DNA of 33,882 nucleotides from Desulfurivibrionaceae bacterium (GTDB taxonomy: Bacteria; Desulfobacterota; Desulfobulbia; Desulfobulbales; UBA5123): positions 1 through 33,882 of the forward strand of contig JAQYVW010000032.1 in the NCBI GenBank assembly GCA_030145325.1, written 5' to 3'. The stretch's first letter is position 1, and each line of letters begins with the position of its first letter. A program made the position numbers and the translations under genes. Shown piece by piece: positions 1-33,882 of the stretch. The notes under the pieces were generated by a model. The model did no database searches and was not told where the DNA came from. It saw nothing but the letters and a program-made list of their open reading frames with translations.

Positions 1-518
1 CAACAACGATAGCACATCAATAAACCTATCAGTCACTTACCATGAAGGCAATGTAAATAATACACCAGCAGCCTGACAGCAATGGTTCGTGTTCGCCTTA
101 AGGGCGGAGGCATTATTTTTCAAGCATCGTAATGGATACTTTTTTAAAAATTTTGCGCCAAATTTTCGTGCCCTAGGCCATTTTCGATCAAGATCCCGTT
201 TTTTCCTTTCCACCTGCCCGCCAGGCGGGTGCCCTGAACATCATGAAGATATCTCCCTGGATGGCACGGGGTTGTTGAGAAAGGTGATGTTGGCTAAATA
301 CAAGTTATGATCCAAAACGGCATCAATGGCTTTGGCAAAGATCTCATTGTGCGGGGCATGATTGCCATCCGCAAATTATGCGAAAAAGGGGGGGGGTGGA
401 ATCAAACCAACCTCAATATTTTCATTTTGGGCTTCAGCGTGTTAGGCTGTACAATATGCTGAAGCCGGAGGTATGCAAGCTCAACCTACTGTTTCCTTGA
501 CTACGAGAAGGGATACTC
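1..518. other. Intergenic or decayed region, no intact gene seen
   Basis: No open frame here has a good ribosome binding site together with recognisable protein features. A compact GC-rich near-palindrome (CCCGCC, one base, GGCGGG) lies at 217-229 inside otherwise AT-rich sequence, and a run of nine G lies near 387-397. A possible decayed minus-strand coding fragment is listed separately at 241-375. The last bases before 519 carry the ribosome binding site of the next gene. Confidence 0.5.
241..375 (-). pseudogene. Possible decayed C-terminal gene fragment
   Basis: Read on the minus strand this is a 44-codon open stretch ending in TGA. Its composition looks protein-like (it contains IFAKAIDAVLDHNLYLANI). 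A TAA codon lies directly upstream, and before that the same frame is open again for about 20 codons across a C9/T5 homopolymer run near 380-397, the kind of tract where frameshifts occur. I do not recognise the parent family. The plus strand is also open here for 51 codons (307-462), so this could be chance. Confidence 0.2.
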
Positions 519-1265
519 ATGAAGCCGAATATTCAAGATGTTCTCGCCTATGAAATCAAAAAAGATATCGCCGACCGTTATTTCGGATTTCGCAAGCTCA
601 TTGAGGAAGACAAGCTGGGGCTCACCGAAAAGATCCGGCAATACTCATTTATCCTTGAGAAACGAATTTCTTTCGATCTTATACGTATCTATATCCTCCT
701 TAAGGACGAAAGGTTAATTCAGTCCTTTCTGGATCTCGCCAATATCGAAGAACGTCTTTTTTACGATACCTTCCTTACCCATTCCCAACATATCCAGGAA
801 CGTGTTTTCGAAGGGGTAAGGATTCGTGGCCTAACTCGCTTCAACTGTTTCCGCAATCTGATGGAAGACTGCTACAAAAGGCTCGTTTTTCACTCCGAAC
901 GTTATCGTGAAAAGTTTAACGAACTCATTGACTATCAGGCAACCATCGACGAAGAAATCAAGATGTTTTACCGCCAAAATGACTTTGGCAGCATCATGGG
1001 TTTTTTACACTCTTTAAATGACGCCGGACAAAGCGGCGGCATGGAGGGCGGCATGGAAGTGGGACTGTTACAAGAACTTGAAAAGAAGATGGACATTGAA
1101 ACCCCGCCACCTATCGAACATTACCTCCCCATCATCCCGCCGCTACCGTCGTATAAGGAAATAAGCAAGGATTTGCAACCAATGCTCAAGGAAGCATATC
1201 CGCTCCATGATGAGATGTTTCTTGATACGGTTATTGCCCGCTCATCATTTCCGCTCTGGCGCTAA
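519..1265 (+). CDS. Hypothetical protein, mostly helical
   Basis: A 248-residue protein that I do not recognise. The start is supported by GAGAAGGGA about six bases upstream of the ATG. The first ~165 residues are rich in charged and hydrophobic residues in a helical pattern. They include many aromatic residues and Arg/Lys (ISFDLIRIYILLKDERL near 50-66), with no signal peptide or membrane segment, so a cytoplasmic all-helical fold is likely. A Gly/Met-rich linker (about 172-182) is followed by a Pro-rich stretch (about 195-212) and a short acidic tail. The stop codon lies at the 5' edge of a dispersed repeat shared with 12136-12300. Codon use resembles the neighbouring genes, so the frame is probably real. 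No function is proposed. Confidence 0.75.
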   Translation: MKPNIQDVLAYEIKKDIADRYFGFRKLIEEDKLGLTEKIRQYSFILEKRISFDLIRIYILLKDERLIQSFLDLANIEERLFYDTFLTHSQHIQERVFEGVRIRGLTRFNCFRNLMEDCYKRLVFHSERYREKFNELIDYQATIDEEIKMFYRQNDFGSIMGFLHSLNDAGQSGGMEGGMEVGLLQELEKKMDIETPPPIEHYLPIIPPLPSYKEISKDLQPMLKEAYPLHDEMFLDTVIARSSFPLWR

Positions 1266-1430
1266 TGTTGCGTCTAAGGATGAAATGCTGTGAAATTGTG
1301 CAGCAAATTTTTTTTGCCTGCAAGGCACGACTTGGAGCGCATAGTTGTGCCTTGTGATTGAAGTCGTAACGCCGCAGGCGTAAAAACAAAGCCATCACGA
1401 TGCGGCGTTTCAGGGTTGACGTGACACAAG
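1263..1430 (+). repeat. Dispersed intergenic repeat, copy A
   Basis: This stretch aligns by eye with 12136-12300 over its whole length, with roughly three quarters of bases matching and only a few 1-3 base gaps. Shared blocks include ATGAAATGC, TAGTTGTGC, GTAACGC, CAGGCGTA and GTGACAC. Similarity starts at the TAATG that contains the stop codon of the 519-1265 gene. Internally it can fold: GGCACGACT pairs with AGTTGTGCC (1324-1351, one G-U pair) and ACGCC with GGCGT just downstream. No convincing reading frame runs through it. Copy B has the same orientation relative to its upstream gene. Confidence 0.8.
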
Positions 1431-1514
1431 GGCGACTGAGATCACTACCATCCTAAATGGAATTTATTCCCTGAGAAACACCATCGAAAAAAAAACCTCT
1501 ACAAAAAGATACTT

Positions 1515-1545
1515 TTGACTTTCAAATGCGAAAATTCTGTGTAAT
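1515..1545 (+). promoter_or_regulatory. Possible sigma70-type promoter for the GGDEF gene
   Basis: TTGACT (1515-1520) and TGTAAT (1540-1545) are separated by 19 bases, slightly longer than ideal. They lie in an AT-rich stretch about 65 bases before the ATG at 1610. It is the best promoter-like pair in the gap between repeat copy A and the GGDEF gene. It rests on motif resemblance only. Confidence 0.3.
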
Positions 1546-1609
1546 ACCTTAAAGGACTTGTTGTAAAATCCCCATCTTCCGAACATTAATTAACATATGG
1601 GTTTTCAGT

Positions 1610-3544
1610 ATGTCCGACGCCAACAGTTCCGAGAAAACATTAACCAAGAAATTTTTCGGCCTAAAAGATTGCCCTTTATTTGGTTTTTGCTTCAGAACCA
1701 GTATCACCGGCAAACTAATCGGAATGCTGGTTATCTCCCTTTTCGGCTTCAGCCTCATTTCCATCCAGCACACCTTCGCCCTGAGCAAAATTGACCATCG
1801 CCTCCATGAACTGCAGGCGGTGAGCATGCCGCAATACAAGGTGAGCCAATATATCTTGCGGCAACTGAACGGTTTCAAAATTTCCCTGATGCATATCTTG
1901 GCCCAGGAGGATTCAAAAAGTGCCGAAGTGAATCACGACATCCTCCTAAACCGACAACGGCTGGGTGATTTCAAACGGATGATTGCCGCTCTCCGCACTG
2001 GCGGTAAGGTGGAAGATGTAGCGAGAATATCCCAAGAAACACTGGACATTTTCACCGTAGAACCTGAGCCGCCGAACACGGAAATCCACGACTCTCTGGA
2101 AGAGATCAACCAAGAGCTTAACAACCTCGACGACGTCTTTACCCGCTTCGCCGACAATCTTTCTCACCAGGACAACAAGGAAAATAAATCGCAACAGCTG
2201 GGAGATCTTCTCGACAGCCTGGATGAAATATATGAACTGGTGACCAATTTCACTGTCCAGGTCAACGCTGAACACAACACCATGGTTAAAGATTCCGTCA
2301 GCATCATCCACGATTCCCGACGGAACTCCATCATCATCAGTCTGGTTGCCGCCCTTATTTTATGTATAGGTACCATGCTCTATATTATGATGATTGTCCG
2401 GCCCCTGAAAGATATCCTGGAGAACATCAAGGGCATCGCCAAGGGCAAGGGACGCTTGACCCACCAGATCGACGTCAAGACCCATGATGAGGTTGGGCAA
2501 CTTGCCATTCAACTCAACAAGCTGGTGGACAACCTCTTCAGCCTCAATAGCTTCAAGACCATCATCGAAGAAGAGGAAACCACTGGTGATGTACACAATC
2601 GGCTGGCGAAACTGCTCCACGAACGGTACCACTTTGACAAGCTGATCATATACGAGCTGCTGGGCAACAACAATAAAATGTCTGTGGCCTATGCTTCTGA
2701 TCACGAAATGCTCTGTGCCGACGAGGTTGTCGCCGATGGCAACCTGTGCCGGGCCAAACGAACCGGACATCCTATTTCCTTTAGCCAACATCCTGAAATT
2801 TGCAAACATTTCCCCTTCAACGGCAAATACGTACATCATTGCGTGCCAATGATCGCTGGTGGCCGGGTGATTGCCATTGTTCAGTTTCTGCATAAAATTG
2901 GTTGTCCACCCGAGGAGCTGAAAAGGTTTGAAGAGTCGGTAAAATGGGCCATGCGCTATATCAAAGAGGCGACGCCGGTGGTGGAGGCCAAACGGTTTGC
3001 CATGGTTCTCAAAGAGACCGCCCTTAAAGATCCCATGACCGACTTATACAACCGCCGCTTTCTTGAAACCTATGTGGATACCATTATCGCCAACTGCAAA
3101 CGCCGCAAGAGCAAGGTCGGAGTGATGATGTGCGACTTGGACTTCTTCAAGGAGGTCAACGACACCCACGGCCATGAAGCCGGTGACGCCGTGATCATTA
3201 AAATTTCCGAAATCCTCAAGAGTTGCGTCCGAGCCTCAGACATGGTGATCCGTTTCGGTGGCGAGGAATTCCTGGTTCTGCTCATCGACATTCAAGGCCG
3301 CGACGAGGTATGTGAACTGGCAGAACGGGTCAGGCAAACAATGGAGAGTACCTCCATCAAGCTTCCTGACGGCGGCACCCTGAAAAAAACCATCAGTATT
3401 GGTTACTGCGAGTACCCCACCGACACTGATGGATTCTGGGAATCAATCAAATTCGCTGATGTTGCCTTATACAAGGCCAAAGATGAGGGACGCAACCGCG
3501 CCCGCTGCTTCAGCCCGGATATGTGGACCCAAGAAACCTATTAG
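1610..3544 (+). CDS. Membrane diguanylate cyclase (HAMP, GAF-like, GGDEF)
   Basis: This predicted enzyme condenses two GTP into cyclic di-GMP in response to a signal sensed in the periplasm or cytoplasm. In order it has a first membrane segment (about 34-55) and a helical periplasmic region of about 180 residues resembling chemoreceptor sensor bundles. A second membrane segment (about 239-260), a HAMP linker (about 260-312), a GAF-like domain (about 325-450) and a GGDEF domain (about 468-640) follow. The active-site loop is intact as GGEEF (550-554). The product-inhibition I-site RxxD is present at R541-D544, five residues before it, so the enzyme should be active and feedback-inhibited. The GAF-like part contains unusually many Cys and His residues (about 360-412), which suggests a metal or redox input. 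The ribosome binding site is weak. The next gene, in the same direction, is a histidine kinase. Confidence 0.92.
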   Translation: MSDANSSEKTLTKKFFGLKDCPLFGFCFRTSITGKLIGMLVISLFGFSLISIQHTFALSKIDHRLHELQAVSMPQYKVSQYILRQLNGFKISLMHILAQEDSKSAEVNHDILLNRQRLGDFKRMIAALRTGGKVEDVARISQETLDIFTVEPEPPNTEIHDSLEEINQELNNLDDVFTRFADNLSHQDNKENKSQQLGDLLDSLDEIYELVTNFTVQVNAEHNTMVKDSVSIIHDSRRNSIIISLVAALILCIGTMLYIMMIVRPLKDILENIKGIAKGKGRLTHQIDVKTHDEVGQLAIQLNKLVDNLFSLNSFKTIIEEEETTGDVHNRLAKLLHERYHFDKLIIYELLGNNNKMSVAYASDHEMLCADEVVADGNLCRAKRTGHPISFSQHPEICKHFPFNGKYVHHCVPMIAGGRVIAIVQFLHKIGCPPEELKRFEESVKWAMRYIKEATPVVEAKRFAMVLKETALKDPMTDLYNRRFLETYVDTIIANCKRRKSKVGVMMCDLDFFKEVNDTHGHEAGDAVIIKISEILKSCVRASDMVIRFGGEEFLVLLIDIQGRDEVCELAERVRQTMESTSIKLPDGGTLKKTISIGYCEYPTDTDGFWESIKFADVALYKAKDEGRNRARCFSPDMWTQETY

Positions 3545-3683
3545 TACCTGATTCCAGACGGATAGGGATTCTCCGGCAGGACATTTAAGAACAAACAGAA
3601 CGCCTATCACCCTTTTGCATCACGCCGTCAAGAGGAATATTAATCCCAACAGTATTCTCTTATCCCCGCAGCGAGCCGTCGCC

Positions 3684-5522
3684 ATGCCAGCAAACAAAGC
3701 AGAGCAAAAAAAATCACCCACATTGCAAAAGGCGGCATTGACTGTCGCATTAATATGGACGCTGCTGGTTTCCACATCCCTGCTGGGAAATTTCTATCAG
3801 CATCATCTGATAACTGAGGCAATCGTCCTCAATGTAGCCCGCACCCATCTGGAAAAGGATATTCTTTTCCGTAAATGGATTGTTCGCCATGGCGGAGTTT
3901 ATGTCCCCGTGACTAAGGAAAGCCAGCCAAACCCGTACTTGAAGCCTGAATTTTTCCCGGAACGAGACATTACCACCCCATCCGGACGCCCTCTAACCCT
4001 GATCAACCCAGCCTACATGATCAGGCAATTATATAAATCCCAACCCAATCAGGATCCTTTCTATCCCCATGCCAAGATTTCCAGTTTGAACCCGGTTCGC
4101 CCTGGCAACATCGCCGATCCATGGGAAAGAGAAGCCCTGCGCGAATTTAGCAAGGGTGCCAAAGTAAAAAGTGAACTTGTGGAAGAGAACGGCAAGGAAC
4201 TCATCCGACTAATGCGACCCCTTATTGCCGCCCCCGGTTGTCTTGCCAAGTGCCACACCGTTACCGGCTACAAGAAAGGAGATGTCATGGGTGGGGTCAG
4301 CGTCACGGTACCCATGGCACCATTTAATGCCACAGCCAGAAATCACACCATCACCATCTTGATTGCCCACCTTACCCTCTGGCTTCTTGTCCTGGGAGGG
4401 ATTGCCCTCGCCTTTGCCGGGATGCATAAACGCAATCTTGCCCGCCAACGGAGCGAAGAGGCCCTGCGCGACAACGAGGAACACTTCCGTTCCCTGATTG
4501 AGAATGCCCTTGATATTATCACTGTTCTCGACCTTGAGGGGAGAACGATTTTTTCAAGTCCATCCATACAGCGAATCCTCGGCCATAAACCATCAAAGAT
4601 GCTCAAGCAGCCGCTGGCTGAGATCCTGCATCCCGAGGATCAAGACCGAGTCAGTAAGGTACTTGCTCACCTGGCCAACCAGCCTGGCAGCACTGAAACC
4701 TTTGAGATGCGCTGTCGACATAATGACGGTTCCTGGCGAACTCTGGAAGCTGTGGGGCAACTTATGCCGGCAAATTTGTCACCAGCTACTTACGTTATCA
4801 ACAGCCGGGACATCTCCAACCGCAAACACGCCGAAGAGAAACTCTTTTCCTACCAGGGGCAATTGCGCTCTCTGGCCTCACGCTTATCCCAAGCCGAAGA
4901 GGAAACACGACACGCCATCGCCACCGGCCTGCATGAACAAATCGGCCAGAACCTGTCAGTGCTCAAATTGAAGCTCGAAAAATTAATCACCACCCCCTCT
5001 CCCGAAGCCATGGCCCAGCTCCACTCTTTCAGTGCCTTGCTGGATACCACCATCAAGGAGACCAGAACACTCACCTTTGAGTTAAGCCCGCCCATTCTCT
5101 ATGATCTCGGCCTTGAAGCTGCGATCACCTGGGGCGCTGAACAATTTCAGACCCGCCACAACATCGCCTGCCAGGTAACCGATGATGGCCGGGATAAACC
5201 AATTGATGATGACTTGCGCGGGGTGCTGTTTCGATCCGTCCAAGAAGCCTTGCTAAACATCAGCAAATATGCAGAGGCCAGGCAGGTGACGATTGCCATC
5301 CAGCGTGAAGATAAATATATCAGGGTTGACATAACTGACGACGGCAAAGGGTTTAATCAAAGCAAACAGGAAAGTCTCGGTGGGCAATCTTCAGGTTTCG
5401 GACTTTTCAGTATCCAGGAAAGGCTAGATCTTCTTGGCGGCCACCTGAAGATAATTTCTGATCCAGGCCAGGGCACCAAGCTGGCAATAACAGCGCCACT
5501 CAAACTTGACGATAGCGGATAA
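3684..5522 (+). CDS. Sensor histidine kinase, Tll0287-like/PAS/HisKA_3
   Basis: A predicted NarL-family sensor kinase that autophosphorylates on His and would pass phosphate to an unlinked response regulator. Numbered from the ATG at 3684 it has 612 residues. A membrane segment (about 17-38) leads into a periplasmic domain resembling the Tll0287-like (DUF3365) heme/redox sensor family, followed by a second membrane segment (about 221-246). A PAS domain (about 266-383), a HisKA_3 dimerisation helix with phospho-acceptor H417 in LHEQIGQ, and a HATPase domain (about 513-610; DDGKGF, GFGLFSIQER) complete it. The periplasmic domain has C186-x3-C190-H191, a spaced variant of the CXXCH heme c motif. 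An upstream in-frame TTG at 3615 would add 23 residues but lacks a binding site and delays the first membrane segment, so I prefer the ATG. No response regulator gene lies nearby. Confidence 0.88.
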   Translation: MPANKAEQKKSPTLQKAALTVALIWTLLVSTSLLGNFYQHHLITEAIVLNVARTHLEKDILFRKWIVRHGGVYVPVTKESQPNPYLKPEFFPERDITTPSGRPLTLINPAYMIRQLYKSQPNQDPFYPHAKISSLNPVRPGNIADPWEREALREFSKGAKVKSELVEENGKELIRLMRPLIAAPGCLAKCHTVTGYKKGDVMGGVSVTVPMAPFNATARNHTITILIAHLTLWLLVLGGIALAFAGMHKRNLARQRSEEALRDNEEHFRSLIENALDIITVLDLEGRTIFSSPSIQRILGHKPSKMLKQPLAEILHPEDQDRVSKVLAHLANQPGSTETFEMRCRHNDGSWRTLEAVGQLMPANLSPATYVINSRDISNRKHAEEKLFSYQGQLRSLASRLSQAEEETRHAIATGLHEQIGQNLSVLKLKLEKLITTPSPEAMAQLHSFSALLDTTIKETRTLTFELSPPILYDLGLEAAITWGAEQFQTRHNIACQVTDDGRDKPIDDDLRGVLFRSVQEALLNISKYAEARQVTIAIQREDKYIRVDITDDGKGFNQSKQESLGGQSSGFGLFSIQERLDLLGGHLKIISDPGQGTKLAITAPLKLDDSG

Positions 5523-5541
5523 CCAAGGAGAGGTGGCAACT

Positions 5542-6138
5542 TCAGGGGAGATAAACAATAACCGCCCCGCTTTTCTGTTTTTCCTTCTTTTCCCATCTAA
5601 AAGTAAAAACTTCGCCCTCTTCTTTCAACTCCCTGAGTAGCTGTTCCACCACGTCTGGCAATACCGCCGGGCCTTGAGAGTGCAGGCCTTTGCCGGTTAT
5701 GACTCGGAGAGTCAGCAACCCACGGTGGCGGGCGGCGCCAATGAAATTTCTCGTTGCTTTTTCCGCTTCAGGGCCAGTGCAACCGTGCAGATCAAGTTCC
5801 GTCTCCGGGGAAGGATAATGTCCCACGGAGAGACGTTTGCTATCGGTTTCGTCACGTTGCAAATTATCCACGCGCTCTTGCAGGGCACGCTGCCCAGCCG
5901 GCTGGACCAACGTCTGGTCTATGGTGGCGGCAAAAGAAGGGATCTCATCAACAACCCCAAAGGCTGCTGGTAAATCCTCTTTTGCTGAGAGTACGGGGAT
6001 TTCTTTTTTGCTTCGTAAACGGCTTGATGGCAAGGAGGCATCCGCCAACGGATGCTTAAGATGCGGTTGCACATCCTTAGCCTGACGATAATCAGGACTT
6101 TTCCGGCGTTGTTTGCGGCTTTGCTGTCGTCGGCTCAT
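5542..6138 (-). CDS. Smr-domain protein
   Basis: A 198-residue protein with a C-terminal Smr domain (about 112-198), related to the C-terminal domain of MutS2 and to YdaL/SmrA-type proteins, several of which nick DNA or cleave RNA. The two family motifs are present: LDLHG (115-119) and TGKGLHSQG (148-156). The first ~110 residues are basic and then low in predicted structure, typical of the linker in stand-alone Smr proteins. The gene converges on the histidine kinase with only 19 bases between stop codons, and is divergent from the kinase-like gene at 6342. The ATG has no clear Shine-Dalgarno sequence. The nuclease activity and substrate are not determined by the sequence. Confidence 0.88.
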   Translation of the reverse strand: MSRRQQSRKQRRKSPDYRQAKDVQPHLKHPLADASLPSSRLRSKKEIPVLSAKEDLPAAFGVVDEIPSFAATIDQTLVQPAGQRALQERVDNLQRDETDSKRLSVGHYPSPETELDLHGCTGPEAEKATRNFIGAARHRGLLTLRVITGKGLHSQGPAVLPDVVEQLLRELKEEGEVFTFRWEKKEKQKSGAVIVYLP

Positions 6139-6341
6139 GGCAATTTCGGCAACATGGTGATTTGTTGGGGATGATGAATTTCGCTTGCGAACTCTAAGCC
6201 ATCCTACCTCGCCGCCTCGTGCCTTTCAAGAGAAGCTGCCATTGGCTGACGATTTGTTCTTTTCCGGTGCGTTTTTAAGGAAAGTTCTTACAATTGGCAG
6301 CAAACTCAAACGCAGTCCCGGCCAACAAGAGAGGAAAAGCC

Positions 6342-7415
6342 ATGCAAGCATCTGCGGCGGCAGAACAGTTTCAAACCGAGAAAAGTCTCGCCCAAGTGCA
6401 TCCATACGGCAACGGCAACATCAACGATACCTTTCTGGTTTCCATCCAAAAAAAACCAGCAAAGTATATTTTGCAACGACTCAACCCAGCGGTATTCTCT
6501 GCGCCACAAATGGTGATGAGCAACTTGCGCCTGGTCTCGGATCATATGCGGAAGCAATTGCAGCAGGAGACTACCCCTGGCAACTGGCAGGTGGGCGAAG
6601 TGATTGCCTGCCGCAGCGGTGAAAACTTTTTTATCGATGGCGATGGATATTGTTGGCGTATGGTGCGTTTCATCCCCCGCACCCAGGTTTGCGAAACCAT
6701 TACCAACAATGAACAGGCGCGACAGATCGGCAAGGGATTGGGCCATTTCCATGGTCTCTTGGCCAATCTTGATGTCACTTCCCTCCATGACACCCTGCCA
6801 GGCTTTCATATCACCCCAAACTATCTCGCCGAATACGATTCCTTAGGCGACCACCACCCTCTGGCGGATCAATCCTGCCGAGAGGTTATCGAATCCCACC
6901 GCGCCGCCGCCACGGTCCTGGAAGATGCCAAGACGCAGGGTCTATTGCCCATACGAGTAATCCACGGCGACCCCAAGGCCAATAACTTTCTTTTTGATGA
7001 GATCTCCGACCAGGTGGTGAGCTTGATTGACCTGGACACCGTTAAGCCCGGCCTGATCCAGTATGACCTTGGCGATTGCCTCCGCTCCTGCTGCAACTTG
7101 GCTGGCGAAGAACCAACACACCTGGCAGCAGTTGATTTCGACCTCCACCGCTGCCAGGCAATCATTAACGGCTATCTTGCCGAAAGCGCCTCTTTTCTCA
7201 CCGACAATGATTTTATTTTCATGTATGATGCCGTGCGGCTCATCACCTTTGAGCTGGGATTACGGTTTTATAGCGATTATTTGGCCGGCAATATCTATTT
7301 CAAGGCGCGCGATGAGGAGCATAACCTCCGCCGAGCTTTGACCCAGTTTCGATTGCTGGCAAGCATCGAGGCGCAGGAAGAAGAGATTCGCACCATTGTC
7401 GGAGGATCGCCATGA
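6342..7415 (+). CDS. Phosphotransferase, N-acetylhexosamine kinase-like (APH fold)
   Basis: A 357-residue member of the aminoglycoside-phosphotransferase/choline-kinase fold. The N-terminal lobe resembles the N-acetylhexosamine 1-kinase (NahK) group: YGNGNINDTF is a nucleotide-binding loop, and YILQRLNPAVF lies beside the expected ATP-binding Lys. The catalytic motif is HGDPKANN with D210 as the likely base, and the metal-binding motif is IDLDT (D230/D232). I start at 6342 because GAGAGGAAA sits seven bases upstream. A longer TTG frame from 6294 has no such site. The stop overlaps the next start (ATGA at 7412-7415), so the DOMON-like gene is translationally coupled. The true substrate, a sugar, amino sugar or other small alcohol, is unknown. 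Confidence 0.8.
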   Translation: MQASAAAEQFQTEKSLAQVHPYGNGNINDTFLVSIQKKPAKYILQRLNPAVFSAPQMVMSNLRLVSDHMRKQLQQETTPGNWQVGEVIACRSGENFFIDGDGYCWRMVRFIPRTQVCETITNNEQARQIGKGLGHFHGLLANLDVTSLHDTLPGFHITPNYLAEYDSLGDHHPLADQSCREVIESHRAAATVLEDAKTQGLLPIRVIHGDPKANNFLFDEISDQVVSLIDLDTVKPGLIQYDLGDCLRSCCNLAGEEPTHLAAVDFDLHRCQAIINGYLAESASFLTDNDFIFMYDAVRLITFELGLRFYSDYLAGNIYFKARDEEHNLRRALTQFRLLASIEAQEEEIRTIVGGSP

Positions 7416-7939
7416 ACGCACTGCATGAATTGCATCCTTTTAGCAAACCGCCAGCTGTAGAGGTACGTGGCGGCGTGGACAGACGAGGGGACGGACTTTA
7501 CCTGCAATATCTTCTTGGTGGCGAGCTATCGACCTTGACAATGCCAACGGCTGGGGACGCCCCGTCGCGACGGGATCGATTATGGGAAACCACTTGCCTT
7601 GAATGTTTTTTCGGCAGACGAGACCACCCCGGCTACTGGGAGGTCAACCTTTCCCCCCATGGGGAATGGAATGTCTACGCCTTCAGCGCTTACCGGCATG
7701 GGATGATTGAAGAAACCACCATTGAGAACTTGGCCGTGACCGTGACCGTTACCAGCAACGCCCTCGCTCTTTCCGTTCTGGTGCCGACCAGCGCAATGTT
7801 TAATCATCAGGATGCTCTCCAAGTCGGGCTTTGCGCCGTGCTGCAAGAACAATCTGGAGTGCAAAGCTTCTGGGCTCTGGCCCATCCGGGCAAACAACCG
7901 GATTTCCATGATCGTCGCGGTTTTATGTTGGATTTATAA
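7412..7939 (+). CDS. DOMON-like domain protein
   Basis: A 175-residue soluble protein resembling the DOMON-like families found in many proteobacteria, a beta-sandwich related to heme- and sugar-binding domains. Supporting features are alternating beta-type hydrophobic strands, the WETTCLECFF region (about 63-72), YWEVNLSP (about 79-86) and WNVYAFSAYR (about 90-99). There is no signal peptide, so it is probably cytoplasmic. The gene overlaps the kinase-like gene by four bases and is followed 39 bases later by a DMT exporter, which suggests a three-gene unit. Ligand and function are unknown. The pairing with a small-molecule kinase makes a carbohydrate ligand plausible, but this is inference. 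Confidence 0.72.
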   Translation: MNALHELHPFSKPPAVEVRGGVDRRGDGLYLQYLLGGELSTLTMPTAGDAPSRRDRLWETTCLECFFGRRDHPGYWEVNLSPHGEWNVYAFSAYRHGMIEETTIENLAVTVTVTSNALALSVLVPTSAMFNHQDALQVGLCAVLQEQSGVQSFWALAHPGKQPDFHDRRGFMLDL

Positions 7940-7978
7940 ACCATTACCGGCCTAATGATGGGCCGCTGAGGATAGTAA

Positions 7979-8896
7979 ATGACTATAGATCACCCACCAA
8001 TGCCGCTGTGGCGTGTCCACGCCTTGATGGTGTTGGCCGCCATCCTCGTCTCCACCTCGTTCGTGGTGGGCAAGGGTATTGCTGACGGCCTGGATCCGGC
8101 GGTACTGACCCTGGTGCGTTTCGTGATCGCGGCCCTGCTCTTTGCTCCCTATGTCCACCGCAGTCACTCCCTTGCCCTGCCATCCTGGCCGCGATTACGG
8201 GGCTACGGCGCCATCAGCTTGATGCTGGTCATTTTTTTCTGGTGCATGTTTGCCTCCCTGCGCTACACCTCGGCGCTCAACACCAGTGCCCTATTCACCT
8301 TGGTACCAGGCATCTCCGGGGTTTACGGAGCGGTGTTATTGCGGGAACGACTGGGGATACCCCGGCTGCTGGCGCTGTTGTTCGGCATGGTTGGGGCACT
8401 GTGGATCATCTTCCGTGGCGACTATCATCTCTTGCTGGCCCTGGCCTTTAACCGGGGCGACCTGATCTTTCTGGCCGGCTGCTTTGCCATGGCCTTCTAC
8501 ACCCCGCTGGTCAAACTCTTCTATCGCCAGGAGCCCATGGCAGTGATGACCTTCTGGGTACTGGTCACCGGGGTAGGCTGGTTGCTAATGTTATCAGCGC
8601 CCAGACTTGCCGCCGTCCCCTGGCGACAGGTGGCCCCCACGGTTTGGGCCGGGATTGCCTATCTGGCTATCTTTTCCACCATCATCACCTTTTTCCTGAC
8701 CCACTTTGCCACCCCCAGAATCGGTTCCACCCGAGTCATGGCCTACAGCTATTTCTATCCAGCCCTGGTCCTTGGCCTTAATTGGCTCCTTGGTCAAGAC
8801 TTACCACCGCTGCTGACCCTGCCCGGAGTGATCATTGTTTTACTGGCGACAGTGGTGTTACAGCGCGGCGTCGAACTGCCAGCCGAACACGGCTGA
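7979..8896 (+). CDS. EamA/DMT-family transporter
   Basis: A 305-residue inner-membrane protein with about ten hydrophobic segments arranged as two EamA repeats, the architecture of drug/metabolite exporters of the 10-TMS family. The first repeat begins with the ALMVLAAILVSTSFVVGKGI segment. The second begins near FNRGDLIFLAGCFAMAFYTP (about residue 157), which matches the usual start of the second EamA half. GAGGAT lies five bases before the ATG. It follows the kinase-like and DOMON-like genes closely and may export a related metabolite. It ends only 11 bases from the convergent pseudouridine synthase gene, with no obvious terminator between them. The substrate cannot be read from the sequence. 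Confidence 0.88.
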   Translation: MTIDHPPMPLWRVHALMVLAAILVSTSFVVGKGIADGLDPAVLTLVRFVIAALLFAPYVHRSHSLALPSWPRLRGYGAISLMLVIFFWCMFASLRYTSALNTSALFTLVPGISGVYGAVLLRERLGIPRLLALLFGMVGALWIIFRGDYHLLLALAFNRGDLIFLAGCFAMAFYTPLVKLFYRQEPMAVMTFWVLVTGVGWLLMLSAPRLAAVPWRQVAPTVWAGIAYLAIFSTIITFFLTHFATPRIGSTRVMAYSYFYPALVLGLNWLLGQDLPPLLTLPGVIIVLLATVVLQRGVELPAEHG

Positions 8897-8907
8897 TTTT
8901 TTCTTTC

Positions 8908-9912
8908 TTACTCCGCCAACAGCGCCGGAGTGACCCCCAAATCAATAAGCCCCTGTTGCGCTGCAGGCTGCCAAGGTGGGAAAAGATCAAGCCAGCGCGC
9001 CATATCCGTAGAAAAGCCCTCGGCAAAAAACATGGCTGGTGGCCCCTTGGGAAGGTGCAATTCCATCCCCCAGGCATGCAGGGTGTGCTGCGCTGCCCCC
9101 AGAACCTGATAATCGGCTTCGTTAAGTTCTCGCTGCAGCCTGGTCAAAAAGTATTTACCGGCAAAAGAGTAAATCTTGTCTCCGAACAGGGGATGACCGA
9201 GATGGGCCAAATGGGCGCGGATCTGATGTTTTCGGCCGGTATGCAACTCCACCAGCAAGAGGGAGGAATCTTTATTTACGGCCAAGGTATGCAAGGTTGT
9301 GGCAGTTTCTTTACCACCCACCACCACATGCATTTGGCAGCGGACAGCGCTCCCTTCCTGCTCAGCGAGAGGAAAACTTACCTGCAGGTTGTGTACTTGC
9401 AAGTCGCCGCGAACCACGGCCAGATAGAATTTGCGGACGATGAGATCGGGCAGGTGCTGCTGGTACCGTTTGCAGCTTTTTCTGGTGCGCGCGCAGAGCA
9501 GCAGGCCGGAGGTTTCCAGATCCAGCCGATGCATGAGCTGAATGTCCTCACTGTCATATTGGCGGCGGAGAATATTGATCGCGGTGTGGTGAATAATGCG
9601 ACCGGTGCGGCTTACCGGCGTCCCGGCCGGTTTCTCCACCAGCAGAAAGTCTTCATCCGCGTACAGGGTGTTGATTGTTTGCGGGCCAGCCGGTTCGTCC
9701 AAACCACTGATGGTGGTTTGGATCTGATCATTCAAGATAAGAAGCTGCTCCGGTGCTGGCAAACATCCATTGACGGAAATATCGCCGGCCAAGAGCAAGC
9801 GCCGCCACTGCTCCTCACTAAAGTAAGGAAAGCGGCTGGACAAGGCTTCCACAAGGGTGAGCCCAGCCTCGCGGGATGAAACGCGACAGGTAAAGAGATG
9901 TTCCGACGACAT
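8908..9912 (-). CDS. RluA-family RNA pseudouridine synthase
   Basis: A 334-residue enzyme that isomerises uridine to pseudouridine in rRNA or tRNA. It has an N-terminal S4 RNA-binding segment (about 15-75; SEEQWRRLLLAGDISVNG) and an RluA catalytic domain. The catalytic Asp is D131 in MHRLDLETSG. The later RluA motifs are ELHTGRKHQIRAHL and HPLFGDKIY (about 220-250). Length and domain order match the RluA/RluC/RluD group with S4, but which rRNA or tRNA site it modifies cannot be decided from sequence. It lies 79 bases downstream of a small minus-strand gene and could share its transcript. The binding site upstream of the ATG (GGTGA) is weak and close. Confidence 0.9.
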   Translation of the reverse strand: MSSEHLFTCRVSSREAGLTLVEALSSRFPYFSEEQWRRLLLAGDISVNGCLPAPEQLLILNDQIQTTISGLDEPAGPQTINTLYADEDFLLVEKPAGTPVSRTGRIIHHTAINILRRQYDSEDIQLMHRLDLETSGLLLCARTRKSCKRYQQHLPDLIVRKFYLAVVRGDLQVHNLQVSFPLAEQEGSAVRCQMHVVVGGKETATTLHTLAVNKDSSLLLVELHTGRKHQIRAHLAHLGHPLFGDKIYSFAGKYFLTRLQRELNEADYQVLGAAQHTLHAWGMELHLPKGPPAMFFAEGFSTDMARWLDLFPPWQPAAQQGLIDLGVTPALLAE

Positions 9913-9991
9913 TGATCACCATTGGGACAGGGGGGAGGAGTTGGTTTACTCTACCTGTTCCGCCCGCCAGCGACAACCACCGCCACCATTC

Positions 9992-10198
9992 TCATCCCGA
10001 AAACTTGATCGTACGCCCCTGGCGAATGAAGGTGGGAATAGCGAGGTAGGTTTCCAAAGCATTTACCTGTCGCCCAACCGTTGGCAGCACCTCCTCACCA
10101 TTCTCCTTGGCCCTGGCTCGATCTTGCTCAGCAAGGGTTGTCAAAATTCTTGAAGCCGCCATGAAACCCGCCATAAATTGCTGCTCTCTGCTTGCCAT
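9992..10198 (-). CDS. Small hypothetical protein (68 aa)
   Basis: A short protein beginning MASREQQF. The ATG at 10198 is chosen because GGAGGAG ends about seven bases upstream; an earlier GTG in the same frame has no binding site. The first half is a likely amphipathic helix (FMAGFMAASRILTTLAEQD), then a charged turn and a second helix-like segment ending in a beta-like RTIKF. There is no signal peptide and no Cys. It is divergent from the WYL regulator gene, with 117 bases between the starts that contain a perfect 13-bp dyad, so it may be under that regulator's control. I do not recognise the family. Confidence 0.6.
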   Translation of the reverse strand: MASREQQFMAGFMAASRILTTLAEQDRARAKENGEEVLPTVGRQVNALETYLAIPTFIRQGRTIKFSG

Positions 10199-10264
10199 TG
10201 TCATCTCCTCCACGAAAGGCACTTGTAATCCCTGCTTGTGTTATTGTTGCCAACAGCTTACCCT

Positions 10265-10304
10265 TGCACCTAGGACAAACAGTGTCCTAGGTGCATTTTT
10301 TTTT
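10265..10304 (+). promoter_or_regulatory. Perfect 13-bp dyad with T-run before the WYL gene
   Basis: TGCACCTAGGACA (10265-10277) and its exact reverse complement (10283-10295) are separated by AACAG and followed by nine T. As DNA this is a strong candidate operator for the adjacent WYL regulator. As RNA it is an intrinsic terminator-like hairpin ending ten bases before AGGA, the ribosome binding site of the gene at 10316. It lies between two divergent starts (10198 minus, 10316 plus), which is an odd place for an ordinary gene-end terminator. Confidence 0.75.
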
Positions 10305-10315
10305 AGGATTTTTTT

Positions 10316-11335
10316 ATGGCTCGAAATAAAACAGCATTACTGCGCTTGCTCTTTATCGATAAAAAGATTCGGGAGGGGATGAGTAGCGGCGTGCTAGCCA
10401 ACAGTGGAAGCATGGCCGCCGAATACGAGGTAAGCAATAAAAGCATCCTGCGGGATATCGACTACCTACGCCACCAACGCGACGCTCCCATTGCCTATGA
10501 TAGTTCTCGCCGGGGCTACTATTACAGCGAAGAGCAATACCAACTACCGGCCATGGATCTGAACGAAAGCGACCTTTTCGCCATCTGTATCGCCGAAAAA
10601 ACATTGCTCCAACATGAAAACAGCCCGGTTTACCAGCGGTTGAAGTCAGTTTTTGACAAGATCGAGGCTTCGCTGCCAACCTCGGTGACGGTGCAGCCAG
10701 ACTGGCTGGCGGAAAACTTATCGGTGGTCCCGGAACATCAGACCCGCATCGATCCTGCGGTGTGGAGTACCATCACCCAGGGGTTACGGCAACATCTGTC
10801 GCTACAGATCCTCTATCAACGCCCGGGAGATAGAGAGCCTGCGGCCAGATGCTTCGACCCCTATCACATTGTCCGTTCCCAGGGTGAATGGTATCTGGTT
10901 GGCCACTGCCACCTCCGGGCGGCCTTGCGCACCTTTGCCGTCTCCCGCATTCATTCGGCAGTGCCCATGGCCGACGCCTTTACCATCCCGGACGACTTCA
11001 CCCCCGAAGCCTACCGCGGCGGACGGTTTGGAATCTTCGGTAGCGACCGTGATTACCGGGTGCGCATCCGCTTTGCCCGCGACCATGCTCCATATCTACT
11101 GGAGCGACAGTGGCACCCCGAACAGGAGATCCACAAACATGCTGATGGTGAAATTGAATTGACCTTTCCGGCAACCAATCTGCATACCGTGCGGCAATGG
11201 GTGTTGTCATGGGGCGGCGGGGTTCAGGTACTGGAACCGGATCTTCTGGTGATGGCAGTTAAAGATGAACTAAGGAAGGCCCTTGCCGGTTATGAGGAGC
11301 AAGAGAAGTCGACACGAAAGGAAGGACAGGGGTGA
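10316..11335 (+). CDS. WYL-domain transcriptional regulator
   Basis: A 339-residue regulator with an N-terminal DeoR-like winged helix-turn-helix (about 8-65; NSGSMAAEYEVSNKSILRDI) and a C-terminal WYL domain. The name-giving motif is visible as EWYLVGH (about 191-197), and a WCX-like C-terminal extension covers about 235-325. WYL domains sense nucleic-acid or nucleotide ligands in several studied cases, including BrxR and CapW-type repressors of defence systems and PafBC. No defence genes are visible beside it here. AGGA lies seven bases before the ATG, directly after the dyad at 10265-10304, which suggests autoregulation. The stop overlaps the next gene start (TGATG at 11333-11337), so the downstream lipoprotein is translationally coupled. 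Confidence 0.88.
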   Translation: MARNKTALLRLLFIDKKIREGMSSGVLANSGSMAAEYEVSNKSILRDIDYLRHQRDAPIAYDSSRRGYYYSEEQYQLPAMDLNESDLFAICIAEKTLLQHENSPVYQRLKSVFDKIEASLPTSVTVQPDWLAENLSVVPEHQTRIDPAVWSTITQGLRQHLSLQILYQRPGDREPAARCFDPYHIVRSQGEWYLVGHCHLRAALRTFAVSRIHSAVPMADAFTIPDDFTPEAYRGGRFGIFGSDRDYRVRIRFARDHAPYLLERQWHPEQEIHKHADGEIELTFPATNLHTVRQWVLSWGGGVQVLEPDLLVMAVKDELRKALAGYEEQEKSTRKEGQG

Positions 11336-12138
11336 TGAGCAAAAGAAAAAATCAGCGGCTGGAACTAATCGGATGGCTACTAACATTAATCCTGATTGCC
11401 GGTTGCGCAGGGCAGGATCTCAAACCACAACCACCGTCACCGCCTCCCCCCCCGCAAAGAGTAACAACGACAACTGTAACCTCACTCCCCCTCCTTGGTT
11501 ACACTATCCAAGTTGGCGCTTTTGCCAACCTGGATAATGCGGTCCGGTTGATGAAATCCCTACAAAGGCAAAACCTTAACGCTTACTACATCAAGCACGC
11601 CAGTGGATTGTTCAAGGTTCGCTTTGGTGATTTCCCCTCCCGACCAGCCGCGCAAAAACGGGCCCTGGCCTTGCAAAAACGAGCCCTGATTGACGCCTTC
11701 TATATTGTCAAACCGAAGGATTATGCGGTTGCCAAACACAGTGGTCACAGTAATGATGCTTTACGAAAAAGCCTCATTAATACCGCCAAGCGGTTCTTGG
11801 GTGTTCCATATAAATGGGGCGGAGAATCGGTCAAGGAGGGGTTTGATTGCAGCGGACTGACCATGACCATCTATCGGATGAACGGCCTAAAGCTACCACG
11901 CAATTCGCGACAACAGTACCGAGCGGGTCGGTTCGTAAAAAAAAGCGCCTTGCAAACCGGTGATCTGGTTTTTTTCGCCACCAAGGGCGGCAAACGAGTG
12001 AACCATGTCGGGATCTATCTGGGTAAGCACCGTTTTATCCACGCTCCCCGAACTGGCAAGACCATTCGCATCGCCTCGCTGGACAGCAAGTATTTCCGCA
12101 AGCGGTATCAGGGCGGACGCAGTTACATGGCCAACTAG
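11335..12138 (+). CDS. SPOR and NlpC/P60 domain lipoprotein
   Basis: A 267-residue predicted lipoprotein peptidoglycan hydrolase. A type II signal peptide ends in the lipobox IAGC, with C24 as the lipidated residue. A Pro-rich linker (about 31-41) leads to a SPOR domain (about 55-128; YTIQVGAFANLDNA), which binds glycan strands lacking stem peptides. An NlpC/P60 cysteine peptidase domain (about 145-262) follows. The catalytic Cys is C172 in DCSG, the His is H224 in NHVGIYLG, and the third polar residue is probably H236. The ATG at 11335 is preferred over the GTG at 11332; AAGGAAGGACAGG precedes both. It is coupled to the WYL regulator by one-base overlap. Its stop codon sits inside the 5' edge of repeat copy B. 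Confidence 0.9.
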   Translation: MSKRKNQRLELIGWLLTLILIAGCAGQDLKPQPPSPPPPPQRVTTTTVTSLPLLGYTIQVGAFANLDNAVRLMKSLQRQNLNAYYIKHASGLFKVRFGDFPSRPAAQKRALALQKRALIDAFYIVKPKDYAVAKHSGHSNDALRKSLINTAKRFLGVPYKWGGESVKEGFDCSGLTMTIYRMNGLKLPRNSRQQYRAGRFVKKSALQTGDLVFFATKGGKRVNHVGIYLGKHRFIHAPRTGKTIRIASLDSKYFRKRYQGGRSYMAN

Positions 12139-12300
12139 TGGCGCATCAAAAATGAAATGCCGTAAAGTTGGGCAGCGTTTATTTTGCATGCAAGAGACTA
12201 CTTGGAGAACGTAGTTGTGCTAGGTGATTCAGGTTGTAACGCAACAGGCGTAGAAAATGGCTATCAAGATGCACCGTTTCTGAGTTGGTGTGACACCAAG
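12136..12300 (+). repeat. Dispersed intergenic repeat, copy B
   Basis: The partner of 1263-1430, in the same orientation and in the same position relative to the gene before it. The TAGTG at its 5' edge provides the stop codon of the NlpC/P60 lipoprotein. Conserved blocks include ATGAAATGC, TTGGAG, TAGTTGTGC, GTAACGC, CAGGCGTA, GATGC, CGTTTC and GACAC. Copy B keeps one small stem (ACTAC with GTAGT around TTGGAGAAC) that differs in register from the copy A stem. No reading frame is convincingly conserved between the two copies, although translations in some frames are long enough to be mistaken for small genes. Confidence 0.8.
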
Positions 12301-12316
12301 ATCCCGCCCCAAACTC

Positions 12317-13195
12317 TTAACGAAGAGCCTTGCCCAAATCAGCACCTTTGACATCAGTCAGATTGGCCCCGCTCAAATCGGTACGGGTCAGGTTGGCGTC
12401 GGTTAGGTCGGCATCGGCAAGATTAGCCCCGGACAGATTAGCCCCGGCTAGATTGGCCCCACTCAGATCCGCCCCGGCTAAATTAGCCCCCCGCAGGTTA
12501 GCGCTACGGAGATTACTTTGCTGGAGACGAGCACCACGAAGATCAGCGCCGGGCAGATTGGCATCTTGCAGCCGCGCCCCTTCAAGATCAACCCCAGCCA
12601 AATTACAGCCAGGACAATTTTGAGCCATCTCCAGATGAAAAAAACGGATATCGGTTTCGGTATGCAGCTCGGGAGGCTCCACCGGCCGGTAAGACGGCAA
12701 AGACTCCTGACGAGATGAGCTCATCGCCGAGCTACGACTGGTCTGGGATTGATACTTCTTGGCTGGAGAAAAGGATGCGCCCACCGCATCGCGGGAATTA
12801 CCTTCCTGAACCGTAAAGCTTCCGGCCATGGCACCGTTATCGGTGAGCTGACGGTACTGGTCTCCGACCTTATATACGGCATAACAAAAGTCATCAATAC
12901 CGCCCAGCCGTTTATAACGAAGACAAAGCCGCCCCTGCTCGTCTAGCTGCCAGCGCCCGGTGGTCTTACTATTTTGACTGTTAGCGCCAGCAAGCTTACC
13001 ATCAAGAAAACATTCAACCGTCGCTTCCAGACCATATTCTTGCATGCGCAGGGTGTTCCCGCCCACCAGGGTGGAAATTTCATCCGCCGATAATTTCCGC
13101 CCCCCTTCGGCCAAGGTGGTATCCAATGCCTTGGTGCCACAAGCAGCAAGCAAAAGAAGCAAGGGCAGAGTCACAACAAAGGTTCTAATACGCAC
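12317..13195 (-). CDS. Pentapeptide-repeat lipoprotein
   Basis: A 292-residue predicted lipoprotein. It starts at GTG 13195, preceded by AGGAGG with six bases of spacing. The 26 extra in-frame codons upstream are unlikely to be translated because they would bury the signal peptide. The signal ends in the lipobox LAAC with C19. Residues about 30-135 form a globular part rich in beta-type segments ([22 protein letters not shown]), possibly DUF995-like. A Ser/Pro-rich linker (about 140-190) follows. Residues about 205-290 contain some fifteen A(D/N)LXX pentapeptides, predicted to form a right-handed square beta-helix. An envelope location is expected. The repeats give no specific function. The small Cys protein gene at 13286-13453 lies 90 bases upstream on the same strand. 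Confidence 0.85.
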
Positions 13196-13285
13196 GAAAT
13201 GCCTCCTACAGCAGGAACACCAACTGGGACAAAAAGGAGTCGATCTCCATCCTGACCACAATAAAAGGTGCAAAATAACGAATGC

Positions 13286-13453
13286 CTAGTCTTCTATTTC
13301 TATATCACAGTGACCACAAATAGCACAACGAAGCATGGGGTCGAGGCGGTCAAAAACCATCCGCCAATTTTCACGAACTACCTGTTCATTGATCTCAGCC
13401 TTGCATTCGTCACAGAGCCACTTATCGCCGCTGGGCGTATCCCACAGTTTCAT
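13286..13453 (-). CDS. Small zinc-ribbon-like protein (55 aa)
   Basis: A short gene with a strong ribosome binding site (AAGGAG, five bases before the ATG). The 55 residues contain C14-x2-C17 (CDEC) and a second cluster C43-x2-C46-x2-C49 (CAICGHC), with a helical middle (INEQVVRENWRMVFDRL). The tail is acidic. The pattern fits a small treble-clef or zinc-ribbon fold that would be stabilised by one zinc ion, with one extra Cys. The start and stop are clean and codon use matches the neighbours. It lies upstream of, and may be co-transcribed with, the pentapeptide-repeat lipoprotein. The function is unknown. Confidence 0.72.
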   Translation of the reverse strand: MKLWDTPSGDKWLCDECKAEINEQVVRENWRMVFDRLDPMLRCAICGHCDIEIED

Positions 13454-13674
13454 GCCATCTCCTTAGACAATATTGTTGTCGGGCGAGTAATATCCCACGG
13501 TACCCACAAAAGGATGCCGCCCGAATCGACCTCTATTCATATAGTTTTTTTTGGTCTTTTCAAGGTATTTTAGAGCCTCGCCCCATTGAATGAGGTAAAA
13601 TTAACGGATTTACCTGACCAACCGATAAGCAAACAGACAATTAAACTACCCCCTGCGGTTCTGGAGTTACGAAA

Positions 13675-13896
13675 ATGACAGAGATTCCCATTCAAACTGA
13701 AATGATCCGTCTCGGTCAGTTGCTTAAACTTGCCGCCGTGGTTGAGAGCGGCAGCGAGGCCAAGGCACGAGTGCAGGGTGGCGAGGTCATGGTGAACGAC
13801 GAGGTTGAAACCAGGCGCGGGCGGCAACTGCAACCGGGAGACCAGGTGCGGATCGGCCAGGAAACCTTGCGGATTACTCGCCCATTAAAAAGCTAA
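13675..13896 (+). CDS. S4-type RNA-binding protein, YbcJ-like
   Basis: A 73-residue stand-alone S4 domain, similar in length and order to E. coli YbcJ and to RlbP/YaaA-type proteins, which bind structured RNA. The motif run is visible: IRLGQLLKLAAVVESGSEAK covers the first helices, followed by VQGGEVMVNDEVETRRGRQL and the final strand with PGDQVRIG. GGAG lies about eight bases before the ATG. It is a single gene between the divergent small Cys protein and the M23 peptidase. The target RNA is unknown. The stop is followed within 26 bases by a promoter-like pair for the next gene. Confidence 0.88.
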   Translation: MTEIPIQTEMIRLGQLLKLAAVVESGSEAKARVQGGEVMVNDEVETRRGRQLQPGDQVRIGQETLRITRPLKS

Positions 13897-13921
13897 AAGG
13901 AACCGAAAACAAAGGTTTTAG

Positions 13922-13951
13922 TTGGCCTGTACAGACAAATACTGTTATTAT
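13922..13951 (+). promoter_or_regulatory. Likely sigma70-type promoter for M23/bactofilin operon
   Basis: TTGGCC (13922-13927) and TATTAT (13946-13951) are separated by 18 bases, giving 4/6 and 5/6 matches to the consensus hexamers. Transcription would start near 13958 and leave an untranslated leader of about 135 bases before the ATG at 14092. Confidence 0.4.
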
Positions 13952-13957
13952 GTGCGG

Positions 13958-14091
13958 GTATGGGGGTGCGACAAGGGCTTGTTCTGTAGGCCGGAAGCGC
14001 ATGGGGATATCATTCCACTACAAATAGTTATTTGTGGACAAGGGGCAACTAATCCCCAAGTCGGGATGATTTGAGAAAATCGGAGTCTTGC
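13958..14091 (+). promoter_or_regulatory. Structured 5' leader of the M23 peptidase gene
   Basis: The leader contains several short stems. ACAAG pairs with CTTGT (13971-13982). ACAAATA pairs with TATTTGT (14020-14035), extendable by a G-U and a G-C pair. GGGG pairs with CCCC (14042-14057), just before the ribosome binding site GGAG (near 14081). I do not recognise a known riboswitch consensus. The structure may only affect translation initiation or mRNA stability. Confidence 0.3.
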
Positions 14092-15018
14092 ATGCAAGAT
14101 AAATTACTGATCGTTTTCACCAGTGAACTTGGGAAAACCAGATCTTTCGCCATCTCCAAAACCAAAGTAAAACACACCATCTGCATTTCTTTTGTCCTCT
14201 TGCTGGTTTTTTCCGTACTCAGCGTCGCTGGGGTGAAATTTTCCTATCAAAACGTTAGCTTACGCATTAAGACGACCAGCCTGCAGCGAGATCTTGATCA
14301 TACCCGCTCAGTGTATGAAAATTTCCAACAACAGGTTGCTGAACAGGAAGCAAACAAAGAAAACATGCTCCAAACTGCTCTTTCCGAGTTAAAGAAACGC
14401 AGTAAAATTATCGAGTCAATTCTGGACACGGTGGGGGTGGATTTTCAAGTTGAGGAAAGCTCAGCAAACACCGGTGGTCCTTATACTGATCTCGGTGACC
14501 AATCCTACGAGGACCTTACCTTCAAGGTGGATCATTACCTTGAGACAATCCAATCGATCCCCCTTGGCTCCCCAACTGCCGGCAAGATTACCTCAAAGTT
14601 CGGCAAACGCATCGACCCCATTAATAGTCGGCCCTCCTTCCATGAAGGGATTGATATCAAGAATAAAATTAACAGCCCCATCAAAGCCACCGCCGACGGC
14701 GTTATTGCCAAAAGTGGTTTCACCCACGGCTTTGGCAACTACGTGGTTATCAACCACGGCAATGGTTTTCGAACCCGCTATTTCCATATGACCAAAAGAG
14801 CAGTAAAACGTGGTGATACTGTCAGTCGCGGTCAACTAATCGGCTACCTAGGTTCCACTGGTCGCAGCACCGGTCCCCATCTGCACTATGAGATAAAATA
14901 CAAAACCAAGCCCATCAACCCGATGAAATTTATGCGCGTAGCCAAATACATGCTTAAAAATAAACCCGTGGCAACACTAAGCAAGGTATTGCCAGCCAAC
15001 GCAACAAAAAAGCCCTGA
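14092..15018 (+). CDS. M23-family peptidoglycan endopeptidase
   Basis: A 308-residue membrane-anchored metallopeptidase expected to cut peptidoglycan cross-links in the periplasm. A short cytoplasmic N-terminus is followed by one membrane segment (about 29-50), a coiled-coil region (about 55-112) and a LytM/M23 domain (about 155-285). The zinc ligands are present: H184 and D188 in FHEGIDIK, and H265 in GPHLHYE, with H232 and H263 as further active-site His residues, so the enzyme should be active. The ATG at 14092 is preferred over an upstream TTG because GGAG lies seven bases before it. The bactofilin gene starts six bases after the stop. Pairing of an M23 peptidase with a bactofilin is a known cell-shape module, as in the Helicobacter Csd1/CcmA and LmdC/BacA cases. 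Confidence 0.92.
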   Translation: MQDKLLIVFTSELGKTRSFAISKTKVKHTICISFVLLLVFSVLSVAGVKFSYQNVSLRIKTTSLQRDLDHTRSVYENFQQQVAEQEANKENMLQTALSELKKRSKIIESILDTVGVDFQVEESSANTGGPYTDLGDQSYEDLTFKVDHYLETIQSIPLGSPTAGKITSKFGKRIDPINSRPSFHEGIDIKNKINSPIKATADGVIAKSGFTHGFGNYVVINHGNGFRTRYFHMTKRAVKRGDTVSRGQLIGYLGSTGRSTGPHLHYEIKYKTKPINPMKFMRVAKYMLKNKPVATLSKVLPANATKKP

Positions 15019-15024
15019 GGAAAA

Positions 15025-15468
15025 ATGATGAGTTTTTTCAAGAAAGACCTGACGGAGGATTTGGCGCAGGAAAATAAAGAGATAACCACCAGTATCATTG
15101 GCAAGGAAATGACCATGGTTGGGGATATCTGCTTCAAGGGCAAATTGCGGTTGGATGGCACGATAAACGGCAACGTCAGGGGTGACTTTCTCATCCTCGG
15201 CGCCACCGGCAATGTTACCGGTGATATCGAGGTGGCCAACTTCACCTGTCAGGGCCAGGTCGATGGCAATGTCAATGTTAAGAAGTTACATGTCATCAAG
15301 GATGGCACCATCAATGGCAGGGTGGAAACCAGTGACCTGTCGGTTGAATCCGGTGCGGCATTGAACGGCGAAATCAAGTCTTGCTCCAAAGATTTGCGGC
15401 TGGTTCCAGGCACCTCCATTCCCGAAAAAGAATGGGAAAAGAAACTCCAGGCGATTCCCCAGAAATAA
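15025..15468 (+). CDS. Bactofilin
   Basis: A 147-residue cytoskeletal protein that polymerises without nucleotide into filaments near the membrane and positions cell-wall enzymes. The central bactofilin domain (about 25-120) is a right-handed beta-helix, visible as the repeating pattern GDICFKGKLRLDGTINGNV, LGATGNVTGDIEVANF and VIKDGTINGRVETSDL. The flanking tails are short, charged and low in structure, as usual. GAGG precedes the double ATG by five bases; the second ATG (15028) is an equally good start. It is co-transcribed with the M23 peptidase, its probable partner, and is followed by an intrinsic terminator. Confidence 0.92.
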   Translation: MMSFFKKDLTEDLAQENKEITTSIIGKEMTMVGDICFKGKLRLDGTINGNVRGDFLILGATGNVTGDIEVANFTCQGQVDGNVNVKKLHVIKDGTINGRVETSDLSVESGAALNGEIKSCSKDLRLVPGTSIPEKEWEKKLQAIPQK

Positions 15469-15497
15469 CCTCTCGGCAACCTGTCTGTGTGTGTATG

Positions 15498-15539
15498 ACG
15501 CCTTTTTCCTCCCCAAACGGAGTTAGAAAGGCGTTTTTT
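15498..15539 (+). terminator. Intrinsic terminator after bactofilin
   Basis: ACGCCTTT (15498-15505) pairs with AAAGGCGT (15527-15534) and is followed by a run of T. It lies 30 bases after the bactofilin stop. Confidence 0.75.
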
Positions 15540-15751
15540 AGTTTCATTACCCGCCACCTCTCAGCCACAAAAGGGTATCTTGCATAATTGGGATTTTCAT
15601 TCGAGATCGGGTGATGTAACTCCCTTGACGAGAATCGAAAGACAATTCTTCACGATTCCCATGAAAGAGTAGGTTATCTTAAAAAAACAGTCCCAAACCT
15701 TGGCATCACTGTTGTTATGAACAAGGTTCCATCTCCCCCGGAGAAATCAAG

Positions 15752-16600
15752 ATGCAGAAAGAATTAGCCGTTGCCCAGAAACTTTATAGCACCGTAGTGG
15801 AGTTCGTCGTTCAGTACAGCTTTCAGATCGTCGGCGCGATTATCATCCTGTTCCTGGGGATCAAGATTGCCAACTGGCTGGCACGGCTGGTGATCAACTT
15901 CGGCGATAAAAAGAAACTCGACCCCACCCTCACCAGTTTTTTGGGCAGCACGGTGCGCGTTGTCACCTTGGCCTTTGTTTGCATCATCGCCGTGGGCAAA
16001 TTCGGAATCTCGGTGGCACCCTTCATTGCCGCCTTAAGTGCCTTGGCCTTTGGCAGCAGCTTTGCCATCCAGGGACCACTATCAAACTATGGTGCCGGTC
16101 TTTCCATTATTGTCGGTCGCCCTTTTGTGGTCGGCGACACCATCACCGTCAAGGGAGTAACCGGCGTCATTGAGGAAATACGTCTCGCTTGCACCATCCT
16201 GGCCACCGAAGACGAAGAACAGATCACCATCCCCAACAAACACATTGTCGGAGAAATTATCCAAAACTCCTATGCCAACAAGGTGGTGGAAACATCGGTG
16301 GGGATCTCCTACGATGACGATCCCCGCACCGCGATCCAGGCCATTGAAACTGCTTTGGCTGGGATTGAGGAAATCTGCCAAGAGCCGCCGCCCCTGGTGG
16401 GCATAGAATCATTCGCCGATTCAGCCATCAGCATCGGTATCCGCTACTGGGTGCCTACCAAGAAATATTTCCATACCTTCTACCGTGGCAACCTAGCGGT
16501 GCATCAAGCCCTGGTCTCCGCAAAAATCGCCATCCCCTTTCCCCAGCATGATGTCCATCTTATTCCTGCCAGTGCACAGAAACCGGTCTTAGACGCCTAA
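15752..16600 (+). CDS. MscS-family mechanosensitive channel
   Basis: A 282-residue inner-membrane channel that opens under membrane tension to release solutes during hypo-osmotic shock. It has three hydrophobic segments: TM1 about 20-42, TM2 about 62-83 and TM3 about 88-118. The pore-lining TM3 is rich in Ala/Gly (FIAALSALAFGSSFAIQGPL) and is followed by the beta domain motif RPFVVGDTITVKGVTGVIEEI. A mixed alpha/beta C-terminal domain completes it. The size and layout match canonical E. coli MscS (286 residues). The gene stands alone, after the bactofilin terminator and before the MoxR operon. The start follows CCCGGAG with a spacing of about 10 bases. Confidence 0.93.
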   Translation: MQKELAVAQKLYSTVVEFVVQYSFQIVGAIIILFLGIKIANWLARLVINFGDKKKLDPTLTSFLGSTVRVVTLAFVCIIAVGKFGISVAPFIAALSALAFGSSFAIQGPLSNYGAGLSIIVGRPFVVGDTITVKGVTGVIEEIRLACTILATEDEEQITIPNKHIVGEIIQNSYANKVVETSVGISYDDDPRTAIQAIETALAGIEEICQEPPPLVGIESFADSAISIGIRYWVPTKKYFHTFYRGNLAVHQALVSAKIAIPFPQHDVHLIPASAQKPVLDA

Positions 16601-16780
16601 GAGTAGCGGGATATTTTTTTCATCTTCTCCGTACTACCATCCCAAATCCAGACTTGATATTTTTTACCAATTTTTCTGGAACTTTCTCGCTGCCCGGATG
16701 TCAAAAAAATGTAGCTTCACCCCTTCCCGACAAGACACTTTCCCTTTGATTTTTTTAAGAAAGCTTGCGATTTGGGACCG

Positions 16781-16809
16781 GTAACAATTAAAGTGGGCAA
16801 GCGTATAAT
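16781..16809 (+). promoter_or_regulatory. Likely sigma70-type promoter for the MoxR/Bat operon
   Basis: GTAACA (16781-16786) and a perfect TATAAT (16804-16809) are separated by 17 bases. Transcription would start near 16816, which argues for the ATG at 16846 rather than the TTG at 16816 as the moxR start. Confidence 0.45.
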
Positions 16810-16845
16810 CACCCTTTGAACTCATCTCAAACAAATTTGGCAGCT

Positions 16846-17808
16846 ATGGACAATCACGAACTCTTCGAACAACAACGGCAATGGCTGGAAAGCCAGATTA
16901 TCGGTCAGGAACAACTGATCCAACGAATTCTCATCGCCCTCTTGGCAGATGGCCATCTCTTGGTGGAAGGCGCGCCTGGCCTGGCCAAAACCAAGGCGAT
17001 CAAGAGCCTGGCGCAAACCATTGCCGGTGATTTCCACCGCATTCAATTTACCCCGGATCTGCTGCCTGGGGACGTAACCGGCACTGATATCTACCGACCG
17101 GAAGATGGCTCATTTACCTTTCAACGCGGCCCCATTTTTCATAATCTGGTCCTCGCCGACGAAATCAACCGCGCCCCGGCCAAGGTGCAGTCAGCCCTCC
17201 TTGAGGCCATGGCTGAACGGCAGGTCAGTGTCGGGCAAGAAACTTACCCGCTGCCGGAACTTTTCCTGGTCATGGCCACCCAGAACCCCATTGAACAGGA
17301 AGGCACTTACCCTCTCCCCGAGGCCCAACTAGACCGTTTTCTGATGCATGTTACGGTTGACTACCCTGATCTGGCAGCAGAACGACAGATCCTCTCCCTG
17401 GCCCGCAACGAAGCAGGCGCCCAGGGAGGAAATCCCCCCCCGCAGATCCTCGGCCTGGAAGAAATTCGAGGTGCCCGGCAAGGGGTTCTTAATATTCATA
17501 TGGCCGCCAATGTGGAAGAGTATATTGTCCAATTGATCATGGCCACCAGGACACCGCAGAACTATTCTCAACAGCTGGCTGGCTGGATCGAATATGGCGG
17601 CAGCCCCCGCGCTACCATTGCCCTTGATCGCTGTTCCCGCGCCCTGGCATGGCTCAGGGGACGTGATTTCGTTATCCCCGATGATGTCCAGGCCGTGGTT
17701 CACGATATCCTTCGCCACCGCTTAATCTTAAGCTTCGAAGCCGAAGCCAATGGGGTCAGCAAGGATCAGGTGATCGACGCCTTGTTACATCAGGTGCCGG
17801 TGATATAA
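16846..17808 (+). CDS. MoxR-family AAA+ ATPase
   Basis: A 320-residue AAA+ ATPase of the MoxR group, chaperone-like enzymes that act with VWA proteins to mature or insert target complexes. The Walker A motif is GAPGLAKT (42-49), with the Ala typical of MoxR in place of the usual Gly. Walker B is VLADEINRAP (about 102-111), and sensor 1 is ATQNP (144-148). The C-terminal lid has the SPRATIALDR motif (about 252-261). It is first in a six-gene unit and is probably partnered with the two VWA proteins downstream. The ATG at 16846 has no strong ribosome binding site; an in-frame TTG at 16816 would coincide with the predicted transcription start. Confidence 0.92.
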   Translation: MDNHELFEQQRQWLESQIIGQEQLIQRILIALLADGHLLVEGAPGLAKTKAIKSLAQTIAGDFHRIQFTPDLLPGDVTGTDIYRPEDGSFTFQRGPIFHNLVLADEINRAPAKVQSALLEAMAERQVSVGQETYPLPELFLVMATQNPIEQEGTYPLPEAQLDRFLMHVTVDYPDLAAERQILSLARNEAGAQGGNPPPQILGLEEIRGARQGVLNIHMAANVEEYIVQLIMATRTPQNYSQQLAGWIEYGGSPRATIALDRCSRALAWLRGRDFVIPDDVQAVVHDILRHRLILSFEAEANGVSKDQVIDALLHQVPVI

Positions 17809-17917
17809 AGGGTTCCAGCAAGATTACTTCGGTTCAAGCTCGAGGTTAATCATGATCTCAAGCAGCCCCACGAGCCCCACTAAAATCCGCAAATTTTACT
17901 ATAACAAGAAAGCATAA

Positions 17918-18853
17918 ATGGCTGATCGAACCTCATTTTTACCCATGCCCAGCGGAGCGTACAGCGATCTGGCAGAGCTAGTGCAATTACGCCACGGGGC
18001 ACGGGATCTTAAACTCAAAAAACAGCGTAAAACCTTCAGTCCGCTGATCGGCCCCCACCAAAGCCGTTTTCGCGGCCGGGGCATTGAATTTGATGAGGTC
18101 CGTGCCTATCAGGCGGGTGACGATGTCCGCAATATCGACTGGCGAGTAACGGCCAGATCGGGGCGCCCGCACACCAAGCTCTTCCACGAAGAACGGGAAC
18201 GACCGGTACTGCTGCTGGTTGACCAGGGGCTACCGATGTTTTTCGGCAGCAAGGGGTGCTTCAAATCTGTGATGGCAGCCCATGTCGCCGCCCTCCTGGC
18301 CTGGGCCGCCTTGCAACAAAACGACCGGGTGGGGGGATTGGTTTTCTGCGGGGCGGAACGATCGGAAATTAGGCCCAAGAGAAACTCCAAAACCGTTTTA
18401 CGTTTATTGCGCGATATTGATGCCTTTAATCGCCGCCTGCACCGGCAGTTGCCATCAGCAGAGGTAGGACTCTGCGAATCCCTGGAAGAATTGCGGCGAA
18501 TCACCCGCCCCGGCTCGAACATCTTTATCGTCAGTGATTTCCGCAACTGCCATGGCGACGGTAAAAAACACCTGCATCAGTTAAGTCGCCACAACGATAT
18601 TGTCGCGGTACAGATCTACGACCCCCTGGAACAACACCTGCCGCCGTCAGGCGCCTATAGTGTCACCGATGGCAGCCGCCGCGCCCATCTTTTCACCGGC
18701 GATAGCCGTTTGCGGAACCGCTACCAACAAAACTTTGTCAAAAAAACCGAGGCTCTCCGGCAACTGATGGGACCAATGGGTATTCCGCTCTTGCAGGTCT
18801 CAACCCAGGACTCACCTCTCAATTATTTTAGAAACCTGCTTGGCAAACGATGA
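17918..18853 (+). CDS. DUF58 protein of the MoxR/Bat operon
   Basis: A 311-residue protein of the DUF58 family, which nearly always follows moxR. The family signature is present: RGIEFDEVRAYQAGDDVRNI and IDWRVTARSGRPHTKLFHEE (about 48-90), followed by a VWA-like alpha/beta fold. In that fold LLLVDQG replaces the metal-binding DxSxS, so a functional MIDAS metal site is unlikely. No membrane segments are seen. It lies 109 bases after moxR and overlaps the start of the DUF4381 gene by four bases. Its biochemical role is not established in any system I know of. Membership in the complex is inferred from the conserved gene order. Confidence 0.9.
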   Translation: MADRTSFLPMPSGAYSDLAELVQLRHGARDLKLKKQRKTFSPLIGPHQSRFRGRGIEFDEVRAYQAGDDVRNIDWRVTARSGRPHTKLFHEERERPVLLLVDQGLPMFFGSKGCFKSVMAAHVAALLAWAALQQNDRVGGLVFCGAERSEIRPKRNSKTVLRLLRDIDAFNRRLHRQLPSAEVGLCESLEELRRITRPGSNIFIVSDFRNCHGDGKKHLHQLSRHNDIVAVQIYDPLEQHLPPSGAYSVTDGSRRAHLFTGDSRLRNRYQQNFVKKTEALRQLMGPMGIPLLQVSTQDSPLNYFRNLLGKR

Positions 18854-19326
18854 ACCAGATCAACGCCCCCCTTGCCCAACTGAAAGATATTCACCTCCCT
18901 CCGCCGGTGAGCTGGTGGCCACCGGCCCCAGGCTGGTGGCTGATTGGAATTTGCCTCCTGGGAATAATCTTCGGCGGCGGTTATCTACTGTGGAAACTAT
19001 TCCGCCGTGGCCAATACCGTCGCGAAGCCTTGGCGACCTTGCGCCAACTGCAACACACCCATCAAGGCCAGGAACAGATTCTTCTCGCCGAGGTTTCCCG
19101 ACTGCTTCGCCAGGTTGCCATCTGCCAATATGGCCGCCAAGAGGTGGCAGCGCTGAACAGTACAAACTGGCTGGAGTTTCTTGACCGCACTGGCAAGACA
19201 GATCAATTCAGTCAGGGCGCGGGTAAGGTTTTGGGGGCGATGCTCTATCAACCAACGGCTGCAATCGAGACTGAGCCACTGTGCCAAGTGGCCAAAGCGT
19301 GGATCAAGGGGCATCGCCAATGTTGA
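18850..19326 (+). CDS. DUF4381 membrane protein
   Basis: A 158-residue protein typical of DUF4381 in MoxR/VWA operons. A short Pro/Trp-rich periplasmic N-terminus (DIHLPPPVSWWPPAPGWW, about 14-31) precedes one membrane helix (about 31-53). A cytoplasmic helical domain (about 54-158) with several Arg-rich and Leu-rich segments follows. It overlaps DUF58 by four bases and the next VWA gene by seven, which implies translational coupling throughout. It has no catalytic motif. It probably bridges the membrane VWA proteins and the cytoplasmic ATPase, which is an inference from topology and gene order. Confidence 0.85.
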   Translation: MNQINAPLAQLKDIHLPPPVSWWPPAPGWWLIGICLLGIIFGGGYLLWKLFRRGQYRREALATLRQLQHTHQGQEQILLAEVSRLLRQVAICQYGRQEVAALNSTNWLEFLDRTGKTDQFSQGAGKVLGAMLYQPTAAIETEPLCQVAKAWIKGHRQC

Positions 19327-20333
19327 CCTTACACTGGCCCTGGATTTTTCTCCTCCTCCCCCTCCCCTGGCTGGTTTATAAAGCGGCCCCCAAGGCGGTA
19401 AAGGAAGAGACGCCGTTATTCGTACCGTTTTATAATGACCTGGAAGAGGTGGTACAGCAGTGGCCTACCTCATCCCGCCGCCGTCTGGCGACAATTTTTC
19501 TGCTCTCAGCCATCTGGCTACTCTTACTCCTTGCCGGCAGTCGTCCGCAATGGATCGGCGACCCAGTGGCCCTGCCGGTGAGTGGTCGCGACCTGATGCT
19601 GGCCGTGGATATCTCCGGCAGCATGGCCTTGGAAGACATGGTGGTCAACGGTGTGCCGGTGGCCAGAATCTTCATGGTCAAAAGGGTGGTTAATGAATTT
19701 ATTACCCGCCGCCAGGGGGATCGGATCGGCTTGCTGCTCTTTGGCACCGAGCCATATATTCAAGCCCCACTAACCTTTGACCGCAAAACAGTGAAGACCC
19801 TGTTTAACGAAGCGCAACTGGGTTTTGCCGGCAAGCAAACCTCCATCGGTGACGCCATCGGCCTGGCTATCAAACGATTAAAGGAACGACCAGCCGCAAG
19901 CCGAGTCCTGATCCTCTTAACCGACGGGATGAATACCGCTGGCAAGGTTCAACCACTGCAAGCCGCTAAACTTGCCGCCCAAACGGGAGTGAAGATCTAC
20001 ACCATCGGCGTGGGGGCAGACGAGATGGTGGTTCGCTCCCTTTTCGGCTCCCGCCGGGTTAACCCGTCGGCGGATCTTGATGAGGAAACACTGCAGAAAA
20101 TAGCTGATTTAACTAAAGGTCGCTATTTTCGAGCCAGAAACCACGATGAGCTTGAAGAAATCTACCAACTCATCGACAAATTAGAACCGGTAAGCCAGGA
20201 AGGGGTGGAATATCGTCCGATCAAGGCTCTATTTTACTGGCCCTTAGCCATGGCGCTGGGGGCAAGTTTTCTTTTTGCCCTGACTCCACTACTAACGTCC
20301 CTCATTCACAAAACCAGAAGCAAGCGGGCTTAA
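19320..20333 (+). CDS. VWA-domain membrane protein (BatA-like)
   Basis: A 337-residue inner-membrane protein with a von Willebrand A domain. Hydrophobic segments flank the domain: two near the N-terminus (about 8-20 and 57-73) and one at the C-terminus (about 310-332). The metal-ion adhesion site is complete: D97-x-S99-x-S101 in DISGSMALED, a Thr in the LTFDRKTVKT region, and Asp in LLTDGMN. The start at 19320 is chosen because AAGGGG precedes it and the first membrane segment follows directly; a longer frame from 19281 overlaps DUF4381 further and is less likely. Length and layout match BatA of the Bacteroides aerotolerance operon. Confidence 0.9.
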   Translation: MLTLHWPWIFLLLPLPWLVYKAAPKAVKEETPLFVPFYNDLEEVVQQWPTSSRRRLATIFLLSAIWLLLLLAGSRPQWIGDPVALPVSGRDLMLAVDISGSMALEDMVVNGVPVARIFMVKRVVNEFITRRQGDRIGLLLFGTEPYIQAPLTFDRKTVKTLFNEAQLGFAGKQTSIGDAIGLAIKRLKERPAASRVLILLTDGMNTAGKVQPLQAAKLAAQTGVKIYTIGVGADEMVVRSLFGSRRVNPSADLDEETLQKIADLTKGRYFRARNHDELEEIYQLIDKLEPVSQEGVEYRPIKALFYWPLAMALGASFLFALTPLLTSLIHKTRSKRA

Positions 20334-20334
20334 T

Positions 20335-22185
20335 GTGAACAACTTCGACCTCAGTCAATTTCATTTTATTCGCCCCCTCTGGCTTTGGGGCTGTCTGCCT
20401 GCCCTACTCCTTTGCTACCTGCTTTGGCGGCAAAAGGGCCAAGCAGGCCGTTGGCAGCGCGCCATCGATATGACTCTGCTCCCACATCTCTTGGATAATG
20501 CTACGGGGGGGAGCAAACGCTGGCCGCTATTCCCCCTGCTCATGGCCTGGCTCCTTGCCTGCTTCGCCATTGCCGGGCCAGTATGGGAGAAATTGCCCCA
20601 GCCAGTACGGCAAAAAGTAGACGCCTTGGTGATTATCCAGGATCTCTCCCTCTCCCTCTATGCCCAGGATCTTGCCCCCAACCGACTAACCCGTGCCCTG
20701 CACAAACTTGGCGACATCCTGCACAGCCGTAAGGAAGGAACCACCGGCCTGGTTGTCTATTCTGGTGACGCCTATGTGGTGGCGCCCCTCACCGATGACA
20801 CCAGAACCATCGACGGGATGCTTTCGGCCCTCTCCCCGGAAATCATGCCCAGTTACGGCAGCAATTCCGTGGCGGCAGTGAAAAAAGCCCTGCAACTCTT
20901 GAAGGATACCGCGGTCAGGCAAGGTCGGCTGCTGTTGATCAGCGATGAGATCAGCGCCACGGATCTGGAAGAGATCACGGATCTGATCGGCCACAGTAAA
21001 CATACCCTTTCCGTGCTGGGCGTCGGCACTGCTGCCGGAGGGCCAATCCCCAAAGAGGACGGTGGCTTTTTTAAAGATAATGACGGCAAGATCATCGTTC
21101 CCAAAATGAACCGCCCCCTGCTCCAAGAACTGGCTGCCCGTAACCATGGTCGTTACAGTGATATCCAGTTAACCGATCAGGACATCAACTACCTCTTGGC
21201 CGCCACCCCCATCCTGCCCAGGGAAGAAAATTACCGCCAGGTTAAGCGCGAATTCGACCAGTGGCGTGAACAAGGAGGCTGGCTGGTGCTGTTGATCTTG
21301 CCCTTGGCCTTACTCTCCTTCCGCCGGGGCTGGCTCATCTCTCTCATCCTGCTTCTGTCCCTCTGGAACACCGATAGCCAGGCGATGAACTGGCACGACC
21401 TCTGGCAACGACCAGACCAACAGGCGGCGGCGGCCATGGCCCAAAACAACCCTAAGAAAGCCGCCGCGTTGTTTAAAACCACGCCATGGAAAGGGGCCGC
21501 TCAGTACCGAGCCGGAGATTACAAGGGGGCCGCGCAAACCCTCAGCAAGGCCGAAAGCGCATCTGCCCATTACAACTTAGGCAATGCCCTAGCTAAAGCT
21601 GGCAACTTACAAGAAGCCATCACCGCCTACGAGCAAGCATTGAAAATAAATCCGGAAATGGCGGATGCCCAGTCCAACCAACAATTGGTAAAGAAACTTT
21701 TGGAAGAACAACAACAAAAGCAGGATCAGAAAGACCAGCAAGACCAGGATGGCAAGACAAAGAAAGACGGCAAAGATCAGGACAAAAAGCAGAGCTCAAA
21801 AAAGGATCAGCCTCAAAAGGGCGCCGATGAGCAAAACGATAAAAAATCGTCAGCGCAAAAAAACGAGCCAAATTCTGCCAAAGATAGCGACAAGAAAAAA
21901 CAACAATCTGAACCCGCAGCGAAACAGGACCCCTCCAAGCAGAATAAAGATAAAAAAGCTGGCCAAGATTCAACAGAGCAAGGCAAACCTGACTCACCGC
22001 CTAAGCCACTGTCTCCCGCCAGCAACGACGATAAATCTTTGACCGCCGAGCAGCAACAAGCTCTACAGCAATGGCTGCGGCAGGTTCCCGACAACCCCGG
22101 TGGCCTGTTGAAACGAAAATTCGAGTATGAGTATTCCAATAACCAAGGAAAACAAAATAAAAGCCAAAAGGGGAAGATCTGGTAG
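20335..22185 (+). CDS. VWA-TPR fusion protein (BatB plus BatC-like)
   Basis: A 616-residue protein. Two membrane segments (about 12-31 and 65-82) precede a VWA domain (about 95-290) with MIDAS residues D103, S105 and S107 in QDLSLSLYAQD. Another membrane segment pair lies at about 305-350. Residues about 375-445 hold TPR-like helices (HYNLGNALAKAGNLQEAITA, EQALKINP), then a long Lys/Gln/Asp/Ser-rich stretch (about 458-575) and a short globular tail. In Bacteroidetes BatB (VWA) and BatC (TPR) are separate genes; here they are one. The GTG start lies one base after the upstream stop. The periplasmic TPR and charged tail probably recruit partner proteins. Confidence 0.87.
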   Translation: MNNFDLSQFHFIRPLWLWGCLPALLLCYLLWRQKGQAGRWQRAIDMTLLPHLLDNATGGSKRWPLFPLLMAWLLACFAIAGPVWEKLPQPVRQKVDALVIIQDLSLSLYAQDLAPNRLTRALHKLGDILHSRKEGTTGLVVYSGDAYVVAPLTDDTRTIDGMLSALSPEIMPSYGSNSVAAVKKALQLLKDTAVRQGRLLLISDEISATDLEEITDLIGHSKHTLSVLGVGTAAGGPIPKEDGGFFKDNDGKIIVPKMNRPLLQELAARNHGRYSDIQLTDQDINYLLAATPILPREENYRQVKREFDQWREQGGWLVLLILPLALLSFRRGWLISLILLLSLWNTDSQAMNWHDLWQRPDQQAAAAMAQNNPKKAAALFKTTPWKGAAQYRAGDYKGAAQTLSKAESASAHYNLGNALAKAGNLQEAITAYEQALKINPEMADAQSNQQLVKKLLEEQQQKQDQKDQQDQDGKTKKDGKDQDKKQSSKKDQPQKGADEQNDKKSSAQKNEPNSAKDSDKKKQQSEPAAKQDPSKQNKDKKAGQDSTEQGKPDSPPKPLSPASNDDKSLTAEQQQALQQWLRQVPDNPGGLLKRKFEYEYSNNQGKQNKSQKGKIW

Positions 22186-22187
22186 CC

Positions 22188-23918
22188 ATGAAGTGTAAAG
22201 GAATTTTTCAGATAATCGCCGCATCCCTGTTCATCGCCCTTTTTTCCTCCCTGGCCCTAGCCAAGGTCGTGGCCCAGGTTGATCGCACCCGTCTGGCCAT
22301 GGACGAAACCCTAACCCTGACTATCACCAAAGACAGCAACTCCTTCTTTTCCTCCGATCCGGATTTAAGCCCGTTAACGAAAGATTTCACCTTGCTGGGG
22401 CAAAGCCAGAGCAGCAATACCCAATATATTAATGGCACCAAGACCGCCTCTGTCACCTGGACAGTGGCATTGGCCCCCAAACACACCGGGGGGGTGGTTC
22501 TGCCGTCGCTGACGGTTGACAAGGAACGAACCCAGCCCATCAGCATGCAAATAGTACAAGCCGCCCCCCCCCTAAACAGGGACGATGGCGCGCCCATCTT
22601 CGTGGAATCCTCCCTCGATTGCCAGTCAGTGCTTGTGCAGTCGCAATTGATTTTAACGGTAAGAATCTACTGGGCGGTACAGGCGCAAATCAATGACCCC
22701 GGCGATCCGGTTTTAGAAGATGCCTTGCTTCAGAAACTAGGCGACGCCACCTTCAAAAAAGATATCAATGGTCAGCAATATTCGGTTTTTGAACGAAGGT
22801 ACGCCATCTTTCCGCAAAAGAGCGGGGTGCTAAAGATCCCGTCCATCACCGTGGATGCAATGCTGCCCATGCCCCGCCGTCGCAACTTCTACGACCCCTT
22901 CGGCAACCAAGGCAAAAGGATAAAACTACGCAGCAACAGCGCCCAGGTTACGGTCATGGAAAAACCACCCTCCTACCCTGCCCAAGCCGCCTGGCTACCG
23001 GCAGACAACCTGACCGTAAAGGTTCAATGGAGCCAAGAGCCGCAAGACCTTAAGGTCGGCGAATCCACCACCATCACCATCACCACCACCGCGCAGGGAT
23101 TGATGGCAGCGCAGTTGCCACCAATAGCCATTGCCGAAGTAAACAAGATCAAGCTCTACCAGAACAAAGCGGAGAATGCGGATAACAAGGACGCAGGAGG
23201 GATTACCGGGGTCAGAAAAGAGACCATTGCCCTGATCCCCACCCAGGCGGGTGAAATCCAGTTGCCGGAAATCCGCATCCCCTGGTGGGACAAGCAGCAA
23301 CAAAAGGTGCGCTATGCCATCAGCCCGGCAACTAGGCTGGCCATTCACGGCACTGGGGCGGCACGAAATAATTCCCCCCCCGCCCTGGCAAAACCGCAAG
23401 CACCGTTGCTAGCTGCCAACAACCAAGATATCGCCCCAGTTGGCCCCCAAGCCGCGCCTCTTTTCTGGGTAATCCTCTGCGGTAGCTTGGCCATTGCCTG
23501 GTTAACCACCACTTTATTTCTCATCCGCACCAGAAAACGCATCGCTGGCCTGAACGCAACAGCCCCGCTAACGCAGCTGGACAGCGGCAACAAAGCCGCC
23601 ATTGGTGGTGAAGAAGCTTACCAACAACTAAAAAACGCCTGTCAGGCCAACAACGGCACTGCCGCCAAAGCAGCATTCATGGCCTGGACCAAAGCAGCAG
23701 GGCCACAACCAAGACTTTACGCAGAAACCGACCTAAAAAGGATTGATGATGAGCTTGCGCCCCTGCTTGCTGAACTAGATCGTTACCTTTACGGACGGCA
23801 AGGGACAGAACAATGGCACGGTGACAAGCTCTGGGATCTGGTGCGCAAACGGAGAAGTGCTGACAAGAAGAACGGCAAGAAAAAAAAGGCGGCGTTACCA
23901 TCCTTGTTTAACAATTAA
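22188..23918 (+). CDS. BatD-family protein
   Basis: A 576-residue protein with a signal peptide (about 1-25, ending SSLALA/KV), a large periplasmic region of beta-sandwich repeats and one C-terminal membrane helix (about 422-445). A cytoplasmic tail with Lys-rich end follows. Segments such as VAQVDRTRLAMDETLTLTI near the N-terminus and SQEPQDLKVGESTTITITT (about 280-298) match the repeat style of the BatD family, as does LIPTQAGEIQLPEIRIPWWD. The gene starts two bases after the upstream stop and is last in the operon, before the terminator at 23973. BatD is required for aerotolerance in Bacteroides, but its molecular role is not settled. Confidence 0.9.
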   Translation: MKCKGIFQIIAASLFIALFSSLALAKVVAQVDRTRLAMDETLTLTITKDSNSFFSSDPDLSPLTKDFTLLGQSQSSNTQYINGTKTASVTWTVALAPKHTGGVVLPSLTVDKERTQPISMQIVQAAPPLNRDDGAPIFVESSLDCQSVLVQSQLILTVRIYWAVQAQINDPGDPVLEDALLQKLGDATFKKDINGQQYSVFERRYAIFPQKSGVLKIPSITVDAMLPMPRRRNFYDPFGNQGKRIKLRSNSAQVTVMEKPPSYPAQAAWLPADNLTVKVQWSQEPQDLKVGESTTITITTTAQGLMAAQLPPIAIAEVNKIKLYQNKAENADNKDAGGITGVRKETIALIPTQAGEIQLPEIRIPWWDKQQQKVRYAISPATRLAIHGTGAARNNSPPALAKPQAPLLAANNQDIAPVGPQAAPLFWVILCGSLAIAWLTTTLFLIRTRKRIAGLNATAPLTQLDSGNKAAIGGEEAYQQLKNACQANNGTAAKAAFMAWTKAAGPQPRLYAETDLKRIDDELAPLLAELDRYLYGRQGTEQWHGDKLWDLVRKRRSADKKNGKKKKAALPSLFNN

Positions 23919-23972
23919 AGAGGTAAAACTACCTTTCTTTGCCTAGACAGAAGCCACTTTTCTAACCATAAA

Positions 23973-24012
23973 AAAAGAGGGAGCGAACCTTCCGGCCCAA
24001 ACTCCCTCTTTT
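23973..24012. terminator. Bidirectional terminator between batD-like gene and acs
   Basis: AAAAGAGGGAG (23973-23983) pairs exactly with CTCCCTCTTTT (24002-24012). Runs of A on the left and T on the right would make it work in both directions. It separates the convergent Bat operon and acs. Confidence 0.8.
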
Positions 24013-24047
24013 CACCAGCGACTGACTGTATTTACGACTAATCCTTC

Positions 24048-26039
24048 CTACTTTCTAATCCCCTTACTGCCTTCAACCAGAGAATCAACCACTGACGGAT
24101 CGGCCAGGGTGGAGGTATCACCGAAGTCATGTTCCTCGGTTTGCCCAGCGGCGATCTTGCGCAGGATGCGGCGCATGATCTTGCCGCTCCTGGTTTTAGG
24201 CAAGCCATCCGAGAATTGAAGAAACTCAGGGGTGGCGATGGGGCCAATCTCTTTCCGCACATGGGTGCGGAGAGTACCAATCAACTGGTCGTTGATCTCA
24301 ATCCCAGCCTTCATGGTCACAAAGGCATAGATGGTCTGGCCCTTAATTTCATGGGGTGCGCCAACCACTGCCGCCTCAGCCACATCAGCATGTGCTACCA
24401 GGGCGGATTCAATCTCGGCGGTGCCCAAACGATGCCCGGAAACGTTGATCACGTCGTCAAGACGACCCATGATCCAGAAGTAGCCATCCTCGTCGCAACG
24501 AGAGCTATCCTCTGGGTCATAAATCCCCTCAAAGCGGGTGAAATAGGCTTTCTTGTAGCGGGCCGGATCGCCGAACACACCACGCAACATACCAGGCCAA
24601 GGTTTTTTCATCACCAGATGACCGCCCTCGTTGGCCGCAGCCTCGGTACCGTCTTCACGATAGATGGCGGCATCAATTCCGGGCAGAGGCTTAGCGGCCG
24701 ACCCTGGTTTCAGCGAGGTCGCGTAGGGCAGGGCCGAAATCATGATCCCGCCGGTCTCGGTCTGCCACCAAGTATCAACAATGGGAAGTTTGCTCTTGCC
24801 GATATGCTCGTGATACCACATCCACGCTTCCGGGTTGATGGGCTCGCCCACCGAACCCAGAATCCGCAGGGATGAGAGATCATGCTTCTGAGTCCACTGG
24901 GTTCCTTCCCGCATCAAGGCACGGATCACGGTGGGAGCGGTGTAAAAGATATCCACCTTAAACTTCTCGACAATCTGCCAGAAGCGATCTGGGCCGGGGT
25001 AGGATGGCACGCCCTCAAACATCACCGAGGTAGCGCCCATGGCCAGCGGCCCATAGAGAATATAGCTATGACCGGTGATCCAGCCGATATCGGCGGTACA
25101 CCAGTAAACATCGTTATCCTTGATATCAAACACACACTGCATGGTATGCGCTGCATAGGTGAGATAACCGCCGGTGGTGTGCACCACCCCCTTGGGCTTG
25201 CCGGTGGAACCGGAGGTGTAAAGAATGAAAAGGATATCCTCGGCATCCATGGACTCAGGTGGGCAATCGGCGTTGATATCGTCAGCACCCATGGCCTCAT
25301 GCCACCAAACATCACGGTCGTTCATCGCCACCTCGTTGCCGCCACGCTTGACCACCACGCAATGCTCAACGGAAGGACACTCGGCCAAGGCCATGTCAGC
25401 ATTGGGCTTCAAAGGAATGGTCTTCCCGGCCCGGATGACGGCGTCAGCAGTAACCGCCACCTTGGCCTCACAATCCTGCACCCGACTCTTGAAACTCTGG
25501 GCTGAGAAACCGGCAAAAACCACGCTATGGATAGCGCCGATGCGGGTACAAGCCAGCAAGGTAATGGCCAATTCCGGCACCATGGGCAGATAAACCGCCA
25601 CTCGATCACCCTTCTTGACCCCCATCTTTTTCAATACATTGGCGAAGCGGCAGACCTCGGTATGAAGCATCTGATAGGTGTAAACCTTGACATCATCCTC
25701 AGGCTCGCCCTGCCAGATCAAGGCTGCCTTGTTGCGGCGGCCATCGGTGAGATGGCGGTCAAGGCAGTTGGCGGAGACATTGAGCTTACCACCCTTGAAC
25801 CATTCAATCTTAGGCGTGATCATATCCGCCTCAAGAACCTTGTCCCATTTCTTATCCCAGGAGAGTAACTCCTCGGCACGCTCGCCCCAGTAACCTTCCG
25901 GGTCATCCATGGAACGCTGGTAATGGGCTTCGTACTCCGCCATGTTTTTGATATAGGCCTGATCCTGCCCTTGCACCGGGGGTGCAAAAAGCCGTTGTTC
26001 TGTGGATAAACTTTCAATTTTATTTTCTTCTGTACCCAT
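24048..26039 (-). CDS. acs: Acetyl-CoA synthetase, AMP-forming
   Basis: A 663-residue enzyme that activates acetate with ATP to acetyl-AMP and then acetyl-CoA. Family motifs in order are [11 protein letters not shown] (274-284, phosphate loop), TWWQTETGG (423-431), [20 protein letters not shown] (525-544) and PKTRSGK (614-620). K620 is the lysine acetylated by Pat-type enzymes in other bacteria. The segment that usually reads YxxGDxAR is here YDPEDSSR (507-514). The key Asp is kept but neighbours differ. The ATG at 26039 is preferred over a longer frame from 26144 because GGAGGAAG precedes it and the resulting length (about 650) is normal for the family. It is convergent with the Bat operon and divergent from mltA. 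Confidence 0.95.
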
Positions 26040-26136
26040 TACTTCCTCCGTGTCGGATGTTGTTCGAGATTGCTCAACAGGATAATTTCTTTTCAGGCAA
26101 TAAAGATGACGGCTTAACAATTCCGCCCCGCAACGC

Positions 26137-26154
26137 CAGAACACCGATGTTCTG
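26137..26154. promoter_or_regulatory. Operator-like dyad upstream of acs
   Basis: CAGAACA (26137-26143) and TGTTCTG (26148-26154) are exact inverted repeats with a four-base spacer, centred about 106 bases before the acs ATG. The size and symmetry fit a homodimeric repressor or activator site. The cognate regulator is unknown. Confidence 0.4.
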
Positions 26155-26437
26155 TTAGAATTTACCTATATACCGAAATTCCTATCTAGCCATCCTGGTG
26201 TTTGTTCATTGCCCCGCAAAGGATAGTCTACCTTTCAGTGGTATCAATTTGAGGAAGAGAAGGTCAAGGCAAAACTACACAATTATTTCTTGGCTCGCAA
26301 AAAAGACGATTAAGCAGAAGTAGGTCACCGCACAGTAACAAGGACAAGATGGGTGCCAACCAGCAAGATATATTGCATATCTTTTTTACTGGAAATTGGC
26401 TGTAAATCAGCTAGCATATATAAAATATAGGTGACAG

Positions 26438-26606
26438 CTCACAGGGTACCTATATTTGCTGCGTTAGCGCCCTGCTCACATACCAAGGTATATCGGAGTC
26501 TCCCTTCGGTGGCTTATCTGTTCGCAGGACCATGCCAAGCATCTCCGGTACCATGCAAACAGGTACTGCTACGGGTATCGAGGGAATAAGCTCCCTACCC
26601 TGTGAG
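26438..26606. repeat. Structured intergenic element with 11-bp inverted ends
   Basis: CTCACAGGGTA (26438-26448) and its exact complement TACCCTGTGAG (26596-26606) enclose about 147 bases. These contain smaller stems such as ATACC/GGTAT (near 26478-26490) and AGGGA/TCCCT (near 26581-26595). The internal text, with TTTGCTGCGTTAGCGCCCTG and CTCCCTTCGG, resembles abundant but poorly characterised dispersed repeats I have seen in proteobacterial intergenic regions. This resemblance is from memory and unverified. No reading frame is apparent. Confidence 0.6.
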
Positions 26607-26657
26607 TAGTTACAAATTAAGTTCAACTACCTTTTAATTGCTAAACACAGGTTTCAA

Positions 26658-27788
26658 ATGACTGTACGGCTTCCGGTGTTCGGTGCGACATTTCTATTTT
26701 GCTTGCTGCTGCTTTCACCCCTCACCGGCAGCGCAGAACCGACAGCTCTCACCGACGACCTGTCCGCCGCTTCGCTCCGCCAGGCGGTGAGCCACAGTAT
26801 TAACTACCTCCGGCGGCAACCAAAGGAACGAACCATCAAACTTTGTAACGGTCTCTACAGCAGCGGCTGGTTACTGGAATCGTTGCAAAGTTTTTCCGCT
26901 CTGCTGCAAAAACATGGCCACACCAGCCCCGAATTTAGGCAACAAGTCCGGCAGCAATTTACCATCTGCGCTGCAGCCAGCGATGAAAAGTTGTTGATCA
27001 CCGGCTATTACGAACCGGAAGTTATGGGCAGTTTGACTAGAACCTCCACCTACCGCTACCCCTTGTACCGGGTTCCCGCCGATCTGGTTAAGCGCAACGG
27101 TCACCTCGGACGGATCAGCAACGGCAAACTTATCCCCTACTGGAGTCGACAACAGCTTACAGAGGGAAACCAACTTAAAGGGCTCGAACTGGTCTATCTC
27201 TCCAGCCCCCTAGATTGTTTTATCCTGCACGTGCAGGGCTCAGGACAGATCCGCTTGCCAGACGGGAACTTGCGCCGGGTACATTTTGCCGCCAAAAACG
27301 GTCGCCCCTATCGCAGTATCGGGCGGCTGCTGGTCGATGAGGGAAAAATGGAGCTTGCGGAGGTAACCATGCCCTCTATTCGCGCCTACCTTGCTGCTCA
27401 TCCTGAAGAGGTTGAACGTATTTTGTACTATAACCAATCGTTTATCTTCTTTAACTGGGGCGAAGAAGAGCAAAACCCGGCGGGAAGCCTCGGCGAGCCC
27501 CTTACCGCCGGACGTTCGGTGGCCCTGGATCAGCGCCGCTACCCGGCCGGAGCGCTGGGGTATCTGCGCTCGCAAAAACCAGGACTTGACAACATGGGTC
27601 GGATAACGGAATGGTTACCCATGGGCCGTTTCATTCTCAACCAAGATAGCGGCTCGGCAATCAAAGGCAACAACCGCCTGGATCTCTTCTGGGGCTCGGG
27701 CCCCTACGCGGAAATCGCCGCCGGCAACATGAAGCAATCCGGCCAACTCTATTTTTTGATAAAAAAACAGCGCCAAGCTGACAACTAA
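26658..27788 (+). CDS. mltA: MltA-type lytic transglycosylase
   Basis: A 376-residue enzyme that cleaves glycan strands with formation of 1,6-anhydro-MurNAc. A signal peptide (about 1-26, ending GSA/EP) is followed by the MltA domain (ITGYYEPEV near 115; YLSSPLDCFILHVQGSG near 175). A C-terminal 3D (double-psi beta-barrel) domain contains the catalytic Asp, D330 in NQDSGSAIKG, followed by RLDLFWGSG. Unlike E. coli MltA there is no Cys lipobox at the signal cleavage site, so it is probably soluble in the periplasm. AGGT lies about six bases before the ATG. The PilT-type gene starts 14 bases after the stop. Confidence 0.92.
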   Translation: MTVRLPVFGATFLFCLLLLSPLTGSAEPTALTDDLSAASLRQAVSHSINYLRRQPKERTIKLCNGLYSSGWLLESLQSFSALLQKHGHTSPEFRQQVRQQFTICAAASDEKLLITGYYEPEVMGSLTRTSTYRYPLYRVPADLVKRNGHLGRISNGKLIPYWSRQQLTEGNQLKGLELVYLSSPLDCFILHVQGSGQIRLPDGNLRRVHFAAKNGRPYRSIGRLLVDEGKMELAEVTMPSIRAYLAAHPEEVERILYYNQSFIFFNWGEEEQNPAGSLGEPLTAGRSVALDQRRYPAGALGYLRSQKPGLDNMGRITEWLPMGRFILNQDSGSAIKGNNRLDLFWGSGPYAEIAAGNMKQSGQLYFLIKKQRQADN

Positions 27789-27802
27789 CAACGAGGACAG
27801 TT

Positions 27803-28984
27803 ATGAGACAACCGGAAATCGATTATTGGATCACCAGCATGCTGGAAACCTACGGCAATGTTTCCGACCTCAACATCACAGTGGGAAAACCCCTCCAGGT
27901 CGAATCATCAGGGCAATTGGTGCCGGTGCAGGTGCAGCCGGAGGTTAAGAAACTAACCCCCTTCCAGGCCGAAGCCTTTGCCCTCAACATCATCGGCAGT
28001 GACCCCCGCCTGCTGGACGATCTGGTCACCCACGGTTCCTGCGATCTCTCATACTGGCTGGGACACAAAGCCCGCTTCCGAGTCAATGTCTTCTCCCAGA
28101 AAACCAACCTCTCCACTGTCCTCCGAAAGCTGGAAACCACCATCCCCACCTTGCAGGATCTCAGGATGCCTGATGTCTTCCACAAGATGGCGGAAGAAAA
28201 AAATGGCTTGATCCTGGTCACTGGCGCCACCGGTTCCGGTAAATCAACCACCCTGGCCGCCCTCTTGGACAAGGTCAATAAGGAGAAATCGGTTCACACC
28301 GTTACCTTGGAAGACCCCATCGAGTATGTCCATCCCCATCGCAAAGCAACCTTTAACCAGCGCGAGTTGGGCAATGACTTTGACTCCTTTTCCTCCGGCC
28401 TCCGCGCCGCCCTCCGCCAAGCGCCCAAGATTATTCTGGTTGGCGAGATGCGTGACCGGGAAACCATGGAAATCGGTCTTTCCGCTGCCGAAACCGGCCA
28501 TCTAGTGATGAGTACCCTCCATACCGTGGACGCTGGCCAGACCATCAACCGAATCCTCGGCATGTTTGACCAAGAAGAGCAGGATCAGGTCCGCAACCGC
28601 TTGGTGGATACCATCCGCTGGGTTGTCTGCCAACGATTACTGCCCAAGATCGGCGGCGGGCGGGTGGCAGCTCTGGAAATCATGGGGATGAATCTGCGGG
28701 TGAAAGATTTGATCGCCAACGGCGAAACCGAGGATAAAACCTTCTACGGTGTCATCGAAGACGGCTCCGCCCACGGGATGATGACCTTTGATCAACACAT
28801 GTTGCAACTGTTTGACCAAGGGCTGATCACCGAAGAAACCGCCATGGGCTACTGCAGCCGCAAGAGCGCAGTGGGCCGTGGTCTCGACCGGATCAAAGCG
28901 GAGCGCGGCGAATCCACCACCGGGATCACCGGCCTGGCCATGGATCAAAAAAAGGAAGAAGAAAACCCCTTTGGTCGTCGCTAG
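27803..28984 (+). CDS. PilT/PilU-type retraction ATPase
   Basis: A 393-residue secretion-superfamily ATPase of the type IV pilus retraction group. Motifs in order are Walker A GATGSGKST (141-149), Asp box LEDPIEY (169-175), Walker B ILVGEMRD (211-218) with catalytic E215, and His box GHLVMSTLHT (232-241). An Arg-rich C-terminal part follows, with the AIRNLI-type segment replaced by VKDLIANGE. The N-terminal PAS-like domain of PilT is present (about 1-105). It is slightly longer than E. coli-type PilT (about 345), with a charged tail of about 30 residues, nearer to PilU. GAGGA lies about six bases before the ATG. No other pilus genes are in the window. The next gene is a zinc-ribbon protein. 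Confidence 0.9.
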   Translation: MRQPEIDYWITSMLETYGNVSDLNITVGKPLQVESSGQLVPVQVQPEVKKLTPFQAEAFALNIIGSDPRLLDDLVTHGSCDLSYWLGHKARFRVNVFSQKTNLSTVLRKLETTIPTLQDLRMPDVFHKMAEEKNGLILVTGATGSGKSTTLAALLDKVNKEKSVHTVTLEDPIEYVHPHRKATFNQRELGNDFDSFSSGLRAALRQAPKIILVGEMRDRETMEIGLSAAETGHLVMSTLHTVDAGQTINRILGMFDQEEQDQVRNRLVDTIRWVVCQRLLPKIGGGRVAALEIMGMNLRVKDLIANGETEDKTFYGVIEDGSAHGMMTFDQHMLQLFDQGLITEETAMGYCSRKSAVGRGLDRIKAERGESTTGITGLAMDQKKEEENPFGRR

Positions 28985-29047
28985 AGGGTGTCTTGAAAAA
29001 CTTGCCATGCCTTGCGCATGTTATCATTGTCACCGGAGGAAGAAATT

Positions 29048-29839
29048 ATGATCTCGCAATGTCCGCATTGTCATAACGATATCAAACTTAATGAAGCGCA
29101 ACAGGCCAAGGTGGATCAGGCTTTGGCCGCTTTGACCTTGGGCAAAACCCTCAAAATAGGCTGCCCCCACTGCAAGACCCCCATTGAAATGACGTCGGAC
29201 GGGCGCACCATCGGTGGCGAGGTCATGGCCGACCTGCTCGGCACCGAACAAGATGACGACCACACCTTGCCGCCGGGTGGCAATGAACTGCTAGAAAAAG
29301 CCAAGTCCGAAAACAACCAACAGGTCAAGCCTCCCCCGGAAGCTCCCCATCCGCCCGATGTCAGCTGGCTGGCCAGCGGCGAACTCAGTGAAAAAGCGGT
29401 GGTTTCCGATATCCCCATGGCTTTGATCCTTATGAAGGAAGGAAAAATGCGCGAACAGGTGGTCAAGGCCTTTGAGTCACGCAATTACATGCCGGTATTC
29501 AAAAATTCCGCCGAGGAGGCCATTGAAGAGATGCGCTTCACCGACTATGCGGCAGTGGCCTTACACAGCAGTTACGAGGGCGCCAACCTAGACGGCTCGC
29601 TATTCCATGAACACATGGGTGAAATGGGAATGAGCAAACGCCGCTACATGTTCTATCTGCTCATCGGCCCCGAATTCCGCACCCTTTACGATCTAGAAGC
29701 GCTGGCATTAAGCGCCAATCTCACCGTTAACGAAAACGACGTCCAGTATATCGACACCATCCTCACCAAAGGGTTGCGCTCCTATGAGGAATTATTCGGC
29801 CCCTACCTGAAGGCTCTGAAGGAACATGGCAAGCGATAA
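29048..29839 (+). CDS. Zinc-ribbon protein with receiver-like domain
   Basis: A 263-residue cytoplasmic protein. The N-terminus carries a zinc ribbon with C5-x2-C8 and C39-x2-C42 (both CPHC), related to the MJ0042/zinc-ribbon type. A Pro-rich linker (about 70-115) leads to an alpha/beta domain (about 125-225) whose pattern resembles a response-regulator receiver fold. The elements seen are PMALILMKEG, FESRNYMPVFKNSAEEAIEE and DYAAVALHS, but the paired acidic residues and the phospho-acceptor Asp are not evident. GGAGGAA precedes the ATG at 29048 by about six bases; an earlier ATG at 29012 lacks such a site. It follows the PilT-type gene by 63 bases and ends at a strong terminator, so the two are probably one operon. 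I do not recognise a named family. Confidence 0.75.
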   Translation: MISQCPHCHNDIKLNEAQQAKVDQALAALTLGKTLKIGCPHCKTPIEMTSDGRTIGGEVMADLLGTEQDDDHTLPPGGNELLEKAKSENNQQVKPPPEAPHPPDVSWLASGELSEKAVVSDIPMALILMKEGKMREQVVKAFESRNYMPVFKNSAEEAIEEMRFTDYAAVALHSSYEGANLDGSLFHEHMGEMGMSKRRYMFYLLIGPEFRTLYDLEALALSANLTVNENDVQYIDTILTKGLRSYEELFGPYLKALKEHGKR

Positions 29840-29861
29840 TGGCTTTCGTCCCCACCAACCC

Positions 29862-29900
29862 AAAAGGCCGGGATGCGTTTTAACGCAACCGGCCTTTTTT
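29862..29900 (+). terminator. Intrinsic terminator after the PilT/zinc-ribbon pair
   Basis: AAAAGGCCGG (29862-29871) pairs exactly with CCGGCCTTTT (29889-29898), followed by more T. A nested stem TGCGTT/AACGCA lies inside. The leading A-run may allow it to act for the minus-strand recQ transcript as well. Confidence 0.82.
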
Positions 29901-29975
29901 ATCTGATCCCCACGCCAACCATCTTCCGGTCTCAAAAGACAATTACCGAGGCAAAAAAATGGTTTTCTCCTCTCA

Positions 29976-31781
29976 TCAATCCCCTTGCTCACGATAGTTG
30001 CGGATCTCATCAAGGAAGGCTGGCCCGTAACGCTTGAGCTTACTGGCGCCAACCCCGTGAATGGCCTGAAACGATTCGTTATCGGTGGGCAGTGCCGCCG
30101 ACATTTCCGCCAACGAGGCATCACTGAAAACCACAAAGGGCGGCACCCCGGCCGCATCAGCCAGTGCTTTGCGTAGTACCCGCAGCCGTCCGAACAACTC
30201 CTGATCGTAATCGATGGCCCCAACCTTGCGCCGCACCTTCTTTACCGCCTTCGCCGGTCGCACTCTGGGTGCTGCCATGGCCAGGGACTGTTCCCCACGC
30301 AACAAGGGCCAAGCCGCATCGGTGAGCTTCAGCACCGAATAGTTACCCACATCCTGGTCAAGAAAATCATGATGAACCAGATGCCGCAGCACGGCCGACC
30401 AATATTCCTGGCTCTGCGCCGCGCCGATCCCGTAGGTGCTCAAGCGGTCATGGCCCAGTTGCTTTATCCGCTCCTTGCCGGAACCACGCAGAACATCAAC
30501 CACATGCCCCACCCCAAACCGCTGCCCCACCCGATAGACACAAGATAACGCCTTCCTGGCATCCTCGGTAACATCAAGCATCTGCGGCGGATCAAGACAG
30601 ATATCGCAGTTGCCGCAATCCTCTACCAGACGGTCCCCAAAATAACCAAGGAGAATCCGCCGCCGACAACTTGCCGCCTCGGCAAAACCCACCATGGCGT
30701 TCAATTTATGCAGCTCGATGCGTTTCCGCTCTGGATTGCCGGATTTTTCAATCAACCCGCGCGCCACCGCCACATCACCGTAGCCTAAGAGCAGCAGGGC
30801 CTCGGCCGCCAGCCCGTCTCGCCCAGCGCGGCCGGTTTCCTGATAATAACTTTCAATATTCTTGGGGATATCGTAATGAACCACGTAACGGATATTGGAT
30901 TTGTCGATACCCATCCCGAAAGCCACCGTGGCGACAATCACCCGGAGGTCATCACGCTGAAAATCATCCTGCACCCGTTTTCGTTCTCCGGCAGGAAGCC
31001 CGGCATGGTAAGAAGCGGCAGCCACCCCTGCTTTCTGAAGTTTCCCGGCCACCTCCTCCACCCGTTTTCGACTCAGGCAATAGATTATCCCTGCCTCATC
31101 ACCATGATTGGCAAGAAAAGCCGACAACTGAACAAAGGGTTTCTTCTTATCCAGCACCGAATAACGGATATTGGGCCGGTCAAAGCCAGACACATACTGC
31201 TTGGCACGATCCAGCCCCAAACGCTGGAGGATATCCTGACGGGTATGAGACTCAGCAGTGGCGGTGAGAGCGATGAGAGGAATCTGCGGAAAGACCTCCC
31301 GCAAACGGCCAAGCTTACAGTACTCAGGGCGGAAATCATGCCCCCACTGAGAAACACAATGCGCTTCATCAATGGCAAAAAGGGAGATGGGAATATCGGC
31401 CAGCCGGGTCAGAAACTCATCACCGAGCAACCGTTCCGGAGCGATATAGAGGAGATCAAGCTCGCCGGCATGGAGCTTGGCCAACACCTGCCGCGCCTCT
31501 TTACTCTTCAACGACGAGTTATAAAAGGCAGCCCGCACCCCGCAGCCCAGCAAGGCATCCACCTGATCCTGCATCAAGGAGATAAGGGGCGAAACGACAA
31601 TCCCCACCCCCTCTCGATGCAGGGCCGGGATCTGATAGCAGAGCGACTTACCGCCCCCGGTGGGCATCAGGACAAAGGCATCTTCACCGTTGATCAGCCC
31701 TTGGATAACCTCGCCCTGTAGGGGCCGAAAGGAGTGGTAGCCGAAGATATTCTGGAGACTGGCCAGGAGCGTAGCGTTCAT
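29976..31781 (-). CDS. recQ: RecQ DNA helicase
   Basis: A 601-residue ATP-dependent 3'-5' DNA helicase for recombination and fork repair. Visible parts are Walker A TGGGKSLC (41-48), the DEAH box with the RecQ-specific aromatic-rich loop (DEAHCVSQWGHDFRPEY, 138-154) and the helicase C-domain motif QETGRAGRDGL (about 318-328). The zinc-binding cluster has Cys in ASCRR and DCGNCDIC (about 370-400), followed by an RQC winged-helix region. A C-terminal HRDC domain (about 525-597; IHGVGASKLKRYG) completes it. This is the complete, canonical bacterial architecture. A small Cys protein lies 61 bases upstream on the same strand. The ATG at 31781 has no strong ribosome binding site. Confidence 0.96.
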   Translation of the reverse strand: MNATLLASLQNIFGYHSFRPLQGEVIQGLINGEDAFVLMPTGGGKSLCYQIPALHREGVGIVVSPLISLMQDQVDALLGCGVRAAFYNSSLKSKEARQVLAKLHAGELDLLYIAPERLLGDEFLTRLADIPISLFAIDEAHCVSQWGHDFRPEYCKLGRLREVFPQIPLIALTATAESHTRQDILQRLGLDRAKQYVSGFDRPNIRYSVLDKKKPFVQLSAFLANHGDEAGIIYCLSRKRVEEVAGKLQKAGVAAASYHAGLPAGERKRVQDDFQRDDLRVIVATVAFGMGIDKSNIRYVVHYDIPKNIESYYQETGRAGRDGLAAEALLLLGYGDVAVARGLIEKSGNPERKRIELHKLNAMVGFAEAASCRRRILLGYFGDRLVEDCGNCDICLDPPQMLDVTEDARKALSCVYRVGQRFGVGHVVDVLRGSGKERIKQLGHDRLSTYGIGAAQSQEYWSAVLRHLVHHDFLDQDVGNYSVLKLTDAAWPLLRGEQSLAMAAPRVRPAKAVKKVRRKVGAIDYDQELFGRLRVLRKALADAAGVPPFVVFSDASLAEMSAALPTDNESFQAIHGVGASKLKRYGPAFLDEIRNYREQGD

Positions 31782-31842
31782 GATCGACCGGGCAGATTGC
31801 TAGCAATAACCGTGGCAGGATTCTGCCCACAAACAAGCCAGC

Positions 31843-32034
31843 TCATTCTTCCTCACCCCTTGCCTGCACCCGCGCCAGCCGCTCTTCTTCCAGTTTGTCG
31901 ATGCGCGCCTGCAACTCTTCACTGAGCGCCATCCGCCCTTCCAGAACACAGCCGGGGCGACCGGGGATACACTCACTATGGAGCTTCGTACACTGATCGG
32001 TGCCAATCTCAAAATTCTTGCAATAAAAAGTCAT
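31843..32034 (-). CDS. Small 4-Cys protein with coiled-coil tail (63 aa)
   Basis: A 63-residue protein with four Cys in the first half (C5, C15, C22, C29; spacing 9, 6, 6) and a charged Leu/Glu/Arg-rich helix in the second half (about 34-60) likely to form a coiled coil. AGGAAGGTGAG lies about nine bases before the ATG. There is no signal peptide. The Cys spacing could hold a zinc ion or an iron-sulfur cluster, or form disulfides, but nothing decides between these. It precedes recQ on the same strand, with mltG 250 bases upstream. I do not recognise a named family. The clean start, stop and biased composition support a real gene. Confidence 0.62.
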   Translation of the reverse strand: MTFYCKNFEIGTDQCTKLHSECIPGRPGCVLEGRMALSEELQARIDKLEEERLARVQARGEEE

Positions 32035-32284
32035 TTTTACTATCTCACCTTCCTAAAATCTCGCCTGCCGAAACTAATCGTGCCCAGCCTAATCTTCCAA
32101 TTATATACCCGATATTCATTTTTCTCGGGACTGCAAAAACCTCTACTCCCCCCAACCACCGGAACCAACACCACCCCGCTGCGGGCGGTGACGGGTTACC
32201 ACCAACCACTGGAGATTAGAGGATATGGGCAAGATCATCTTTGCCGGTGGCGCGTTTTACAAAAAAAACACCACCCAACAGCCC

Positions 32285-33340
32285 TCAACGGCGACGGGGA
32301 CGCTTCTGGTACTTCCTCACCGCCCGGTTATGCTCGGCAAGGGTCTTTGAAAAGTAGTGGGTGCCATCGTTTTTTGAGACAAAATAGAGAAAGGAACCAG
32401 TGGCCGGATGAAGAACCGCCTCAATACTGGCGCGGCCAGGATTAGCGATTGGCCCTGGAGGTAACCCCTTGACCTGATAGGTATTGTAAGGGGTCTTAGT
32501 CCGTAGGTCTTTGCGAGTCAAGTTGCCGTTAAAGTTTTTCAAGCCATAGATAACGGTGGGGTCGGTCTGGAGACGCATCCCTTTCTGAAGACGATTGAGA
32601 AAGACTTTGGCAATCAACGGACGCTCGGACGGCGCCGCAGTCTCTTTTTCGACGATGGAGGCCAAAGTCAACAACTGGTGCAGGGTCAACCCCTGCGCCA
32701 CCTTGCCATCTTTGTCGATGCCCAAGTCAGCCAGCATCGCTCGCAGTCGTGCCACCATCATGGCAATGATCTCCGTCCCCTGCTGGCCGCGAGTAAGATA
32801 ATAGGTATCGGGAAAGAGATATCCTTCGAGACTGGCGGCCTTAATCTGCATCTGCCGCTGCACAAAATCGGCATCAGTAGCCAACCGCAAAAACTCTTCC
32901 CGCCCCAGCCAATCACCAGCGGCTAGAATCGCCGCCACTTCTTTAATATTGGCACCTTCGGGGATGGTTACCGGCCGCTGGACAATCCGCCCAGACTCAA
33001 GCTCAAAAAGGATCTGTGCCGGAGAAAGACTTTGCGAAAGATGGTACTCGCCTGCCTGGAGGCGTCGCCCCACCCGCAACAAACGGGCAAGAAGGCGAAA
33101 ACGAAAATCATCGGCCACCAATCCTTTTCCCACCAAAATCTGCTGAATACTTGGCAGGGTAACGCCGGATGGAATCAGCACGGTGCGGCCAACCTCGGCT
33201 CCCGGTGCCATTGGGGTTACGGCGTAGAGATAAAGCCAGCCCACCGCAGCAAACAAGGACAAAAAAAGGAGCAGGGAAAAAAACCTGCATAGCCGCCAAA
33301 AGCCAAAGCCTGCACGTGGGTTCTCTTCTTCCTGCTCCAT
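32285..33340 (-). CDS. mltG: Endolytic transglycosylase MltG (YceG-like)
   Basis: A 351-residue inner-membrane enzyme that cuts nascent glycan strands and limits their length. One membrane segment (about 17-40) is followed by a LysM-like segment (about 50-115; TLPSIQQILVGKGL). The YceG catalytic domain (about 120-350) has the catalytic Glu, E231, in SIVEKET and the family motifs LEGYLFPDTY (171-180) and LQTDPTVIYG (257-266). The C-terminal signature GLPPGPIANPG is also present. The ATG at 33340 is preferred; an in-frame TTG at 33349 is possible and neither has a strong binding site. The stop of lon lies 29 bases upstream, so the two are probably co-transcribed. The tail is Arg-rich (PRRR). 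Confidence 0.93.
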   Translation of the reverse strand: MEQEEENPRAGFGFWRLCRFFSLLLFLSLFAAVGWLYLYAVTPMAPGAEVGRTVLIPSGVTLPSIQQILVGKGLVADDFRFRLLARLLRVGRRLQAGEYHLSQSLSPAQILFELESGRIVQRPVTIPEGANIKEVAAILAAGDWLGREEFLRLATDADFVQRQMQIKAASLEGYLFPDTYYLTRGQQGTEIIAMMVARLRAMLADLGIDKDGKVAQGLTLHQLLTLASIVEKETAAPSERPLIAKVFLNRLQKGMRLQTDPTVIYGLKNFNGNLTRKDLRTKTPYNTYQVKGLPPGPIANPGRASIEAVLHPATGSFLYFVSKNDGTHYFSKTLAEHNRAVRKYQKRPRRR

Positions 33341-33369
33341 CTTACTCAATGCCCTAGTTGCCAGTTTTT

Positions 33370-33882
33370 CTAGAAAACGTGAGGCAAAATATCATCCATC
33401 TTCTTCACCGGCACAAACTTAAGCTTGTCACGAAGATCCTTGGGGATATCAACCAGATCCTTGGTGTTCTGATCTGGAATAATCACCGTCTTGATCCCGG
33501 CCCGGAGAGCGGCCAAGGCTTTCTCTTTCAAGCCGCCGATGGGGAGCACCCGACCACGCAGGGTGATCTCGCCGGTCATGGCCACATCGCCACGCATTTT
33601 TTTCTTGGAAAGAGCTGAATAAAGAGCGGTGGCCATGGTCACCCCGGCGGAAGGGCCATCCTTAGGGATAGCGCCGGCCGGAACATGGATATGGACATCC
33701 ACACTCTCGAAATACTTCTCCTCCAGATCAAGGTCGCCCAGCCGGGATCGGCAATAGGTCAACGCCGCCTGCGCCGACTCCTTCATCACATCGCCCAACT
33801 GGCCGGTGAGAGTCAGCTTGCCGCTGCCATTGAGAATCGACACCTCAATATAGAGAATCTCGCCACCAACTTCGGTCCAGGC
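33370..33882 (-). CDS. lon: ATP-dependent protease Lon, C-terminal part
   Basis: The 3' end of a gene that runs off the right edge of the window; 170 residues are visible. They cover the Lon proteolytic domain, with the catalytic Ser in [10 protein letters not shown] (visible residue 78) and the catalytic Lys in [10 protein letters not shown] (visible residue 121). The separation of 43 residues is the same as in E. coli Lon. The first visible residues ([14 protein letters not shown]) match the usual start of this domain and stay in frame to the edge. The family AAA+ and substrate-binding domains must lie outside the window. It is followed by mltG in the same direction. Confidence 0.94.

Follow-up and report, generated by a model that had tools for sequence, protein, structure and literature searches.

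A conserved 19-bp box between divergent genes is the probable binding site of a DriD-like WYL regulator in Desulfobulbales

What is the function of a perfect inverted repeat that is followed by a run of T residues and lies between two divergent genes? This question is raised by a stretch of 33,882 nucleotides (the window) from a Desulfurivibrionaceae bacterium. The repeat, TGCACCTAGGACA-aacag-TGTCCTAGGTGCA, occupies positions 10265-10295, with arms that are complementary at 13 of 13 positions around a 5-nt spacer. Downstream come nine T (10296-10304), then an SD-like AGGA, and then the ATG of a WYL gene at 10316. The repeat is placed between an ORF of 68 aa on the minus strand (9992-10198) and this HTH-WYL-WCX gene (10316-11335). 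The description given in an earlier note (exact repeat, 5-base spacer, nine T, ribosome binding site, and divergent genes) is therefore confirmed at 10265-10304. The dyad is not a product of chance, with 0.003 perfect 13-bp dyads with spacers of 3-8 nt expected in 33.9 kb of the window's composition and one present, the runner-up within the window measuring 10 bp. As RNA, it folds with -23.3 kcal/mol (z -7.3), while no known RNA family matched it at E values up to 1. A search allowing up to 3 mismatches found the dyad in a single copy in its own 3.36-Mb genome, which rules out a repeated element or REP, and no plasmid copies of the intergenic region were found.

The earlier note had suggested that this dyad could be an operator of the WYL protein, a leader attenuator, or both, and had staked the proposal on the persistence of the dyad in close relatives that keep the regulator. 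It does persist: both same-genus relatives retain the dyad box (in one of the two, as far as an assembly gap allows). The wider comparison was based on sequence only, largely from metagenome-assembled genomes, in which WYL-domain relatives were found with a loose cut-off in 49 of 58 related genomes, and close orthologues (E <= 1e-60) in 78 of the 258 genomes of the order. Named genome records with orthologues belong to Desulfobulbaceae, other Desulfobacterota, Kiritimatiellia, Verrucomicrobia, Lentisphaerota, and Spirochaetes. A total of 76 WYL loci were scanned, of which 70 passed the motif score and ~68 are convincing, with L244 and L284 looking like chance matches; the box precedes the WYL orthologue in Desulfobulbales and also in Kiritimatiellia/Verrucomicrobia. 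The conserved element is a 19-bp box, TRGGAC-N7-GTCCYA (core TRGGACA-RAYRR-TGTCCYA), which corresponds in the window to TAGGACAAACAGTGTCCTA at 10271-10289 (GAC-N7-GTC), as defined by the information profile and the pair table. The outer 4 bp of the window's dyad arms are not conserved among the orthologous loci. Inside the box, GAC and GTC are invariant, and pairing is lost in about half of the loci at stem positions 1-17 and in about a third at 6-12. What is conserved is the identity of the bases rather than their pairing, which points to a DNA site for a protein and not to an RNA stem.

The distribution of the box leads to the same protein. Of the 27 genomes in which sites occur apart from the WYL gene, 24 hold the orthologue (Fisher p 2.7e-11, with genomes treated as independent). 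The other three (G031, G226, and G249), in which the orthologue was not detected, are 85-90% complete. In two genomes (G009 and G012), the box has remained beside the gene for a protein with an FtsZ-tail-like end, and the WYL gene, located elsewhere, has none in front of it. The retention of the box upstream of orthologous WYL genes across the order and beyond, together with the co-occurrence of motif and orthologue, supports the operator proposal, and the dyad at 10265-10295 is probably the binding site of the adjacent WYL protein, judging from its sequence and its conservation in orthologous loci.

The promoter associated with this box was overlooked by the earlier note. The strongest conserved one is on the opposite strand and is directed towards the small divergent gene. 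In the profile of 63 non-redundant loci, a near-invariant TA appears 11-12 nt ahead of the box, together with an A at -16; on the minus strand, these read as a -10 element TAnnnT. A main promoter reading into the WYL gene was considered and abandoned, because the A at -16 is the T6 of this reverse -10. On the minus strand, the module consists of the box, 2 nt, N8, and the -10 TAnnnT, with an A/T tract upstream and no -35. In the window, profile and pattern search place the predicted -10, TAAGCT, at 10255-10260 (minus strand), 8 nt past the extended box. T6 of the reverse -10 is found at 50 of 58 WYL loci and at 27 of 29 sites away from WYL genes, while the forward T6 is found at only 32 of 58 and 8 of 29, respectively. 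The best reverse -35 score over three spacers averages 1.2-1.7, below the background of 2.45. The box takes up about -23 to -41 of the minus-strand promoter, with its centre at -32. The A/T tract extends from -46 to -56, with an AT content of 0.83 for WYL loci, compared with 0.82 for box sites elsewhere, and in the window it is the T9 (10296-10304; A9 on the minus strand), at about -48 to -56. The T-run is replaced by an A-run in 25 of 63 loci, and this variation between lineages fits an UP element and not a terminator. According to these features, the T9 is probably the UP element of the divergent promoter. For the WYL gene itself, a weak forward promoter can be predicted on the plus strand at 10236-10264, composed of TTGTGT (10236-10241), 17 nt, and TACCCT (10259-10264). 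The forward match is raised only at WYL loci and not at other box sites. The start predicted from this promoter is inside the left arm of the dyad, so that dimer binding should lead to repression of the WYL gene.

The likely target of the minus-strand promoter, according to sequence and comparison, is the 68-aa gene (9992-10198, minus strand), which is preceded by the SD GGAGGAG. Its product has no family match in NCBIfam or PHROGs, and only a sub-threshold HTH_1 in Pfam. Several families have at this position a partner of 59-94 aa whose conservation lies mainly at the C-terminus, YLxIPTFIRxG. In the window, this end is encoded as YLAIPTFIRQG at 10016-10048 (minus strand), and comparison with FtsZ showed a resemblance to its C-terminal peptide (ELDRPTFLRRNES in the own genome, EELEIPAFLRRNEN in G012). 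It is plausible, on the basis of this short motif, that the 68-aa protein mimics the FtsZ C-terminal peptide. Elsewhere, its place is taken by ARPP-1 or by small proteins of another kind, as in the cultured relatives Desulfobulbus alkaliphilus and D. rhabdoformis, which have a different small protein. A swap of partners is observed in the Desulfobulbus-type loci L266-L291 and in L262, L275, and L283 from Kiritimatiellia, where the gene codes for a membrane peptide (MGYxIAYLLLALAxDL...RRLWNDTxFDCRS) or for a 47-aa protein with C-terminal THRGLFRRVLLMLI.

The regulator gene (10316-11335, plus strand) encodes a wHTH-WYL-WCX protein of 339 aa, with WYL and WCX domains in Pfam, and helices plus a wing at residues 7-70 of the predicted model. 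The best PDB fold match of this model, whose inter-domain confidence is low (pTM 0.40), is DriD with ssDNA and DNA (E 3e-15; TM ~0.46), and DriD and PafBC rank above BrxR and CapW; the best PDB sequence match is PafBC. The stop codon is overlapped by the gene of a SPOR-NlpC/P60 lipoprotein (11332-12138, plus strand; assigned from Pfam and position), which is likely part of the same operon; in several related loci, a lipoprotein gene is likewise downstream of WYL. The neighbours of the WYL gene in the window are a pseudouridine synthase gene, the 68-aa gene, and the NlpC/P60 gene, with no defence island.

DriD from Caulobacter crescentus is a WYL activator of an SOS-independent damage response. 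It binds ATACGAC-N7-GTCGTAT centred on the -35 at promoters with a poor -35, keeping a fixed distance to the -10, upon stimulation by ssDNA (PMC12340889), and induces the division inhibitor DidA (PMC4211646). The regulator studied here shares the domain composition, the GAC-N7-GTC palindrome near -35 at a fixed -10 distance with a poor or missing -35, and a small gene possibly acting on division among the targets. However, the half-site reads RGGAC instead of ACGAC in its outer bases, the small protein is soluble-looking with an FtsZ-tail-like end (DidA, also small, is located in the membrane and acts on FtsN), and defence systems carry the box; the likeness is one of sequence geometry. SiwR from Mycobacterium smegmatis, which binds ssDNA and activates, recognizes a palindrome of 19 bp located upstream of the -10 in an operon divergent from its own gene (PMC10693628). 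The palindrome and its placement are common to both, as are a GGA triplet at about -26 and a homodimeric state (a predicted one here). In contrast, SiwR targets belong to the DinB superfamily, in place of the FtsZ-tail-like protein, ARPP-1, or other small proteins found here by lineage, and in our case sites occur genome-wide. PafBC from actinobacteria, another WYL-WCX activator, inserts between the promoter and sigma domain 4 (PMC11804915), taking over the -35 contact (sigma adaptation) in the way that would be expected here, although as a heterodimer on a non-palindromic motif. By sequence geometry, the regulator appears to work like DriD and SiwR, with full membership of that class depending on the ssDNA response and activation.

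The module is present well beyond the WYL locus, and its occurrence at defence and repair genes was also overlooked by the earlier note. A strict search for the box in the 258 genomes yielded 67 sites in 43 genomes versus 3 matches in the reversed control, and the pattern of box plus -10 yielded 57 matches versus 1. Some of these sites have shared flanks (the cas3e/Bro-N group, two BREX sites, and the IS copies) and are not independent. The module reads into brxA/B/C (L074, L077) and brxF/brxC (L125) of BREX; into cas3e (L078), Bro-N followed by cas3f (L139), and another cas3 (L355), types I-E and I-F being represented among these CRISPR systems; and into cas9 (L085). At L356, cas3 lies further downstream, behind a second WYL gene. 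Other genes read from the module encode a Bro-N or DUF1016 nuclease (L130, L134), a type IIG R-M enzyme (L142), an HNH restriction enzyme (L128), ARPP-1 (L148, and L083 by similarity), IS1595 transposases (L118, L149, and copies) and, in one genome, RecA (L082). In the own genome, the module reads into a cas3-HD fragment (L089/L035). A few sites precede genes without a common theme (L079, L080, L136, L144, L146, L151).

Several observations on these sites are worth recording separately. Those first assigned to umuDC were found to read into BREX, umuD being back to back with the BREX operon across the box in three genomes (L077, L074, L125). IS1595-family elements hold the box shortly before the transposase (L112-L122, L149; in the own genome, C59, L087), with five copies each in G169 and G180, and these mobile elements appear to use the host regulator. 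An orphan family of ~72 aa, MIxNVTVxxD...RCGYIVAEDENGEETFHHDLL, is found behind the box in four genera with no confident family match (L071:3454-3672; L072:3325-3543; L084:2686-2901; L147, within 3173-3538). Finally, a further box of the own genome (G000:C15:16880-16898; L088 3081-3099) is accompanied by a -10 TATGAT and an A-tract with no gene behind, and by a strong hairpin, AACCCAGGTTCAACAAGGTTGAACCTGGGTT, ~100 nt downstream, so that a regulated small RNA is possible.

Other explanations of the dyad differ in how they account for these data. BrxR and CapW are WYL repressors with related inverted repeats (PMC9122601, PMC9122589, PMC9122588), and the protein could be of this type, sitting on the box and blocking both promoters until ssDNA or another ligand releases it. 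The fold is shared, both act as dimers on an inverted repeat near their own promoter, and there is a link to phage defence, defence genes being among the targets here; BrxR binds 10-11-bp repeats with a 5-bp spacer, which is also the geometry of our box, and in one case overlaps the -35. CapW, according to later work, is released by ssDNA, and the predicted WYL start and a -35 region both lie under the box, where binding could repress. Nevertheless, BrxR and CapW are encoded inside the defence island that they repress, whereas this gene is not beside a defence operon and lies outside any island in the window. Moreover, the conserved promoters have no -35 and should be weak unaided; the box is centred where that element would be, and this position matches that of the DriD and SiwR activators. 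The fold matches also place DriD and PafBC ahead of BrxR and CapW. The promoter geometry argues for activation over repression, and we consider a repressor of this type unlikely.

A leader attenuator or terminator of the WYL transcript, made of an RNA hairpin and a U-run, would explain the terminator-like match at 10265-10304 and the strong fold. This part of the earlier proposal did not hold, as neither the stem pairing nor the U-run is conserved in homologous leaders, the predicted WYL start is inside the very arm that should form the hairpin, and an A/T tract likewise accompanies boxes that have no WYL gene downstream; action at the RNA level is the least credible of the readings considered. 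Hardly better is a box belonging to another, LexA-like regulator with WYL as a mere target. The sites at recA, beside umuDC, and at transposases do recall SOS control, and no WYL orthologue was detected in three of the genomes with sites. However, the box is present at recA in 1 of ~29 genomes, its commonest location adjoins the WYL gene with whose orthologue it co-occurs, and only 12 of 38 relatives hold a LexA DNA-binding domain in one Pfam domain search, which makes a LexA box very improbable. Regarding LexA itself, within this set (G000-G037), the own genome matches the domain weakly, and many members of the order may lack classical SOS control.

The reading that we favour, with a probability of roughly two in three, is that of an activator box for a DriD-like WYL regulator that drives the divergent 68-aa gene and probably represses its own. 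It draws on conservation, promoter geometry, further sites, and co-occurrence, and it is from the promoter geometry that the direction of control is deduced. According to this model, a WYL homodimer would contact both GAC/GTC half-sites, the box replacing on the minus strand the -35 of the promoter formed by TAAGCT and the upstream A/T tract. Single-stranded DNA, the signal of DriD, PafBC, and SiwR, would most likely activate the regulator, which would then recruit RNA polymerase and switch on the 68-aa gene, whose product may delay division through its FtsZ-tail-like end. On the plus strand, the same bound dimer would cover the predicted start of its own gene. As related genomes have the module in front of genes for defence and repair, the regulator would act in trans as a hub.

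Among known WYL regulators, BrxR and CapW control the defence island in which they are encoded, and PafBC and DriD control repair genes and related ones. The single chromosomal regulator described here appears to act on both kinds of target by means of a promoter module that is fully specified, and it may couple defence and the control of cell division to DNA damage or phage attack. More tentatively, and with somewhat less than even odds, this order-wide DriD-like activator could be a hub for mobile defence systems that carry its promoter module, with an FtsZ-tail-mimicking partner holding back division, in a LexA-independent damage checkpoint coupled to immunity; with the same reservation, the systems plugging into it would be BREX I and III, CRISPR I-E, I-F, and II, and restriction-modification. 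The locus also teaches that a dyad with a T-run before a gene can be part of a promoter on the opposite strand. For sulfate-reducing bacteria, many of them without a detectable LexA DNA-binding domain, it would provide a readable and testable regulon, together with a candidate inhibitor of division whose end imitates the FtsZ tail.
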